Source: an uncultured Anaerolineaceae bacterium
Lineage (GTDB): Bacteria > Chloroflexota > Anaerolineae > Anaerolineales > Anaerolineaceae
Direction of reading: 5' to 3'
Length of the DNA: 64,000 nt
NCBI GenBank assembly: GCA_927443345.1
Contig: CAKMKJ010000010.1
Location: 1-64,000, forward strand
The notes below the pieces were generated by a model that was not told the origin of the DNA, ran no database searches, and was given only the letters and a program-made list of their open reading frames with translations. Position numbers and translations under genes: made by a program. Shown here piece by piece: positions 1-64,000 of the stretch (position 1 is its first letter; the number at the start of each line of letters is the position of its first letter).

Positions 1-49
1 CTCACGGGGGGTTTTAAAAATTGGACATGTCTGTTAAAATTTAAGGACA

Positions 50-220
50 ATGAACCAAGACCAGTTAGAAGAACTAAACAAGCAAGAACTCATCAAGATA
101 ATACTTCGTCAACATCAGCAAATTAATGAGTTGATGGAAGCATTCAAGAAATTGAAGGCTGATCACGAAGCTTTGTTAATGAAATTTGAACACAACCAAA
201 AACCGCCCACAAATTCTTAA
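50..220 (+). pseudogene. N-terminal fragment of an IS66-type transposase
   Basis: A 56-codon frame starting ATG with the leucine-rich, coiled-coil-like start typical of IS66-family transposases (MNQDQLEELNKQELIKIILR), ending in KPPTNS and a stop. In full-length relatives a Lys-Pro-Pro/Asn-Ser stretch leads into a serine/proline linker and then the catalytic DDE domain; here nothing of that follows and the next 2 kb belongs to an unrelated gene on the other strand. I infer the decayed or truncated end of an insertion sequence. It could also be a small stand-alone ORF of such an element. The body of the element, if any, may lie elsewhere. Confidence 0.5.
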
Positions 221-230
221 ATATGTGTTT

Positions 231-2318
231 TTATGGTATCAACGCACTTAATAACAAACTAGTAATTGTGACTAGAAGAGTTCCTAATAAGTATTTCCAA
301 TGTTTGTGAAGAGGAATACAAAGAAAAATTGAAATTGACAACAAAAGAGTAAAAAATTTTATGATTGGAATTCTTGCAACATTTTCAATTTCAACAAAAA
401 TGTTAATTTTAGCAAAGTATATGAAAAATATTGAGAATAGAATCAAAAATGAAGATATCAACCATAAAACCAGTTTTTTATAAAATTCCTGAATTTTAAT
501 CTTTTCTTTGGTAGATTCGCCTTTTTCGAATTTCTCTTTATCTAAATCTTTCTGCATTACTTCAATTTTTTCAAAATTATTCTTTTCAATAGTTTCAACT
601 CTTTTTTGAAGAAGAACAACCTCATCAAGAAGATCCATTTTTTCTTGTTGAAGTTTTGTGGATAAACTTAAAAATTCCGAGTGTAACTTCTCTTCAAAGT
701 TTTGGTCAACATTGGATTTATTCATACTTAACATAAAATTAGTGTCAGTTACAATTTCAAATGCCAATTGTTGAGTCATATTTTCATATCTTGCTAGCCT
801 ACCTAGAACACTTTGATATGTATTTTCCATAGGTTGATTTGAGACCATAGCACGAATATATGGTTGGGTTACAAGTACTTGAAACGCTTTTTCATAATCT
901 TCACGATTACTGGTTCTAGAAATAAATGGTCTATTTATTTGAATCCATTGATCTATTGTTAAACAGAAAGGTAAAGAATCTTTTCCTTTACGTGCAACCC
1001 TATCATAGACTGGTAATTTTGTATCAGTCGTTAAAAACCAAGCTATTGCTTTTTGATAGTTATATTTTGTTGAGCCCCTAAGCTTTAGTATAAAATTTCG
1101 ATGATAAGCATCGTGTTCAATTATCAGGGGATTAGTATAGTCATTTGCAACTGTTTGAAGAATAATTTGTGCTTCTTTATATTCTTCTGATTTTTCAATT
1201 TCAGCTCTATATTCATTTGTTTTCTGAATTTTTAACCCTTCAAGTATTGAATCAATATTACTTTTCTCTGCCACAAATTCTTCAATACTAGTTCCTTTTT
1301 CTGCTAACTCCCTCCAATATGTAACAAGAAAAGAATCTTGATCGAGATTTTCGATGGCTATTTTTGCTAAATCGGAGGTGATTGGTAAGCATTTTTGGTA
1401 TTCCTTCATCCTCCAAATAAGGGATCCATGATATTCTTCTAAGGTTTTTTCTGTCACCCAAAGATCATATCCTAACTCAGATGCATATTTAATCATATTA
1501 TGTGAGCTAACCAACACATTACTTCCATTAAATCCACAGAGATGATATAAAACATTGTTGTCTAAGAATAATTTTTGACCTTTAGTTACTTCCTTAAATA
1601 GATGTGAACATTTTTCATCTACTTGTATAAGTTGCATTAAGAAACTGCTATTAAAAACCCTAAAAATATAACTTCTTCTATCTGGGTCATCTTTCAAAAA
1701 GAATCTAGGGAATTCAATCCTTATAATTGAATCGATAATATTATTTGTTTTAGGTAAACCAGAAAAAAGTGAACTTCCATTCTTTTCTTGCCATTGCTTT
1801 GCTTTTAAATTTTCAGGATAAAGTAAATAAACACTTTCAACACCATGCCTAAGTAAAAGTTTAGATAGAAAACTTTGAAATATTTCTTTTATTCTGATAA
1901 CATTTTTTGCTATATTTTCAGTATTTCCATACCTTTGCAATAATTCTTTGCTCCAGTCATCAAAAATCTTGTATTCAATATGTTCAAAATTGCGTAGATT
2001 AATGTCAATTTTGGAAAAAATTTCTTCTTGGATTTTTACTATTGGTATTTCATTTCTCTCTGTCGGAATTATTTCAACAAAAAACTTTTTTTCTAGTAAA
2101 AAGCAAGAATTATTAATTTCTTCAATTTCAAAATTTAGATGATAAGTGGTTTTTATATAATCTTTTAAATGACTAGTAGGAACTGGTAGGTTGGGCCCAA
2201 AAGTTGATAAACCATCAAGAATTAAATATTCTAATAATTGATTTCCATAATCATCTATGCAATTTGGTTCAAAATGAGCTAATCTCCAAAGAACCGTCTT
2301 GTCTTGTGGATTTTCCAT
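231..2318 (-). CDS. Membrane-anchored protein with a probable PIN-like nuclease domain
   Basis: A 695-residue protein with no family I can name. The middle part looks like a split PIN domain: LFLDNNVLY (residues 250-258, acidic D253), VTEKTLEEY (288-296), EHDAYHRNFILKLRG (401-415) and FLTTDTKLPVYDR (428-440). These follow the order of acidic residues in PIN-like RNases, with a helical insert of roughly 100 residues. A coiled coil follows (about 541-612), then two or three hydrophobic segments near 616-635, 653-670 and 676-693, which suggest a C-terminal membrane anchor. The start is supported by a GGAGGG ribosome-binding site. The gene is clearly more AT-rich than the dcw genes and sits next to a transposase scar, so horizontal acquisition is likely. 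The PIN assignment is my inference from motifs; any role in defence is speculation. Confidence 0.6.
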   Translation of the reverse strand: MENPQDKTVLWRLAHFEPNCIDDYGNQLLEYLILDGLSTFGPNLPVPTSHLKDYIKTTYHLNFEIEEINNSCFLLEKKFFVEIIPTERNEIPIVKIQEEIFSKIDINLRNFEHIEYKIFDDWSKELLQRYGNTENIAKNVIRIKEIFQSFLSKLLLRHGVESVYLLYPENLKAKQWQEKNGSSLFSGLPKTNNIIDSIIRIEFPRFFLKDDPDRRSYIFRVFNSSFLMQLIQVDEKCSHLFKEVTKGQKLFLDNNVLYHLCGFNGSNVLVSSHNMIKYASELGYDLWVTEKTLEEYHGSLIWRMKEYQKCLPITSDLAKIAIENLDQDSFLVTYWRELAEKGTSIEEFVAEKSNIDSILEGLKIQKTNEYRAEIEKSEEYKEAQIILQTVANDYTNPLIIEHDAYHRNFILKLRGSTKYNYQKAIAWFLTTDTKLPVYDRVARKGKDSLPFCLTIDQWIQINRPFISRTSNREDYEKAFQVLVTQPYIRAMVSNQPMENTYQSVLGRLARYENMTQQLAFEIVTDTNFMLSMNKSNVDQNFEEKLHSEFLSLSTKLQQEKMDLLDEVVLLQKRVETIEKNNFEKIEVMQKDLDKEKFEKGESTKEKIKIQEFYKKLVLWLISSFLILFSIFFIYFAKINIFVEIENVARIPIIKFFTLLLSISIFLCIPLHKHWKYLLGTLLVTITSLLLSALIP

Positions 2319-2728
2319 ATTCCCTCCTAAATAAATACGAGTCTTTAAAATATTATGTTTGGTTGTTTATCTAGATATTCCAATAACACGTATACTCAAA
2401 TGTAATTTCTGATAACTTTCGACTAATAAAAGTCCCATTAAATTCTCGCATTGCATAAAGATTACACATTATAAAATTCTTAATTCCAACTTTGGTTTAG
2501 ATTATAAATATTTCTATTTAATTATAGGGTAGATATGTAATTCTGTAACAATTAATATTATAAATCATGGCCAAATTTCATATGGCTTAATATTACTATT
2601 CACGGTTCATAACTTCTTTAAGGTAACCTCGTGTAGATTTTAGATCACTTTGCCTATGATATTGAGTTACTCGGTAGAGACAATGCTTTATAAATGTAAT
2701 TCTCAAGCAGATCATTAGCGTCAACCCC

Positions 2729-2756
2729 TTGACAAAAGGGTTTACAATGATAAAAT
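2729..2756 (+). promoter_or_regulatory. Consensus-like promoter without an obvious gene
   Basis: TTGACA (2729-2734) and TAAAAT (2751-2756) are separated by 16 bases. No plausible plus-strand gene follows for over a kilobase, so it is either fortuitous in AT-rich DNA, a relic, or the promoter of an unrecognised RNA. Confidence 0.3.
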
Positions 2757-2916
2757 CAGAACAAATATTCTAAAATTATCCAGTGAGTCGTTTTAGTCGA
2801 ATTGTTTTTTATTGTTTTATTTAGGCGTTTATTGATCTGCATAATCCTCTATTTTTAGTTTGGTTGAAATGAGCTTCGAAGCTACATAGCCCCATTTTTC
2901 ATCAAACAAGATTGGG

Positions 2917-3039
2917 AACCTGATTAAATGGGTATTCGTTTTAGCCTGCACCACCTGTCCCCCGGTTTTTAGAGGGCCACGAAGTGTAGTGTCGTTATCA
3001 AAGATATGAGATTAGAAACCTGATTAAATGGGTAGTCGT
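2917..3039. repeat. Duplicated 23-bp motif, copies exactly 100 bp apart
   Basis: The core ACCTGATTAAATGGGTA occurs at 2918-2934 and 3018-3034, with near-identical flanks that bring each copy to about 23 bp (2917-2939 and 3017-3039, one mismatch). The copies flank the CACCTGTCCCC fragment. Confidence 0.7.
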
Positions 3040-3121
3040 ATTAATCGTTATCTTTTTTAACACGAGTACGAATAAATGTTTAATCGCACTTTAACAACTG
3101 ATACAGGTGGCCGGTCACCCA

Positions 3122-3256
3122 ATACCGGGAATTTCGCGTGCAATTCGCGTGCAATTCCCGGTATCTGGGGTTTGAGTTGCAAATGTAAAATGTGCAGGCT
3201 TATCGATCAGCTTTACCCCCAGACACCGGGGATCAAAAAAACCAGATCCCCGGTGT
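3122..3256. repeat. Nested hairpin element
   Basis: There are two perfect 12-bp inverted repeats: ATACCGGGAATT/AATTCCCGGTAT (3122-3133 and 3153-3164, loop holding the duplicated TTCGCGTGCAA) and ACACCGGGGATC/GATCCCCGGTGT (3223-3234 and 3245-3256). An outer pair TCTGGGG/CCCCAGA (3164-3170 and 3217-3223) joins them, so the whole could fold as a multi-stem structure. It looks like a non-autonomous or REP-like element; no coding is seen in it. Confidence 0.65.
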
Positions 3257-3321
3257 TCAGAATCTGTTTTTGTTGGCGGTTTTGCAGTTTTCACAGCCAA
3301 AAAAATAATTGTTTTTGACGT

Positions 3322-3690
3322 GTGCCCGAGCGTAGCGAAGGGTATTGTTTTGAATTTAACGTAAAGAAAACAATTAATTTTACGCCATGCAAAAATGGGT
3401 TGCATGTGTTCCACACGCGAGAGGGCGAATGCTATTCGCCCCTACAAGGAAATTATATGGTGGTTTGTAGAGAAAAAAGCCTTCCTAAGAAAGAATTTCT
3501 GCGCGGGCTTGGTGTTTTCCCTGGCACTCCCCGGCACTTGCTGCCGGTGCAAGTGTGCTGCCTAGTTCAGTGTGCGAGGGATTGGGGTGATCCAAATAAG
3601 AGAGGGCTTGGCACCTCTCGCCGCGATGCGGCTCGGGTGTGCAAAGATCGCTACACGCCAAGCCCCTACACGGAAATTACACGGTGGTTT
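3322..3690. repeat. REP-like palindromes and a repeated spacer motif
   Basis: The stretch opens with the sequence GTGCCCGAGCGTAGCGAAGG near 3321. A palindrome GGGCGAAT-GCT-ATTCGCCC follows at 3423-3441, then a perfect 9-bp inverted repeat GGGCTTGGC/GCCAAGCCC at 3604-3612 and 3657-3665. Both palindromes end in CCCCTACA and are followed by related text: GGAAATTATATGGTGGTTT (about 3448-3466) and GGAAATTACACGGTGGTTT (about 3672-3690). I read this as two members of an interspersed extragenic repeat family. Long open frames across it are incidental. Confidence 0.6.
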
Positions 3691-3711
3691 TTTGAGGGAA
3701 GGGGTTTTCCA

Positions 3712-3739
3712 AATCACGAATCACGAATCACGAATCATG
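3712..3739. repeat. 7-bp tandem repeat, four units
   Basis: AATCACG is repeated three times, followed by one AATCATG unit. It sits just downstream of the nrdR stop codon (transcription leftwards). Confidence 0.85.
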
Positions 3740-3753
3740 CCCACCTTCGGCGG

Positions 3754-4203
3754 TTATCCCTCCAGCAGATGGTCAATCTCGGTGCGGATGGATTGCAAAT
3801 CAGCCAATTGCAGATAGACGATGGCATAGCGGATGTAGGCGATCTGGTCGAGGTTTTTGAGTCCGTTGATGACCATGTCACCGACCACGCGGGAGGAGAC
3901 TTCTTCGCGGCCCAGTTTCTGCAGGTTGGTTTCAATTTCGCTGACCAGGTGATTGATATCCGCGGCAGAGACGGGGCGCTTGGTGCACGACATGCGGATG
4001 CCCTCAAGCAGTTTGTCGCGGTTGAATTCTTCGCGGGTGCCAGAGCGCTTGATGATCAGCGGCGTGGCGAGGATCGGCCGTTCGTAGGTGGAGAAGCGCT
4101 GTTTGCAGTGTTCGCATTCACGCCGGCGGCGCACACCTCCGCGCGAGTCGTGGGTGGTGTCAAGTACCCTTGAGTTATCGTCCTGGCAGTATGGGCAGCG
4201 CAT
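3754..4203 (-). CDS. nrdR: Transcriptional repressor NrdR
   Basis: NrdR is a zinc-ribbon/ATP-cone repressor of ribonucleotide reductase genes. The 149-residue protein begins MRCPYC; four cysteines (C3, C6, C30, C33) form the zinc ribbon and residues ~48-138 match the ATP-cone. Length and domain order are standard. I start it at 4203, where AGGAGGAAAT lies directly upstream; an in-frame extension to 4317 would add 38 residues that match nothing in the family. A TATACT (4273-4278) upstream could be a -10 element, though its -35 is poor. It follows ftsZ in the same direction but is separated from it by ~0.9 kb of repeats, so it is probably transcribed on its own. Confidence 0.95.
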   Translation of the reverse strand: MRCPYCQDDNSRVLDTTHDSRGGVRRRRECEHCKQRFSTYERPILATPLIIKRSGTREEFNRDKLLEGIRMSCTKRPVSAADINHLVSEIETNLQKLGREEVSSRVVGDMVINGLKNLDQIAYIRYAIVYLQLADLQSIRTEIDHLLEG

Positions 4204-4366
4204 ATTTCCTCCTGGTGGGCTGAGGTTTAGAGATGGTAATCCCCCAGATATGGGGGAGGGGTCAGACTGTATAGTATAGGTAGCGACTATGATAGCACAG
4301 GTGGGGGTGGATTTCAAGAGCAGAGAACCGAGAACAGAAAAGCGAGAACTGTCAGAACCAATTCAT

Positions 4367-4680
4367 AACCACGAAAGGCACAAATAATTCAAAAGAAAAG
4401 GGCAAAAGAGCGAAAAATCAATTTGTAGGGACGGGTCCACGACCCGCCCTGTTCTAGGTATGAGCAAAACCTATTAACCACGAAAGGCACAAACATTTCT
4501 AATGAGGAGGGCAAAAGAGCGAAAAGGTTTGGTAGGGGCATGGCGTGCCATGCCCTGAACATTAAGATTAAAACCTTTTAACCACGAAAATGACGAAATA
4601 CGCGAGAGGGAAGGGCAAAATTCAAAAATCAATTCGTAGGGGCAATTCCGCGAACTCTGCGCCCCACCTGTCCCCAGTTT
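4367..4680. repeat. Three degenerate ~105-bp repeat units in the ftsZ-nrdR spacer
   Basis: Units begin AACCACGAAA at 4367, 4476 and 4580, continue with an AAGGGCAAAA or GGGCAAAAGAGCGAAAA block, and lead to a GTAGGG-type motif. The middle unit ends in a palindrome GGGCATGGC/GCCATGCCC (4536-4544 and 4547-4555); the first ends in an imperfect GGACGGGT/ACCCGCCC palindrome. A fourth, shorter relative (AACCACAAAG) occurs at 4969. No coding sequence is seen. Confidence 0.65.
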
Positions 4681-4800
4681 TATCGGGGCGAACGAAGTGA
4701 GTGGGGAGAACCGCCCCGAACGCAAACACCGCATGTTCCGCCCCAATCAATGGGCATACACGTTTTTTGGAGGTAACAGGTAAACCTTGGTGGGGATTTC

Positions 4801-4886
4801 CGATGGACCTGGGACTTTGTGCCGCGGTGGTAAGGGCAATTCATCATGGGGGTTCCCGATGGACCTGGGACTTTGTGCCGCGGTGG
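4801..4886. repeat. Perfect 30-bp direct repeat, 56-bp period
   Basis: The same 30 bases occur at 4801-4830 and 4857-4886, starting CGATGGACCTGGGACTTTG and ending CGCGGTGG. They are separated by 26 bp and followed by a palindrome. Confidence 0.9.
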
Positions 4887-4889
4887 GTT

Positions 4890-4909
4890 GGGCACGGCAC
4901 GCCGTGCCC
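4890..4909. repeat. REP-like palindrome
   Basis: Arms GGGCACGGC (4890-4898) and GCCGTGCCC (4901-4909) are followed by CTACG, the same layout (palindrome plus CCCTAC) as the elements near 3441 and 3665. Confidence 0.7.
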
Positions 4910-4977
4910 CTACGTGTGACGCGTAATTTATAACTTCTGATTAACCATAATCGGAAGTAATGTATATTAACCACAAA

Positions 4978-5000
4978 GCTGGCGGAGACCAACCGCCAGC
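4978..5000 (-). terminator. Possible terminator of the dcw operon
   Basis: An 8-bp perfect stem GCTGGCGG/CCGCCAGC (4978-4985 and 4993-5000) lies about 100 bp beyond the ftsZ stop codon. On the minus strand it is followed by TTTGTGGTT, a weak T-run. Confidence 0.45.
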
Positions 5001-5100
5001 CTTGGATCACGATGGAGCAAGCATTACGCAGCCAGCGTATGCCCGTCTTTCTTATGGAGAGACAACAGTATCTTTTGCCGTAAAAGAACCAATTTACCTC

Positions 5101-6264
5101 TTATTTGCTGTCGTTCAAGCGGTTGCGCAAGAAGGCAGGTACGTTAAGATCACGGGTGTCGATGACACGGGGTTCAAAGACGGTGTCATTCACTTTTTGG
5201 CTGCCGGCTTCGATGCTTTCACCGAAGGATGGCGCTTGCACGACACGCGCAGGATCGAAACGCTGTTGGCTCTGAGAGCTGGCCGACCGCATGCCGGCCT
5301 GGTCAAAACCCGTGGCAATGACCGTTATGCGCAGGTCGTCGCCCATGTTCGGGTCGATAACGGCACCGAAGATGAGGTTGACGTCGGGATGCGCGGTTTC
5401 TTTAATGATGGCAGCGGCTTGATTGACTTCCATCAGGGTGAGGCTTGGCCCGCCGGTGATGTTGAAGAGGATGCCCCGTGCGCCGTCAATGGTGATGTCG
5501 AGCAGTTGGCTCGAGATGGCCTGTTCGGCGGCTTTCTGGGCGCGGTCTTCACCGGTGGCGCGGCCAACGGCCATGAGGGCGGCTCCGCCCTCAGACATGA
5601 TGGTGCGCACGTCTGCGAAGTCAAGGTTGATCAAACCGGGGATGGTGATCAATTCTGAAATACCCTGGATACCCTGGCGCAGAACATCGTCTGCGGTTTT
5701 GAGGGAATCTTGCAGGCTGGCCTTGCGATCGACAATTTGCAGCAGGCGATCGTTGGGGATGACGATGAGGGTATCCGCATGTTCTTTGAGGCGGGCAATA
5801 CCCTGTTCGGCACCCTGAAGCCGTTTGGAGCCTTCAAAAGTAAAGGGGCGGGTGACGACGCCGATGGTGAGGGCGCCAATTTCGCGGGCGATTTGAGCCA
5901 CAACGGCTGCCGCACCGGTGCCGGTTCCGCCGCCCATGCCGGCAGTGACGAATACCATATCGCTGCCTTTGAGGATTTCGTACAATTCTTCAGATGATTC
6001 TTCGGCTGACTTTTTGCCAACCTCTGGGTTACCGCCAGCGCCGAGTCCGCCGGTGGTTTTGTCACCAATGCGCACCTTGAGCTGGGCTTTAGATTGCACG
6101 AGGGCCTGGGCATCAGTGTTCACGGCAATAAATTCAATGCCTTGAACGCCTTCGGCAATCATGCGATTGACGGCGTTACATCCGCCGCCGCCGACACCTA
6201 CGACTTTAATACGGGCGAAAGCTTCGTTCTGTGGTCTGTTATCTTGCATTCTGTTGGTCTCCAT
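5101..6264 (-). CDS. ftsZ: Cell division protein FtsZ
   Basis: FtsZ is a tubulin-like GTPase that forms the division ring. The 387-residue protein has the nucleotide-binding [11 protein letters not shown] near residue 23, the signature GGGTGTGAA near 110 and the T7-loop segment NLDFADVR. A variable linker leads to a conserved C-terminal tail (VPAFLRNRL), the site that normally binds FtsA. The start is supported by GGAGGAAAAAACG before ATG. It is the last gene of the dcw operon, 63 bp downstream of ftsA. Confidence 0.98.
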
Positions 6265-6327
6265 CGTTTTTTCCTCCGTTGAATAAAAATACTTTGATGT
6301 GTATCCAGGTTTGGCAGACCTGGTGAC

Positions 6328-7578
6328 TTACGGTAAAAGTCTTCCTAACCAGTTCTTGACTTCACCCCAATTGACACCGGCGGGACGAGCCCTTTTATGA
6401 CTTTTCTGCACCTTGGTTCGGGTGGCAGGGGTCATGGTTTCGTGCATGAGTTCGGCCCATTTGAGCAACCCCACGCTGGTGGCGTAGGAGGGTGACTGAA
6501 GTTGATCGACCAACCCGATCATGTTGTCGGGGCGGGCGATGCGCACGGGCATGCCCAAAACGCGCGAGGCGAGGGGGCGCATGCCGGCCAGCAGGCTTGA
6601 TCCACCGGTGAGCACCATGCCAGCGGGCAGCATCGCGTCGTAACCTGAGCGGCGGATCTCTTGCAAGAGGAGTGAGAAGATCTCATCCACGCGGGCTTCG
6701 ATGATGTGAGCCAAATCGCGGCGGCTGACCTGAATGGGGTGTTCTTCACCGAAAGCGCGCATGGTAAAGAATTCATCCTCACCCACTTCATTTTTGACGG
6801 CAAATCCGTGCTGTTTCTTGACCATTTCGGCCTGATCGGGGCTGACGCGCAAGCCCACGGCAATATCCTGAGTAATATGAGCGCCACCTACGGGCAGCAC
6901 CATGGTGTGCCAGACATCTCCATTAACGTAGATGGCAAGGTCGCTGGTGCCGCCGCCGATATCACAGACGCAAACGCCCATGTCTCGTTCGGTTTTGTTG
7001 AGCACGACCTCGGCAGAAGCGAGGGGGTTGAGAACGAATTGTGAAACCTGCACGCCTGAAGCCTGAACACATTGGCGCAGGTTTTCGACGGTGGCAGAAG
7101 CTGCGGTAATGATGTGGGCTTCGACTTCGAGGCGATAGCCAGAGAAGCCGATGGGGGTCTGAATGCCTTCCTGACCATCCACGGTGAAGCCGCGTTGAAT
7201 CACGTGAATCACTTCGCGGTTGTGTGGGATGGCGACGGCCTGGGCGGCATCCAGTGCGCGCCAGACGTCATCCTGATCGATCACGCCGCCAGAGATGCCT
7301 GCCACGCCGCGAGAATTGAGCGCGGAGACATGCGACCCGGCCAGGCTGACCAGGGCTGAGGTAATTTCAAGACCAGAGGTACGTTCGGCTTTCTCAATGG
7401 AGCGAGAGATCGAAGTGGAGGCGGCAGCAATGTCGACCACCGATCCGCCCTTGATGCCCTGAGACGGTTCAATGCCCACGCCGAGAATGCGCATGTCATT
7501 TTCGCCTTCGAGGCGGGCGACGAGGGTGCAAACCTTGGTGGTGCCGATGTCTATGCCGACTACAATTGGATCATTCAT
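6328..7578 (-). CDS. ftsA: Cell division protein FtsA
   Basis: FtsA is an actin-like ATPase that tethers FtsZ to the membrane. The 416-residue protein has the phosphate-binding motifs VGIDIGTTKVCTLVA at the N-terminus, CDIGGGTSDLAIY in the middle and VLTGGSSLLAGM later, with the SHS2 (1C) insertion between. It ends in a short amphipathic helix (VKNWLGRLL), the usual membrane-targeting sequence. It starts 8 bp after ftsQ and precedes ftsZ. Confidence 0.97.
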   Translation of the reverse strand: MNDPIVVGIDIGTTKVCTLVARLEGENDMRILGVGIEPSQGIKGGSVVDIAAASTSISRSIEKAERTSGLEITSALVSLAGSHVSALNSRGVAGISGGVIDQDDVWRALDAAQAVAIPHNREVIHVIQRGFTVDGQEGIQTPIGFSGYRLEVEAHIITAASATVENLRQCVQASGVQVSQFVLNPLASAEVVLNKTERDMGVCVCDIGGGTSDLAIYVNGDVWHTMVLPVGGAHITQDIAVGLRVSPDQAEMVKKQHGFAVKNEVGEDEFFTMRAFGEEHPIQVSRRDLAHIIEARVDEIFSLLLQEIRRSGYDAMLPAGMVLTGGSSLLAGMRPLASRVLGMPVRIARPDNMIGLVDQLQSPSYATSVGLLKWAELMHETMTPATRTKVQKSHKRARPAGVNWGEVKNWLGRLLP

Positions 7579-7586
7579 ACCGATTC

Positions 7587-8684
7587 CTACCTGGTTCTGT
7601 AATAAGGAAAATCTACGTGAGCCACACTGATCACAGTGGGGGTGATGCCTTTAGCGGTCAGGGCATCGACAATCGCTTGATATTCTACCTGCTTAAAAGC
7701 GATGTTTGATAAATCCAGACCAAAAAACACCTTCCATCCGCGGGGATCTCGCCAGCCGATGCCCGAAATGGGATCGTAAACCAGAGAGGCACCGCCGGGC
7801 AATAAAGCGTTGAGTTCAATGGCGGCTTTCATCACTTCGGGGTTAAGGTTGTTGATCATATCCGCCGGGGTGAGGGGATCCACCTTGCGGGCTAAAACCA
7901 GATTTGCGAAATCCACAGCGCTGTGAATGCCTGTTACCGGTTTGGTGAGGGGCACAGCGCTGTCTGAATTGACCATCATCAGGGGGCCAACGTCTCCACG
8001 CGGGGTCATGACAACACCGTCAGCATCAAACCAATAGAGATCTTGAGCTGCATCCCAGGCCAGCACGGGGGTTCGTTCTGCGGCAGTGATGAGAATTGCA
8101 CCAGACTGATCCACTTTAAGGGTGACGTTGGTGAGTTCGGGGAAGGCAAAGTAAATCTCATTAATGACTTTTTGACGGTCAATGGTGAAGATGGATTGGG
8201 TATTCTTTTGCACCACCGCCAGAATATCGGCAGATTGTATGCGTTGAAGACCTTCCACCTGCACCTGGTTGATCTTGAAGACATCAAGGGTGAGCAGAAG
8301 AATTACGGCGGCAAGGGCGACCACTACCATGAAGCCTGAGACCCACTGCCAACTGAAGTGCAGCCGGGGCATGGAGGGCAGGCGAGTTTCAACACCGTTG
8401 GCGGCCACGTGATAAGCCTTGCGCCGGGCAGGGGTTGAAACGGATTCGCGCAGGGGGGTAGAGAAGGGCGTAGAGCGTGAAGAGATGACAGCCGCGCGTT
8501 TGATGGGCTGTTCGATGGAAGGCTGCTGAACGCTGCTGCGTCCGAAGGGGTTGACCACCGGGCGTCTCACGGGTTCAGGCGCGTCTTTTTTCGTCGGGAT
8601 CACCACAGCGCGTGAAGTCTGCTGCCGTTGTAAACGGAGCTGCTCTGCTCGTGATTGTTCCTGGCGGGTAGCGCGATCGCTCAC
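7587..8684 (-). CDS. ftsQ: Cell division protein FtsQ/DivIB
   Basis: A bitopic divisome protein of 365 residues. A long basic, serine/proline-rich cytoplasmic region (~1-110) is followed by one membrane segment (~113-132) and a POTRA domain beginning at FKINQVQVEGLQRIQ, then the beta domain. I keep the GTG start at 8684, which overlaps the ddl stop as GTGA and has AGGAG 7 bases upstream. The cytoplasmic extension is longer than in E. coli FtsQ (276 residues in total). Confidence 0.92.
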   Translation of the reverse strand: MSDRATRQEQSRAEQLRLQRQQTSRAVVIPTKKDAPEPVRRPVVNPFGRSSVQQPSIEQPIKRAAVISSRSTPFSTPLRESVSTPARRKAYHVAANGVETRLPSMPRLHFSWQWVSGFMVVVALAAVILLLTLDVFKINQVQVEGLQRIQSADILAVVQKNTQSIFTIDRQKVINEIYFAFPELTNVTLKVDQSGAILITAAERTPVLAWDAAQDLYWFDADGVVMTPRGDVGPLMMVNSDSAVPLTKPVTGIHSAVDFANLVLARKVDPLTPADMINNLNPEVMKAAIELNALLPGGASLVYDPISGIGWRDPRGWKVFFGLDLSNIAFKQVEYQAIVDALTAKGITPTVISVAHVDFPYYRTR

Positions 8685-9787
8685 TCGTTGCTCCTGAAGA
8701 TGCGTTCTGTGTTATCGCGTTCAGCTTTGCGCTGAAGGGCAAGGTCGATCAATTGGTCAACCAACTCGGCATAAGAAACGCCAGTGGCGGCCCACAGTTT
8801 GGGGTACATGCTGATCTTGGTGAACCCGGGGATGGTATTCACCTCGTTCAGGTAAATCTCGTTGGTGTCGCGATCAAGCAGAAAATCGACACGAGCCATG
8901 CCGGCGCCGTCAATAGCTTTGAAGGCGGCAACCGCAGCTTCGCGGATTTTCGTCATGGTGGCTGCATCGACATCCGCGGGGATGATCAATTCGGAGGTGT
9001 CGAGCAGGTATTTGGCTTCGTAGGTGTAGAACTCGTCCAATGGGCGAATCTCGCCGGCGATGGAGGCGATGGGGTTTGCATTGCCGAGCACGGAGACTTC
9101 GATCTCGCGGGCGTTGACACCGCGTTCGATGAGCACACGGCGGTCAAAGCGGGCAGCTTCCATCAGGCCTTCGAGCAAATCAGAGCGGTTGTTGCATTTG
9201 GTGATGCCCACAGAGGAGCCGAGATTGGCGGGTTTGACGAATACAGGGTAGGCACATTGGGCTTCGATGCGCTGGATGGTGGTTTCCATGGCGTTGGTGA
9301 TGTCGGCGCGGTTGGCCAGCACAGAATCCACCACGGGGATGTGGTTGGTGCGCATGACGTCTTTGAAGAGGTTCTTATCCATGCCGACGGAGGAGCTGAG
9401 GACACCGCAGCCCACGTAAGCAACGTCTGCCAGTTCGAGCAGACCTTGCATGGTGCCGTCTTCGCCGAAAGTGCCGTGCAGCACCGGGAAGACAACATCC
9501 ATTTTGGCGAGGGGTTCAAGCGCGGTGCCTTTGAGGGTATAGAGCATGCCGCCGCGAGGTTCAGGCAGCAGCACCACGGGGTAAAGGTGATCGAGGGCGT
9601 TTGATTCGAAGGCTTCTATGACGTTCTTGCCGGTGAGCCAGGCGCCTTCATGCGTGATGCCAATTTGAGTGACATCGAATTTTTCAAGGTTGAGGACCGA
9701 TAAAACGGAACGAGCGCTCATGAGAGATACCTCATGTTCGCCTGAGCGTCCGCCGAAAATCACTGCGATGTTCATCTTTTTGGTCAT
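8681..9787 (-). CDS. ddl: D-alanine--D-alanine ligase
   Basis: An ATP-grasp ligase that makes D-Ala-D-Ala for the peptidoglycan stem peptide. The 368-residue protein opens NIAVIFGGRSGEHEVSL, the typical Ddl start, contains the ATP-binding FVKPANLGSSVGITK and the metal-binding IYLNEVNTIPGFT near the end. Its stop overlaps the ftsQ start by 4 bp, and its start is 3 bp beyond the murB stop. An internal ATG at codon 5 is an alternative start. Confidence 0.97.
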   Translation of the reverse strand: MTKKMNIAVIFGGRSGEHEVSLMSARSVLSVLNLEKFDVTQIGITHEGAWLTGKNVIEAFESNALDHLYPVVLLPEPRGGMLYTLKGTALEPLAKMDVVFPVLHGTFGEDGTMQGLLELADVAYVGCGVLSSSVGMDKNLFKDVMRTNHIPVVDSVLANRADITNAMETTIQRIEAQCAYPVFVKPANLGSSVGITKCNNRSDLLEGLMEAARFDRRVLIERGVNAREIEVSVLGNANPIASIAGEIRPLDEFYTYEAKYLLDTSELIIPADVDAATMTKIREAAVAAFKAIDGAGMARVDFLLDRDTNEIYLNEVNTIPGFTKISMYPKLWAATGVSYAELVDQLIDLALQRKAERDNTERIFRSNE

Positions 9788-9790
9788 GCT

Positions 9791-10711
9791 TTAGTCCTGC
9801 CACTTTCCGATCAATTCAATTTCGAGTTCAAGTTTGACGCCGAATTTTTCAAAGACGGCTTTTTGTGCCATAAGCATCAGGTTGCGATAATCTTGCGCGC
9901 AGCCGGTGCCGTCATTGATCATGAAGTTTGCATGGAGGGTGCTAATCTCCACTCCGCCGATGCGGGTGCCTTTTAACCCGGCTGCCTCAATGAGACGACC
10001 GGCTGAATCGCCAGCAGGGTTCTTGAAGGTGGAACCGTAACTAGAACCGGAAGGCTGGGTGAGGCGACGTTTATCTGCGTTTGCCTGGATAGCAGCTTTA
10101 ATCTCTTGCGGATCGCCGGGGCGAAGGGATAACACCGCAGAAAGGATCACCGCTGAACCGGGTGAACGCTTTAGAATGCTGGAACGGTATGCATACTGCA
10201 TTTGTTCCGCATTCATCGACAACATACCCTTTTCTCGGTGCAAGATTTCTGCCATTACAAGATTGCAGCTCATTTCGGCTCCGTGAGCGCCTGCATTGCC
10301 GTAGACTGCTCCGCCCAGCGTGCCGGGGATGGTGGAGGCCCAGACGAGGTCATCATAGCCTTTTTGGGCGGCTTCACGCACGATGGTGATAAGAGTAGCG
10401 CCAGATTCCGCGTTGACCACGGGCTGGTCTTCAAGGGTTTCAAAGATAAATTTCTTGGCCTTGTTTTGCAGGATGACGCGATCGACACCTTGATCGCTGA
10501 CGAGTATGTTCGATCCGCTGCCCAAAACCTGGAGGGGAATGTCATGCTGCCAAAGGTATTGAACATCCGCTGCCAATTCAGCAGCAGAGCTGCAAGATGC
10601 AACGCAAGCGGCAGGGCCACCCACACGCGAGGTGGTGAGGCCAGCCATGCGGATGTTTTCTTGCAGGCGGGCGCCGAAGTGTTGTCTCAACTGCTCAAGG
10701 TTTTTCATCAT
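9791..10711 (-). CDS. murB: UDP-N-acetylenolpyruvoylglucosamine reductase MurB
   Basis: A FAD-dependent reductase that makes UDP-MurNAc. The 306-residue protein has the FAD-binding VLGSGSNILVSD (~61-72), GIPGTLGGAVYGNAGAHG-type segment near 130 and SYGSTFKNPAGDSAGRLIE with the catalytic serine, as in the short type II MurB. It lies between the 63-residue gene and ddl in the operon. Confidence 0.96.
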   Translation of the reverse strand: MMKNLEQLRQHFGARLQENIRMAGLTTSRVGGPAACVASCSSAAELAADVQYLWQHDIPLQVLGSGSNILVSDQGVDRVILQNKAKKFIFETLEDQPVVNAESGATLITIVREAAQKGYDDLVWASTIPGTLGGAVYGNAGAHGAEMSCNLVMAEILHREKGMLSMNAEQMQYAYRSSILKRSPGSAVILSAVLSLRPGDPQEIKAAIQANADKRRLTQPSGSSYGSTFKNPAGDSAGRLIEAAGLKGTRIGGVEISTLHANFMINDGTGCAQDYRNLMLMAQKAVFEKFGVKLELEIELIGKWQD

Positions 10712-10715
10712 ACTC

Positions 10716-10907
10716 CTAGAGTGATTTCACTCGATTAATCAATTTTTGAAGCAATTCCTGGCGTTCTGCCAAAGTGAGCGCTTTGAATTCTTCCTGTTTC
10801 TTGTGTGGTTCAGGGGCAACCTGGACACGGTTAAAATCTACCAGGCGGGTCTGGGGGCGGTCAGTGACCTCAACAAGGTTAACACTGTTTGTGCGATTGA
10901 CTGCCAT
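10716..10907 (-). CDS. Small conserved-looking protein inside the dcw operon
   Basis: A 63-residue protein of unknown function, starting MAVNRTNSVNLVEVTDRPQ and ending in a charged helical segment (LAERQELLQKLINRVKSL). No signal peptide or membrane segment. It is coupled to murC (ends 1 bp before) and murB (4 bp gap) and has AAGGAAGG before its ATG, so it is very probably translated. The C-terminal part looks like an amphipathic helix that could bind another protein; I do not recognise the family. Confidence 0.7.
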   Translation of the reverse strand: MAVNRTNSVNLVEVTDRPQTRLVDFNRVQVAPEPHKKQEEFKALTLAERQELLQKLINRVKSL

Positions 10908-12281
10908 TTAGGCCTTCCTTTCACTTAACTGTGACAGAACCGATTTACAAATCTGATCTGCGTCGCCAGCGGAAAGCACGATTAAAACATCGCCGGGCAG
11001 CAGGTGGCGCACGAGGTAACGCGTAATTTCGGGTATGCCTGCAATGAAGAGCGCTTTGCGCAAATCCATTTGCTGAACGAGTTCCTTCGAGGAGAACTCT
11101 TCAACTTTTTCGCGAGAGGCATAAATCTCGGAGACGATGATGAGGTCTGCATTCTCGAGCGAGCGGATAAATTCCGCGGCGAGGGCATGGGTGCGTGAGT
11201 AGGTGTGAGGCTGCCAGACGGCGACGACGCGATGCCCTGGAAAGCGCACACGGGTTGCAGCCAGGGATGCTTTAATTTTGCTGGGATTATGCGCGTAGTC
11301 GTCAACGACTGTAATTCCGTTGACTTCGCCGATGATATCGAAGCGGCGTCCGGTGCCTTTAAACTCTGAGAGTGATTGAGCTGCAATATGCACATTGGTG
11401 CCGAGTTGATGATGCACTGCGATGACACCCAACGCGTTACGTACGTTGTGTTCACCAGGAATCTGCAAGCTGACGGTTGTGATGGGAAGCGCTTCGGGGG
11501 TGAAGACTACATCAAAAGTAAAGCCGCCGATCTGATTGGATTTAAGGTTGATAGCGCGATAATCAGACATGGCGTGCAAGCCGTAGGTGTATCCGCTGGT
11601 GAGCGGAGGCAGCGAATCAAACAGATTATGAGTGACGGCGCTGTCGTGGTCGGCCAGGATGAAGCCGTTGGGTTTCAAGCGCATGATGAATTCTTTGAAG
11701 GCGAGGGTGTAATCCACCGGGGTCGGGAAGCAATCAGGGTGATCGTATTCGACATTGGTGATGAGGATGGCACTCGGGTTGAGGCCGAGGAACATGCGAT
11801 CATATTCGTCCGCTTCAATGACGAAATGGTTGCCGGTTCCGGCATGGGCATTGATGCCTAGATTCTTTGAGACACCGCCAAGTATGTAACTGGGATCGAG
11901 TCCGAGCCTGTAAAGTGACCAGGCCATCAGGGCTGAGGTTGTGGTTTTGCCGTTTGTACCGGCGATGGCGATGCCGATGTTCTTTTCCATCAGGCTGCCA
12001 AGGAAGTCGGAGCGCTTTAAGACCGGAATACCGAGTCTTTTAGCTTCCATAACTTCAACGTTATCATCCAATATTGCTGAAGAGCGAACTACCATATCTG
12101 CTCCTTTAATGTTTGTGGGTGCATGGCCTTCATAGACTGCGACGCCGGATTGTTGAAGTTCCAAAGCCAAGGGTGATAATGATCTATCCGAACCGCTGAC
12201 CGTGTATCCTTTTTCTAGGAGTACACGAGCGATAGAAGAGATACCAGAGCCACCGATACCGATAAGATGAATGTGTGTCAT
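10908..12281 (-). CDS. murC: UDP-N-acetylmuramate--L-alanine ligase MurC
   Basis: The first Mur ligase, adding L-Ala to UDP-MurNAc. It starts MTHIHLIGIGGSGISSIARVL, the MurC N-terminus; the P-loop is IAGTNGKTTTSALMAW, and the central and C-terminal Mur ligase domains follow (457 residues). I start it at 12281, where its ATG overlaps the previous stop as TGATG. An upstream in-frame extension to 12467 runs antisense-free through the preceding cvpA-like gene and is not family-like, so I reject it. Confidence 0.96.
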   Translation of the reverse strand: MTHIHLIGIGGSGISSIARVLLEKGYTVSGSDRSLSPLALELQQSGVAVYEGHAPTNIKGADMVVRSSAILDDNVEVMEAKRLGIPVLKRSDFLGSLMEKNIGIAIAGTNGKTTTSALMAWSLYRLGLDPSYILGGVSKNLGINAHAGTGNHFVIEADEYDRMFLGLNPSAILITNVEYDHPDCFPTPVDYTLAFKEFIMRLKPNGFILADHDSAVTHNLFDSLPPLTSGYTYGLHAMSDYRAINLKSNQIGGFTFDVVFTPEALPITTVSLQIPGEHNVRNALGVIAVHHQLGTNVHIAAQSLSEFKGTGRRFDIIGEVNGITVVDDYAHNPSKIKASLAATRVRFPGHRVVAVWQPHTYSRTHALAAEFIRSLENADLIIVSEIYASREKVEEFSSKELVQQMDLRKALFIAGIPEITRYLVRHLLPGDVLIVLSAGDADQICKSVLSQLSERKA

Positions 12282-12823
12282 CAGATAAACACCACCAAAA
12301 CCAGGATAAAGCAGATAGCAACTGCAACATAAATTGCAGGGTTTCCCATTAACCATGAAGGAGGCAGGAACTCGATCCAATTGATTGCGGCAACGCCATT
12401 CAATGTGGTTGGATCGGGGGCAGTGACAAACGTGAAGGGGTAACTGGCCGCGTTCAAGTAGTACCAAATGGAGCCAAAGATCAAATAGCCGTTGACTGCG
12501 CCGAGGATGCCGCCTATCAATGTGTCTTGAAGTACGTTGCGAGCGAAACGTCCGCTGTCAGCCAGGCGCTGCAATCTGGGGGTCTGGTAACCGAAAAAGA
12601 CCAGGCCAACGATAATACCTGTGTGAATCCAGAAAACAGCAGCGTCTGAGGATGTATCCATGATCGTTTTGAAGAAAGCCACATGATTTTCAAGAATATT
12701 GATACTGAAAAGGCCTAAAATAACAGCGAAGGTGACTAATAATTCCTTTGCCCATCCGCGGATGGCGCCCACGATGGCAAATAAAAGGATGAATAGCCAG
12801 AGAAGCACATGGATGCTGATCAC
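12281..12823 (-). CDS. CvpA-family membrane protein
   Basis: A 180-residue integral membrane protein with about four hydrophobic helices. The pattern AIRGWAKELLVTFAVILGLF near the N-terminus and DTLIGGILGAVNGYLI near residue 100 fit the CvpA (colicin V production) family, whose biochemical role is uncertain. The start is GTG at 12823, overlapping the murG stop as GTGA. Sitting between murG and murC it may serve the cell envelope or division, but that is inference from position. Confidence 0.7.
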   Translation of the reverse strand: MISIHVLLWLFILLFAIVGAIRGWAKELLVTFAVILGLFSINILENHVAFFKTIMDTSSDAAVFWIHTGIIVGLVFFGYQTPRLQRLADSGRFARNVLQDTLIGGILGAVNGYLIFGSIWYYLNAASYPFTFVTAPDPTTLNGVAAINWIEFLPPSWLMGNPAIYVAVAICFILVLVVFI

Positions 12824-13926
12824 AGGGCGTCTCCTCTCAGGTTGGCCGTGCTCAATTCAACCAATAGATCAGCGATGTTGTTCGCCGCATGCGGTTCTGA
12901 TAACGATTTCATGGCTGTGCGCATGGAGGTGAGGGCAGCCGGATTTGAAATGAGACGATCCACAACAGGGATCAAGTTGGCTTCAAGTGCAGAATTCTCG
13001 ACGATTTCAGCCGCGCCGTGTGAAGCTAGGTATTCTGCATTCACGTGTTGGTAGCGCCAGGCAAATGGGTAGGGCACCAATACGGCGGGGAGTTCGAATC
13101 GGGGGAGTTCACCCAGAATGGATGCGCCGGCACGAGAAATGGCCAGGTCCGCACAGGCAAAGGCTGCGCCGATCTCTTTGTGCAGGTAAGGGTAGGGATG
13201 ATAGCGCGTTGCCATCTGGGGAGAGAGCAGCCCCTTCACATTTAGGGCTTCAGCAAAATCAGCCTGGCCGGTGAGGTGAATGATCTGGGCTTTTTTAAGC
13301 AGGGCAGGCAATTGAGGCAAGACGGCTTTATTTATCAGATGGGCACCCTTACTGCCACCAACAATGAGAATGACGGGCAAGTCTGCGGTGCAGAGCATTT
13401 CTTTGAGGGCTGCTTCGCGAGACCAGTTACCGAGGTCGCTGCGGATGGGGTAACCGGTCACCACCATGCGTTTGTTGGGGTTGAAATATTTGCGTGATTC
13501 GCCAGCGGTCAGGGCGATGACATCAGAATAGCGGGCCAACGATTTGAGCGCCAGACCGGGTTCAATATCGGGAACATACAATACGCTGTTGGTGCGTGTG
13601 CCTGCTACTGCCATGGGCACAGCGACATATCCACCGGTGAAGAGCATCACATCTGGTTTGAAGGCTTTTAAAATTTTGCGAGACAGAAGCATGCCTTTTG
13701 CGAGTTTGATCAAGTTACCGGGCAAGGTTTTCAGACCCACGCCATGAATACCAGCAGCAGGAATCGCCTGGTAGGGAATATTATAGTGAGCGATCAGGTC
13801 GGCTTCCATGCCGCCTTCGCTGCCAACCCATAAAACGGATTCAGCTCGATTACCGAGAGCTTGTAGGACGGACAGAGCGGGATACACGCCCCCGCCGGTC
13901 CCCCCGGCGCAAATCAACAACCGCAT
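12820..13926 (-). CDS. murG: UDP-GlcNAc:lipid I transferase MurG
   Basis: A GT28 glycosyltransferase that converts lipid I to lipid II on the inner face of the membrane. The 368-residue protein begins LLICAGGTGGGVYPALSV (the glycine-rich loop) and carries SRAGASILGELPRFELPAVLVPYPFAW-type donor-binding segment near residues 264-290. Its first 77 bp lie within the end of ftsW, an unusually long overlap for this operon. Confidence 0.96.
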   Translation of the reverse strand: MRLLICAGGTGGGVYPALSVLQALGNRAESVLWVGSEGGMEADLIAHYNIPYQAIPAAGIHGVGLKTLPGNLIKLAKGMLLSRKILKAFKPDVMLFTGGYVAVPMAVAGTRTNSVLYVPDIEPGLALKSLARYSDVIALTAGESRKYFNPNKRMVVTGYPIRSDLGNWSREAALKEMLCTADLPVILIVGGSKGAHLINKAVLPQLPALLKKAQIIHLTGQADFAEALNVKGLLSPQMATRYHPYPYLHKEIGAAFACADLAISRAGASILGELPRFELPAVLVPYPFAWRYQHVNAEYLASHGAAEIVENSALEANLIPVVDRLISNPAALTSMRTAMKSLSEPHAANNIADLLVELSTANLRGDAL

Positions 13927-15094
13927 GAGGGATGCTCCCTTCTGAAACTGGTTGAGGATTCAGTTTCGATTGACGTGCAATTCCAAAGAGGAGGCCGACA
14001 CCGGCAAAAACGGTCACCAGGCTTGAGCCGCCAGAACTGATAAAGGGAAGGGCGTTACCGGCAAAGGGCAGCAGGTTGACCAAAACACCGGTGTTGATGG
14101 CCGCTTCAAGAGCGATCCAGATGGTGATGCCGCTGGCGAGCCATTTGCCCAGGTCGTCTTTTGCGCGGAAAGCGATGGTCAATCCGCGCCAGATTAGCGC
14201 GATATAAAGACCAAGGACGATGAAAGCGCCAAACAAGCCGGTCTCTTCAGCTATAACTGAGAAGATTGAGTCTGTTGAAGCGACGGGTAAACCAATGAAT
14301 TTTGTGGTGGAACGTCCGATACCGACACCGAAGATGCCGCCATTGATGATGGCTTCAAGCGACCACTTGACATGATCAGAAGCTTGAACGGGGTTTTGAA
14401 GACCATTCCAGTAATCCATGACACGGATGGAGGCGGTGGAGCTGATCTTTACCACCAACACCCCCAACACGGCAGTGATGCCGAGCACAAGCAGTATTTG
14501 GGTCAATTTGCCGCCCGCAATGTAAAAGAGAAGGCCGCCGAGAACCACAACCGTAGCCGCAGCAGAGACATCCGGCTGGGCGAGAATCAAACCAGCGGTG
14601 GAACCGACGATGGCGGCCATGGGGATCAGACCAAATGAGAATTTGTTGATGGCTTCACCTTTGCTATACAGCCAGAAGCTTAAGTAAATGATGACCATCA
14701 ACTTCGCAAACTCAGAGGGCTGAACGGAGCCAGAAAAAAGACCACGTCTGGGGGAGGAGGCATCAGTTGAACCAAAGATCAAAGTAGCTGCTAATAAAGC
14801 CATGACTAACAGCATGCCCAGGACAACAAAATTTTTGTAACGGTGGTAATCAATAAAAGTGATGGCGATCATGGCAACGACACCGACAGCGCCGATCACA
14901 AACTGGCGCAGAACAGTTTCGTATTCAGAGTAACCTTGATAACGGGCAAACTGCCAGCTCGCAGAATAAACCATCATCAGTCCAATGGCGAAAAGGGTGA
15001 TAACGATGATCAATAAGGGCAGATCAAAGTTCTCGTGGAAGGACAACTTCTTGATGGCAGGGCGGTTTACTGGCGAATTAATTGGCTGATTCAT
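13850..15094 (-). CDS. ftsW: Lipid II polymerase FtsW (SEDS family)
   Basis: A SEDS glycosyltransferase that polymerises septal peptidoglycan together with FtsI. About ten membrane helices; the C-terminal region has LPFAGNALPFISSGGSSLV, the family signature near residues 355-375. A basic tail rich in arginine follows. I start it at 15094 where ATGA couples it to the murD stop; the ATG at 15112 would add six residues and has no better ribosome-binding site. Its last 77 bp overlap murG. Confidence 0.95.
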   Translation of the reverse strand: MNQPINSPVNRPAIKKLSFHENFDLPLLIIVITLFAIGLMMVYSASWQFARYQGYSEYETVLRQFVIGAVGVVAMIAITFIDYHRYKNFVVLGMLLVMALLAATLIFGSTDASSPRRGLFSGSVQPSEFAKLMVIIYLSFWLYSKGEAINKFSFGLIPMAAIVGSTAGLILAQPDVSAAATVVVLGGLLFYIAGGKLTQILLVLGITAVLGVLVVKISSTASIRVMDYWNGLQNPVQASDHVKWSLEAIINGGIFGVGIGRSTTKFIGLPVASTDSIFSVIAEETGLFGAFIVLGLYIALIWRGLTIAFRAKDDLGKWLASGITIWIALEAAINTGVLVNLLPFAGNALPFISSGGSSLVTVFAGVGLLFGIARQSKLNPQPVSEGSIPHAVVDLRRGDRRGRVSRSVRPTSSR

Positions 15095-16476
15095 GATAAG
15101 GCATTCACCCATTTCTTATAAAAGGTTCCAAGTTCTTCAAAATCGCGGAAGGCATCGTAACTGGTGCAGCCTGGCGATAAGAGGACGGTGTAGTTCTCAT
15201 TAGCTGTGTTGACGGCTAAATTTAATGCGCCTTCAAAATTGGAGGCTTTTTGCACATTCACCAGGCGGTCACCCTCACGGATGGAGCCAATGGCAGCGGA
15301 AATTTTTTCTGCAGCTTCGCCATAAACGATTACATGTTCCACACGGTTGTGGATCATCTCGGCGAGGGCGTTCCAGGGCAGGTTTTTGTCGCGTCCACCC
15401 AAGAGCAGAACCAGGGGTTCTGAGAAGGATTTGATGGCGGCCATGGTGCGTTCGGGAGCGGTGGCGATGCAATCGTTAATCCAAGAGACCCCGTTTACAG
15501 TGCGGACGACTTCGAGGCGGTGCTCAACACCAAGGAATTCTTCAACACCCTTGGCCATGGCTTCAAACGGGAAGCCCGCGGCTGAAGAGATGGCACAGGC
15601 AGCCAATACGGTGAGCAGATTGTGTTCGCCGCGCAGTTTGATGCTTTCTTCTGGCAAAACCATGTAAATCTGGTCGTTTTCCTGTAGTTTCACGTATCCA
15701 CCCTCCATGTACATGCCTGTTTCACCTGACGGGGGTTGATTTATGCCAAAGCTTATTAATTTGCCTTGAACTCTTTCACGGAATTGCCATGAACCAGAAT
15801 CTTCACGGTTAAGAATGGCAATATCTTTTTTATTTTGATAGGCAAGGATGCGTGCCTTGGCTTCGGTGTAAGCTTGCATGGTGCCGTGACGGTCAAGGTG
15901 GTTGGGCGTGATATTCAATACAGCCGCAATGTGGGGGCTGCGGGTCATCTGCTCAAGTTGGAAACTTGACAGCTCAAGAATGACGATATCTTCTGGTTTG
16001 ATTTCGTCTAAAAATTCGACGAGGGGAAGACCAATGTTGCCACCGACCCAAACTCTGCGATTCTCTTGTGCCGCAGCTCTGGCAATACGTCCAACCAGGG
16101 TGGTGGTGGTGGTTTTGCCGGCAGAACCGGTAATGGCAATTACAGGAGCCTGAACGGCTTCCATGAAGATTTGTGAATCATTACTGAGTGGCAGTTTCTG
16201 TTTTTGTGCTTCAACCACAAGGGGTAGCGTGAGGGGCACGCCGCCTGAGAGGCAAACCATGTCTACCCGGCTGAGCAATGAAAGCGGATGCTCACCGAGC
16301 ACCCATTCAACCTGCAAACCAGAGAGCAGTTGTTTCTCAGATTTCATTTGTTCAGCGGGACGTTTGTCATTGAGAATAACTTTAGCGCCTCTTGAACATA
16401 AAAAGCGCGCTAAAGCCAACCCCTGGCGGGCAGCTCCGATTACTAGAACTCGTTTATTATTCCAATCTAGCGTCAT
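15091..16476 (-). CDS. murD: UDP-MurNAc-L-alanine--D-glutamate ligase MurD
   Basis: The second Mur ligase, adding D-Glu. The 461-residue protein has the N-terminal Rossmann domain (KRVLVIGAARQGLALARFL), the P-loop ITGSAGKTTTTTLVG and the central motif NITPNHLDRHGT. It sits between mraY and ftsW, 9 bp after the mraY stop. Confidence 0.96.
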   Translation of the reverse strand: MTLDWNNKRVLVIGAARQGLALARFLCSRGAKVILNDKRPAEQMKSEKQLLSGLQVEWVLGEHPLSLLSRVDMVCLSGGVPLTLPLVVEAQKQKLPLSNDSQIFMEAVQAPVIAITGSAGKTTTTTLVGRIARAAAQENRRVWVGGNIGLPLVEFLDEIKPEDIVILELSSFQLEQMTRSPHIAAVLNITPNHLDRHGTMQAYTEAKARILAYQNKKDIAILNREDSGSWQFRERVQGKLISFGINQPPSGETGMYMEGGYVKLQENDQIYMVLPEESIKLRGEHNLLTVLAACAISSAAGFPFEAMAKGVEEFLGVEHRLEVVRTVNGVSWINDCIATAPERTMAAIKSFSEPLVLLLGGRDKNLPWNALAEMIHNRVEHVIVYGEAAEKISAAIGSIREGDRLVNVQKASNFEGALNLAVNTANENYTVLLSPGCTSYDAFRDFEELGTFYKKWVNALS

Positions 16477-16485
16477 TGAATCACC

Positions 16486-17478
16486 TTATGCCAAAGCCAA
16501 TGCAATACCAAACATGGCAGCCAATAAACTGATTAACCAAAACCTTTGAACAACCTGGGTTTCACTCCAGCCGATCAACTCAAAATGGTGATGCAAGGGA
16601 GCCATTCTAAAGAGGCGCTTGCCATGAGTAAATTTGAAATAGGCCACCTGAAGTACATCGCTGGCGATATTGCTAATGGGGATGATGGCGATAAGAGGTA
16701 ATAATAGCCATTGACCGGTCATCAAAGAAACCACACCCAGGAGTGCACCTAAGGAAAGTGAGCCGGTGTCGCCCATGAAGAGCATGGCGGGATGTACGTT
16801 AAACCAGAGGAAACCAAAAAGTGCGCCAACAAGGGTGAAGCAGAAACGGCCAAGGAAGAGGTTCCCCTGCATCAAGGCGATAGCGCCGTAAGCAGCGAAG
16901 GCAGTCGCAGCAATCAAACCAGCCAAGCCATCCAGTCCATCGGTGAGATTGATTGCATTCGACATGGCTACGATAATGAAAGTAGCAAGGGGAATGTACC
17001 AGATACCGAGATCGAAGACTGCGTTTGACCCCGGCCAATACATCTGCGGTACATCGGCATAATTTTTGAGGATATAGGCAGCAATAATTGCCAGTATGAT
17101 TTGCAAAAGGAATTTGGTGCGGGCACGCATACCCAATCCACGACGGGGACCTCGAATGCCTTCCCAATCATCGATTGCGCCAAGAATACCAAAAGCGATC
17201 ATGACGATGAGCGGTAATAAAATCGAACGGCCAAGAACATCAATTCCAAGGAGAGAAACTGCATTAAGCAAAATCGAAACCACCATAACAGGAATGATGA
17301 TCATAATACCGCCCATGGTGGGGGTGCCCATTTTGGTAACGTGGGAATCAGGCCCTTCTACGCGGATCATTTTGCCTAATTTGAAATGTCTGAGGACGCG
17401 CAGCAAGGGAGCACCCCAGATGACGGCCAGAATAAATCCAAGTCCACTAAGGGCCAGAGCCAGAGAAGTTTCTTTCAT
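16486..17478 (-). CDS. mraY: Phospho-MurNAc-pentapeptide transferase MraY
   Basis: An integral membrane enzyme that makes lipid I. The 330-residue protein has about ten membrane helices, the motif NAINLTDGLDGLAGL (~176-190) with catalytic aspartates, MGDTGSLSLGALLG and the cytoplasmic HHHFELIGWSE near the C-terminus. It overlaps murF by 4 bp. Confidence 0.97.
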   Translation of the reverse strand: MKETSLALALSGLGFILAVIWGAPLLRVLRHFKLGKMIRVEGPDSHVTKMGTPTMGGIMIIIPVMVVSILLNAVSLLGIDVLGRSILLPLIVMIAFGILGAIDDWEGIRGPRRGLGMRARTKFLLQIILAIIAAYILKNYADVPQMYWPGSNAVFDLGIWYIPLATFIIVAMSNAINLTDGLDGLAGLIAATAFAAYGAIALMQGNLFLGRFCFTLVGALFGFLWFNVHPAMLFMGDTGSLSLGALLGVVSLMTGQWLLLPLIAIIPISNIASDVLQVAYFKFTHGKRLFRMAPLHHHFELIGWSETQVVQRFWLISLLAAMFGIALALA

Positions 17479-18881
17479 GCTTCCACCTCCAAAGCCTGAA
17501 CGATGCGATCCATGCGCAGGCCGTGCGAACCTTTTACCAAAACGACGTCGCCTTGTTTGAGCGTTGATTGCAGGGCATCGACTACCTCGTCCACTTGATC
17601 AAAACTGGAAACTGCTGATGAAGATAAGCCTGCCTGAATAGCAGAAGAAGAGATCATGCGGGCATGTTCACCAAAAGTGATCAATTGATCAGCTACTTCT
17701 GCTGCACGGATGCCGATCATTTCGTGTCCGCTTTTTTCGTACATACCAAGTTCATACATACCGCCCAAAACTGCGATCTTTCTACCGGGAAGATCATTAA
17801 GCAAATTCAAAGCTGCCAGGGTCGATTCCGGAGAGGCATTGTAAGTATCATCGAGCAATAGAGCGCCTTGACGGGTGTGAACCGCGACCAGGCGAAGCTG
17901 GCTGCTGGCTTGTTGAAGTGCATGAATAATTTCTGGCATTTGCATGCCTTCTACCAGACCCGCAGCAACGGTGCGCAACACGGTGTGTATGGAGTGTCTT
18001 CCAATGACAGGGGCCTGCATGGAGTAGGTTTGGCCGTGATAGTGCAGGGTGAAGTGAATTCCTTTCAATCCCTGGCTGACAATTTCGTCTGCCCAGAGTT
18101 CAGCTTTGGGGTCAAGCCCATAGAAAAAGACTCTGGCCTGGGTTTGTGAAGCCATTGGGACGATCCAGGGATCGTCAATATTCAAAATAGCTGTACCTTC
18201 AGGGTCGGCGGGCAGCGCTTGCACGAGTTCGCTCTTGCCGCGGGCGATGTCTGCCTGAGAACCAGCCCGTTCTGCATGCACAGTGCCGATGTTGGTGAGA
18301 ATACCCACTTGCGGCAAAGCAATGTCACAGAGTTGCTTGATTTCACCTGGTACGAAAAAGCCCATTTCGAGTACGGCGCATTCATAACCTGATCCGAGGC
18401 GGAGCAGGGTAAGCGGTAAACCCACTTCGTTGTTGTAATTACCAATATTTTTCAAAGTGCGGTAACGCTGAGAGAGGACTTCAGCAACAAGTTCTTTGGT
18501 GGTGGACTTGCCAACACTGCCGGTGATGCCTAGCACTCTTAAATTAAACTTCTGGCGCCAGTAGGCCGCCAATTTTTGTAGACTGGCAGTGGTATTTGTG
18601 ACGCGCACAGCGAATGGGGGCTCGGGAATAATTGTTGCCTGGGTGAAAGGAACCGTTAGATCAAGTACACGGATGTCGTCATCGATTTTATCCTGGGTCA
18701 ATGCGAGGTGAGCGCCACGATCAAATGCTGCCTTGACGTAAGTATGTCCGCTTTCAATGGCGACGAACATGGATGCCGAGATGGCTTGACGTGAATCTAC
18801 CACGGCCTCGCTAATGCCGAGAGAAGCGCGGTCGGGTCGGAACCCTTGTTCTGATTGGATCAGATCAGCCAGTTTCAACAT
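17475..18881 (-). CDS. murF: UDP-MurNAc-tripeptide--D-Ala-D-Ala ligase MurF
   Basis: The last cytoplasmic Mur ligase. The 468-residue protein has the MurF-type N-terminal domain, the P-loop GITGSVGKSTTKELVAEVL (~118-136), the NYNNEVGLPLTLL motif and DDTYNASPESTLAAL in the C-terminal domain. It follows ftsI by 8 bp; murE, which usually lies between ftsI and murF, is not here. Its identity as MurF rather than MurE is supported by the NYNNEVG and DTYNASP motifs. Confidence 0.95.
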   Translation of the reverse strand: MLKLADLIQSEQGFRPDRASLGISEAVVDSRQAISASMFVAIESGHTYVKAAFDRGAHLALTQDKIDDDIRVLDLTVPFTQATIIPEPPFAVRVTNTTASLQKLAAYWRQKFNLRVLGITGSVGKSTTKELVAEVLSQRYRTLKNIGNYNNEVGLPLTLLRLGSGYECAVLEMGFFVPGEIKQLCDIALPQVGILTNIGTVHAERAGSQADIARGKSELVQALPADPEGTAILNIDDPWIVPMASQTQARVFFYGLDPKAELWADEIVSQGLKGIHFTLHYHGQTYSMQAPVIGRHSIHTVLRTVAAGLVEGMQMPEIIHALQQASSQLRLVAVHTRQGALLLDDTYNASPESTLAALNLLNDLPGRKIAVLGGMYELGMYEKSGHEMIGIRAAEVADQLITFGEHARMISSSAIQAGLSSSAVSSFDQVDEVVDALQSTLKQGDVVLVKGSHGLRMDRIVQALEVEA

Positions 18882-18889
18882 GTATCCTC

Positions 18890-20674
18890 TTATTGCCCTG
18901 CTGCCAGACTCTTGCGAAGATCGTCTGGTGGAATATTCATTAGTACAACGAGTTCTTTGACGACATCTCTGAAAACCGGCGCGGCAACCACAGAGCCCCA
19001 GATGGAGCTTTTAGGTTGTTCGAGCCAGACATAAACGATGAATTGCGGGTCATCCACCGGCCCCCAACCAACGAATGAAGCGTTGGTTTTGCCGCTGGAA
19101 TATTGGCCATTGACGGCGATTTCTGCTGTGCCTGTCTTGCCTGCCACACGATAGCCTTCAACCAGTGCATCTGAAGCTTCTTGTTCAAGCGAGATGGCGA
19201 GCATCTCGGTGAGTATGTCGGCGGTTTCTTTGCTAATAGGCGCGCCAACAACCTGGGGATTCGTTTTATACTGCTGTCCGTTTTGAATGTACGAGTGCAA
19301 AATGTGAGGCGCCATCATTTTTCCGTCATTGGCGATGGCTGAAGCAGCCATAATCAGTTGAATCGGCGTTACTGCTACGCCTTGACCGAATGAATTGGTC
19401 GCGAGGTTGATTGAATACCACATGGGATCGCCAGGTTCGCTCAATGGATAAACTTCTTCATTGGCCATATCAATATTGGTGCGGTGGCCGATGCCGAAGC
19501 GGTCCATGTATTCATAAAACTTGTCCGGTCCCATTTCAAGGGCGATCCAACTGAGACAAACATTCAATGAGTGCTGCATACAGCCGATCATGTTTTGGTT
19601 ACCCCAGGCACCACGATCCCAGTTATAGATGGGCCATCCGCCGACTTCGATAATGCCAGTATCGGTGAAGGGGGTATCCCATTTGACGGCACCAGAATCC
19701 AATGCGCCGGCCATGGTGAGTACTTTAAAGACAGAACCAGGTTCGTAAACCTGACTGACTGCCATGTTGTAAGAGGTACCTGCAGGGAAGAGTTTTTCAT
19801 AATCCCAGTAGGTGTTGGGGTCAAGGCGGGGAGTGCTAGCCATGGCAATGATGTCGCCTGTTTTTGGATTCTCGACGATGATGGTACCATTTTTGGCACC
19901 ATTATTTTTGACCGCCTTATCTAAAATCTTCTCGACCGTACGTTGAATTTCTCGGTCGATGGTCAGAACCAGGCTGGCGCCGGCTGGTGCAGTGGGAATT
20001 TCTTGCATTTCATAGGGGTCCAGCGGAATAACCACTTTTTGTTTGATGCCAGCCAGGAGATTGTCGTATTTTTCCTCAACGCCGAAATAGCCCTTGCCTT
20101 TTTCGCGGTCATTATAAGTGTAAAAACCGAGAATATTTGAGGCCAGGTTGCCCTCAGGATAGACACGCTGCAGGTGAGGGGTCCAGACCAATCCGCGTAG
20201 AGAAGGCAGGTCAGGATTTTGACCATATGGATTGGCATCTTCATATTGCCGTTTTAGAGCATCAAGTTTGTCAATTTGATCTAATGGGAGGAAATTTAGC
20301 AAAGTGACGTAGACACTGCCAGTGGCGTCATAGGGGGTGCTCACACTGGTGAGAATGGTGTTGTAATCTGAGCCAAAGATGCTGGCCATTGCGGTGGCAA
20401 TAGCGACAGGGTTTCTAACATATTGGAGCTCAACACCCAGTTCATAAACTTCCTTGTTGCCAGCTAAAAGGTGACCCCCACGGTCGTAGATATATCCGCG
20501 TTCGGATTGGATGGTACGGATTTCTGTGCCGTAATTGCTGGCCCAAGAATTGAGAGTGTCGGCGTGTGTACTGACCTGAATGCGGATCATCTGAAAGCCG
20601 ATAAGGGCGATGAAGAGAGACAGAAAAATGCCCAAGATCTTAATGCGGTTAAGCTGAAGGAAAAATGACATCAT
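18890..20674 (-). CDS. ftsI: Septal penicillin-binding protein FtsI (PBP class B)
   Basis: A monofunctional transpeptidase that cross-links septal peptidoglycan with FtsW. The 594-residue protein has one N-terminal membrane segment (~12-30), the PBP dimerisation domain and the catalytic motifs S314-V-F-K317, S369-L-N371 and K513-T-G-T. It lacks PASTA repeats. It overlaps the ftsL-like gene by 4 bp. Confidence 0.95.
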   Translation of the reverse strand: MMSFFLQLNRIKILGIFLSLFIALIGFQMIRIQVSTHADTLNSWASNYGTEIRTIQSERGYIYDRGGHLLAGNKEVYELGVELQYVRNPVAIATAMASIFGSDYNTILTSVSTPYDATGSVYVTLLNFLPLDQIDKLDALKRQYEDANPYGQNPDLPSLRGLVWTPHLQRVYPEGNLASNILGFYTYNDREKGKGYFGVEEKYDNLLAGIKQKVVIPLDPYEMQEIPTAPAGASLVLTIDREIQRTVEKILDKAVKNNGAKNGTIIVENPKTGDIIAMASTPRLDPNTYWDYEKLFPAGTSYNMAVSQVYEPGSVFKVLTMAGALDSGAVKWDTPFTDTGIIEVGGWPIYNWDRGAWGNQNMIGCMQHSLNVCLSWIALEMGPDKFYEYMDRFGIGHRTNIDMANEEVYPLSEPGDPMWYSINLATNSFGQGVAVTPIQLIMAASAIANDGKMMAPHILHSYIQNGQQYKTNPQVVGAPISKETADILTEMLAISLEQEASDALVEGYRVAGKTGTAEIAVNGQYSSGKTNASFVGWGPVDDPQFIVYVWLEQPKSSIWGSVVAAPVFRDVVKELVVLMNIPPDDLRKSLAAGQ

Positions 20675-21192
20675 GCGCCGCCCCCAACACTTTCACTAAG
20701 GCGATTGATACCCTGGAAGAGCCAATCCCAAATAGAATGTCGATAAATAGGAAGCACCAGAGAGCGGCTGGAATCGTTGATGCCGGGAGGGGCAGCCAAA
20801 ACGACAGCCTGTTTGCCGGGGTAACCAGGCACCATGACATAGATTGCATCTGTTGCGCTGATGCGTTCAAAACCCATATCTTTGGCGCGTTGTTCCATGA
20901 CGGTTACAGAGGTCAAGACAGCAATCTTTGCTTTGCGGTCGGCGATTTGACGTTCGAGGGTTTGCCGTTCAGCATTCAATCGGTAAGCACTCAACCCAGC
21001 CGAAGCTGCTCTTCCGCTGATGCTGAGATAAATACTGGCGATGACAATGATCACAACCAGACCTAGCAAAAACAAGCCCGCAGATTGAATCTGGCCGCGC
21101 CAGGGGGCTTGTTTGAAAGCTTGCGCCCATTTGATGTTGACCTTGCGGCGCTGCCTTCTGTTGCTGGTTGAACGTTCAGTCGATGTGGTCAT
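20671..21192 (-). CDS. ftsL: FtsL-like bitopic division protein
   Basis: A 173-residue protein with a basic cytoplasmic N-terminus, one membrane segment (~37-57) and a following coiled coil (LNAERQTLERQIADRKAKIAV), then a motif EQRAKDMGFERI like the end of the FtsL/FtsB fold. Sequence identity is low across this family, so the call rests on topology and on its place between rsmH and ftsI. The ~60-residue tail beyond the motif is longer than in E. coli FtsL. Confidence 0.75.
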   Translation of the reverse strand: MTTSTERSTSNRRQRRKVNIKWAQAFKQAPWRGQIQSAGLFLLGLVVIIVIASIYLSISGRAASAGLSAYRLNAERQTLERQIADRKAKIAVLTSVTVMEQRAKDMGFERISATDAIYVMVPGYPGKQAVVLAAPPGINDSSRSLVLPIYRHSIWDWLFQGINRLSESVGGGA

Positions 21193-21201
21193 CTAAATAC
21201 T

Positions 21202-22143
21202 CTAAATTTTCTCGGCTACCCGTAATTTTGCAGATCGTGATCGAGGATTGTGCTTGATCTCTTCCTCCTCTGCTTCAATCGGCCGCCGGGTAAGTTCGTT
21301 GATTGAAGCCTTGTGGTTACATGTACAAACCGGCTGTTCTGGCGGACAGATGCAATCTCTGCTTTCGAGCCGGAAATACTGCTTTACGATGCGGTCTTCC
21401 AAAGAATGGAAGGAGATGACCGCCAATCTTCCGCCGGGAGCAAGCGCCTGAATCGCCTGGGGTAAAAATGCTGATAAGGAGGAGAGCTCCTGGTTGACGG
21501 CGATGCGTAAGCCCTGAAACGAGAGTGTGGCCGGGTGGATCTTGCCTTTTCTTCCAATGGTTTTGGCGATCAGGTCGGCAAGTTCAAGCGTGGTGCTGAG
21601 CGGGCGGTTGTTGACGATGGCTTTGGCGATGCGGCGAGATTGTTGTTCTTCACCATAGCGCCAGAGGATGTCTGCGATCTCGGCCTCGCTGCTGTTGTTG
21701 AGTAGTTCTTCTGCACTGACCGACCGGGAAGGGTCAAAACGCATATCCAACGGCCCATCTTTAAGGAAGGAGAATCCGCGTTCAGGGGAATCGATTTGCA
21801 TTGATGACACACCCAGATCGATGACGATGCCGTTTACTTGTTCCCAGCCAGACGCCAGCAGTTCAGAGGAGAGAGAAGTGTAGGAGGAGTGAACCAGACG
21901 AACCCGATTCGAGAATTCTGAAAGGCGGCTTCGGGCGATATCGAGTGCCAGGGGATCAACATCCAGACCTAATAACTTTCCATTTGGAGAAGATTGGTTC
22001 AAGATGCCCCAGGCGTGTCCACCTGCACCGACAGTTCCATCTACGTAACAACCGGAACTCTCAGGGCGTAAAGCAGTTATAATCTGTTGGTAAAGAACAG
22101 AGACATGCGGTGCGTTATTGCCGCTGTCATTTGGAATATTCAT
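21202..22143 (-). CDS. rsmH: 16S rRNA (cytosine1402-N4)-methyltransferase RsmH
   Basis: Methylates C1402 of 16S rRNA. The 313-residue protein begins with HVSVLYQQIITALRP and the SAM-binding YVDGTVGAGGHAWGIL, and has LDLGVSS-type, ERGFSFLKDGPLDMRFD and VISFHSLEDRIVK motifs. It is coupled to mraZ (TAATG overlap) and precedes the ftsL-like gene by 9 bp. Confidence 0.97.
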   Translation of the reverse strand: MNIPNDSGNNAPHVSVLYQQIITALRPESSGCYVDGTVGAGGHAWGILNQSSPNGKLLGLDVDPLALDIARSRLSEFSNRVRLVHSSYTSLSSELLASGWEQVNGIVIDLGVSSMQIDSPERGFSFLKDGPLDMRFDPSRSVSAEELLNNSSEAEIADILWRYGEEQQSRRIAKAIVNNRPLSTTLELADLIAKTIGRKGKIHPATLSFQGLRIAVNQELSSLSAFLPQAIQALAPGGRLAVISFHSLEDRIVKQYFRLESRDCICPPEQPVCTCNHKASINELTRRPIEAEEEEIKHNPRSRSAKLRVAEKI

Positions 22144-22577
22144 TAGAATGAAAGGTCGTACTTGCTTGCCAGCTCTGCTGCGGCATTTGGTTCATCAAAA
22201 CGAGCGTCTTTTTCAGCCAGTAGAGATGGAGACCAGATTTCGATTTTTTCGCCAGTTCCAACAACAGTGACTTCGTTTTCAAGCTGGGCGAGTTTGCGCA
22301 AAGTGGTAGGCAGTATGAAACGACCAGATTTGTCAAACTCCACTTCACTGGCATGTTCAAAAATCCTGCGCTGCAAGTCACGGGCTTCAGGATCACCCAG
22401 GCTGAGTGCATTAACTTTTTTTGCCAAAGCATCAAATTTTGCGGAAGGTAGAATGATCAGATTTCGATCAAACCCGCCAATGATGTATGCGCCATCACTC
22501 AACTGTTCGCGGAATTTTACCGGAAGAGTGATACGGGATTTTTCATCAATGTTGTGTTCGAAAGTTCCGATGAACAT
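22143..22577 (-). CDS. mraZ: Transcriptional regulator MraZ
   Basis: An AbrB-like DNA-binding protein that regulates the dcw operon. 144 residues; two copies of the MraZ fold with FEHNIDEKSRITLPVKFR at the start and FDKSGRFILPTTLRKLA in the second half. I start it at 22577 (MFIGTFEHNIDEKSR), with AGGGAAAG upstream; an in-frame extension of 18 residues is not family-like. It opens the operon and has its expected box array upstream. Confidence 0.97.
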   Translation of the reverse strand: MFIGTFEHNIDEKSRITLPVKFREQLSDGAYIIGGFDRNLIILPSAKFDALAKKVNALSLGDPEARDLQRRIFEHASEVEFDKSGRFILPTTLRKLAQLENEVTVVGTGEKIEIWSPSLLAEKDARFDEPNAAAELASKYDLSF

Positions 22578-22605
22578 AAGTTCTACTTTCCCTAGATATG
22601 CCGAA

Positions 22606-22625
22606 CGCCGGAAAAGGCTCCGGCG
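22606..22625 (-). promoter_or_regulatory. Hairpin in the mraZ leader
   Basis: A perfect inverted repeat CGCCGGA/TCCGGCG (arms 22606-22612 and 22619-22625, 6-base loop) lies in the untranslated leader between the MraZ boxes and the mraZ ribosome-binding site. There is no T-run, so it is not a standard terminator. Confidence 0.5.
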
Positions 22626-22626
22626 C

Positions 22627-22651
22627 TCCACTTCGACCCACTATTTACCAC
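22627..22651 (-). promoter_or_regulatory. MraZ operator: three direct repeats with a 10-bp period
   Basis: Read on the minus strand: GTGGT (22651-22647), GTGGG (22641-22637) and GTGGA (22631-22627), each separated by five bases. This is the layout of MraZ-binding sites described upstream of mraZ in other bacteria (three TGGGN repeats with 5-bp spacers in E. coli). It begins just past the expected transcription start, so binding there would block the operon promoter. Confidence 0.85.
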
Positions 22652-22661
22652 TTATTGACAC

Positions 22662-22690
22662 ATTATACGCTTTTATTAGCTGATATTCAA
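22662..22690 (-). promoter_or_regulatory. Promoter of the dcw operon
   Basis: On the minus strand TTGAAT (22690-22685) and a perfect TATAAT (22667-22662) are separated by 17 bases, and the MraZ boxes follow directly downstream. Confidence 0.85.
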
Positions 22691-22740
22691 GTGTTTTAGG
22701 CAGATTTTAGTAAATGTTAAGATTGGAGATAATAATAACG

Positions 22741-23646
22741 ATGAAAACCGCCATCCGTTTTAGCACACTATTGTTATTGGTTTTGGTTGCAGCCTGTGTG
22801 CCAACTGCACAAAAATCGGTTGAAGTGATTACACCCCCAGTAGCAATGGCGGATGAAGGAATGGCTATCCCTGCTGCAAAAGATGGGATGACTGAACAAA
22901 AATTGAAAAATATGATTTTCATTTCGCCCAATAATGGAATATCTGTACAGTTAGTGGATGGTGGCTATGCCGACGAAATAATGACACTTACCCTGTTGCC
23001 CCAGATTGCCACAGGTGATTTAAATGGAGATGCGATCGATGATGCTGCTGTGTTATTGGCAGAAAACAACGGTGGCAGCGGAACTTTTGTTTCACTGGTA
23101 GTGATTGCCAGCCGGGATGGCAAATTTGAGCAGGTTGGAACGACCTACATTGATGACCGGCCCATCATCGAATCGCTTACGATTCAAGATGAAGCCATTC
23201 TATTGAAGGCTGTGGTGCATTCATTCAATGATGCGATGGTTTCGCCGACTGAAAACGTCACGTTTACTTATAGGTTACTTGAAAATAATTTATTGATGAT
23301 GAGAAGAACCTCCATCACCCCCAACGGTGTAGAGAGATCAATCGTTATTGATTCCCCTCAATATGGAAGTGACGTGCCTGGCACATTCAGAATTACAGGA
23401 AGTATGCCGGTGGCGCCTTTTGAAAACAATTTAAGTCTGACAATCTTTGACATGACCGGTGTGGAACTTTATCGGAGTGGTTTCATGGTGACTTCCGAGG
23501 ATATGGGGACACCGGCAACCTTTGACAACGAGATTACGCTGCCTGCGATCTCTAATGGAACATGGGTGAAGCTGGAATTGGCTGATATAAGCATGGCTGA
23601 CGGATCAGTTTTGACGATGGAATCTGTGCTGGTAAAAATCAAATGA
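22741..23646 (+). CDS. Lipoprotein with a Gmad2-type domain
   Basis: A 301-residue predicted lipoprotein: signal MKTAIRFSTLLLLVLVAAC with a lipobox cysteine at residue 19. The middle has GDLNGDAIDDAAVLLAENN, like the aspartate-rich loop seen in FG-GAP/VCBS repeats. Residues ~200-300 match the Gmad2 immunoglobulin-like pattern (IVIDSPQYGSDVPGTFRITG then F/E-rich strands), known from spore-germination and bacterial cell-surface proteins. I start at 22741, which has GGAG upstream and gives a proper signal; an extension to 22714 would spoil it. It is divergent from mraZ and overlaps the next gene by 4 bp. Function unknown. Confidence 0.7.
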   Translation: MKTAIRFSTLLLLVLVAACVPTAQKSVEVITPPVAMADEGMAIPAAKDGMTEQKLKNMIFISPNNGISVQLVDGGYADEIMTLTLLPQIATGDLNGDAIDDAAVLLAENNGGSGTFVSLVVIASRDGKFEQVGTTYIDDRPIIESLTIQDEAILLKAVVHSFNDAMVSPTENVTFTYRLLENNLLMMRRTSITPNGVERSIVIDSPQYGSDVPGTFRITGSMPVAPFENNLSLTIFDMTGVELYRSGFMVTSEDMGTPATFDNEITLPAISNGTWVKLELADISMADGSVLTMESVLVKIK

Positions 23647-24464
23647 TTTTTAAAAACCAATTGGAGAGATCACTATTAATTAAAAGAATTACGCTTGCCA
23701 CGCTTATTTTTACCCTGTTAGGTTCAATATTTGCTCTGTGTGTATTAGGGTTCAAGATTCCGTGGGCAATACCATTGACACCCATTGTCACCTTTTCTTC
23801 ATTTATTTTTTCAATTTTGCATTCGAGCCAGATCGAAGGTTGGATCAAGACCCTGTTTTTCGTGGTGCTGGCGGTTGTCGCGGGCTTGTTCTTTGAGAGT
23901 CTGGGCGTTGCCACCGGGCTGGTGTATGGACCGTATCATTACACAGACCAACTCGGACCGAAGTTTTTGGGTTTGGTGCCTTATTTGATCCCGGTTGCGT
24001 GGACCTTCATGATGTATCCATCGATGGTGATTGCCAAGGCACTAATACCGACTCGCTGGAGAACATTTCAACGCGGCATTGCCATTGCAGCATTGAGCGG
24101 TGTGATCATGACCGCCTGGGACGTGTTGATGGACCCGATGATGGTCTTGGGCGGTAATTGGGTTTGGGAAGTTGATGGTGCTTATTTTGGGGTTCCCTTG
24201 CAGAACTTTTGGGGCTGGTGGTTGACGACTTTTGCAGCAGTGGGATTGTTTCTGCTGATCACGCGGAAGATGCCGGTCATGATTCCGCTCATCCCAGACA
24301 GATGGGCAGTGTGGATGTATGTGATGACCGGGGCAACCTCATTTGCCACTTCCTTGATCGTTGGTCTTTACGGCCCCGCGCTGGCTGGGCTTTTTGCGAT
24401 GCTGCCGTGGATGGTGATGGGATTGATTAAGACTTCAAAGGGGAAAAAGGGTTATAAGTTTTGA
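23643..24464 (+). CDS. Carotenoid biosynthesis protein, CruF/DUF422-like
   Basis: A 273-residue polytopic membrane protein with about seven helices. FESLGVATGLVYGPYHYTDQLG (in the first third), and WDVLMDPMMV further on, match the carotenoid-synthesis family that includes CruF (1'-hydroxylase) and bisanhydrobacterioruberin hydratase. The family's conserved HE is FE here. It starts within the stop of the preceding lipoprotein (ATGA). No other carotenoid gene is nearby, so substrate and even the pathway are uncertain. Confidence 0.65.
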   Translation: MIFKNQLERSLLIKRITLATLIFTLLGSIFALCVLGFKIPWAIPLTPIVTFSSFIFSILHSSQIEGWIKTLFFVVLAVVAGLFFESLGVATGLVYGPYHYTDQLGPKFLGLVPYLIPVAWTFMMYPSMVIAKALIPTRWRTFQRGIAIAALSGVIMTAWDVLMDPMMVLGGNWVWEVDGAYFGVPLQNFWGWWLTTFAAVGLFLLITRKMPVMIPLIPDRWAVWMYVMTGATSFATSLIVGLYGPALAGLFAMLPWMVMGLIKTSKGKKGYKF

Positions 24465-24626
24465 AGGTTGTTGAAAGGGCAAGATTTCGATATTATGATT
24501 GAACCATAGGTGGATTAAAGCAAGGCTCAGATTTTAAAAAATTGGAGCCTCTTTTTTTTATAAAACTGGATTCCAAAAACATTTGTATAATTAATCATCA
24601 TAACCAATGTAGCTGGAGGGAATAAG

Positions 24627-25184
24627 ATGCCGCCTATGATGCGCAAGATTTTTTGGTTTCTCAATAAATTTTTCATGGTACCCATGTTCCGGTTGGGGAT
24701 GGGAGGCATCATGGGCAATCCGTTCAGCGGATATATCATGGTGCTGAAGGTGGTCGGGCGCAAGAGTGGCAAGCTGCGTTATGCGCCGGTAAACTATGCC
24801 ATTTATCAAGGCAGCGTGTGGTGCATCTCTGGAGGAAGAAAGGCCTCGGATTGGTACAAGAACCTGTTGGCCAACCCCGCGATTGAGATGATTATGCCTG
24901 GTGGTGCAATTTACGGGCAAGTAAGCGAAGAAAACGACCCTGAAACACGGAGGATTGTCATCCGGCAGGTGTTGAAGAATGCCGGGTTCGCGGGTTTCTT
25001 TGAAGGCTACAATCCCTGGAAGATCAGAGATGAAGAGATGCATTCAAAGATAGGGGATATTCCGCTCTTGAAGATCACCCCGACAGGTATTGGCAACAGT
25101 GCATCTGACCCGAGTGGCTGGGCGTGGATTTCTGTATTGGTATTGGCAATTTTACTAATCGTGCTGCTGATCATATTGCTGTAA
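24627..25184 (+). CDS. Deazaflavin-dependent nitroreductase-family protein
   Basis: A 185-residue protein with the pattern GRKSGKLRYAPVNYAI then WCISGGRKASDWYKNLLANP, characteristic of the DDN family of F420-dependent oxidoreductases. A hydrophobic C-terminal segment (~163-184) should anchor it in the membrane, and the N-terminus is also hydrophobic. A GGAGG site precedes the ATG. Family members reduce varied substrates; no F420 biosynthesis gene is visible here, so cofactor use is inference. Confidence 0.75.
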   Translation: MPPMMRKIFWFLNKFFMVPMFRLGMGGIMGNPFSGYIMVLKVVGRKSGKLRYAPVNYAIYQGSVWCISGGRKASDWYKNLLANPAIEMIMPGGAIYGQVSEENDPETRRIVIRQVLKNAGFAGFFEGYNPWKIRDEEMHSKIGDIPLLKITPTGIGNSASDPSGWAWISVLVLAILLIVLLIILL

Positions 25185-25500
25185 TATATTGTGGCTTTGG
25201 TTGCCAAATTTGGTGGACTCATTCACCTATTTAACACGAAAAAGGTGGGTTGACCCTAAAACCAAAGGGGATCAAAACCTACAATCCTTATGGTGGGTCG
25301 CCTGTCCATGAGGTTGGCAGTAGACGAATCTATTTGTCCGCCAAACATAATTTAGGATAATCCGCGGCGACCACACCCTACGACAAAAGACTATATGGAT
25401 GTTTTGACCCAGAAACAAGGGGTCAACTTTACCACCACATCTCTAGCAGAGCCGCGGGGGATCGCGGAGAAAATCAAGGGAAAGCACAATTTTTTGTGCG
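25185..25500. other. Non-coding spacer with an imperfect repeat
   Basis: No gene is supported. Two similar inverted motifs are seen: TTGACCC...GGGATCAA starting at 25250 and TTGACCC...GGGTCAA at 25404-25426. They resemble each other as direct copies ~154 bp apart. Confidence 0.5.
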
Positions 25501-25501
25501 T

Positions 25502-25540
25502 AAAAAAAAAGCGCCAGGTGAGTATTTCACCTGGCGCTTT
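25502..25540 (-). terminator. Rho-independent terminator of the ABC export operon
   Basis: A perfect 11-bp stem GCGCCAGGTGA/TCACCTGGCGC (25511-25521 and 25527-25537) is flanked on the left by nine A bases, read as a T-run on the minus strand, 18 bp past the adaptor gene. Confidence 0.92.
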
Positions 25541-25555
25541 TCAAAGCTTCTACCT

Positions 25556-26734
25556 TCATTTAGAAAGCGGGAAAGTCACTTCTGCGGTCATGCCCCATTT
25601 GATGCGCGGATCGGGGTCATTAACGAGGATATGAACGGTGTAGAGAATATCTCCTGCCGAGGTTTTTGGAGCAAGAGATATATCTTCGACGGTGCCGGTC
25701 AATTCCAATTCAGGCAGGGCGTCAACGGTGACAGCGACACTATCACCAATATTAATATTGACAATGTCATATTCGGTCAGGTCATTGGTATCAACATACC
25801 AGCTTGAAGGATTGATAACCGCAATTGCCCATGAATTAGGCGTGATTTGTTCGCTGACCGCAATGTTGATATCTGCAACGATGCCGGTAAATGGAGCCTT
25901 GATCTCGTAGTTATCGACTGCGTATTGGGCGGCAGCCACCTGCGCGGTGGCATTATCCACACGGGCCTGGACGACGGTCAATTTCTCTGGGTCCGGTCCG
26001 TCTTTGAGACGGTCATATTCTTTCTGAGCCTCTGCCAATTGTGCCTTGGCGACTTCCACTTTACTGTCTGAAATTAATACATCAAGGTCTGAGGGATCGA
26101 GATAATTGTAAATAAGATTATTTTGGGCATTGCGCAGGTCTATTTTTGCCTGGGCCAGGTTGTTAAGCGCACCTGCTTTTATGGGATCGCTGTCTTCGGT
26201 TTCAGAATACTTGTCATATTCTTTCTGCGCCTTTTCTACTTTATCCTGAGCGATGGTGATAGAGGCATTAATGGCATCTATTCTGTTCTGGTCAGTAACT
26301 TGAGGCTTATCGATTTCTTTGCGATTCCATTCGGCCCGGTTGTAAGAGTTTTGAGCTTCTGCGAGGTTTAATTGTGCTTGGGCAGTAGCCAGGTCAGAGG
26401 TGCGGAGAAGTGTGTTTAGGGCTTGTTCGGCGGAGGCCAGCTCAAGCTTAGCAGCGGTCAGATTGGCGACGGCTGGTTCACTGTCGCTTAATATTGCCAG
26501 AACCTGTCCTTTTGTGATCTGATCCCCTTTTGTCACCATAATTTCGGCAACCCGGCCTTGAGCGAGGAAGGATAGGTAGAGATTTTGTTCAGGAACAAAA
26601 TGCGCCTCTGCAATCACGACATCAGGGGAGGTAACTGGCGTAGCTTCAATGGCTTTAGGTGTTGCTGTTTTACATCCGATCAACAGTAGGGCAGCCATCA
26701 ATATTGAAATCAGTAGAACCATTTGTTTTTTCAT
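25556..26734 (-). CDS. Efflux adaptor lipoprotein (HlyD/MacA family)
   Basis: The adaptor subunit of a tripartite-like ABC exporter. 392 residues: lipoprotein signal MKKQMVLLISILMAALLLIGC, biotinyl-lipoyl-like half (GRVAEIMVTKGDQITKGQVL), a long coiled-coil hairpin rich in alanine, lysine and glutamine (~90-250), then the second lipoyl half (FTGIVADINIAVSEQI) and a beta-barrel. I start it at 26734, which has GAGGAGAAG upstream and a proper signal; the upstream extension lacks both. It is the last gene of the operon, 22 bp after the permease. The hairpin is long enough to reach a partner protein, but no outer-membrane channel is encoded here. Confidence 0.9.
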   Translation of the reverse strand: MKKQMVLLISILMAALLLIGCKTATPKAIEATPVTSPDVVIAEAHFVPEQNLYLSFLAQGRVAEIMVTKGDQITKGQVLAILSDSEPAVANLTAAKLELASAEQALNTLLRTSDLATAQAQLNLAEAQNSYNRAEWNRKEIDKPQVTDQNRIDAINASITIAQDKVEKAQKEYDKYSETEDSDPIKAGALNNLAQAKIDLRNAQNNLIYNYLDPSDLDVLISDSKVEVAKAQLAEAQKEYDRLKDGPDPEKLTVVQARVDNATAQVAAAQYAVDNYEIKAPFTGIVADINIAVSEQITPNSWAIAVINPSSWYVDTNDLTEYDIVNINIGDSVAVTVDALPELELTGTVEDISLAPKTSAGDILYTVHILVNDPDPRIKWGMTAEVTFPLSK

Positions 26735-26756
26735 TTTTCTTCTCCTCGAACCAATA

Positions 26757-29192
26757 CTATTCGTAAGCCAGCACTTCACGGATAGTGAGACTGGCGGCAT
26801 TGCGGGCTGGCAGTAAACTGGCCAGTGCAGATAAGATTAGAACCACCAGGAACCAAATCAGAAAACCTGTGGCTGTGAAAACAACTTTTATGGGAGATTC
26901 GAAAACTGCCAGGCTGACAATATCTGAGAGGACGTAAGTAATGGGTACACTCAGGAAAGCTCCCAGGAGCCATGAAATACCGCCAATGGCCATACCCTCG
27001 ATGATCACGGTCTGCATAATCGCACGATCGACCGCACCAATGGAGCGCATAACGCCAATCTCACGGGTGCGCTCAAGCACGTTCATGCCCATGGTGCCAG
27101 TCAGCCCCATGCTGCCCACGACAGCGGTTAAGATGGCCATGATTAGCAAGAATGTGATGAGAATATTCAGGCTTTCAGTGGCGCTACTTAAGGTTGAATC
27201 TCCTGTACGAACCTGGTCTACGTTGTAGCCGTTGTTTTGGAAATAGGCATCAATAAAAGCCCCCATCTCTTCTTGATTTTGTTTGCTATGATCATCAAGC
27301 ATGATGCGGTACGAGAAAGAACGGTTATTTTGATGGGTGATCTTTGAAATGTATTCGTAGGTTCCGTAGGCGAAAGTGCCTTCCTGTGGGACAAATTTAA
27401 AGATTCCTACAACTGTCCATTCTTCTTTTTTGCCATAAACCTTGATGCGGATTTTATCTCCCGGTTTAATGTTGGGAAAACTTTCGTAAATCTGTTCACT
27501 CAAGGCAAGGGCTTTTTCATCACCTGGGATGAGCCAGCGGCCAGTGACCAGGTTAGGCGTGACCATCGTACTGTCACTTGGAGGTGCCAAGATGGTGATG
27601 TTCTCTGCCAGACTCTCATCCAGATTGATGGCTTCAGCACTGGCGTATGCCCAGCCTTCTATTTTCGCGACGCCAGGGATGGCTAAAACGCGGTTGGTGA
27701 TATCTTTCAACCGGTAGGGCTGATCAAAATCAATGGTAACATCAGCCCTGAAATAATTGGCGATACCATCCATATAATCAAAGAGGGTGACACGAACATT
27801 GAAGACGGCAATAAAAATAGCACCGGCCATGGTTAAAGTAAATAAGGTTAAAATCAACCTGCCTTTGCGTCTGAAAGTATTTCTAAATGAGATCAAAAGC
27901 GGACGCGGAATATGTATGTTGCGCTTTGAGAGCAGCTTGGTAAAGCGCAGGCTGATTTTTTCGATAATGGTTTCTTTTTTAGCTTCCACTGGTTCGGGTT
28001 TGGCTTCTTCAAGCATTTGATTATCGCTCAAGGCGCGAACCACTGATATCTTTGATCCGTTGAGCACCGGTACAAAACCAGCCAGTAAGGGGACGGCGAG
28101 GCCAACAATAATCTGAACAATCAAGGCCAACGGCACGATGCGGTAGCCCATCAAGGCGAAATTGATCTGGTCTGCGATATAGCCGGCAAGCCAATATGCG
28201 CCTTGTCCGCCGAGGGGGACGGCGATGCCCAGGGCGATCAAACAAAAGGACAATATCAACACCATGTACATTTGCAGCACCTGGTTGCGGCTTGCGCCGA
28301 CCAATTTCATGATGCCAATATAGCGTAAATGCTGGTTGAGCAGGGCGTTTAAGGTATTGGCGATTAAAGAACTGCTAAGAAACAGAATCAGAATGCCCAG
28401 CGCTAGTAAAATGCCAAGAATCGCCTGAACCGTCGAAGCCATGGGATGCTCATTGGTTTTGGCATAGCGGGAATGGAAGACGCCGACGCCGCTTTGTTCG
28501 GTTTTGTCTCTTATGACCGTTAACATGGATTGCAAATGAGCGCTGTTATTTTTATTCTCAGTCAAGGTGACATACAAGCGGTTGAATAAGGGCTCTTCAT
28601 TAAGATAGGGCAGGGTATTGACTGTGACATACACAAAAGGGTTGGCAATAAAATCACCTGCCGCAGTACTCGCATCCTGGACGATGCCTACCACCGGGAG
28701 TTCTTTTATATTTCCATTTTCAAGTTGAAGTTCGAGAATCTGACCAACCTTGACCTGCATATCTTGCAGTACTTTGCGTTCAAGTACAGCTTGTTTGTCA
28801 TTTGGCGAATTGGTGCCGGCATCAATGTTTAAGAGATTAATATTTAGGTCAGAATAATCTTCAATGGCAATGACATTAAGGGTTTGCCAATTTTCGGTTC
28901 CTTTAATGCGGGCGCGCATGCTTAATACGGTGCGGCCTTCTGCATCGCTGACGCCGCGCACATTTTGGATGGTAGATACCAATGAATCATCGAACGGCCC
29001 GGTTCGTAGTTCAATATTGGTCGGATTGTTGGATGAATAACTTAAGCTCATATCATTCGAGATAATCACATAAGCGCCGACGATCACGCCGATTGAAAAA
29101 ACACCGACAGCGATTGAGAAGACCACCAGTAAGGTGCGCGACAAATTGTTGATAAGATCATGAAAAACTTTTCGCCAGCGTGGACGCATCAT
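26757..29192 (-). CDS. ABC transporter permease with two FtsX domains
   Basis: An 811-residue permease: N-terminal membrane segment, large extracytoplasmic domain, three-helix FtsX domain (~255-380), cytoplasmic linker, then a second half with its own leading helix, extracytoplasmic part and C-terminal FtsX domain (~690-805). Such double-domain permeases serve lipoprotein- or peptide-type exporters. Its start overlaps the cNMP-ATPase stop by 4 bp. With the two ATPases and the adaptor it forms one export system; the cargo is not shown by the sequence. Confidence 0.92.
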   Translation of the reverse strand: MMRPRWRKVFHDLINNLSRTLLVVFSIAVGVFSIGVIVGAYVIISNDMSLSYSSNNPTNIELRTGPFDDSLVSTIQNVRGVSDAEGRTVLSMRARIKGTENWQTLNVIAIEDYSDLNINLLNIDAGTNSPNDKQAVLERKVLQDMQVKVGQILELQLENGNIKELPVVGIVQDASTAAGDFIANPFVYVTVNTLPYLNEEPLFNRLYVTLTENKNNSAHLQSMLTVIRDKTEQSGVGVFHSRYAKTNEHPMASTVQAILGILLALGILILFLSSSLIANTLNALLNQHLRYIGIMKLVGASRNQVLQMYMVLILSFCLIALGIAVPLGGQGAYWLAGYIADQINFALMGYRIVPLALIVQIIVGLAVPLLAGFVPVLNGSKISVVRALSDNQMLEEAKPEPVEAKKETIIEKISLRFTKLLSKRNIHIPRPLLISFRNTFRRKGRLILTLFTLTMAGAIFIAVFNVRVTLFDYMDGIANYFRADVTIDFDQPYRLKDITNRVLAIPGVAKIEGWAYASAEAINLDESLAENITILAPPSDSTMVTPNLVTGRWLIPGDEKALALSEQIYESFPNIKPGDKIRIKVYGKKEEWTVVGIFKFVPQEGTFAYGTYEYISKITHQNNRSFSYRIMLDDHSKQNQEEMGAFIDAYFQNNGYNVDQVRTGDSTLSSATESLNILITFLLIMAILTAVVGSMGLTGTMGMNVLERTREIGVMRSIGAVDRAIMQTVIIEGMAIGGISWLLGAFLSVPITYVLSDIVSLAVFESPIKVVFTATGFLIWFLVVLILSALASLLPARNAASLTIREVLAYE

Positions 29193-30313
29193 GGTTTGCC
29201 GCCTGTCAGTTTTTGTCTTGCTGAACGGTTCTCTTCGAGGCGCAGACGGACAACATTTTGAATGGCATCTTCGGTTATATGAGAATTTTTCAGTATTTCA
29301 AGAAACTTCTCACGTTTGATACCCACCAGACACACTGGCGTCTCGGTTGAGGCGGATACATTGGCTAAAGAACGTCCGCTGCCTGTCAATTCGATTTCAC
29401 CAAAGAATTGATCCGGTTTCAGGGAGGTGATGGTGAGACGTTTGCCTTTTAGGTTACGAAGGCTGATTTCCACTTCACCGCTAACAATCATGTAAAGGTA
29501 GTCAACAGATTGGTCCTGTGTCAAAATGGATGAGCCGGGGGAAAAGTTAAAACGCTCGAGATTGTGGGTTAAATCAAGTAGTTGGTGGTGTGAAAGGTTA
29601 ACAAAACACTTGGCTACTGTTTCATTGATTAATTCACCATCAGAAATAACCACCGTTCTGGAGGTGCGTTCAGTCAGGGAGGGGTCATGGGTTACCATGA
29701 CGATGGTTTTGCCTGATTTGACCAGATGATCAAAGAGGCTGATGATGACGTCAGAAGATTTAGTGTCGAGATTGCCAGTGGGTTCATCCGCGGCAATGAC
29801 GGGAGGGTCGGTGGCGAGGGCGCGGGCAATGGCTGCGCACTGCTGCTGCCCGGTGGATACGGTGGTGGGCAGTTTATAGGCTTGTTTTTCAAGGCCAACC
29901 ATGGCGAGCAATTCCAGGGCACGTTTGGGACGCTCATCAAAATCATATTTATTGACGAAATCCATGGGCAGCATCACGTTTTCTTGCAGTGTGAGCATGG
30001 GCAGCAGTTGGAAGAATTGGAACACGATGCCGAGGTTATTGCCGCGCCATAAGGAGCGCTTACTTTCATTCATGGTATGCACGTTGACGCCGTTCACGAT
30101 CACGTTGCCGCCAGTGGGATGGTCAATGCCGGTGATCATGTTTAGCAGGGTGGATTTTCCGCTGCCGGATTTGCCGACGATAGCCACAAATTCGCCCTGT
30201 GCAAGACTGAGATCCAACCCTTTGAGCACATGAAAAGTACCTGCGGCATTTTTAAATACCTTTTGTATTTTTTGCATCTCTATGGCGGGGATGGAGGAGG
30301 CCAGGTTTGTCAT
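29189..30313 (-). CDS. ABC ATPase fused to a cyclic-nucleotide-binding domain
   Basis: A 374-residue fusion. Residues ~1-235 form a LolD/MacB-type ATPase: Walker [13 protein letters not shown], Walker [12 protein letters not shown] and H-loop MVTHDPS. The signature is [15 protein letters not shown] instead of [15 protein letters not shown], so the key glycine and arginine are replaced. Residues ~250-355 match a cNMP-binding (Crp-like) fold: [24 protein letters not shown] and [19 protein letters not shown], which includes the phosphate-binding cassette. It is coupled by 4-bp overlaps to its neighbours. I infer that transport is gated by a nucleotide or other ligand and that its ATP site is asymmetric with the partner ATPase. 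Confidence 0.9.
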
Positions 30314-31071
30314 ATTGCCTCCTTGTGCGAATCGAGAGCCAGTTCACCATCTTGAATGACGAGGGTGCGGGTGAACCGCGGCGAAAGGCTTTTATCGTGT
30401 GTGACCATGATGATGGTTCGACCTTGATTTTTGAGCATTTCAAAGACACCGAAGACGTGGTCTGCAGTGATGGAATCTAGGCTGCCGGTGGGTTCATCCG
30501 CGATGATGATGGGGGGATCGTTGGCAAGGGCACGCGCGATGGAAACTCTTTGCTGCTGTCCGCCTGAGATAAACTTGGGCAATTTTTTGGCATGTTCTTC
30601 TAACTCAACCATGCGCAACAACTCGTAGGCTTTATCGCGGCTTTGCGAAGGGTGGTAATTTCCGCAAAGATCCATGGGCAGCATAATGTTCTCAAGTAAA
30701 GAAAGCATCGGCAACAGTTGGAAAGATTGGTAAACCACGCCCATGTTCTTTCCACGCCAGAGGGCAAGTTGGTCTTCGTTGAAATGATGGATGGATACCT
30801 TTTGATTATTGTTTGTGACGATAACTTGACCAGATGTGAGATGATCGACTCCGGTCATCATATTTACCAGGGTGGTTTTGCCTGCCCCTGATTTGCCGAT
30901 GATGCCGAGAAATTCTCCCTGGTAGACGTTGAATGAAATTCCATTGAGGGCAAAAAAATCTTCGCCAGCCGTTTTAAATGATTTGACTACATCACTAACG
31001 TTAATCAGGGGTTCTGTGTGTTGATCAGAAGGATGTTTTTCTTTTAGGTTTGAGGAGTTTTTTCTGGCCAT
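30310..31071 (-). CDS. ABC ATPase (MacB/LolD type)
   Basis: A 253-residue ATPase with canonical motifs: Walker [14 protein letters not shown], signature [15 protein letters not shown], Walker [12 protein letters not shown] and H-loop MVTHDKS. The N-terminal ~20 residues are polar and variable. It is the first gene of the operon and probably dimerises with the following cNMP-bearing ATPase. There is no clear Shine-Dalgarno site before its ATG. Confidence 0.93.
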
Positions 31072-31186
31072 TTACTTATAATCCGATAAATTGCGCTATG
31101 CACTGATAATAATACAAATTATCGGCCGTCAAGGGTGAAAGAGTATATATTCTAATGTGATTGTTAACTACATTTTTAGCCTGACA

Positions 31187-31215
31187 TTGACAGTAATGTG
31201 CAAAGAGGATTTAAT
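31187..31215 (+). promoter_or_regulatory. Promoter of the alcohol dehydrogenase gene
   Basis: TTGACA (31187-31192) and TTTAAT (31210-31215) are separated by 17 bases. Transcription would start about 27 bases upstream of the ATG at 31250, which supports that start over the upstream in-frame ATGs. Confidence 0.75.
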
Positions 31216-31249
31216 CTTACATATCAAAATGGATGTGCTGGAGCAAAGT

Positions 31250-32245
31250 ATGAAAAGTATGATGATACATAAGCCAGGCGAACTCAGCCTCATCGAGCGG
31301 GATGTGCCAACTCCGGATGCAAACGAGGTGTTAATTGAGGTCAAAGCCAGCGGCATCTGCGGCACGGATCTACATATTTATAAAGGCGAATACCTGGGCA
31401 GCTATCCTGTCATCCCCGGGCACGAGTTTGCGGGTGTGGTAACGGCCATCGGCAGCGGTGTAACGCGCTTCAAAGTGGATGACCGCGTGGCGGTGGAACC
31501 CAATATTGCATGTGACAACTGCAGCCATTGTTTGAATAACCGCCAGAATTTCTGTGAGAACTGGCAGGCGGTGGGGGTGACGCTGCCCGGCGGGATGGAA
31601 CAGTTTGTATGTGCACCCGAAAAAGCTGTTTTTAGCATCGGTGACCTGGCTTTTGAACAGGGGGCCTTTGTAGAGCCGCTTTCCTGTGTCATCCATGGAA
31701 TTGAACGCGCGCGAATCAAGCTGGCAGACAAAGTTGCCATTCTGGGCGCAGGACCGATCGGCAATTTGCTGCTGCAAATGGCGAGACTGCAAGGAGCCTC
31801 GAATGTGACCATGCTTGAGACCAACCCCGGCCGCATTGAACTGGCGCGCACGCTCGGCGCGGACACCGTTGTCAGCCGCATGGAAGACCTGCCGCAGAAT
31901 GAATTTGATGTGGTGATCGATGCCACCGGCGCCATCCCCGTGATGAACCGCACCATTGATTTTGCCAGAAGAGGAGGCACGGTGCTGCTGTTTGGTGTGC
32001 CACCCTCAGGCAAAACGCTGGAATTGGATGCATTCAAAATCTTTCAAAAGGGATTGATTCTTCTGTCTTCGTTCACCTCTGTGCGCAACTCCATCCAGGC
32101 GGTCAGACTACTGCAAAGTGGCGAGGTGAAGGTTGAGTCTTTGATCTCGCATCGGTTGCCGCTGGAGGACCTGCTGGTTGGTTTGGAGTTAATGGACAAG
32201 CGCGACCCTGGCGTTAAGAAGGTGATGATTCTGCCGAACGGGTAA
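31250..32245 (+). CDS. Zinc-dependent alcohol dehydrogenase (sorbitol/threonine dehydrogenase type)
   Basis: A medium-chain dehydrogenase of 331 residues. Catalytic-zinc residues are in SGICGTDLHI and GHEFAGVV; the structural-zinc cysteines are CDNCSHCLNNRQNFC; the Rossmann motif is VAILGAGPIGNLLLQMARLQGA, followed by an acidic residue (LETNPGR), which suggests NAD rather than NADP. The start at 31250 has TGGAG 7 bases upstream. Substrate cannot be read from the sequence; polyols and L-threonine are the usual ones. It stands alone between the ABC operon and the next operon. Confidence 0.9.
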   Translation: MKSMMIHKPGELSLIERDVPTPDANEVLIEVKASGICGTDLHIYKGEYLGSYPVIPGHEFAGVVTAIGSGVTRFKVDDRVAVEPNIACDNCSHCLNNRQNFCENWQAVGVTLPGGMEQFVCAPEKAVFSIGDLAFEQGAFVEPLSCVIHGIERARIKLADKVAILGAGPIGNLLLQMARLQGASNVTMLETNPGRIELARTLGADTVVSRMEDLPQNEFDVVIDATGAIPVMNRTIDFARRGGTVLLFGVPPSGKTLELDAFKIFQKGLILLSSFTSVRNSIQAVRLLQSGEVKVESLISHRLPLEDLLVGLELMDKRDPGVKKVMILPNG

Positions 32246-32296
32246 GGGCTTGGTATAAGTTTTATCCGGCAGCTTGATTCTTAAAAAACATTAATA

Positions 32297-32305
32297 TGCT
32301 ATTAT
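32297..32305 (+). promoter_or_regulatory. Extended -10 element before the hydrolase/flavoprotein/radical SAM operon
   Basis: TGCTATTAT (32297-32305) fits an extended -10; a TTGATT lies about 20 bases further upstream. It is the only promoter-like signal before the three-gene operon. Confidence 0.45.
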
Positions 32306-32332
32306 CTGTGAACACTTATTATCAGGATAATT

Positions 32333-33004
32333 ATGGGAATTGTAAAAGAGCATTATTTTTCTCCGTCTTCAATCGAGGCAACGGCTCACAGACTTTTGGA
32401 ATCGACTGAAAAGGCCACGCGTAAAAGATCTGTTTTACCCTCATTGGAAAAATCTGCACTGCTCGTATTGGATATGCAGGAATATTTTCTCAGTGACCAG
32501 TCTCATGCTTTTGTGCCAAGTTCGACTGCAATTCTACCTAAAGTAAATGCTCTCATTAATGCTTTTTCGCATTTTACCCTGCCTGTCATTCTGACTCAAC
32601 ACATCAATACTGCTCAAAATGCTGCGTTGATGGCTGTATGGTGGAGGGATGTAATAAGCGCTGATATGGATCTTAGTAGAATAGATCCCCGCATTGATAC
32701 CCAAAAAGGGATTATCTTTAGTAAAACCCGATATGATGCCTTCATAAATTCACCGCTTAATGAAATTCTTAAGAATCAAAACATCAGGCAGCTTGTTATT
32801 TGCGGAGTGCTGACCCATTTATGTTGTGAAACAACAGCAAGGTCAGCATTTATGCAAGATTATGAAGTCTATTTTACTGTCGACGGAACAGCGACATACA
32901 ATGAAGCTTTTCACAAAGCTGCACTGCTAAATCTTTCACACGGTTTTGCGACGCCAGTTTTGGCAGATGAAGTTATTTCGATCCTGGAGCATAAAAGTGG
33001 ATGA
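32333..33004 (+). CDS. Isochorismatase-family cysteine hydrolase
   Basis: A 223-residue protein of the cysteine-hydrolase fold. Catalytic D47 (LLVLDMQEYF), K131 (FSKTRYDAF) and C164 (GVLTHLCCETTA) form the expected triad. The N-terminal ~40 residues and the HLCCETTA segment resemble the EntB/PhzD isochorismatase subgroup, but those have glycine at the nucleophile position, where this has cysteine, so an amide or similar substrate is more likely. It overlaps the flavoprotein gene by 8 bp and starts the operon. Confidence 0.85.
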   Translation: MGIVKEHYFSPSSIEATAHRLLESTEKATRKRSVLPSLEKSALLVLDMQEYFLSDQSHAFVPSSTAILPKVNALINAFSHFTLPVILTQHINTAQNAALMAVWWRDVISADMDLSRIDPRIDTQKGIIFSKTRYDAFINSPLNEILKNQNIRQLVICGVLTHLCCETTARSAFMQDYEVYFTVDGTATYNEAFHKAALLNLSHGFATPVLADEVISILEHKSG

Positions 33005-33896
33005 TGTTTTTATCATTGGCGCTGGCCCTGCGGGTATGGCAACCGCAATCCAATTAATGCGCTATGGCATAAATCCGCGTGTGTTTGAAAAATCGCGACC
33101 GGGTGGTCTATTATTGAACGCGAATTGGGTAGAGAATTATCCGGGTTTTCCATACGGCATTTCTGGAACGGATTTGGCGGATATTTTTATCGAACAAACA
33201 AAAACAATCACGATTACACAGGAACCAGTCATCGAATTATCCTGGAAGGATGGCTTTTATAACATCGTCACACCAATTATGAATTACCAAGCCAAATTCG
33301 CTGTTATTGCTTCAGGGACCAAACCCAAACTATTAACCGGGTTTTCAGTCTCTGATAAAGTAAAGAACAATATCGTTTATGACCTTGAGGAAATTAAAGA
33401 CCAATCCAGAAAAAAAATGATCGTTGTCGGCAGCGGTGATATCGCGTTTGATTATGCACTAAATCTTGCCAAAGAAAATTCAGTTATAATTCTTAATCAT
33501 TCTGATCAACCCAAATGTTTAAAAAGACTGTATAAACAAGCGGAAGAACATCAGAATATTACATATTTTCCTCAGACCAGAATAGAGACGGTAGAAAAAA
33601 GCTTTGAGGGCGATATGATTGTGGAATGTTCTAGCCCATTTGGTTTGAAGCAATTCCGGTCTGATTATATCGTTGGTGCAATCGGACGGGATCCTCAAAT
33701 TGATTACATTTTATCTTCGGTAATGTCACATACTGCCGAATTTGAAAAAAAGGGCATCCTCCACTTTGTTGGTGATGTAAAAAATGGCTTATTCAGACAA
33801 GCTGCCATTGCTATTGGCGATGGTATCCGTGCTGGTATGCTTATACATCAATCAATTGAGGAGAATGAACATGAAAGTCGTCGCATCCACAAGTAA
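32997..33896 (+). CDS. FAD/NAD(P)-dependent oxidoreductase of thioredoxin-reductase fold without CXXC
   Basis: A 299-residue flavoprotein: FAD-binding VFIIGAGPAGMATAIQL at the N-terminus, NYPGFPYGISGTDLADIF as in thioredoxin reductases, second Rossmann motif MIVVGSGDIAFDYALNL and the C-terminal HFVGDVKNG FAD motif. There is no CXXC pair, so it cannot reduce thioredoxin in the usual way; it may act like ferredoxin/flavodoxin-NADP reductases. I start it at GTG 32997, which has TGGAG upstream and overlaps the previous stop. It overlaps the radical SAM gene by 26 bp. Confidence 0.85.
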   Translation: MDDVFIIGAGPAGMATAIQLMRYGINPRVFEKSRPGGLLLNANWVENYPGFPYGISGTDLADIFIEQTKTITITQEPVIELSWKDGFYNIVTPIMNYQAKFAVIASGTKPKLLTGFSVSDKVKNNIVYDLEEIKDQSRKKMIVVGSGDIAFDYALNLAKENSVIILNHSDQPKCLKRLYKQAEEHQNITYFPQTRIETVEKSFEGDMIVECSSPFGLKQFRSDYIVGAIGRDPQIDYILSSVMSHTAEFEKKGILHFVGDVKNGLFRQAAIAIGDGIRAGMLIHQSIEENEHESRRIHK

Positions 33897-34818
33897 AGAA
33901 AATTCCACAATTGTCTACATCATTGAACAGAAACACGGCAAACTGCTGGAGTGCGTTGAATCGGTTTTACCGTCATCGACACGTCTGGAGAAATGGGTTT
34001 TGCTGGTTTCTACCATGTATGGATGCCCGGTTCATTGTGCCATGTGTGATGCAGGTGGGTATTATCAAGGCAATCCCACGGCAGATGAGATACTGGAGCA
34101 AATCGATTTTCTTGTTCAACAACGATTTCCTGCCAACGTCATTCCCTCCAAACAATTTAAAATTCAGTTCTCTCGAATGGGTGAACCGGCGCTAAATCTG
34201 GCTGTGCTTGAAGTTCTCAAGAGTCTGAGTCAGCGATACAATGCCCCTGGTCTGATGCCTTCCATTTCAACGGTCGCACCTGCGGGGTGTAAAAAGTTCT
34301 TTGATCAATTAATTGACATTAAAAATGAATATTACTCTGGTGGTCGTTTTCAATTTCAATTTTCGATTCATACAACAGATGAGGGTCTTCGTGACCAGAT
34401 TATACCGATTCGAAAATGGCGTTTTAGTGATATGGCTGAATATGGCGACCGTTTTTTCTCGCCAGGAGACCGCAAGATAACCTTAAATTTTGCTCTCGCC
34501 CAACAATCACCCCTTGAGGCAGCTGTTTTAAAAAGATATTTTTCACCAGAGAAATACTTGATTAAAATAACTCCGATTAACCCTACCTATCGCGCAATTG
34601 AAACGAACTTAATATCGCAAGTTGACATCGATTCTCCAAATCAGAATGATGAAATTGTTTCAGCACTGAGTGCAGAGGGATATGAGGTCATCATTAGTAT
34701 TGGGAATGTTGAAGAAAACTTTATCGGAAGTAATTGCGGGCAATATGTCAGAACCCATTTGAAAGCACAGGATAAAATTACGACCGGGTATACTTATCCA
34801 ATTGATAAGTCGCTGTGA
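33871..34818 (+). CDS. RlmN/Cfr-like radical SAM protein
   Basis: A 315-residue radical SAM enzyme. The cluster motif is C52-PVH-C56-AM-C59; the following FSRMGEPALN, SISTVAPAG and SIHTTDEGLRDQIIPI segments and the late GSNCGQYVR (C289) align with RlmN/Cfr, which methylate A2503 of 23S rRNA. In RlmN a second essential cysteine lies seven residues before the first cluster cysteine (LCVSSQVGC); here that position is leucine (LLVSTMYGC). It also lacks the usual N-terminal RNA-binding domain. Starts at 33871 with GAGGAG upstream. So it belongs to the family but probably does different chemistry. It ends the operon. Confidence 0.85.
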   Translation: MKVVASTSKENSTIVYIIEQKHGKLLECVESVLPSSTRLEKWVLLVSTMYGCPVHCAMCDAGGYYQGNPTADEILEQIDFLVQQRFPANVIPSKQFKIQFSRMGEPALNLAVLEVLKSLSQRYNAPGLMPSISTVAPAGCKKFFDQLIDIKNEYYSGGRFQFQFSIHTTDEGLRDQIIPIRKWRFSDMAEYGDRFFSPGDRKITLNFALAQQSPLEAAVLKRYFSPEKYLIKITPINPTYRAIETNLISQVDIDSPNQNDEIVSALSAEGYEVIISIGNVEENFIGSNCGQYVRTHLKAQDKITTGYTYPIDKSL

Positions 34819-35010
34819 CCAATGAAAAAACTGCATCTACTTAAATAATTATTTTCCACTCCTGGATTTTTGTTTTATATGGTGGAGAGTCGAAAAAACA
34901 GTTATTGCGGTCTAAAATTTTCAATCCAAAAATGAGTAAAGAAAAATCAATCATCTGCGATGGTCATGAAAATAGTAAAGGCCAAGATTCGCATATGAAA
35001 ACCAATAACT

Positions 35011-35232
35011 TTACTTTTGGGCTTCAATCTCTGCTAAAACTTTCAACACCAATTCTTTGGTGATGCCATATTGTTTTACTTGCGGCATGCCGAGGAGGGT
35101 TTCCAGGGACATGCCCTTGGCGAGGCCGATCATTGGATTGGTGGTGATACCCGGTGCGTATTTTTCGAGGACTTTGACAGCCACAGCGTCTTTTAAGAGA
35201 TCGCCAAGTTTGGATTGTAAGGTGTATGCCAT
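35011..35232 (-). CDS. Small conserved-looking protein of unknown function
   Basis: A 73-residue protein starting MAYTLQSKLGDLLKDAVAVKVLEKY. The pattern 'LGDLLKDAVAVKVLEKYAPGI ... LAKGMSLETLLGMPQ' is like short helical domains that are sometimes attached to the ends of hydrolases, but I cannot name the family. GGAG lies before its ATG. It is convergent with the radical SAM operon. Confidence 0.6.
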   Translation of the reverse strand: MAYTLQSKLGDLLKDAVAVKVLEKYAPGITTNPMIGLAKGMSLETLLGMPQVKQYGITKELVLKVLAEIEAQK

Positions 35233-35285
35233 TTTTTTCTCCTGAACCTGAAAACATTAAATAATAAATCAAGTTTACCCTTATA

Positions 35286-35313
35286 TTGAAATTTGCGCCG
35301 GGATGAGTATACT
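35286..35313 (+). promoter_or_regulatory. Promoter of the ICMT-like gene
   Basis: TTGAAA (35286-35291) and TATACT (35308-35313), 16-base spacer. Confidence 0.6.
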
Positions 35314-35386
35314 GAAGTAAATCAACTCTATTAGAATGTGAGCCTTTATTGGTTGAAAATATCTCTTGACCAAGTGAGGTGAATAT

Positions 35387-35929
35387 ATGAACCGCTACAA
35401 AAAATGGGCAAGCCGGGAGTATTCTCTCAAACAAAGGCTGCTTGCCTTAATTCCTGCTTTTTTCCTTTTCGTCCTCATCCTGCCTTACCTTCTTGTGATC
35501 CTCCTTCCGCGGATGGATGCATGGCTGCATCTGCCCGTGCTTTACTTCAGGCCGGCTAATATTATTATCGGAAGCCTCTTTCTTGTGATAGGGGTGATTT
35601 ATGGGTTTTGGTCGATCTATTCTCAGCTCAGCCGCGCAAGCGGAACACCGCTGCCGATGATGCCGACCCAAAAGCTGCTGATCGACGGTCCGTTCAAACA
35701 GTGCCGCAATCCAATGACGTTTGGAACGGTCACGGCTTATTTGGGGGTTGGTATTTTGGTTGGATCAATGTCATCGATTTTCTTGGTGCTCATCATCGGG
35801 GGATTGCTGCTCACGTATCTCAAGACAATTGAAGAGCGCGAATTGGAAATGCGTTTTGGCGATGAGTATGTGAAGTATAAGAAAACCACACCATTTTTCT
35901 TTCCGAAAGTTCGGTTGAGAAACAACTAA
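35387..35929 (+). CDS. Isoprenylcysteine/phospholipid methyltransferase-family membrane protein
   Basis: A 180-residue protein with about four hydrophobic helices and the C-terminal motif GPFKQCRNPMTFG ... EERELEMRFGDEYVKYKKTTPFF, which in ICMT- and PEMT-type enzymes binds SAM at the membrane. GAGGTG lies before the ATG. The physiological substrate is unknown; bacterial members methylate lipids or act on unknown thiols. Confidence 0.75.
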   Translation: MNRYKKWASREYSLKQRLLALIPAFFLFVLILPYLLVILLPRMDAWLHLPVLYFRPANIIIGSLFLVIGVIYGFWSIYSQLSRASGTPLPMMPTQKLLIDGPFKQCRNPMTFGTVTAYLGVGILVGSMSSIFLVLIIGGLLLTYLKTIEERELEMRFGDEYVKYKKTTPFFFPKVRLRNN

Positions 35930-35971
35930 TTCTTCTAATTTATGGTAGTTATTTGAAAATTGCGACTACTT

Positions 35972-37498
35972 CTATATATCACTTACCCGCGGACGGTATT
36001 GCAGCGCCTCGGCCAAATGACCTTGCTGTATGGCGTCGCTGGCGGATAAATCCGCGATGGTGCGCGCCAGTTTGAGGATGCGATGGTATGCGCGGGCTGA
36101 AAGTTGAAGCTGGTTCATTGCTGCGCGCATCAGGCTGCGGCAGGGTTCATCCAGCGCGCAGAACTGCCTCACCTGGGCGGGATGCATATCTGCATTGCAG
36201 GTGAGTGTCGTACCTTCGAATCGTTCGCGTTGAATCTGGCGGGCGGATTCAACACGCTGGCTGACGGTTTCTGAAGACTCACCCTGGCGGTCCTCACTCA
36301 ATTTTTCGTAATCCACACGCGGCACATCCACATGAATGTCAATGCGATCCATCAGCGGACCGGAGATGCGGCGTTGGTATTTGATCACCGTGCCGGGTGA
36401 GCAGGAGCAGGCTTTGTACGTATCGCCGTAGTAGCCGCAGGGGCAGGGGTTCATGGCAGCCACCAGTTGAAAGTTGGCCGGGAAGGTTAAGGTGCCCTGG
36501 GCGCGGCTGATGGTGACGATCTTGTCTTCAAGGGGCTGACGCAGCACTTCAAGCGTGCGGCTGCCAAACTCGGGCAGCTCATCCAGAAAGAGCACGCCGC
36601 GATGCGCCAGCGAAATTTCGCCGGGGTGCGGCCAGTTGCCTCCGCCCACCAGACCGGCATTGGAAATGGTGTGATGCGGCGCGCGGAAGGGACGGTTTTT
36701 AATCAGGGGAATGCCTTCAGGCAGGGCATCTGCGACGGAATAAACTCGGGTGACATCTAGCGATTCATCCACCGTCATGCGCGGCAGGATGGCGGGCAAC
36801 GCGCGAGCCATGAGGGTCTTGCCTGCGCCGGGGGGACCGATCATCAACAGGTTATGCCCGCCTGAAGCAGCCACTTCAAGCGCGCGTTTGACGTGCTCCT
36901 GTCCTTTGATGTCGCGGAAGTCGGTTTGCACGATCACGGGCACCTGGTCCACTTCGATGTGAGGCTGGGGAGGGATGAGCCTTGACCCCACCAGGTGGGC
37001 ATAAAGATCGGCCAACGAGGTGACCGGGATGACTTCAAGATCGGGGAAGAGCGCGGCTTCTGGCGCATCTTCCGCGGGGACGAAGACGCGTTTGAAATTT
37101 TCGCGCCGGGCGACAGCCGCCATGGGCAGCACGCCGCGGATATGGCGCACACTGCCGTCGAGGGAGAGTTCGCCCATTACCAATCCGTCTTGCAGGCATT
37201 TTGGCGGGAGCTGACGGTTGGCAATTAAGACGCCGAGGGCAATGGGCAGATCGTAAGCGGATCCCTCTTTGCGTACAGTGGCGGGGGCGAGGTTGACACG
37301 TACGCGCTTTCGGGGATGATCCAGCCCGATGTTGTGGATGGCTGACTGGACGCGTTCTCTACTCTCCTGCACCGAAACATCCGGCAGGCCGACAATGATC
37401 ATGGGGGGTTTGGGAATCCCATTGGTGATATCAACTTCTACGTCTACGATGACCCCGTCCAGACCGATGACTGCGCAAGCATTCACAAGGGCTAGCAT
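35972..37498 (-). CDS. comM: YifB/ComM Mg-chelatase-like AAA+ ATPase
   Basis: A 508-residue protein with the N-terminal LonC-like domain (IVDVEVDITNGIPKPPMIIVGLPD), the AAA+ core (GPPGAGKTLMARAL, ~215-228), a cysteine-rich insert (NPCPCGYYGD ... CSCSP) and a C-terminal domain. ComM is a branch-migration helicase that helps integrate incoming DNA. No Shine-Dalgarno site precedes the ATG; instead a promoter ends 6 bases upstream, suggesting a leaderless message. Confidence 0.92.
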   Translation of the reverse strand: MLALVNACAVIGLDGVIVDVEVDITNGIPKPPMIIVGLPDVSVQESRERVQSAIHNIGLDHPRKRVRVNLAPATVRKEGSAYDLPIALGVLIANRQLPPKCLQDGLVMGELSLDGSVRHIRGVLPMAAVARRENFKRVFVPAEDAPEAALFPDLEVIPVTSLADLYAHLVGSRLIPPQPHIEVDQVPVIVQTDFRDIKGQEHVKRALEVAASGGHNLLMIGPPGAGKTLMARALPAILPRMTVDESLDVTRVYSVADALPEGIPLIKNRPFRAPHHTISNAGLVGGGNWPHPGEISLAHRGVLFLDELPEFGSRTLEVLRQPLEDKIVTISRAQGTLTFPANFQLVAAMNPCPCGYYGDTYKACSCSPGTVIKYQRRISGPLMDRIDIHVDVPRVDYEKLSEDRQGESSETVSQRVESARQIQRERFEGTTLTCNADMHPAQVRQFCALDEPCRSLMRAAMNQLQLSARAYHRILKLARTIADLSASDAIQQGHLAEALQYRPRVSDI

Positions 37499-37504
37499 GA
37501 GAAT

Positions 37505-37533
37505 AGTGTAGGGGAGGACGTGGAAAATGTCAA
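37505..37533 (-). promoter_or_regulatory. Promoter of comM, leaderless geometry
   Basis: On the minus strand TTGACA (37533-37528) and TACACT (37510-37505) are separated by 17 bases; the comM ATG begins six bases beyond the -10 hexamer, where transcription should start. Confidence 0.65.
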
Positions 37534-37672
37534 ATGGAAAGGGCCGTGATTAGTAAATAGGGATTAGTGAATCGTCAGTCGTTTTTTTGGAGCAAAAAAG
37601 CTGTATCCAATAAATAAAATGTAATTAGTTATTAATTCCTTATGGTGTTTTTATGGATTAATCAAACCCTTA

Positions 37673-37700
37673 TTGATAAATTGTTTAGAATAAATAAAAT
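37673..37700 (+). promoter_or_regulatory. Promoter of the secreted-protein gene
   Basis: TTGATA (37673-37678) and TAAAAT (37695-37700), 16-base spacer. Confidence 0.55.
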
Positions 37701-37717
37701 TTTCACTGAGGTTAAAA

Positions 37718-38266
37718 TTGAAGAAAACAGTTATTATCTTTGCAGGGTTAGGGTTATTAATTGCCCTGGTTTTTGTCAGCATTCCCAACAATGTTCAAGC
37801 AGGCTTTACGGTGACAAAACAGCCTATCGCAGCCGGAGAGTGGAATACCGGAACCGCGATTGAGGTTGATTTGACTGCGGCTCCGGCACCGGAATGGCTG
37901 CAATTGATGACTACGGATGCAGTTGTGGTCAAAGAACCCACGGAGATTTGCCACGAATTGAGGGGCGGCAAATACCATTGGGTTGGCGAGATTAGACAAT
38001 TACAGGAAGGCAAATGGATCAAGCTTGAAACCAATAATGGCTGGGTACCGGATGAAGAGGGGGCTTACATGACATGCGCGCAAGCACCATCTGCGGGGAC
38101 TTATGCCCTTTTTGCCTACTATAATGGACCGCAAGAGTTTTTCTATGCTACAGAAGCCCCTGCACAAGATTGCGGAATTAATGAAGAATTTGTAGGTGGA
38201 ATCTGTGTATGCAAGTCGGGTTATACATTTAAAAACGATGCTTGTTCACGAAACAAACTATTCTAA
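37718..38266 (+). CDS. Secreted protein of unknown function, paralogue A
   Basis: A 182-residue protein with a signal peptide (MKKTVIIFAGLGLLIALVFV, cleavage near NVQAG) and a ~110-residue domain: AGEWNTGTAIEVDLTAAPAP, then EWLQLMTT, ICHELRGGKYHWVGEIRQL and YALFAY. A short cysteine-rich tail follows (CGINEEFVGGICVCKSGYTF). The domain recurs in the gene at 38927, about 0.7 kb away on the opposite strand. The start is TTG (37718) with GAGG upstream. I recognise no family. Confidence 0.7.
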   Translation: MKKTVIIFAGLGLLIALVFVSIPNNVQAGFTVTKQPIAAGEWNTGTAIEVDLTAAPAPEWLQLMTTDAVVVKEPTEICHELRGGKYHWVGEIRQLQEGKWIKLETNNGWVPDEEGAYMTCAQAPSAGTYALFAYYNGPQEFFYATEAPAQDCGINEEFVGGICVCKSGYTFKNDACSRNKLF

Positions 38267-38287
38267 TTCATCCATATTGTTGCGTTT

Positions 38288-38326
38288 AATTATTCGGGGC
38301 AGCCGCAATTGGATCCCCGAATAATT
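38288..38326 (+). terminator. Hairpin after paralogue A
   Basis: A perfect 12-bp stem AATTATTCGGGG/CCCCGAATAATT (38288-38299 and 38315-38326) with a 15-base loop, 21 bp after the stop. No T-run follows, so it may end transcription weakly or protect the message. Confidence 0.5.
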
Positions 38327-38360
38327 TGTTAACAATACAGGGGGGGAGAAGGTTATTCAG

Positions 38361-38504
38361 TCAGTCGCCCAGCAGGTTCCAGCCGATACTGAACAAGACT
38401 ATGGTAAGGGTGATCGGTCGTAAAACCCACCAGAAATTATAATGGCCGCCTAGACCGATGATCGAATCACGATAGACACTAGAGATTGTGCCTTGGGGAT
38501 ATGC
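38361..38504 (-). pseudogene. C-terminal remnant of a DppC-like ABC permease
   Basis: An open stretch of 47 codons with no start, ending NFWWVLRPITLTIVLFSIGWNLLGD and a stop. This resembles the last membrane helix and tail (PWW..PG....L.FNLLGD) of oligopeptide/dipeptide permeases. In-frame stops lie immediately upstream. I read it as the decayed end of such a gene; the match is short. Confidence 0.4.
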
Positions 38505-38879
38505 CTATCTATTAGCAAATTAGAAGTGGGCAGAAACACGCTAGTTTAGCACCACGATTAGGTGCCATTGGTAGATCACAAAATCTCACTGATTAAGGGC
38601 AAGAACCCTTCAAATTTAGGAAAATCTTCAAGTTATACAGTCTCGTGAGTGAAAATGATTATATCTAAAAGACTTTGAATAACAAGGGACCAAACTGAAA
38701 GAATAATCTGGGTTTTTATTACTGGCATCATCACGCAATTTGTGTGGGGTTTGGTTAGGGCTAGAAAGGAGCGTGTAGCATACTTCTATTATGAGTTAAT
38801 TCGTGTCTGCAAATAGAAGATCGAGTCATTTTACTAACAGTGCTGTTGAGGTCAAATTAATAGGGTTATTAGAAAAACG
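38505..38879. other. Non-coding stretch, nothing recognised
   Basis: No gene or repeat was recognised; it may be further decay of the permease region. Confidence 0.4.
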
Positions 38880-38906
38880 GACCACCCGACCTAATTTCGG
38901 GTGGTC
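38880..38906. terminator. Bidirectional rho-independent terminator
   Basis: A perfect 10-bp stem GACCACCCGA/TCGGGTGGTC with 7-base loop, A-run on the left (AAAAAC) and T-run on the right (TGTTTTTG). It ends the minus-strand gene at 38927 and could also stop rightward transcription. Confidence 0.88.
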
Positions 38907-38926
38907 TGTTTTTGTTGTTATGGGTT

Positions 38927-39673
38927 TCACCCAGGGAAAGATGAGTAGATTAATGTTCCAGGGTATGTGCAGTTATGTAAACCTTCATATAGTGTAAATA
39001 TGACGGGATCAAAATAATCACCATCGAGTCCAGTATCGATACCGAAAAAGTTTTCACTAAGAGTATCGTAACCTGATGCTGGATCCTCTGATTCTAAATC
39101 TGGGGTGCTGGATACAACTGTGTAATAAAATCGAGTACCATCGGGTAAATTGCTCCCCGATCCAGAAATTAAAATATTTCCATCGGCACCAACATATATC
39201 TCTCCCCATTCAATCGTATTACAGTCGAAACCCGGTGCTCCATCTGCTACAACATATCCAGCCGGTCTGATCCAATATCCAAAGAGGGCGTAGGTGCCGG
39301 CGGCCGGAGCCTCGGCGCAAGACATGAACTGACCTTCCGTGCCATTAACCCAGTCATTAGTGGTTTTTAGTTTGAACCACTCGCCGCTTTTATATTGGCG
39401 AATTTCGCCAATCCAGCCGAACTGTCCGCCGCGGAAGGGATGGCAAATTTTGCCTGCTTCAGTGACTCTGACGCCATTAGTGAGCAGTTGCAGCCATGTG
39501 GGCGCTTTTGCAGCCAATGTAGTGACATCGACAGCCTGACCAGCAGTCCACGAACCACCGGCAATGAGTGGGCTGATCTCATTTTCTTTTGCCTGCGCCT
39601 GGTGAGGGGCACTCATCAGCACCAAACCTAAAACAAAAAGAATAGCCAATACAATTCTTGCGTTTTTATTCAT
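38927..39673 (-). CDS. Secreted protein of unknown function, paralogue B
   Basis: A 248-residue protein with a signal peptide (MNKNARIVLAILFVLGLVLM, cleavage near HQAQA) and the same domain as the gene at 37718: AGGSWTAGQAVDVTTLAAKAP, TWLQLLTNGVRVTEAGKICH, PFRGGQFGWIGEIRQYKSG and GTYALFGYW. A different ~110-residue C-terminal region follows, with EIYVGADGNILISGSGSN. I start it at 39673 with GGAGG upstream; an in-frame extension to 39733 would put a second basic segment before the signal. It faces paralogue A across a gap of 660 bp. Confidence 0.75.
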   Translation of the reverse strand: MNKNARIVLAILFVLGLVLMSAPHQAQAKENEISPLIAGGSWTAGQAVDVTTLAAKAPTWLQLLTNGVRVTEAGKICHPFRGGQFGWIGEIRQYKSGEWFKLKTTNDWVNGTEGQFMSCAEAPAAGTYALFGYWIRPAGYVVADGAPGFDCNTIEWGEIYVGADGNILISGSGSNLPDGTRFYYTVVSSTPDLESEDPASGYDTLSENFFGIDTGLDGDYFDPVIFTLYEGLHNCTYPGTLIYSSFPG

Positions 39674-39844
39674 TTTATTCCTCCATTTTGAATATTTCTT
39701 GAACACTTGGTTCATATGCAATAAAAGCATCAATCAAGTGACCAACATTGAAGAAAAACTGATTCTAATTTAGGCAAAAACTCAATGGATAAGAAAAAGC
39801 AACCGATATATTCTTCAACAAAAATTGTACAAGAAATAGACGAA

Positions 39845-40783
39845 TTAAGCAAACAATACTGCCAGAGCTTCCTGATAAATCGATTTTGCCTGTGAGTAGT
39901 TTTGAGTATTCATGCGGGCAAAACTTTCCATCATGATGCCACTGTTGAGCTCAAGTACTTTGAAGTCTCCCCCGGTGCGGATGATATCCACGGATGCGAA
40001 ACGCACATTAACGGCCTGTGCGGCGCTCAGTGCCAAGGTGCCCAACTGCGTTACGAGTGCGTGATCGGTGATAATCTCAGGCTGGGCGCCTTGTCCGAGG
40101 TTGTGCTTCCAATTGAGCGGTACCTTTTCGCCGGATTTCGGAATTTTGTTGAGCATTTCTTCGCTGAACTCCCCGGTGGGGATGGTTTCAATTAGCGACG
40201 GGTTTTGTTCAAGCAGGAGCTGCTTGAAAGAAGATCTGCCATTGCCGATGAGGGATTGGATGGTTTTGGAAAAGACCAGTTTGACTTGCTCGTTTAAGAG
40301 AATAACCCGGTATTCCTGGTCGATGGGGTAGAACGGGCTGAGCGCCAGAGATCGGCTGTGGGCAAAAACCGAGTTGACGGCCAGTTCAAGCTCAACGGCG
40401 GAGGAGACCTGAAAGACATCTATGCCGCCGGTGCCTTCATTGGGTTTGCAGACCAGACGCCCGTATTTAGTAAGCAGGTCGAGCATGCGTGACCAGTTAC
40501 CATCAAGCCCAATGTAATGCAGATCATCAGGCGCGATGAAAAAAAAATGTTCCACGGCGGGAATGCCTTTGGAACGCAAAATTTCACTTGAGGCGCATTT
40601 ATCTGTGCAGATGAGCTGGGCTGTGGCGGAATTGTTCTCAAATTGGTAGCCGAAAATGTGGGCGGTTTTTCCATTTTTGGTGAGGCGAAAGATCCAGTCG
40701 TATGAAAATCGTTCGCAGAGGATGTCTTGCTCGGCACAAATTTCTTCAATCATATTGACCATCGTTCTTTGCGAATTCTTCAT
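39845..40783 (-). CDS. ATP-grasp enzyme of unknown substrate
   Basis: A 312-residue protein resembling the ATP-grasp module of cyanophycin synthetases and RimK-like ligases: LICTDKCASSEILRSKGIPAVEH, then LVCKPNEGTGGIDVFQV as the ATP-binding strand-loop, YRVILLNEQVKLVFSK and ASVDIIRTGGDFKVLELNSGIMM with the metal-binding residues near the end. It should form an amide or peptide bond. It is divergently arranged with the isoprenoid-synthase-like gene. Substrates unknown. Confidence 0.75.
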   Translation of the reverse strand: MKNSQRTMVNMIEEICAEQDILCERFSYDWIFRLTKNGKTAHIFGYQFENNSATAQLICTDKCASSEILRSKGIPAVEHFFFIAPDDLHYIGLDGNWSRMLDLLTKYGRLVCKPNEGTGGIDVFQVSSAVELELAVNSVFAHSRSLALSPFYPIDQEYRVILLNEQVKLVFSKTIQSLIGNGRSSFKQLLLEQNPSLIETIPTGEFSEEMLNKIPKSGEKVPLNWKHNLGQGAQPEIITDHALVTQLGTLALSAAQAVNVRFASVDIIRTGGDFKVLELNSGIMMESFARMNTQNYSQAKSIYQEALAVLFA

Positions 40784-40963
40784 TATTCAGCCTCAACATA
40801 TCCAATATTACGAGCCATATTGTTCCAGAACCCTAGTATAACCCTCTCTGACAAAAATCCGTGTTGCCATTTAACTGGAATGCCGGGTTTTGCAACCCGG
40901 AGCGATTACCCGCGTATATTGATTAACTTGTTCCAAACTTTAGTAATTATTGAGAGCTTTGAC

Positions 40964-42289
40964 ATGAACATCGTAAACCGCAATCAGGTACAAGATTTTG
41001 TAAAACAACAGACTCACACGCTCACCAATTTTTGGTTCGAGTGTTCTGATGAAGATGCCTGGCTGCCCACCCGTATTTCGATGGAAGAAAAATTGGAAAA
41101 CGAGCGCCAGTTGAGTGAGACGCTGGATTGGGTGAGCAAACAGTTGGAAAGTTCCGCCCTGAACGGATTTGATCAACAGCGTTTCTCTGAAGAAGCCTCC
41201 ACGCGAATAAAAGAAACTGGCATTTCGATTTTCGGTTTGGATGATAACCAGGTCAATTGCATTGAAAGCCTGGGTATCAACCGTGCAGCGGAGGACTTCT
41301 ATCACCAGGCCAGGGCGTTTGATCCCTTCATCAGTTTTGAAGATATTTTTCAGGCCAGCCGCAATGTGTGGACGAGCAATTACTTGCAAGTGCTGTTGGG
41401 GTTGCCGGTGCACTTAACCCCCTCGCTTTTTGCTTACAGCATGCTCTATCCGGTGACGGATAACTACCTTGACGATCCACGGCGCAGTCAGGCCGACAAA
41501 GTAAGCTTCAATCAACGCTTTGGCCAATGGCTCAAGGGTGAACAGGCGACCCCGCAGAACTGGAACGAAGAGGATGTGCTAGATCTGGTTGGCATGGTCG
41601 AGAAGCAATATCCACGCGAGCAATTTGAGCAAGTATACGAGAGTCTGTTGGCAATCCATTATGCGCAAAGTAAAAGCGCGCGCATGCCCAAATGGCCCGA
41701 AAAACTGCACATCAGAAGAATTGCCGAAATGTCATTTGAAAAAGGCGGAACCTCCGTGTTGGCAGATGGGTTTTTGGCCGCGGGTGAACTTTCCGCAGAG
41801 GAGACGGAAATCATCTTCAACTACGGCGCTTTTGCCCAATTGATGGATGATCAGGAAGACATCGCTCAAGATTTACGACATCGTGAACTAACCCTCTTCA
41901 CCGATGCTGCTCGCCGCGGTAAAGCGGATGGGGCCATGAACCGGGTGTTTAACTTTGCGCATCATGTTTTGCAGGGATTAGAGCGTTTCAACAACCCTAA
42001 AGCAGCCCCACTCAAACAAATGTCCATGAAGGGTATTGACTTGTTACTGATGGATGCCGTGCTGAGAACCGAAAAGTATTATTCAAAAAGGTATCTGAAA
42101 AAGCTTGAAGAAAGCTTTCCATTCAGGTTTGAATATCTCAAGCAGGTGCGAAAAGTGATTCGCAAAAAGGGCATCAGTGCTGAAAGATTGATTGGGTTAA
42201 TGTCACCCAGGGTTGAATCTTTGCCTGTTTCAATAAGCGCTTCAGAATTGGCTATGGCTGCGAGGCTGCCCGCGATGCTTATGAAATAA
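40964..42289 (+). CDS. Class I isoprenoid-synthase-like protein
   Basis: A 441-residue, apparently all-helical protein. Two aspartate-rich motifs stand out: TDNYLDDP (D166-D171) and LMDDQEDI (D295-D299), about 125 residues apart, as in class I terpene/squalene-type synthases where they bind magnesium and diphosphate. The rest does not match a family I know. I start it at ATG 40964, since the upstream extension to 40727 runs antisense over the ATP-grasp gene and lacks domain support; no strong ribosome-binding site is seen. Function is inference from the motifs. Confidence 0.55.
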   Translation: MNIVNRNQVQDFVKQQTHTLTNFWFECSDEDAWLPTRISMEEKLENERQLSETLDWVSKQLESSALNGFDQQRFSEEASTRIKETGISIFGLDDNQVNCIESLGINRAAEDFYHQARAFDPFISFEDIFQASRNVWTSNYLQVLLGLPVHLTPSLFAYSMLYPVTDNYLDDPRRSQADKVSFNQRFGQWLKGEQATPQNWNEEDVLDLVGMVEKQYPREQFEQVYESLLAIHYAQSKSARMPKWPEKLHIRRIAEMSFEKGGTSVLADGFLAAGELSAEETEIIFNYGAFAQLMDDQEDIAQDLRHRELTLFTDAARRGKADGAMNRVFNFAHHVLQGLERFNNPKAAPLKQMSMKGIDLLLMDAVLRTEKYYSKRYLKKLEESFPFRFEYLKQVRKVIRKKGISAERLIGLMSPRVESLPVSISASELAMAARLPAMLMK

Positions 42290-42529
42290 TCAGTTTTATA
42301 TATTCAGAATCGTCTTTAATTTGCAGTCATGCTAGTCCGAGCATCCACCATGGCGATCTGTTGGTTTTTACTGTTCTTGATTTCTGCATTGAAAAAGTTT
42401 GTGCGAATGGGGAGCGATTGCAGTCTGAAAGATCCATGGTTGCTCCTCATGTGAAAACGTGAAATGATGACTGCCGTATATCCAGACAAATCAACAAAAG
42501 AGGGGCAAATCTAATCAGCAATAAATTTA

Positions 42530-44404
42530 TTATGGAATGTGAATAAGTTTAAGTGATTGGGTGCGGAAAACAATTGGATAGTAGGTTTCAGTAGAATCAT
42601 AGACTACGGCATAATTAAATCCGTATCTATCTGATAACGTTTTCAACTCTTCATCGCTGATGCGATAGACGGTTAAGTTCAGTTGCGTGACAGAGTCAAA
42701 TCCCATCAGGGGGGAGACACCATAACAATCTGCGATACGGCGGTACCATTCGCGCATCGAAAGGTCTTGAAAAGGGTAGGCAGCAAAGTCAACCACGATG
42801 GCACGTTCGGCAAGATAGCGAAATTCACCCATACGCGGCGGGGTGTAGAAAACCGCATCCGCGGGGGTGTTGGCTTTGGCGAAACTGGCTATCTCGGCGA
42901 CTTCACCTGTGGTTTTGTAAAGCGAAAAGACCGGCACTTCATATTTCAAAAAAGATGGCGGTGTAAGGGTGGTTGAAAATAGTATGAAGAGCACAGAAAA
43001 TGCGAGTGGCATGGATGTTCCAGAGAGAAGCCCGACCTTCTTGGATTTCAGGAAGGTGAGCAACCCAATTGAAGCGAATAGAATCAGATAGCATGCCCAG
43101 GTGCGGAACTCAGGCTTGTATATGGCGATTAATCCGAGAGTGACGACAAGGATGACGGCATTTTGCAGAATTTTTGGTGACAGTTTCAGCTTCGGCAAAA
43201 TTACCTGGCGTGCCCACAAAGCCATCGGCACAAACGCCAGCGAAACCGGAGTGATCAGCCCCACAGCCGCCGAGATGCCTAAAAGTCTGGATTCTTTGTC
43301 AGCAGCGTTTTCAATCAGATCACCAGCCCAGCCCGTGAGCAGCACAATGCTGAACCATTTGAGCAGGTAAGGCAGTCTGAACATCTGCGCTGAAGTCCAC
43401 AGGCGGGAGGGCCAAACTTCCACAAAGAGATATCCGCCCAGGCAGAGCAGCGCAAGCAAAGCACCAATGGTGATCAAGAAGCGTTTGTGTAACCGCAAAG
43501 CTGCAGACCGTTTTAGCGCAAACCAGAAAGCAAACGCAAATCCCAACAGGTAAACAGCGGCCTGTCCATATTGCCAGGGCTCAAAATAAGAGGGCAGGTA
43601 ATGGTGTGGATGGCGTACATAGGCCACAAGATGGTTGAATTCGTCCGCCGGAATGGGGGTTTGTTGGGTATATGGATAAAGCAAAACAAAGCTGAAAACA
43701 GCCATATTTACGAGACCAATGCCAAGTGGCAGCAGTTTTGACACTTGAGGTTCCTTGCGGAACTTTTGGAAAATCACATCGAGCACGACCACACCAAAAA
43801 GGATCCAGCCAAGTTCAAGGCCGAGGAGGGCATGAAACAGCGATGCGACACCAAAGCTCAGCGCTGCGGGGATGAACCTGCGTTTGAGGATCAGGTAAAA
43901 ACCGAGCAGGATGAACGGCAAGGCAAGGTGTTCAGGCTCAAGAAAATTGCGGTAGATGATGTTGCTGTAGCCGATCCAGAAAGTCTTTAGCGTCAAAACA
44001 CCAGCCGCGGCCAGATACATGCTGAACCGTGAGCGGGGAAAGAAGTAGTTAGATACTTTGGCAGAAAGAAAAGCAATGGCAATGTTGGAGGCCAGGGTCA
44101 AAAGAAACAAAACAGCGGCCAGCGGCATTGCCCTGGCGAAGAAAGCTATAAATTCGCTGAAGAAGGTACGCGGACCGTAAAGGTCGAAAGTGTTGGTGAA
44201 AAAATCGTTATTCAAGAAAGTAGGATCAAGCGCGCGGAAGATAAAGGGAAGCTGTTCTTCAGCGTTGCCTGCGCTGTAGTTGTATCCCCACAAGGTGGCA
44301 AGCAGCCCCGCCGAGATGCAAAAGAGCAGCAGGGGCAGCCAGCCTGAAAGGGATTGTTTTTTTGTTTGTTCGGGATGGATGGCATCCCTGGAGGATAAAC
44401 TCAT
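42530..44404 (-). CDS. Large polytopic membrane protein
   Basis: A 624-residue protein with roughly 12 hydrophobic helices and an extracytoplasmic C-terminal region of ~110 residues containing FYTPPRMGEFRYLAERAIVVDF. The overall layout recalls membrane glycosyltransferase-like or DUF6798-type proteins, but I see no clear catalytic motif. It follows the DUF6159-like gene by 18 bp and is probably co-transcribed with it. Confidence 0.6.
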   Translation of the reverse strand: MSLSSRDAIHPEQTKKQSLSGWLPLLLFCISAGLLATLWGYNYSAGNAEEQLPFIFRALDPTFLNNDFFTNTFDLYGPRTFFSEFIAFFARAMPLAAVLFLLTLASNIAIAFLSAKVSNYFFPRSRFSMYLAAAGVLTLKTFWIGYSNIIYRNFLEPEHLALPFILLGFYLILKRRFIPAALSFGVASLFHALLGLELGWILFGVVVLDVIFQKFRKEPQVSKLLPLGIGLVNMAVFSFVLLYPYTQQTPIPADEFNHLVAYVRHPHHYLPSYFEPWQYGQAAVYLLGFAFAFWFALKRSAALRLHKRFLITIGALLALLCLGGYLFVEVWPSRLWTSAQMFRLPYLLKWFSIVLLTGWAGDLIENAADKESRLLGISAAVGLITPVSLAFVPMALWARQVILPKLKLSPKILQNAVILVVTLGLIAIYKPEFRTWACYLILFASIGLLTFLKSKKVGLLSGTSMPLAFSVLFILFSTTLTPPSFLKYEVPVFSLYKTTGEVAEIASFAKANTPADAVFYTPPRMGEFRYLAERAIVVDFAAYPFQDLSMREWYRRIADCYGVSPLMGFDSVTQLNLTVYRISDEELKTLSDRYGFNYAVVYDSTETYYPIVFRTQSLKLIHIP

Positions 44405-44422
44405 TAATCTTCCTGATACGAC

Positions 44423-45286
44423 CTAGATTAGTTTTCGTCTGGCAGCCGGTTGAAAGGCGTTTTGGACCGCATCCGATTCGAAGAAGCTGCCGGCATCACC
44501 TGTGGCGGCATATTGATAGACGGCGGCAGTGTAGATGCCGGTGAGGGTGGTGCTAATCAGGCTGATGCCGAGGATGAAAACAATAGCTACCACACCAACG
44601 GATACAAATGCCCAAACTTGAGCGCTTGAATTTATCAAAAGCACAATCATTAGAGCACCAGCACCCATCACCAGAAATATCAGAAAATTGAAGACCAACC
44701 CAATGCTGAAACTGCCGACAAGTTGTTCACCCCAGGTTTTCTTGAGGTAACCCACGCTGCGTTTGATGGCTTCAACCGGTCCGACATCCTCGACGGCCAG
44801 AACCGGCACAACCAAAAAGGTGGCCACGTTCCAGACAAAGCCGATCAATGAGACCACTATGTTTGAAAGCACACTGCCTCTTTCTTTTATTAATGAAAGG
44901 AGCATGCCCACGGTAGAGGCGATCAGCGCATAAAAGAAAATGGAAGTAAAGCGGTCAGAGGCAATTCTGAGTCCGTCGCGAATGGTGGGATCTCCTCCGC
45001 GGATGCGGATCATGGCAGCGCCGACCAGGGCAGTGTTGCTGAAAAAAATCAGCAAATATTGGATTAAGTAAAAGAGAAAGAGGATCAGGTAATCGACCAC
45101 TTGCAACCCCTGATTCGCTACGCGACCGAAATAGCCGACCAGCAGCATGGGTACAAAGAATACCGCGGTTAACAGCAGCACAGCGATGCTTGAAATGATG
45201 GGGAAAATTAATAATTCCCGGTCCTCATCGAGGACTTTGGCGCTGGATTTGATCAAAGACCAACTGTTACCGATGGAATCAAACAT
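44423..45286 (-). CDS. DUF6159-like integral membrane protein
   Basis: A 287-residue membrane protein with about six hydrophobic helices. It begins MFDSIGNSWSLIKSSAKVLDEDRELLIFP, typical of the DUF6159 family, whose function is unknown. It lies 11 bp after a methyltransferase gene and 18 bp before the large membrane protein, so the three look like one operon. Confidence 0.65.
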   Translation of the reverse strand: MFDSIGNSWSLIKSSAKVLDEDRELLIFPIISSIAVLLLTAVFFVPMLLVGYFGRVANQGLQVVDYLILFLFYLIQYLLIFFSNTALVGAAMIRIRGGDPTIRDGLRIASDRFTSIFFYALIASTVGMLLSLIKERGSVLSNIVVSLIGFVWNVATFLVVPVLAVEDVGPVEAIKRSVGYLKKTWGEQLVGSFSIGLVFNFLIFLVMGAGALMIVLLINSSAQVWAFVSVGVVAIVFILGISLISTTLTGIYTAAVYQYAATGDAGSFFESDAVQNAFQPAARRKLI

Positions 45287-45297
45287 GGTTCCTCCTA

Positions 45298-46221
45298 TTA
45301 TTGGGGTAATGCATCTTCACGACACCAGCGGGCGAAAATGGCGGTGGAAAGGAAATGTGCGCCTGAGCGTTCGGTCAACCCGATCTCGCCGGCCTGGGTG
45401 CGTCCGTTGAAGCCAGCCATCATATCCTGGATGGCGTAATACATGGTGACGGACGAGGCTTTGACCGCATAGGCGGTAAGCTGCACAAAGAGCGGATTGG
45501 GGCTTAGAATCTGGCGGCAGGATTGCAGCAGGTCGGGCAGAAGTTTGTAGAACTCCCATACTTCACCCTGGGGACCGCGCCCGAACTTGGGCGGGTCAAG
45601 GATGATGCCATCGTATTGAACACCGCGCCTGATCTCACGCTGCACGAACTTGACCGCGTCATCAATGATCCAGCGAATGGAGGTGTTTGCCATGTTTGAC
45701 AGCGCCTGATTGTCTTTAGCCCATAAGACAGATTTTCGTGAGGCATCCAGGTGGGTGACTTGCGCGCCAGAACGGGCAGCCGCCAGCGATGCCATGCCGG
45801 TATAGCCGAAGAGGTTTAACACCTTGGGGGTGATCTTGGAATTAGCGATGACTTTATCGGCCCAATCCCACTGCACGGATTGTTCGGGGAAGACACCCAG
45901 GTGGCGTGACGAGGAAGTCATGGCCCAAAAGGCGATGGGTCCGTAAGTCATTTTAAAGCGTTCGGGCAGTTTCTGGCGATATTCCCAATGTCCGCCGTTT
46001 TCTTCAGCGGAGGGTTTGTAGAGGGCGTCGGCTTTCTTCCATTCAGCTGGGGGAAGGGTTTGACGCCAGACGGCTTCGGCGTCTGGCCGCACTAGTCGGA
46101 AGGGTCCGAATTGTTCGAGTTTAAAACCGTCACCCGAATCTAACAGGGCATAATCCTGCCAGCCATCGGCTGAGTGCAATTCAATAGTAGGGAGAGATCT
46201 AGAGGGATGTTTGGTAATCAT
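45298..46221 (-). CDS. Class I SAM-dependent methyltransferase, RlmI/RlmK-like
   Basis: A 307-residue enzyme with the motifs VLNLFGYTGMASLAAARSGA (SAM-binding loop), HLDASRKSVLWAKDNQ and DGIILDPPKFGRGPQGEVW (the DPP motif I), typical of RNA cytosine-5 methyltransferases such as RlmI. The PUA domain of RlmI is missing or unrecognised. First gene of a three-gene operon; a TATACT lies ~13 bases before its ATG. Confidence 0.8.
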   Translation of the reverse strand: MITKHPSRSLPTIELHSADGWQDYALLDSGDGFKLEQFGPFRLVRPDAEAVWRQTLPPAEWKKADALYKPSAEENGGHWEYRQKLPERFKMTYGPIAFWAMTSSSRHLGVFPEQSVQWDWADKVIANSKITPKVLNLFGYTGMASLAAARSGAQVTHLDASRKSVLWAKDNQALSNMANTSIRWIIDDAVKFVQREIRRGVQYDGIILDPPKFGRGPQGEVWEFYKLLPDLLQSCRQILSPNPLFVQLTAYAVKASSVTMYYAIQDMMAGFNGRTQAGEIGLTERSGAHFLSTAIFARWCREDALPQ

Positions 46222-46265
46222 AAGAATTTACCCTAGTATATCAGGATTCCGCGCCAGTCTTCAGC

Positions 46266-46289
46266 CTTGTGAGGTTCACAAGTTATAAT
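46266..46289 (+). promoter_or_regulatory. patB promoter with an inverted repeat between the hexamers
   Basis: A perfect 7-bp inverted repeat CTTGTGA-GGT-TCACAAG (46266-46282) abuts TATAAT (46284-46289). The -35 position is poor, so the repeat is a candidate operator or activator site. Confidence 0.5.
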
Positions 46290-46317
46290 CGAAGAAACTT
46301 CGGTTTGGAGGCTTTAT

Positions 46318-47472
46318 TTGAAAAGAGAATCGATTACGACTGTTAATCGGCGTGGAACGGACAGCGTCAAATGGGGTCTTTATGGTGATGATGTGCTGCC
46401 GTTATGGGTAGCCGACATGGATTTTCAATCACCAGCGGCTGTGATTGATGCACTGCAAGAAAGGGTGGCGCACGGCGTGTTTGGATACCCGCTGCATCCG
46501 CAGGAACTGCGAGAGTTGGTCGTCTCACGAATGCAAGAGCGCTATGGCTGGAAAATTTCCCCCAAAGACATGATCTTCATCCCCGGCGTGGTGCCTGGGT
46601 TTAACTTGACCTGCCAGTTGCTCACCAAGCTGGGAGAATCACTGCTGATACAGCCTCCGGTATATCCGCCGATCTTGAATGCCGCCGAAAAAGCAGGCGT
46701 CAGAAACATCCGCGCGGAACTGGTGAGACAGCCAGACGGCTCATATACAGTGGATTTTGACGCGCTGGAAGCCGCAATTGAAGCAGATACGCGCTGCCTG
46801 ATTTTTTGTAATCCGCATAACCCGGTGGGCAAGGTATATACCCGAACGGAATTGGAACGGATTGCCGATATTTGTCTCAAGCATAAGCTGACAATTATTT
46901 CAGATGAAATTCATTCTGACCTGGTTTTCAAGGGCAGCCAGCATATCCCCATTGCGTCGCTTTCTGACGAGGTGGCGAAAAATACAGTTACGCTGATCGC
47001 ACCCAGTAAAACCTTCAACATTGCCGGGTTAAGCTGCGCGTTAATGATCTGCACCAATCATGAGTTATTGAAGAAAATTGAAAATGCCAGCCACGGATTG
47101 CTGGGCGACGTCAATGTGTTGGGGTTGACGGCTGCAATTGCTGCTTACCGTGACGGCGGCGACTGGCTGGCGCAAACCATGCAAGTGCTGAAAGGGAACC
47201 TTGATTACTTGTCCAATTTCATCCAAAAAAGCTTGCCAGAAATCAAGATGCATAAACCAGATGCCACCTACCTGGCCTGGCTGGATTGCCGTGAACTGGC
47301 TCTTGAAGAAGGACCGTATAAGTTCTTTCTGAAAAAAGCGAAAGTCGCCTTAAACTTCGGTGATGATTTTGGTGAGGGCGGGCAGGGATTCGTGCGGCTC
47401 AATTTCGGTTGCTCGCGTGAACTGCTGTCAGAGGCACTTGAACGGATGGAAAAAGCCGTTCGTGAGCGATAA
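46318..47472 (+). CDS. patB: PatB/MalY-type aminotransferase, cystathionine beta-lyase
   Basis: A PLP-dependent fold-type I enzyme of 384 residues. It begins RRGTDSVKWGLYGDDVLPLWVADMDF, the standard PatB/MalY start. The PLP lysine is in IAPSKTFNIAGLSCAL, and CNPHNPVGKVY and ISDEIHSDLV are further signatures. Likely cleaves C-S bonds of cysteine conjugates. The start is TTG at 46318 with TTGGAGG upstream. A terminator follows directly. Confidence 0.92.
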   Translation: MKRESITTVNRRGTDSVKWGLYGDDVLPLWVADMDFQSPAAVIDALQERVAHGVFGYPLHPQELRELVVSRMQERYGWKISPKDMIFIPGVVPGFNLTCQLLTKLGESLLIQPPVYPPILNAAEKAGVRNIRAELVRQPDGSYTVDFDALEAAIEADTRCLIFCNPHNPVGKVYTRTELERIADICLKHKLTIISDEIHSDLVFKGSQHIPIASLSDEVAKNTVTLIAPSKTFNIAGLSCALMICTNHELLKKIENASHGLLGDVNVLGLTAAIAAYRDGGDWLAQTMQVLKGNLDYLSNFIQKSLPEIKMHKPDATYLAWLDCRELALEEGPYKFFLKKAKVALNFGDDFGEGGQGFVRLNFGCSRELLSEALERMEKAVRER

Positions 47473-47510
47473 AAAAACCGGTTTCTCAATCAAGAGAAAC
47501 CGGCTTTTGT
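47471..47510. terminator. Bidirectional rho-independent terminator
   Basis: A perfect 10-bp stem CCGGTTTCTC/GAGAAACCGG (47478-47487 and 47494-47503), with seven A bases to its left and a T-run to its right. It ends both patB and the convergent cold-shock gene. Confidence 0.9.
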
Positions 47511-47523
47511 GTCTTAAACTGGA

Positions 47524-47736
47524 TTAGTCGGCGGGTTTAACCTCTGAAGCTTGCAGACCTTTGGGTCCCTTTTCGACTGAAAATTCGACTTGTTGGCCTT
47601 CTTTCAATACCCGATAACCGTCCATCACGATCGCGGAAAAATGTACAAAGACATCTTCTGCCCCTTCACGGCCGAGAAAACCGTACCCCTTGGCGGGATT
47701 GAACCATTTAACCGTCCCAATAAATCGTTCTGCCAT
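47524..47736 (-). CDS. Cold-shock domain protein
   Basis: A 70-residue CspA-family single-stranded nucleic-acid-binding protein: [19 protein letters not shown] (RNP1) and VFVHFSAI (RNP2). It has its own promoter and a ~60-base leader holding the palindrome ATCACATCGCGTGTGAT, as cold-shock genes often do. Confidence 0.95.
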
Positions 47737-47802
47737 ATATTCTTCTCCATGCTGAAAAAGATTGTATGCGATGGGGTTACCCTCATCACACGCGATGTGA
47801 TT

Positions 47803-47831
47803 AATTTAGCATTTATTAAAAAGCATGTCAA
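47803..47831 (-). promoter_or_regulatory. Promoter of the cold-shock gene
   Basis: On the minus strand TTGACA (47831-47826) and TAAATT (47808-47803), 17-base spacer. Confidence 0.75.
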
Positions 47832-47837
47832 GCAAGT

Positions 47838-47867
47838 TTGGCACACGAACAGTAAGGCGTATATAAT
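47838..47867 (+). promoter_or_regulatory. Promoter of the TPR gene, leaderless geometry
   Basis: TTGGCA (47838-47843) and TATAAT (47862-47867), 18-base spacer. The ATG starts six bases after the -10, where transcription should begin. It is back-to-back with the cold-shock promoter. Confidence 0.7.
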
Positions 47868-47873
47868 CTGAAT

Positions 47874-49301
47874 ATGCGTTTATTAAAGCCATTTTTGACC
47901 GGATTGATTATTCTGCTTCCAATTGGAACAGCTTTTATTTTGCCGCTCTCGGCGCACCCGACGAAGTTGGTTGAAGCCAGATTGCAGGTTTTTGCTGCCA
48001 ACCAACAAATGGATGAGACGGCTGAACTCTCCGCGCTTGAAACTGAATTAAGCTTCGCGCCCTGGCAGGGGGAGGAGTGGCAGCGGTTGGGGCGTCTGCG
48101 CTTGAATAACGGCAAACCGCTCGGTGCAGTAGATGCATTTGATCAAGCTGCATCTTTGGGGGCGTTGACGACCGAAGGCAAATTATGGCTGACGGATGCG
48201 TTGATTACCACTGGTGATGCTGAGCGTGCCAAGGCTTTGCTGCGCGAGTTTTCTCGCGTTGAAAATGTAGATGCCTTCGTGTTTCTTCAAGCCGCGATGA
48301 CGCAGCGCTCGTTAAATGATACCTACGGCGCGCTGGCAACATTATTGAAAGCCTATGCCATTGATCCGCTCAACGGCGAGATCAATTACCAGATCGGTTT
48401 GCAATTCGCAGCTGTTGAGCCTGATAAAGCGCTGCCGTTTCTTGAAACAGCCGGTAACCTGATTCCAACCCGGCAAGCGGATTGTGATTCGCTGACCCGA
48501 TTGATCAATGATTCAGGCGAAGTCGGTGAAACCTCGCTGCGTTATCAATTGATCGGGCAAGAGCTCGCCACCATGGAAGAATGGGATGTGGCTCAGCGCG
48601 CATTTACGAAAGCAACTGCACTGGATGCTGCGGATGGTGTTGCCTGGGCCTTGCTGGCTGAGGCAGCCCAACAAAATGGTGAAGATGGCGAACAATTTAT
48701 CACCAAATCACAGGAACTGGCTCCGAATGCAGAGTTGGTTAATGGGTTGAGCGGATTGTACTATCGCCGACAGGGGAAGAATGAACTGGCGATTGAATAT
48801 CTACAAAAGGCTGCGGATGCAAATCCCAGGGCGGTGGTGTGGGAAATTGAAATGGCCACCACACTGGATGGCATGGGAGATCGAGCATCGGCATTAATCC
48901 ATTTTCAGAATGCCGTGGATATTGATCCGCAGAACTACCTGCCCTGGCGGGCGCTTGCCGTTTTCAGCCTTACACGCAGTTACGAAGTGGAGACGATAGG
49001 ACTTACTGCTGCAAAAATGGCGCTTCAGTTGAATCCAGGTTCGCCGGCGTTAATGGATTTGTTAGGTACAATGCTCATGAAGATTGGTAAACTTGATGAA
49101 GCTTTGACTTATTTTCTTCAGGCGGATGAGATAGATCCGCAGCAAACGGCGATTCTCATCCATTTAGGGCAGTTGTACCTGGCTCAAGGTGAAAAGGAAA
49201 AAGCGTTTGAGGTCTTGCGTCAGGCTGTTGAATATGCCCGAGACAGCCGCCTGCGTGAAATGGCCTCCAGCATTCTGAAAGAAAATAACGCTACCAAATG
49301 A
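47874..49301 (+). CDS. TPR-repeat protein with an N-terminal membrane anchor
   Basis: A 475-residue protein. Residues ~4-24 (LKPFLTGLIILLPIGTAFIL) form a membrane segment or signal. The rest is made of tetratricopeptide repeats, e.g. ALTYFLQADEIDPQQTAILIHL and ALIHFQNAVDIDPQNYLPWRAL. TPRs are protein-binding scaffolds; the partner is unknown. It has no Shine-Dalgarno site. The following lipoprotein gene is 46 bp away. Confidence 0.85.
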   Translation: MRLLKPFLTGLIILLPIGTAFILPLSAHPTKLVEARLQVFAANQQMDETAELSALETELSFAPWQGEEWQRLGRLRLNNGKPLGAVDAFDQAASLGALTTEGKLWLTDALITTGDAERAKALLREFSRVENVDAFVFLQAAMTQRSLNDTYGALATLLKAYAIDPLNGEINYQIGLQFAAVEPDKALPFLETAGNLIPTRQADCDSLTRLINDSGEVGETSLRYQLIGQELATMEEWDVAQRAFTKATALDAADGVAWALLAEAAQQNGEDGEQFITKSQELAPNAELVNGLSGLYYRRQGKNELAIEYLQKAADANPRAVVWEIEMATTLDGMGDRASALIHFQNAVDIDPQNYLPWRALAVFSLTRSYEVETIGLTAAKMALQLNPGSPALMDLLGTMLMKIGKLDEALTYFLQADEIDPQQTAILIHLGQLYLAQGEKEKAFEVLRQAVEYARDSRLREMASSILKENNATK

Positions 49302-49347
49302 GAATTGGTATAATCAATTTGGTAATATGACACCAGGAGGATTGGCT

Positions 49348-50010
49348 ATGAAACGTACCATCATTATGTTTTCCATTTTGCTAATTTCACTCACATCGCT
49401 CAGTGCATGTTCCCTGGTAAAGAATACCCCTTCACCTCAACTCACGCTTGCTTCTGGAACTCTGCTTGATTCGGATGATTTCTCGACTATTCCAAACGGT
49501 TGGGGCACCATTGACCGAAGCGGAGGAGAAGTTGCATATGAATATGAAGGGATGACGATAAAAGTTAACACCCCCAATTTTTCATTTTTAACGGTTAATG
49601 GCAAACTATTTAAAAATTCTCGCATCGAGATAGATGCGGTTCTCCTCGAAGGTCCTTCTGATGATAATTTCGGAGTACTTTGCCGGTTTAAAGATTTCGA
49701 AAATTATTACGCGTTTGTGATCAGCCACGATGGTTACTTCGGAATTTACAAGGTATTGGATGGCGTGATGACTCTGGGAAACGTAACCGGCAATTTGGAT
49801 TACAGTGATGCCATCCGCAAAGGTGGGGTAGTAAATCACATAACGGCTACATGCCATGGAGATATCTTATCTCTTACTGTGAACGATACACTGCTTTCGC
49901 AGATTCAAGATTCTTCATTCACTGAAGGTCAAATTGGCCTGATTGCCAGTGCTTACAGTGACCCTGGTGTGAAGGTTTTGTTTGACAATCTCGAAATCTA
50001 CCAACCCTGA
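49348..50010 (+). CDS. Lipoprotein with a concanavalin-like domain
   Basis: A 220-residue lipoprotein: signal MKRTIIMFSILLISLTSLSAC (lipobox C21). The rest (DDFSTIPNGWGTI ... FGVLCRFKDFENYYAFVISHDGYFGIYKV ... GQIGLIASAYSDPGVKVLFDNLEI) fits a jelly-roll/LamG-like or DUF1080-type domain, which usually binds carbohydrate. CCAGGAGGA precedes the ATG at 49348. mtaB begins 7 bp downstream. Confidence 0.75.
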   Translation: MKRTIIMFSILLISLTSLSACSLVKNTPSPQLTLASGTLLDSDDFSTIPNGWGTIDRSGGEVAYEYEGMTIKVNTPNFSFLTVNGKLFKNSRIEIDAVLLEGPSDDNFGVLCRFKDFENYYAFVISHDGYFGIYKVLDGVMTLGNVTGNLDYSDAIRKGGVVNHITATCHGDILSLTVNDTLLSQIQDSSFTEGQIGLIASAYSDPGVKVLFDNLEIYQP

Positions 50011-50017
50011 TTTCTCA

Positions 50018-51301
50018 ATGAAGGTTTTCTTTGATACGGTCGGCTGCCGCTTAAACCAGGCTGAAATTGAACATATGGCCGCTCAATTCAGGGCAGCAGG
50101 TCACCTCGTGGTTGACACTTCAGAAGGTGCTGACTTGGTGGTGGTGAACACCTGTGCCGTGACTGCCGCCGCGACATCCGACTCGCGCCAAAAAGCAAGG
50201 CAGGCTCAACTGGCCGGAGCTCACAAGATTGTGCTGACCGGCTGTTGGGCAACGCTTGAACCAGACAAGGCAAGAGAAATCCCGGGGGTAAGCGACGTTA
50301 TATCCAACTTGGAAAAGATAAACCTTCCGATGAAAGTGATGGAATCAGAATCACTTGATTTCGACGTGGAGCCGATTGCCCGGCAGCCGCTTCCGGGAGC
50401 GCATAGCCATACACGCGCCTTTATTAAGGCACAAGACGGATGCGACAACTTTTGCACCTTTTGTGTCACAAGAGTTGCCCGCGGCAAAGGTCAAAGTGTT
50501 CGTAAGGAAGATGTGCTTGAAGATATCCTCCAGGCCGAGAGGGGAGATGTGCGCGAAGTGGTGCTCAGCGGCGTTCACCTGGGATCATGGGGCAAGGATG
50601 TCGGCCAAAAAGAGACGATTACTGATTTATTGTCTTATTTGCTCGACCAAACCCATATTGAACGCATCAGATTGTCTTCAATAGAACCCTGGGATCTTAA
50701 TGAAGCGTTCTTTGAATTGTGGCAGAATCCGCGCTTATGTCCGCATTTGCATTTACCGCTTCAATCTGGTTCAGCCGGGGTCTTGAAGCGTATGGCTAGA
50801 CACACCACACCGGCAGCCTTCGCCGACCTGGTCTCAATGGCGCGGCAGTGTATTCCAGGGGTTTCAATCACCACGGATGTTATTGTGGGTTTTCCGGGTG
50901 AGAGCGAAGAAGAATTTCATGAGAGTTTGGCTTTTGTCAAACAAATGCAATTCAGTGGCGGGCATGTGTTTCGTTATTCTGTGCGCGAGGGCACGGCGGC
51001 GGCAAAATTACCTCATCAAATCGATGGCAAGATTGCCAAACTGCGGGCAAAAGAAATGCAAGCGGTGATCAAAGCCTCTGAAGCGAATTACCTCTCAACT
51101 TTGATCGGTCAAGAGGTAAAGGTACTTTGGGAGGCTTCAGGATTACAAAACGAGAACGGCTGGACTTTGCACGGATTGTGTGGCTATTATATGAAAGTTG
51201 AGGCGTGGGCTGAATCCAACCGTTGGAACAAGCTGGATACTGTCGTTATCGAAGTAGTAAAAAAAGATGGTTTATCCGGAAAAATAACCAGCTTTAACTG
51301 A
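50018..51301 (+). CDS. mtaB: tRNA (t6A37) methylthiotransferase MtaB
   Basis: A radical SAM methylthiotransferase that converts t6A37 to ms2t6A37 in tRNA. 427 residues: the UPF0004 domain (VFFDTVGCRLNQAEIEHM and VVVNTCAVTAAATSDSRQKAR) with cluster cysteines, the radical SAM motif GCDNFCTFCVT, PLQSGSAGVLKRMAR and a C-terminal TRAM-like region. The 'GCRLNQ' start fits MtaB. It starts at 50018, 7 bp after the lipoprotein gene. Confidence 0.93.
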   Translation: MKVFFDTVGCRLNQAEIEHMAAQFRAAGHLVVDTSEGADLVVVNTCAVTAAATSDSRQKARQAQLAGAHKIVLTGCWATLEPDKAREIPGVSDVISNLEKINLPMKVMESESLDFDVEPIARQPLPGAHSHTRAFIKAQDGCDNFCTFCVTRVARGKGQSVRKEDVLEDILQAERGDVREVVLSGVHLGSWGKDVGQKETITDLLSYLLDQTHIERIRLSSIEPWDLNEAFFELWQNPRLCPHLHLPLQSGSAGVLKRMARHTTPAAFADLVSMARQCIPGVSITTDVIVGFPGESEEEFHESLAFVKQMQFSGGHVFRYSVREGTAAAKLPHQIDGKIAKLRAKEMQAVIKASEANYLSTLIGQEVKVLWEASGLQNENGWTLHGLCGYYMKVEAWAESNRWNKLDTVVIEVVKKDGLSGKITSFN

Positions 51302-51380
51302 AAAATGGATGTTTACTCTTTTAAGCGTAAAAAGCAAATAAAATCACTCTGTTTGGTTGATGAAAAATGTTAAAAAATGA

Positions 51381-51409
51381 TTGACCGCCTGTGATCTGAG
51401 AAGTATAAT
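51381..51409 (+). promoter_or_regulatory. Promoter of the KimA-like gene
   Basis: TTGACC (51381-51386) and perfect TATAAT (51404-51409), 17-base spacer, 45 bp before the gene. The leader is too short for a ydaO-type riboswitch. Confidence 0.8.
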
Positions 51410-51454
51410 TTCTTGCTTTGTAGGTATGCATAGAATTGTGACTGAGAGATATTA

Positions 51455-53401
51455 ATGGATTTTGAAGAAAACAAAGATACTACGGTAATCAAAAGAACGA
51501 CAGATTATAAACCGGGTAAGAATTGGCGAAATATGTTGCTTGGCAGGCCGCTTTCCACCGCGGATGCCCCCCATCAAACCATTGGCAAGTTTCTTGGATT
51601 AGCCGTATTTTCTTCAGACGCCATGTCTTCAGTGGCTTACGCTCCCCAAGAAATGTTGTTGATCCTGGCAGCGGCTGGCGTCACTGCTTTTCATATTTCG
51701 ATACCGCTTGCCATGGGCATTTGTGTGCTCCTGGCGATCTTAATCATCTCTTATGAACAAACCGTACATGCGTATCCAAATGGCGGTGGTGCATTCATCG
51801 TTGCCAGAGATAACTTAGGACCAGTGCCAGCCCAAACCGCTGCAGCAGCGCTTTTGACAGATTACATTTTAACAGTGGCAGTTTCGATCTCATCAAGCTC
51901 TGCTCAGCTTGTTTCTGCTTATCCTGCTCTTTATGAATATCGTGTTTGGATTGCTGTTGTTTTGGTGTTATTCGTTATGCTGGTAAACCTGCGAGGGGTT
52001 AAAGAATCAGGTATCACTTTTGCAATTCCGACTTATTTCTTCCTTCTAATGATGTACATCACCATTGGTGTCGGATTGGTGAGACTTTTGCTTGGTACTT
52101 TGGGTGTTGTAGATAATCCCCCAATGGATGTAATGGGAATTGAACAATCCATTCAACCCATTACGGCTTTTCTGATTTTGAAAGCATTTGCCAGTGGTAC
52201 GACTGCTGTAACTGGCGTTGAGGCTATTTCTGATGGAATTACTGCTTTTAAGGAACCACGGTCAAAGAATGCAGGTACGACCTTAATTATTATGTCATTG
52301 ATCCTGGGGTCATTGATGTTGGCGATTACTTTCTTGTCGAACCAGGTCGGCGTTCTTCCTTCTGAAGAAGAAACGCTCATCTCACAGCTGGCCCGTACTA
52401 TTTTTGACAATCGCGGCATTTTATATATTGGAATCATCAGTGCAACCACCATTATCTTGGTTATGGCGGCAAATACGGCCTTTGCTGACTTTCCAAGGCT
52501 GGCGGCAATCGCAGCAGCAGACGGCTATTTGCCGCGTCAATTGACATATAGAGGAAGTCGTTTGGTGTTCTCCAGAGGCATTGTAGCGCTCGCCTTGATT
52601 GCAATATTACTGATCATTGGGTTCCAGGCCAGCGTATCAAGATTGATCCCCTTATATGCTGTGGGTGTATTTTTGTCGTTTACTTTTTCTCAATCCGGAA
52701 TGGCCCGAAGATGGTGGAAAACCGGAAAGCTAAAACCCGGTGAGACCATTGTTGAGAAAGGCTCAACGCTTGTTTATGACAAACTTTGGAAACTAAAACT
52801 GATCGCAAATAGTGTTGGGGCTGTGATGACTGCGGTGGTTATGGTGGTGTTTGCCATCACCAAATTCATTGATGGTGCATGGTTTGTTATTGTTTTAATC
52901 CCGGTTCTTGTGCTTATATTTTCTTCAATTCACAAACATTATACAAAATTAGCGGGTGATCTATCGCTTGAGAATTACAGTGCAAAAAACCGAATTGTTC
53001 GGCAGCGGGTTATCATGCCGATTGGTGGTGTTCATAAAAGCACATTGGCTGCATTAAGATATGCCAAAACCTTATCCGATGATATTACGGCCGTCCATGT
53101 TTCGATTGATCCTCTTGAAACGAAAAAAGTTCAAGAAAAATGGGAAATGTGGGGAGACGGCTATCGTTTGGTAATATTAGATTCACCCTATCGCTTGTTT
53201 GTTGAACCTTTGTTAGAGTATATCGAAGAATTAGATGAATCCAAAGCGCCAAACGAGATTGTCAGCATCGTTGTGCCTCAATTTATCCCCCGACATTTTT
53301 GGAATGGTTGGCTGCATACGAACACGGCTGATACACTCAGGCGGGTCTTGCTTTATCGTAAAGATATCGTAATTATGGAAGTACCCTATCAAGTTGATTG
53401 A
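51455..53401 (+). CDS. KimA-like potassium transporter (APC superfamily)
   Basis: A 648-residue transporter with 12 membrane helices. GKFLGLAVFSSDAMSSVAYAPQEML near the N-terminus matches the KimA (YdaO) family of K+/H+ symporters. The C-terminal ~150 residues are soluble, containing RQRVIMPIGGVHKSTLAALRYAKTL, like a universal-stress-type nucleotide-binding domain, as in KimA. Two RCK genes follow at once (20 bp, then 1 bp), supporting a K+-uptake role; together they form one operon. Confidence 0.8.
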   Translation: MDFEENKDTTVIKRTTDYKPGKNWRNMLLGRPLSTADAPHQTIGKFLGLAVFSSDAMSSVAYAPQEMLLILAAAGVTAFHISIPLAMGICVLLAILIISYEQTVHAYPNGGGAFIVARDNLGPVPAQTAAAALLTDYILTVAVSISSSSAQLVSAYPALYEYRVWIAVVLVLFVMLVNLRGVKESGITFAIPTYFFLLMMYITIGVGLVRLLLGTLGVVDNPPMDVMGIEQSIQPITAFLILKAFASGTTAVTGVEAISDGITAFKEPRSKNAGTTLIIMSLILGSLMLAITFLSNQVGVLPSEEETLISQLARTIFDNRGILYIGIISATTIILVMAANTAFADFPRLAAIAAADGYLPRQLTYRGSRLVFSRGIVALALIAILLIIGFQASVSRLIPLYAVGVFLSFTFSQSGMARRWWKTGKLKPGETIVEKGSTLVYDKLWKLKLIANSVGAVMTAVVMVVFAITKFIDGAWFVIVLIPVLVLIFSSIHKHYTKLAGDLSLENYSAKNRIVRQRVIMPIGGVHKSTLAALRYAKTLSDDITAVHVSIDPLETKKVQEKWEMWGDGYRLVILDSPYRLFVEPLLEYIEELDESKAPNEIVSIVVPQFIPRHFWNGWLHTNTADTLRRVLLYRKDIVIMEVPYQVD

Positions 53402-53421
53402 TACGGATTAATCGAGGATAA

Positions 53422-54084
53422 ATGAAAACTATTGTTGTTGGATGTGGACGAATTGGAGCAACGCTGGCCTATAGTCTTTATAAGCGAGGTCACGAAGTCT
53501 CTGTGGTAGATGATAACCCCTTATCATTTAACAATTTACCCGCAGATTTTCAAGGTCGTCTGCATGAAGGCGACGCCCTTAACCATGATGTTTTGATGCG
53601 CGCAGATCTGACTAATTGTGATGCTTTAGCTACAGTTACAAACAATGACGCACTAAACGCAGTGATTGCACATATTGCCAAAGTAGAATTCCAGGTTCCC
53701 AACATCATAGCCCGTAATTATGACCCTCACTTAAGGGCGTTGTTTGAAGCCCTTGGCATTCAAGTGGTGAGTTCAACCAGTTGGGGCGCACAAAGAATTG
53801 AAGAGTTGATGACTGATGGTGATTTTCGAACTGTCTTTTCTGCAGGGAATGGAGAGGTTGAAGTCTACGAACTGGTAATCCCTGATGGATTTGATGGCAA
53901 GAAAATATCAGATCTAATCAAATGTACGACTTGTAAGCCGCTCTCAATTTCTCGGGCTGGACGCGCATTTTTACCAGAAATAGATACTGAATTACGCTCA
54001 GGTGACCTGTTAAATGTAGCGGCAACTTTTGATGGTATTAACGAAACGCGCTCTCAGCTGCGCGAGGGAAAGAAGGCAGGTTAA
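53422..54084 (+). CDS. TrkA-type RCK protein, first copy
   Basis: A 220-residue potassium-channel regulator: N-terminal Rossmann domain (KTIVVGCGRIGATLAYSLYKRGHEVSVVD) that binds NAD/ATP, and a C-terminal TrkA-C domain from ~residue 140. It probably gates or controls the preceding transporter. Its stop is 1 bp before the next start. Confidence 0.9.
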   Translation: MKTIVVGCGRIGATLAYSLYKRGHEVSVVDDNPLSFNNLPADFQGRLHEGDALNHDVLMRADLTNCDALATVTNNDALNAVIAHIAKVEFQVPNIIARNYDPHLRALFEALGIQVVSSTSWGAQRIEELMTDGDFRTVFSAGNGEVEVYELVIPDGFDGKKISDLIKCTTCKPLSISRAGRAFLPEIDTELRSGDLLNVAATFDGINETRSQLREGKKAG

Positions 54085-54085
54085 T

Positions 54086-54754
54086 ATGTTTGTAATTATT
54101 GCAGGCGGCGGAAGAACAGGTGCGCAATTGGCTCGCTCATTATTAAGTGAAAATCATACTGTGCATGTTATCGAACATCGTAAAGAAGTATTGACTCGCA
54201 TTCACAAAGAACTCCCCACCGAAGTGATCTTTCCGGGCAACGCGTTGGATACCCAGGTCTTGGAACAAGCCGGCATCAAGGAGGCGCAGGTATTTGCAGC
54301 CACAACCACATCAGATGCTGAAAACTTGAGCTTGTGTTTTCTGGTGAAGGAACGTTACAAGATTAAGAGAACGATTGCGCGTGTCAACAATCCCCGTGAC
54401 GCATGGCTTTTCGACTCCAAGTTTAACGTGGATGTGGCAGTCAACCAGGCGGATATCCTTTCGCGATTGATCCAGGAAGAAATGTCTCTGGGAGACATGA
54501 TGACCCTGCTCAAGCTAAAACGCGGACGTTATTCATTGGTTGAAGAAAAGATCCCATCTGGCTCAAAAGTTTGCGGGGTTTCGATTAAAGACTTAAAACT
54601 GCCAGCAAGTTGTGTAATCGCCGCCATTCTCCGTCATGGAGAGATTGTTTTACCACGTGGAACCACCGTGCTGAAAATCGAAGATGAAGTTCTCGCGATC
54701 ACCGATACAGAAGGCGCCAGACAATTGGCCGCTATTTTGGGTAATGCAGAATAG
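54086..54754 (+). CDS. TrkA-type RCK protein, second copy
   Basis: A 222-residue RCK protein: FVIIAGGGRTGAQLARSLLSENHTVHVIEHRK (Rossmann) and a TrkA-C domain (KVCGVSIKDLKLPASCVIAAILRHGEIVLPRG). It is only distantly similar to the first, so they may form a hetero-oligomer. It starts at 54086; the longer frame beginning at 54029 lies inside the previous gene and has no family support. Confidence 0.9.
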   Translation: MFVIIAGGGRTGAQLARSLLSENHTVHVIEHRKEVLTRIHKELPTEVIFPGNALDTQVLEQAGIKEAQVFAATTTSDAENLSLCFLVKERYKIKRTIARVNNPRDAWLFDSKFNVDVAVNQADILSRLIQEEMSLGDMMTLLKLKRGRYSLVEEKIPSGSKVCGVSIKDLKLPASCVIAAILRHGEIVLPRGTTVLKIEDEVLAITDTEGARQLAAILGNAE

Positions 54755-54766
54755 CGAAAATCATCT

Positions 54767-54795
54767 TTGACCAAGTCTAAACGTTAAGGTATAAT
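54767..54795 (+). promoter_or_regulatory. Promoter of the rpmH block
   Basis: TTGACC (54767-54772) and perfect TATAAT (54790-54795), 17-base spacer. Confidence 0.82.
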
Positions 54796-54839
54796 TCACG
54801 TTTGCATTCAAAAAAGTCAGTGATTGAGAGGAACACAGC

Positions 54840-55010
54840 ATGACCAAAAGGACTTACCAACCGAGAATGCGCCGCCGTTTGCGTGTGCATGGATTCCGAT
54901 CTCGCATGGCGACAGCCGATGGACGAGAAGTGTTAAAACGCCGCCGTACAAAAGGCCGCCACAAGTTAACTGTTTCAATGAATAACCATGTAAAAAGGAT
55001 TCAATGGTAA
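54840..55010 (+). CDS. rpmH: 50S ribosomal protein L34
   Basis: A 56-residue basic protein, [20 protein letters not shown] continuing with [20 protein letters not shown], the standard L34 pattern. A GAGGAACAC site precedes the ATG. The C-terminus (about ten residues after the KGR motif) is longer than in E. coli L34 (46 residues). It opens the conserved rpmH-rnpA-yidD-yidC-jag block. Confidence 0.97.
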
Positions 55011-55085
55011 TTTCTGACCATAAAGGCTAGCCTTGAACTCGTTTCTGGTAGATTTGATTGCAGAAGAGAGAAGGCAGGTTGATGG

Positions 55086-55454
55086 GTGAAACCAAAGTTT
55101 CGAATTACCCGAGCGATTGACTTCAAGCGGGTGCGTCATTTAGGCAAAACTTATACGCACCCGCTTGCAGTGTTAAAGATAGCTCAGGGTGAAGCAGAAA
55201 ATTCGCGGGCAGGAATAGTAACTGGAAAAAGTATTGGAAATGCGGTTGTCAGAAATCGCGCCAAGCGTCGGTTAAGAGCTACTTTATCCAAGTTTCTCCC
55301 GTTTTTACTAAAACCATCAGATCTATTGGTAATTGCCCGCGAACCTATAAATAACGCTACATCTGTTGATCTTATGAACGCAGTGAGGCAGTTGTTGAAT
55401 AGAGCGGAATTGATCGACCCGGAAGACTATGATGCAGGCAGACCAGCAAGTTGA
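55086..55454 (+). CDS. rnpA: Ribonuclease P protein component
   Basis: A 122-residue RNase P protein that aids 5' maturation of tRNA. It has the RNR motif [15 protein letters not shown] and the typical alpha-beta fold start [22 protein letters not shown]. The start is GTG at 55086. Its last 26 bp overlap yidD. Confidence 0.92.
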
Positions 55455-55716
55455 GGTTGTTGAACCTCGATTAAGAGATTTACCATTCAAAATTGGAAAC
55501 ATCCCCAGATTCATTTTTTTAGGATTGATCAGGGGATACCAGAAGGCGATCTCACCGGCGTTACCAGCGGATACATGCAGATTTTATCCGACCTGCTCAC
55601 ATTATGGATATCAGGCAATTTACAAGTACGGTGCCATCAAAGGCACCGGAATGGCAATTTGGCGTGTACTACGCTGCAATCCCTATAATCCCGGTGGATT
55701 TGACCCGGTGCCATAA
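55429..55716 (+). CDS. yidD: Membrane protein insertion efficiency factor YidD
   Basis: A 95-residue protein with the YidD pattern [32 protein letters not shown] and [17 protein letters not shown]. It helps YidC insert membrane proteins. The N-terminal ~20 residues are variable; ATG at 55429 or 55432 could be the start. It overlaps rnpA. Confidence 0.93.
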
Positions 55717-55773
55717 GCGAAAATAATCAAGATATAATGAAGAGACCCCAATCAATAAAGGGAAAGCTAAAGA

Positions 55774-56838
55774 ATGAAAAATAAAATACTGACCATTTTT
55801 ATTGTAATATCCGTGCTCGCGATCTCCTTAACCTCTTGTTCTGATATGAACTCAACTGCCACCAGTTGGGGAGGGGCGACTGTCACGGATTCAGCAGTAT
55901 ATTTTGCTGATGGAATGCAAGTTATTGCATTAAGGCTGGATAATGGTGCTGAAATTTGGGCTTATCCTGAAAAGGCAGCAGCAAATAGAACATTCCTCGC
56001 AGCACCTGTGCTTGTGGGTGAGCAATTGATCATTGCGGATGCAGGCAACCTTCTAACCAGCATCAACAGCCGCGATGGTGTTACCCAAAATTGGCAATTT
56101 GCGGGTGCGAAGGGCAAATATATTGATTCTCCATTGGTGGTTGGTGAAACTATTGTTGCCCAAAATGCGGATAATTCAATCTATGCTTTGGACCTTAAAG
56201 GGACAAAGTTGTGGGCTTTTACTGCTGAGCATTCTTTCTGGGCTCAACCTGCAAGTGATGGTCAATTAGTGTTTGCTCCCAATTTTGATCATTATCTTTA
56301 TGCAGTAAATCTTGAGACCGGTGTTCTACGATGGAAGACAGAGCTCAAGGCTTCGCTTGTTGCCCGCCCGACACTGGTTGACGGTGTCATTTATGTCGGC
56401 AATCTCAATGGAGATTTTTTTGCTGTTGACAGTGAAAGAGGCACCATCCTTTGGGAAACCAAGGTCGCTGGTGGAGTATGGGCAGCACCGATTTTTGTCG
56501 ATGGTCTGTTGTATTTTGGTGACCAGACCGGCATTGTCAATATTCTTGACGCAGCCGATGGCTCTGTTGTAGATTCAATTAATGTTGAGTCAGGAATAGT
56601 TGGGTCAGGTGTTATCGTCACAGATGGCATTGTGTTTGGCAAAGAGAATGGCGATATCATAACAATTGGTTTCGACGGGTCAAATCTTGGAACTAAAACT
56701 GTTGGCGGCTCAATCTATTCTAACCTTTCAATTAATGGCAATTTGTTTGTTGTAGTTGCCACTAAAGGTGATAATCCCCTCGTAGCATTTGACACTGATG
56801 TCAAACAGAGCTGGGTTTACACCACCTCCAAGAAATAA
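55774..56838 (+). CDS. PQQ-like beta-propeller lipoprotein
   Basis: A 354-residue lipoprotein (signal ending LAISLTSC, lipobox cysteine near residue 22). It consists of repeated beta-propeller blades, e.g. YAVNLETGVLRWKTELKASL and FAVDSERGTILWETKVAGGVW, as in BamB/PQQ-like proteins. It lies between yidD and yidC, 14 bp before yidC, an unusual insertion into a conserved block; a role in envelope protein assembly is inferred from this position only. Confidence 0.85.
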   Translation: MKNKILTIFIVISVLAISLTSCSDMNSTATSWGGATVTDSAVYFADGMQVIALRLDNGAEIWAYPEKAAANRTFLAAPVLVGEQLIIADAGNLLTSINSRDGVTQNWQFAGAKGKYIDSPLVVGETIVAQNADNSIYALDLKGTKLWAFTAEHSFWAQPASDGQLVFAPNFDHYLYAVNLETGVLRWKTELKASLVARPTLVDGVIYVGNLNGDFFAVDSERGTILWETKVAGGVWAAPIFVDGLLYFGDQTGIVNILDAADGSVVDSINVESGIVGSGVIVTDGIVFGKENGDIITIGFDGSNLGTKTVGGSIYSNLSINGNLFVVVATKGDNPLVAFDTDVKQSWVYTTSKK

Positions 56839-56852
56839 GGATGGCATAAACC

Positions 56853-57638
56853 ATGTGGGATACCATTATTATCAATCCGTTTATAAATCTGCTTTTGTGG
56901 ATTTACATGATGGTAGGCAACTTTGGTGTTGCCATCATCCTGTTTACCACATTAACTAGAGTTATTTTGTACCCATTGACTGCAAAACAGATCAAGGGTG
57001 CACAGGCTATGCAGGAATTGCAGAAAAACAAACGCTACCTGGATATTCAAGAGAAATACAAAGGCGATAAAGAAAAATTAGCTCAAGAACAGATGAAACT
57101 TTATCAAGAGCTAAAGATAAATCCGCTTTCTTCTTGTTTACCAACTTTGCTGCAGTTTCCGATCATTATTGGTCTTTATCAGGCATTGATCCAAAGTATT
57201 GCCTCAGCGCCTCTTGATCTATTGAAATTGACCAGACACCTCTACCCTGACTTCCTAAAAATTCCCGATCTAATTCCGCTGAATACTCAATTTTTGTGGA
57301 TGGAATTAGGACAGCCGGAGCGTCTTTACATCCCCGGAATCAGTTTTGGAATTCCGATTTTGACCATCATAGTTGTCATCACAACCTACATTTCATCTAA
57401 AGTTATAGCACCACCTCCACAACCGGGTGCCAATGACCAGGGTGCCATGATGACCAAGATGATGAATATTTATATGCCGATCTTGATGGGTTGGTTATCT
57501 TATACACTTTCTGCAGGTTTGGCACTATACTTTGTTGTGTCCAACGTGATTCAAATTTTGCAATACGCTATAACTGGTAAAATATATTGGGGAAACGTGT
57601 TCCCTTGGTTAAAGAAAACAGAAATTAAAAAACCCTGA
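56853..57638 (+). CDS. yidC: Membrane protein insertase YidC (Oxa1 family)
   Basis: A 261-residue insertase with five or so membrane helices, starting MWDTIIINPFINLLLWIYMMVGNFGVAIILFT. MKLYQELKINPLSSCLPTLLQFPIIIGLYQAL is the family's core motif. It lacks the large periplasmic domain of E. coli YidC, as in Gram-positive and many Chloroflexota members. The next gene, jag, starts 22 bp after its stop. Confidence 0.96.
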   Translation: MWDTIIINPFINLLLWIYMMVGNFGVAIILFTTLTRVILYPLTAKQIKGAQAMQELQKNKRYLDIQEKYKGDKEKLAQEQMKLYQELKINPLSSCLPTLLQFPIIIGLYQALIQSIASAPLDLLKLTRHLYPDFLKIPDLIPLNTQFLWMELGQPERLYIPGISFGIPILTIIVVITTYISSKVIAPPPQPGANDQGAMMTKMMNIYMPILMGWLSYTLSAGLALYFVVSNVIQILQYAITGKIYWGNVFPWLKKTEIKKP

Positions 57639-57660
57639 TAGCAGAGAATCGAGACAAAAT

Positions 57661-58440
57661 ATGCCCCAGGAAAAAACTACTCTTGAAGTAATTGCACCTA
57701 CTACAGATGAAGCCATTGCCAATGGTCTAAAACAATTGGGAATCAGTGAAGATTTGGTAGATGTTGAAATACTGGATGCAGGGTCTCGCGGGTTATTAGG
57801 AATTGGTGGAAGACAATCTCGTGTACGTTTAACCATCAAAGCAGAACCTGAAAAAGCAGCAGAATCCAAACCGCAATCAGCCACAAGGAGCTCATCTGCA
57901 TCAGCGAGCGAGATGGTTGAGTATCGTGAATCAAAAAGCATTGATGTAGACGCTCTTTCAGAAGACGAAAAACAGGCACTCAAGGTCTCGAAGACAGTGG
58001 TGGTTGAACTGCTCGAACGTATGCGTGTGAAGGCAGTGGTTGAACCCTGTTATATTGCACCTGAAGACGACAAAGATGAGCGAATCATCCTGATCGACAT
58101 TCAGGGAAATGATTTGAGCATTTTAATTGGTAGAAGGTCAGAAACCTTAAATGCACTTCAATATATTTCTAGCTTGATTGTCAGCAAAGAATTGGGCCGC
58201 TGGGTTCCAATGATGATTGATGTGCAGGGTTATCGCAAGCGTCGTGACCGTCAACTCAGGCAGTTGGGCCGCAAAATGGCCGAACAGGCCATTCAAACCG
58301 GCAGACGGCAGGTGCTTGAACCGATGCCAGCAAATGAACGGCGAGTCATCCATCTTGAGTTGCGAAATCACCCTGAAGTGATTACCGAAAGTATGGGCGA
58401 AGAACCCTACCGCAAGGTAACCATCTCACCAAAAAACTAG
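57661..58440 (+). CDS. Jag/KhpB RNA-binding protein
   Basis: A 259-residue protein: Jag_N domain (~1-55, TLEVIAPTTDEAIANGLKQLG), an acidic linker, a KH domain (~135-190, with the GRRSETLNALQYI GXXG-type loop) and an R3H domain (~200-258, RQLRQLGRKMAEQAI then EPMPANERRVIHLEL). It binds RNA and is linked to cell-shape and translation control in Firmicutes. It follows yidC and ends at a terminator. Confidence 0.93.
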   Translation: MPQEKTTLEVIAPTTDEAIANGLKQLGISEDLVDVEILDAGSRGLLGIGGRQSRVRLTIKAEPEKAAESKPQSATRSSSASASEMVEYRESKSIDVDALSEDEKQALKVSKTVVVELLERMRVKAVVEPCYIAPEDDKDERIILIDIQGNDLSILIGRRSETLNALQYISSLIVSKELGRWVPMMIDVQGYRKRRDRQLRQLGRKMAEQAIQTGRRQVLEPMPANERRVIHLELRNHPEVITESMGEEPYRKVTISPKN

Positions 58441-58448
58441 CACTTCAA

Positions 58449-58477
58449 AAGAATCCGGTTTTCCGGATTCTTTTTTT
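58449..58477 (+). terminator. Rho-independent terminator of the rpmH block
   Basis: A perfect 10-bp stem AAGAATCCGG/CCGGATTCTT (58449-58458 and 58463-58472) with a TTTT loop and a T-run to 58477. Confidence 0.93.
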
Positions 58478-58535
58478 AATTATGCGAATAGGGTAAAATT
58501 GTCAGACAATTCGATTTGCGGTATCAGGAGTGATC

Positions 58536-59831
58536 ATGAATGCAGTAGAAATCATCATCAAAAAGCGCGATAAACTGGAATTATCCAGAGAAGAAATTGA
58601 ATTTTTTATTAATGGATTGTCGAGCAAACAAATCCCGGATTATCAGGCTGCAGCATGGCTGATGGCAGTAGTGCTAAATGGTATGAATGAAAGAGAAACC
58701 ACTGATCTCACCCTGGCCATGGCAAACTCAGGTGAAGTGCTGGATTTGAGTGGGGTGGTTCCCATTGAGGTGGATAAACATTCTACGGGCGGAGTTGGTG
58801 ATAAAACCACGCTGGTGGTGGAACCTTTAGTAGCTGCCTGCGGACTACCCGTGGGTAAGATGTCGGGCCGGGGATTGGGTTTCAGCGGTGGCACACTGGA
58901 TAAGGTTGAAGCTATTCCGGGGTTTCGTACTTCGTTTACGCGTGATGAGTTCATCAGTTTGCTGCGTGATACCGGGTTGGTATTAGCCGGTCAAAGCGGC
59001 GATATGGCGCCAGCGGATGGTGTGCTTTATAAACTGCGTGATGTCACCGGCACTGTGGATTCCATCCCATTAATTGCTTCATCAGTCATGAGCAAGAAAA
59101 TAGCAGGCGGAGCTCAAGCTATCGTACTGGATGTGAAAATTGGTGTCGGCGCATTCATGAAAAACCTCGATGATGCTCGAAAACTTTCTCAATTGATGGT
59201 GTCGATTGGCAAACTGAGCGGGCGAAGGGTGATAGCCTTGCTGTCAGAAATGAACCAGCCGCTAGGCTGCGCTGTCGGCAATGCTCTTGAAGTCAAAGAG
59301 GCCATAGAAACTCTGCATGGTAAAGGTCCTGCAGATTTTACAGAACATTGTCTGCATGTTGCTTCTCACATGTTGGTCGTTGGCGAAAAAGTAAATGATC
59401 TGGTTGAGGCTCGTGCGCTGGTTGAAAAAACGATTAACAGCGGTGAAGCGTGGCAAAAATTCCGCCAGATGGTGATCAACCAGGGTGGGGATGTCTCTTT
59501 TGTAGACTATCCCGAAAAGATGCCGCTGGCACCGGTGATCGAAACCATCCTTGCTTCTTCAGATGGTTATTTGAAGTGGATAGATGCCAAAGAAATCGGT
59601 GAAACGACTGTTGAGATGGGGGCTGGCCGCAAGAAAAAAGATGATCTGATTGATCACGCGGTGGGTGTGATCATCCATCACAAAGTGGGTGATAAAGTCA
59701 GCAAGGGTGACGCATTATTCACACTGCATGCCAATAGTCAATCAAGTTTCGATATGGCAAAAGAAAGAATCTTTAAAGCTCACGTGATGAGCGAATCTGT
59801 GTGTGAACCGCTGCCACTGTTTTATAACTAA
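58536..59831 (+). CDS. Pyrimidine-nucleoside phosphorylase
   Basis: A 431-residue phosphorylase that cleaves thymidine/uridine to base and (deoxy)ribose-1-phosphate. VDKHSTGGVGDKTTLVVEPLVAACG and KMSGRGLGFSGGTLDKVEAIPGF are the signature. It could be thymidine phosphorylase (deoA-type) or the broader PdpA; sequence alone does not decide. I start at ATG 58536 with AGGAG upstream, rather than GTG 58530. It stands alone. Confidence 0.93.
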   Translation: MNAVEIIIKKRDKLELSREEIEFFINGLSSKQIPDYQAAAWLMAVVLNGMNERETTDLTLAMANSGEVLDLSGVVPIEVDKHSTGGVGDKTTLVVEPLVAACGLPVGKMSGRGLGFSGGTLDKVEAIPGFRTSFTRDEFISLLRDTGLVLAGQSGDMAPADGVLYKLRDVTGTVDSIPLIASSVMSKKIAGGAQAIVLDVKIGVGAFMKNLDDARKLSQLMVSIGKLSGRRVIALLSEMNQPLGCAVGNALEVKEAIETLHGKGPADFTEHCLHVASHMLVVGEKVNDLVEARALVEKTINSGEAWQKFRQMVINQGGDVSFVDYPEKMPLAPVIETILASSDGYLKWIDAKEIGETTVEMGAGRKKKDDLIDHAVGVIIHHKVGDKVSKGDALFTLHANSQSSFDMAKERIFKAHVMSESVCEPLPLFYN

Positions 59832-59848
59832 TCATCATCAAAAAAAAT

Positions 59849-59928
59849 CCATCACTTCTGTTTGGAATTATTAAGTGATGGTCAATAGGTTAAGTGTAAG
59901 TCCCCGATCTCACTAGAAATCGGGGACT
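59849..59928. terminator. Two hairpins between convergent genes
   Basis: CCATCACTT/AAGTGATGG (59849-59857 and 59873-59881) has an A-run on its left; AGTCCCCGAT/ATCGGGGACT (59899-59908 and 59919-59928) is followed by AAATTTATTTTC. They probably end the phosphorylase gene and the minus-strand signalling gene. Confidence 0.65.
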
Positions 59929-59949
59929 AAATTTATTTTCTGGAAGTTG

Positions 59950-62916
59950 TTATTTACCCATGACCTGATTCAGAAAGACTTTCAAGATCGAAGGATCAAA
60001 GTGCGATCCTGATTGAGAAAGTAGGTGTTCATAGACTCTTTTCTCTTCCCAGGCTTTGCGGTAGGGGCGGTCTGATGATAGCGCATCCCACACATCGATG
60101 ATGGCAAATAACCGTGCGCTCAGAGGAATATCTTCGCCTTTTAGTTTGCGGGGATAACCCGTGCCATCCCATTTTTCGTGATGGCAGTAGGGGATATCAA
60201 TTGCAGGACGCAGGAAGGATATGGGGGCAATCAATTTGTACGCCAGTTCTGGGTGCGTACGCATTACTTTCCATTCTTCATCATTTAGCGGGCCAGGTTT
60301 GAGCAAAATTTGATCAGGGATGCCCATTTTTCCAATGTCGTGCAGTAATGCGCCGCGCCTGATATTGTTCAGTTCCATACCCTGAACGCCGACTGCCAGA
60401 GCAAGTCGTTCGGTCATTTCAGTGACGCGACGAGCATGACCTTCGGTTTCTTCATCTCGTAATTCAAGGGCACTGGCCCAGCCTTCCAGGGTGCTGTCAT
60501 ACGCCACCATCAGGTCCATGTTTGAACGCTGTAGATTGTCAAACAATTCGCCATTATCAATGGCAATGGCTGCCTGGGTAGACAACATGGTGAAGAAATT
60601 GATCCAATCACCGGTTACTTTGAATGTGGCCTGGCTAAAAACTTCGAGAACGCCTTTAACCTGACCTTTGGCGATCAAGGGGATGGCGTAATAAGAATTG
60701 AAACCGGCATCGCGGAATAACCTGGCACGCGGCGAATATAGAGCCGCTTTTTCAAGATTGGGTTCCTGCATCAAGCGGCGTTCGAGGGCGCAGATGCCTG
60801 CAAGATCATCGCCCATGCGGCTGAAACTGCGCAAAATGCGTGTGTCATAAATGCCGCGGCTGGTGATGCAGTTGAGTGTTTGAGAGAATGGGTTGAGCGA
60901 TTGGATGATCGCTCCATCCATTTCAAGTTGAGTGAGGGCGCTGCCAAGCAAGAAATCGAGCGTTACCTTGATGTCTGAGCTGCCGGTTATTGCAAGGTCA
61001 ATATCATGTAATGAAGCGAGTTGCTGAAGCTGCCGGGTTGTCTGGTCATTAAGTGTTGTTCTGCGAATTGCCGAGGCAGCAATATCTGCCAGCGCGGTTA
61101 GAATGCGAACTTCTTCATCAGTGAAGGCTTCTTTCCTTCCAAGCCATAAGATGCCTATGGTTTCTCCTTGCAGAGACAAGGGCAGCCCAATGATTGAATC
61201 AATATCCTTCATCCATGCGGAGGTTGATAATTGTTCATCAATACTGACATTGTTGATCATCACTGGTGAAGTGCTTTTCCATACCGAATCTGAAATGGTT
61301 AATTCATCTGGTAAGGAATTATTGGAGGTTTGAGCCCACTTACCAGAGGCAATTTCGCTGAACTGCTGATGAGAGATGGGGTCTTTCGTTACCAGGGCAA
61401 TAGCCTCTGCTTGAACTGTTTTTGTTAGTTCATCAAGAAGAATAGAGAGTAATTCTTTACGGTCGCGAGCTTCACGCATTGCCAATGATAATGTAGAGAT
61501 AGCTGCAAGTTCTTTAATGCGTTGATTTTCAGCTTCAAAAAGACGGGCATTCTCAAGTGCTACTGAAACCTGCCCTGCCATGGATACGAGTAGTTGTTTA
61601 TGTTCTTGATCAAAGGCGTTACTTTTGTGTGATTGCATCGAAATCGCACCGAGAAGATGATCACGGCCAACAAGCCAGGTTCCAAGCCAGGAACCGGTAT
61701 TATCTTTTTCATCGTAAATGGCGACTTCTGGTAATTTGTCGACACGCAATTCCTGGGTGATGAGAGTTTGACGGGTTTTCATAACCCAGCTCATCAAACC
61801 GGTTTCTTTGATGGTTAATTGTTTATTGGTAAGCTCAGGCAATTTGTTGCCTGTGGCGTCAGCCATCAATAATTCCATCTCATGGGTTTTATGGTCGTAA
61901 AGTGCGAGAAGGAAGGTGTCGGGTTTGAAGAATTCAAGGATCTGTTCGTATAAACGTTTAACCAACACATTAGAATCCAGTTCGTTGCTGGTAACTAAAG
62001 CTGTTTTGTAAAGTGCGCTCATCTCATGGGATGTGCGTTCAATTTTTTCAAAGAGATTGATACGCTCAATGGAAGAGGCGATATGATTGGCTATGGTCTT
62101 TAATAATTGTTCATCTTCGACTGCAAACGCATTTACCGTACTCGCTTCAAGATTAATAACGCCATATACTTCTTCTGCAACAATGATCGGAACGCACAAC
62201 TCAGAGCGGGTTTCTATATCCACTTCAAAGTAATCGGGATCCACGCTGGTGTCTGGCACAAACTTCGAGATGCCGTTCTTGGCGACCCAACTGGTAATTC
62301 CACGATCCAGGCGGATGATAATTTGTGTTGATTCACTGGGGTCATATTGACTGCCGCGATGCCTGCAAAGCACACTGCTTTTCTTATCGAAAAACATAAA
62401 CCAGCAGCGGGCAGGGGCCAGGCTTTCTCTAACAATTCGTGTGCATTCCTCAAACATCTCATCCACGGTGTGTGCTTGCGCAATCTTGGCGGAGAGTGTG
62501 TTTAAGACCTGCAACTCACGGAACTTGGATTTTCCAAGGCGTGTGTAATAACTGAGTTCTGTAATTTCGCGTGAAATGACAGATACTCCAATCACCTGTT
62601 TGTCTTTGGTAATGGGAGAAAAGGATGTTTCGAATACGCGTTCACCTTCAGAAATAAGGACTGATTCCTGGTCGGTAAAGGAATTTCCTTTAAGTGCGTT
62701 TTCCAAGTTATCAAGTAATGGCTTAATTAGGGGAACATGATCGTATTCTCGGATGTTGTTGCCGAGCGCAAAAGTGACGCCAAAGGCTTTATGCAATAAA
62801 TCCACAGCAGCAGGATTTATGGCTGTGAAATTGTATTTGGTGTCAATCGACCAAATACCATCCTGACTGTGGTAGATAATATCTTCGAAAACCCTGTTGT
62901 CTACGTCAATGAACAT
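59950..62916 (-). CDS. PAS/GAF/HD-GYP signalling protein
   Basis: A 988-residue putative cyclic-di-GMP phosphodiesterase. It has an N-terminal PAS domain (~1-125, with SIDTKYNFTAINPAAVDLL), followed by about four GAF domains (~140-800), each with NLFEKIE- or LFEAENQRI-type linkers, and a C-terminal HD-GYP domain (~810-985) with GHARRV, LLHDIGKMGIPD and HHEKWDGTGYP. The HD-GYP residues are intact, so it should be active. No membrane segment is visible, so it likely senses cytoplasmic signals. It is transcribed away from ileS and is not in an operon. Confidence 0.93.
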   Translation of the reverse strand: MFIDVDNRVFEDIIYHSQDGIWSIDTKYNFTAINPAAVDLLHKAFGVTFALGNNIREYDHVPLIKPLLDNLENALKGNSFTDQESVLISEGERVFETSFSPITKDKQVIGVSVISREITELSYYTRLGKSKFRELQVLNTLSAKIAQAHTVDEMFEECTRIVRESLAPARCWFMFFDKKSSVLCRHRGSQYDPSESTQIIIRLDRGITSWVAKNGISKFVPDTSVDPDYFEVDIETRSELCVPIIVAEEVYGVINLEASTVNAFAVEDEQLLKTIANHIASSIERINLFEKIERTSHEMSALYKTALVTSNELDSNVLVKRLYEQILEFFKPDTFLLALYDHKTHEMELLMADATGNKLPELTNKQLTIKETGLMSWVMKTRQTLITQELRVDKLPEVAIYDEKDNTGSWLGTWLVGRDHLLGAISMQSHKSNAFDQEHKQLLVSMAGQVSVALENARLFEAENQRIKELAAISTLSLAMREARDRKELLSILLDELTKTVQAEAIALVTKDPISHQQFSEIASGKWAQTSNNSLPDELTISDSVWKSTSPVMINNVSIDEQLSTSAWMKDIDSIIGLPLSLQGETIGILWLGRKEAFTDEEVRILTALADIAASAIRRTTLNDQTTRQLQQLASLHDIDLAITGSSDIKVTLDFLLGSALTQLEMDGAIIQSLNPFSQTLNCITSRGIYDTRILRSFSRMGDDLAGICALERRLMQEPNLEKAALYSPRARLFRDAGFNSYYAIPLIAKGQVKGVLEVFSQATFKVTGDWINFFTMLSTQAAIAIDNGELFDNLQRSNMDLMVAYDSTLEGWASALELRDEETEGHARRVTEMTERLALAVGVQGMELNNIRRGALLHDIGKMGIPDQILLKPGPLNDEEWKVMRTHPELAYKLIAPISFLRPAIDIPYCHHEKWDGTGYPRKLKGEDIPLSARLFAIIDVWDALSSDRPYRKAWEEKRVYEHLLSQSGSHFDPSILKVFLNQVMGK

Positions 62917-63117
62917 TCTTAAAACTTGACCTACCTTCTTGTGGAAAAAGGTTGTAGATAGAATGCGTGGTTATATATATCACAAGATATAGGTTACGTT
63001 TTCAGAGAAAAAAATGCTGTAATTTTTATGTAAAAAACTAAATAAAACGGTTTTTATTCATTCTTTATGTTTGATTATTTCGTTTTTTTGTGGGATAATT
63101 ACAAAAAGTGATGATGG

Positions 63118-63371
63118 AAACGAGTAAGTTTTCATTTCTTTCTAAAGCGAACCTGGAAACGGTGAGAGCCAGGCAGTAGAGTGAAACTGAAAATCCTTCC
63201 GGAGCTGTGACCTGAACGCGGATCATCCGCTTGTAAGTGAGCCGGTCCCTTCGACCGTTACCCTGAAGCAGGTTTGTTGTAATGACGCACCTGACCGAGC
63301 GCTCACGAAAGTGAGAAGCAGGGTGGTACCGCGGAATTTTCCCCGTCCCTGATTTGGGAGGGGATTTTTTT
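63118..63371 (+). promoter_or_regulatory. T-box leader (isoleucine) with terminator
   Basis: The leader has a distal hairpin CCTGG/CCAGG (63152-63156 and 63169-63173) whose loop holds the AAACGGTGAGAG motif, a likely specifier ATC at 63193-63195, further hairpins, the T-box motif AGGGTGGTACCGCG (63320-63333) and a terminator stem CCCC..TCCC/GGGAGGGG with a T-run (63340-63371). Uncharged tRNA-Ile would bind and favour the antiterminator, so ileS rises when isoleucyl-tRNA is low. The ATC specifier fits the ileS downstream, though its exact position is uncertain. Confidence 0.9.
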
Positions 63372-63386
63372 ATTCTTGGAGGCTTT

Positions 63387-64000
63387 ATGTTCAAACCGGT
63401 TTCACCAAAGCTGGATGTTATCCAGATGGAAGAGAAAGTATTATCACATTGGAAAAAACAGGATGTCTTTCACCAGAGCATGGATCTGCGAAAATCTGGT
63501 AAGGAATATGTGTTTTTCGAAGGCCCTCCGACAGCCAACGGCAAACCAGGTGTGCATCATGTTTTAGCCCGCGCCTTCAAGGATATTTTTCCGCGTTATA
63601 AGACCATGCGCGGCTATCATGTTTCACGCCGGGGCGGCTGGGATACACACGGCCTGCCTGTTGAAATCGAGGTTGAAAAGAAACTTGGGTTTAAAAATAA
63701 GCGTGATATTGAAGAATATGGCATCGGCAAGTTCAATGAACTTTGCCGTGAGTCTGCTTTCACCTATATCAAAGATTGGGAGAAGTTAACCGATCGCATT
63801 GGCTATTGGGTGGATCTTGATACTGCTTATATCACTTATAAAAATGAATATATTGAGTCTATTTGGTCGATCTTGAAAAATTTCTGGGATCGCGATTTAC
63901 TCTACCAGGGTTACAAAGTGGTGCCTTACTGTCCGCGCTGCGGAACCCCGCTCTCAGACCATGAAGTGGCGCAAGGTTACAAAGAAGTCAGCGATCCATC
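63387..64000 (+). CDS. ileS: Isoleucyl-tRNA synthetase, N-terminal part (cut by window end)
   Basis: The first ~204 residues of Ile[28 protein letters not shown] and [17 protein letters not shown], then [19 protein letters not shown]. The class I HIGH position reads G55-V-H-H58, the GXHH form seen in some type 2 IleRS. GGAGG precedes the ATG at 63387, just after the T-box terminator. The rest of the gene lies beyond the window. Confidence 0.95.

Follow-up and report, generated by a model that had tools for sequence, protein, structure and literature searches.

Radical SAM Methylases with Two Cysteines

RlmN and Cfr, two radical SAM enzymes, depend on a pair of catalytic cysteines; the removal of one of them leaves the enzyme frozen as a covalent adduct (PMC9692996). 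RlmN without C118 remains trapped in this adduct (PMC9692996). In Cfr, the residues R184 and R185 touch the rRNA (PMC13001441). A study of the E. coli RlmN included the purification of flavodoxin and ferredoxin:NADPH oxidoreductase (PMC5130265). The locus described here encodes an RlmN-like protein that lacks one of these two cysteines, together with a flavoprotein and a hydrolase. No description of such a gene set was found in the literature, which is weak evidence of absence given that subscription papers lay mostly outside the search.

The Three-Gene Locus

The genes lie in the window, i.e., the whole stretch of 64,000 nucleotides that was analysed:

HYD, 32333..33004, + strand: isochorismatase-fold cysteine hydrolase, 223 aa, D47-K131-C164 triad
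FLV, 32997..33896, + strand: thioredoxin-reductase-fold FAD protein without CXXC, 299 aa, GTG start
SAM, 33871..34818, + strand: RlmN-like radical SAM protein, 315 aa, ATG start, C52/C56/C59 cluster motif
Residues of SAM: C289, equivalent to RlmN C355; L45, at the position of RlmN C118

HYD and FLV overlap by 8 bp and FLV and SAM by 26 bp; these positions and overlaps, taken from the original prediction, were re-checked and found correct. An in-frame ATG at 33865 is also possible as the start of SAM, but five aligned relatives begin with MK. The three family assignments made earlier hold as well. The cysteine hydrolase matches PF00857 (Isochorismatase) with 130.5 bits against a cut-off of 27; the flavoprotein of thioredoxin reductase fold, in which both redox cysteines are substituted, reaches 110.9 bits with TIGR01292, about a third of the cut-off of 343; and the short RlmN/Cfr-like radical SAM protein scores 54.8 bits with the RlmN profile TIGR00048, below the cut-off of 290. 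The genome of the window contains two isochorismatase-fold genes, one gene of the SAM family and one separate normal RlmN.

The scan of genome contigs used two short peptide patterns and so undercounts carriers. The 107 non-redundant loci come from many bacterial and archaeal phyla. FLV is found no more than 800 bp upstream of SAM in 106/107, and a single ORF separates the two genes in the remaining locus. A linked HYD occurs in 98/107 (window counted). Among the nine loci without one, four end with their contig too early to accommodate it, and in the other five a HYD of the family is encoded elsewhere in the genome (206-299 bits; the best HYD-family score in 50 SAM-negative control genomes did not exceed 100.1 bits). 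The median distance from a stop codon to the homology of the next gene is -4 bp at both junctions. Every pairwise fusion was observed once, namely FLV-SAM (L064), HYD-FLV (L069) and SAM-HYD (L078), each known from one metagenome assembly. Because the genome of the window has few isochorismatase-fold, SAM-family and RlmN genes, and yet the three genes are together in 98/107 loci, the adjacency is not due to chance. The original prediction had proposed a single system, to be given up if the homologues were not adjacent elsewhere; adjacency recurs across phyla, and the three families co-occur beyond chance. Gene order, overlaps, fusions and genome co-occurrence, all read directly from the sequences, agree with this idea and argue strongly that HYD, FLV and SAM constitute a single functional unit.

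The Hydrolase and the Flavoprotein

The D-K-C arrangement, which we take to be the catalytic triad of cysteine hydrolases, was assigned in HYD to D47-K131-C164. By alignment column (98 rows) it is invariant wherever the residue is present (D 96/96, K 97/97, C 97/97). The nearest solved structures are EntB (2fq1) and the cysteine hydrolase 3irv, and the scores are far under the cut-offs for RutB, YcaC, BiuH and nicotinamidase. With its triad intact, HYD could plausibly ready or free a substrate.

The AlphaFold model of FLV (pLDDT 94.2) finds its best structural match in the thioredoxin reductase (TrxR) of L. lactis (5mh4, Z 32.2, rmsd 2.5 over 283 residues). The first redox cysteine is replaced by Tyr in the window protein and in 46/49 aligned rows, and CXXC is missing in 48 of these 49 (four rows of odd length were excluded); the one CXXC-bearing row comes from L078 and represents a distinct TrxR-like gene next to the FLV of that trio. 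Lacking CXXC, FLV is not expected to reduce disulfides by that route. The weakened TrxR 2'-phosphate motif suggests that its donor is perhaps NADH. As relatives of FLV, the TrxRs outscore the TrxR-type ferredoxin-NADP reductases, an FNR-like and a TrxR-like origin being inseparable by score; for this reason the electron role is drawn from the lost cysteines and the one FLV-SAM fusion, which make FLV a plausible electron donor to SAM.

The Radical SAM Protein

The model of SAM (pLDDT 93.6) superimposes on RlmN (5hr6, Z 25.0, rmsd 2.9 over 268 residues) and on Cfr (9p0p, Z 18.0). The CX3CX2C cluster motif and E27 are present in 107/107 loci, and the methyl-carrier cysteine, equivalent to RlmN C355 and Cfr C338, in all 101 rows that reach its position (the other six stop short, four of them cut by contig ends). 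E27 corresponds to Cfr E91 by profile alignment to Cfr, from which we infer RlmN E105 as its counterpart; a plain MAFFT alignment with RlmN matched SAM E30 to no Glu. The second catalytic cysteine (RlmN C118, Cfr C105) is found in 0/107 SAM loci versus 17/17 RlmN controls, and a single invariant cysteine remains beyond the cluster ligands. To the CXXC-less flavoprotein already singled out in the original prediction, this absence adds the key oddity of the locus. SAM, without a cysteine that is essential in its known relatives, probably does new chemistry.

Features related to RNA recognition are altered too. The N-terminal RNA-binding domain was not found in SAM, whose model matches E. coli RlmN from residue 80 on. 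The positions of Cfr R184 and R185 are hydrophobic in 53/53 and 52/53 trio SAM rows, while RlmN has R in 16/17 and R/K in 17/17 rows. K97 (53/53) and Q99 (52/53) stand in trio SAM where RlmN has N and V. The median pI is 6.07 in trio SAM (53 rows, range 4.7 to 9.3) versus 8.39 in RlmN (15 rows). Domain loss and low pI are also compatible with a small RNA or a protein as substrate. In the tree, SAM stands apart from RlmN at 100/100, and a true separate RlmN is present in 28/45 carrier genomes, that of the window included.

Proposed Mechanism

The substrate, the chemistry and the roles of the partners are put forward here as proposals. It is quite possible, and of the readings weighed here the most likely, that the trio is a self-contained system in which FLV reduces SAM, SAM uses RlmN-like chemistry with one cysteine to place a one-carbon unit on a non-RNA substrate, and HYD cuts a C-N bond. 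FLV would oxidise NAD(P)H and reduce the [4Fe-4S] cluster in SAM, either directly or via ferredoxin or flavodoxin, and could also reduce the thiyl remaining after turnover. C289 would be methylated first with the assistance of E27, as RlmN C355 is with E105, and a second S-adenosylmethionine molecule would then give the 5'-deoxyadenosyl radical. The resulting Cys-CH2 radical would attack an sp2 carbon of a substrate other than structured RNA; a small metabolite that contains nitrogen, perhaps purine-like, is the most likely. Without C118 as general base, the enzyme would have to free the adduct with another base or by a different exit; since loss of C118 traps the RlmN adduct, methyl transfer of the RlmN type may not happen in SAM. 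The Asp-Lys-Cys triad of HYD would cleave an amide, carbamoyl or similar C-N bond, in the substrate or in the product. A more specific and more doubtful version is a new class of radical SAM one-carbon chemistry, that of an RlmN-type enzyme which loads a methyl group on its one cysteine and whose Cys-CH2 radical acts on a small molecule with an ending other than a methyl (e.g., an exocyclic methylene, a ring closure or a methylene bridge), served by an NAD(P)H flavoprotein of its own and by a product-finishing hydrolase. If true, this would be an undescribed metabolite or cofactor pathway present in archaea as well as bacteria, and phages would have a related branch with one cysteine.

Alternative Readings and Genomic Context

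SAM might still modify nucleic acid or protein (a tRNA, a small RNA, or HYD or FLV themselves), with FLV as its reductase and HYD acting on the modified residue or free base. This is rather unlikely, even though the RlmN fold is kept, an Asn (alignment column 239) and the basic K202 persist as in RlmN, and related phage proteins occur near putative DNA methyltransferase (10/80) or S-adenosylmethionine synthetase (7/80) genes, named by eye: the N-terminal RNA-binding domain and the RNA-contacting arginines are gone and the pI is lower. An obligate hydrolase partner is, to our knowledge, uncommon in RNA modification, which also counts against it.

An alternative given the same small weight is that SAM is no methylase at all. 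Its 5'-deoxyadenosyl radical would act on the substrate and C289 would return a hydrogen atom, as in radical SAM epimerases or lyases, the trio being a catabolic or salvage route. The single invariant non-cluster cysteine would fit such an enzyme, the class A methylases employing two cysteines (PMC9692996), but E27 (107/107) and the carrier cysteine (101/101) are both kept, as expected if C289 is methylated.

Returning to the self-contained system, its surroundings were surveyed in 66 SAM clusters at 70% identity, from which 105 nearest-neighbour ORFs, none longer than 650 aa, were taken; after hand-editing (four replaced, three removed as apparently spurious or trio genes, and seven added from further loci) the set comprised 109. 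No recurrent neighbour emerged, no Pfam family exceeding three of these 109. No riboswitch was found in 10.5 kb of sequence surrounding the trio of the window at a permissive threshold, nor in 53 whole loci, out of the 116 fetched, at the gathering threshold, where only tRNAs and one DUF3800-IX RNA appeared. Neighbour genes and riboswitch scans thus gave no pointer to a metabolite. As for a defence system, PADLOC matched neither SAM nor HYD, and FLV drew a single weak desaturase match. Among mobile elements, plasmids gave six records with 23-29% identity, three of them annotated rlmN, and phages 20 records, the best with 32% identity; on viral contigs the relatives are only of the phrog_24834 type, with at most 34% identity among the 80 kept.

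It is improbable that the trio is accessory to a known pathway, either biotin synthesis or adenosine/purine salvage. In seven Fermentibacteria/Sabulitectum loci it follows codirectional biotin genes, of which bioB and bioF score above their cut-offs and the bioC- and bioH-like ones under theirs, with bioD and bioA named by eye, and in L244 relatives of bioD, bioA and bioF plus a bioB (by eye) adjoin it convergently. Adenosine deaminase genes lie near the trio in seven Fermentibacteria/Sabulitectum and two Chloroflexi loci (five of these proteins were checked). Against these associations, BioB is over the cut-off in only 9/43 carrier genomes, a locus of the same clade (L043) has the trio without adjoining biotin genes, and the neighbour set is as diverse as described above. 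The L244 genome belongs to the same phylum as an Aminicenantes genome. The adjoining biotin genes also prompted the idea of SAM as a biotin-synthase substitute; it was dropped, bioB being among those genes. In 34/43 carrier genomes no BioB exceeds the cut-off.

Finally, that SAM is an ordinary RlmN paralogue methylating A2503 beside incidental neighbours is very unlikely, for although RlmN and Cfr are its best characterised relatives and four tested bacterial carriers (G062, G068, G070, G092) showed no RlmN of their own, maybe through assembly gaps, C118 and the N-terminal RNA-binding domain are missing, a separate true RlmN is common, the tree splits the two groups, and the linked trios contradict it.

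Implications

A widespread natural family without the second cysteine and with near-constant partners makes the resolution of the adduct, or other chemistry on this fold, directly testable. For poorly cultured bacteria and archaea, the trio offers a precise target in the search for a new metabolite or modification, and it provides a functional hint for the unnamed phage protein family phrog_24834.

Comparison with Known Systems

SAM shares with RlmN and Cfr the fold, the CX3CX2C motif, the methyl-carrier cysteine within CGQ and, via the Cfr alignment, the E105-like glutamate. It differs from them in the missing second catalytic cysteine, RNA-binding domain and RNA-contacting arginines, in K97 and Q99, and in its partners FLV and HYD. 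The closest other group found is that of the RlmN-like phage proteins of phrog_24834 (111 viral loci were confirmed and 80 kept, with flanks of at most 4 kb), which groups with trio SAM opposite RlmN at 100/100. Of the 77 rows that cover the C118 position, 72 have Thr and 5 Gly, and the methyl-carrier cysteine is present in 74/74; unlike the trio, these proteins have only three weak HYD matches nearby and no FLV match in the 80 kept loci and their flanks. FLV resembles thioredoxin reductase in its two-domain FAD/NAD(P) fold, its best match being the L. lactis enzyme in the flavin-reducing conformation, but it has neither redox cysteine, and the absence of the redox CXXC is shared with the TrxR-type ferredoxin-NADP reductases. 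HYD has the fold and the Asp-Lys positions of the EntB isochorismatase and the D-K-C triad of the PF00857 cysteine hydrolases; unlike EntB, it carries Cys where the EntB alignment has Gly.

Gene organization of the trio

The segment 32333-34818 of the window holds three co-directional, overlapping genes, as the original prediction had read it:

32333-33004, + strand: HYD, cysteine hydrolase of the isochorismatase fold (PF00857, 130.5 bits)
32997-33896, + strand: FLV, thioredoxin-reductase-fold flavoprotein lacking the CXXC motif; GTG start (thioredoxin reductase model 110.9 bits, cut-off 343)
33871-34818, + strand: SAM, RlmN-like radical SAM protein (RlmN model 54.8 bits, cut-off 290)

The scores of FLV and SAM lie far below their respective cut-offs. 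To collect other loci, GTDB species genomes were scanned with two short peptide patterns, which gave 58 loci, 56 belonging to the SAM family and two (L083, L084) being RlmN-type. These 56, together with 60 stretches from genome searches and the window, made up 117 loci, or 107 after reduction at 95% SAM identity; 17 matches from the searches of the Aminicenantes and Thermoplasmatota phyla were left out or covered as short loci only. The joint neighbourhood proposed for checking in other genomes is found in most of this set: FLV precedes SAM by at most 800 bp in 106 of the 107 loci (one ORF stands between them in L224). HYD is linked in 98 loci; it lies upstream in 97 of these and is fused to the downstream side of SAM in L078. 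In four of the nine loci without a linked HYD (L061, L062, L070, L235), the contig ends too soon to accommodate the gene. HYD accompanies SAM even where the genes are unlinked, since the genomes of L049, L054, L057, L064 and L226 encode a family HYD elsewhere (206-299 bits), whereas among 50 genomes negative for SAM (41 belonging to the window's order, nine to the Thermoplasmatota set) the top HYD-profile match reaches 100.1 bits. The exception is G862, the genome of L235, with a best match of just 87 bits; its HYD may fall within an assembly gap.

The median distance from a stop codon to the homology of the next gene is -4 bp at both junctions. All three gene pairs also occur as natural fusions, each from one metagenome assembly only: FLV-SAM (L064, 622 aa), HYD-FLV (L069, 537 aa) and SAM-HYD (L078, 519 aa). 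It is almost certain that HYD, FLV and SAM constitute one functional unit. The lower G+C content of the trio (40-42%, against 47% for the window) suggests an acquired segment, a reading qualified by the close relatives L027 and L028, in which relatives of the window's own flanking genes, a dehydrogenase upstream and one gene downstream, likewise enclose the trio.

The radical SAM protein

An AlphaFold model of SAM, built with 44 family sequences (pLDDT 93.6), is closest to E. coli RlmN (5hr6; Z 25.0, rmsd 2.9, 268 residues), followed by Cfr (9p0p; Z 18.0) and, as the next family, lipoyl synthase (Z 14.0). Because the model aligns only to chain residues 80-362 of 5hr6, SAM is predicted to be an RlmN without residues 1-79, that is, without the N-terminal domain, in keeping with the short RlmN/Cfr-like protein originally proposed. 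In Cfr this domain anchors the RNA, according to passages of PMC13001441.

The CX3CX2C motif and E27 (SAM numbering) are intact in 107/107 loci, and the methyl-carrier cysteine (C355 in RlmN, C289 in the window's SAM) is present in all 101 rows reaching that position. The second catalytic cysteine of RlmN, C118, is Cys in 17/17 RlmN sequences, which were aligned with 53 trio rows after four truncated ones had been set aside; the SAM family has Leu, Ile, Met, Thr or Val there in 107/107 loci, and no further invariant cysteine was found among 44 rows. Passages of PMC9692996 and PMC13001441 indicate that this cysteine of RlmN/Cfr is thought to be the base for breakdown of the protein-RNA adduct, and that mutating it traps the adduct. 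The rRNA-contacting R184 and R185 of Cfr align with hydrophobic residues in 53/53 and 52/53 trio proteins (Thr in the remaining one), and with R in 16/17 and R/K in 17/17 RlmN. Across the 107-locus set, no row has Arg or Lys at these positions, although Tyr, Asn, His or Thr occurs there in a few (three rows stop short). The median pI is 6.07 for SAM (range 4.7-9.3) versus 8.39 for RlmN.

SAM is not a replacement for RlmN. The window's genome encodes a full RlmN (383.5 bits) on a separate contig, and RlmN scores above the cut-off in 28 of 45 carrier genomes tested. The 17 carriers without it comprise four bacteria (G062, G068, G070, G092) and 13 archaea, as assigned by locus titles or the Thermoplasmatota search; G1009 alone among the 14 archaeal carriers tested has RlmN, and none was found in four archaeal control genomes.

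A tree of 66 rows (29/53 trio, 22/80 phage and 15/17 RlmN, selected on length, for spread or randomly) splits RlmN from the trio and phage proteins on a 100/100 branch, with weak support for trio versus phage group (54/41); it has two long-branch rows, one of them a phage row placed outside the remaining phage rows. The phage proteins, phrog_24834 of viral contigs (L085-L164), are a second RlmN-like group without C118, with Thr in 72 and Gly in 5 of the 77 rows having a residue there, and keep the methyl-carrier cysteine within a CGNA motif. Nearby genes, judged by eye, are DNA methyltransferase-like in 10/80 loci and SAM synthetase-like in 7/80. A hydrolase-fold gene directly follows the RlmN-like gene in L137, L139 and L160; given the nicotinate phosphoribosyltransferase-like gene (by eye) further downstream in L160, this context may reflect phage NAD salvage.

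The flavoprotein and the hydrolase

The FLV model (pLDDT 94.2) is closest to the flavin-reducing conformation of L. lactis TrxR (5mh4, Z 32.2), compared with Z 25.5 for the TrxR-type FNR 8c16. The predicted absence of redox cysteines holds: in a 49-row alignment, which included two TrxRs from the window's genome as comparison, Tyr occupies the first redox position in 46 rows and Phe does so in two; the sole CXXC row is from L078 and represents a TrxR-like gene located ahead of the trio's own FLV. Within the 107-locus set, 75 rows have Tyr at the first position and two have Cys, the others being mixed, and Cys is never found at the second. Where the local TrxR has an HRR...R motif, which we take to be the NADPH 2'-phosphate site, the window's FLV has NHS...K, and the protein may prefer NADH.

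For HYD, the closest solved structures are EntB (2fq1) and the cysteine hydrolase 3irv. Residues D47, K131 and C164 are kept in every row covering them, and HYD scores far below the cut-offs of the RutB, YcaC, BiuH and nicotinamidase models.

Distribution and genomic context

The SAM family is sporadic and widespread, the pattern expected for horizontally moving genes. The pattern scan found it, almost entirely in metagenome assemblies, in Chloroflexi, Fermentibacteraceae, Sabulitectum, Thermotogae, Zixibacteria, Aminicenantes, Acidobacteria, Myxococcota, Deltaproteobacteria, WOR-3, Elusimicrobia, Gastranaerophilales and Clostridiales, and among archaea in Thermoplasmatota. Profile searches of whole genomes (E 1e-60) in four overlapping samples matched 6/400 genomes of the window's phylum, 26/201 of its order, 13/247 of the phylum to which an Aminicenantes genome belongs and 34/194 of that of a Thermoplasmatota genome.

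No Pfam family occurs more than three times among 109 near neighbours; thus, this sample shows no additional gene constantly associated with the trio. Two contexts recur and offer weak leads. Biotin synthesis genes precede the trio in one bacterial clade (L040, L042, L045, L046, L047, L071, L082; an opposite-strand gene intervenes in L046), and in L244 relatives of bioD-bioA-bioF-bioB are oriented convergently with it. Two unrelated lineages have adenosine deaminase genes close to the trio. The Chloroflexi loci L029 and L030 carry one such gene upstream; L040, L041, L042, L045, L046, L047 and L082, of the same clade as the biotin-gene loci, usually carry a tandem pair downstream on the opposite strand. 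In L032, a DUF3800-IX RNA (4437-4517, - strand) precedes the trio by about 3.9 kb. Other genes noted in the window are:

29189-30313, - strand: ABC-type ATPase (by eye)
37718-38266, + strand: small secreted-looking protein with a W[VI]GEIRQ core
38927-39733, - strand: related small secreted-looking protein with the same core

By eye, the ATPase carries VSTGQQQ in place of the usual LSGGQ signature, and its final ~120 residues resemble a cyclic-nucleotide-binding domain. L022 has a pair similar to the two small secreted-looking proteins on the downstream side of its trio.

Proposed mechanism and relation to known systems

In what we consider the most likely mechanism, which is partly inferred, SAM would carry out RlmN-type chemistry with a single cysteine on a substrate other than RNA, FLV would be the reductase and HYD a C-N hydrolase; the full scheme is possible, at somewhat less than even chances. 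The gene set had been predicted to be undescribed, and the titles, abstract openings and passages searched gave no account of the trio or of a cysteine-deficient RlmN clade. HYD, FLV and SAM each come from a known superfamily. It is rather unlikely, though possible, that the chemistry is truly new.
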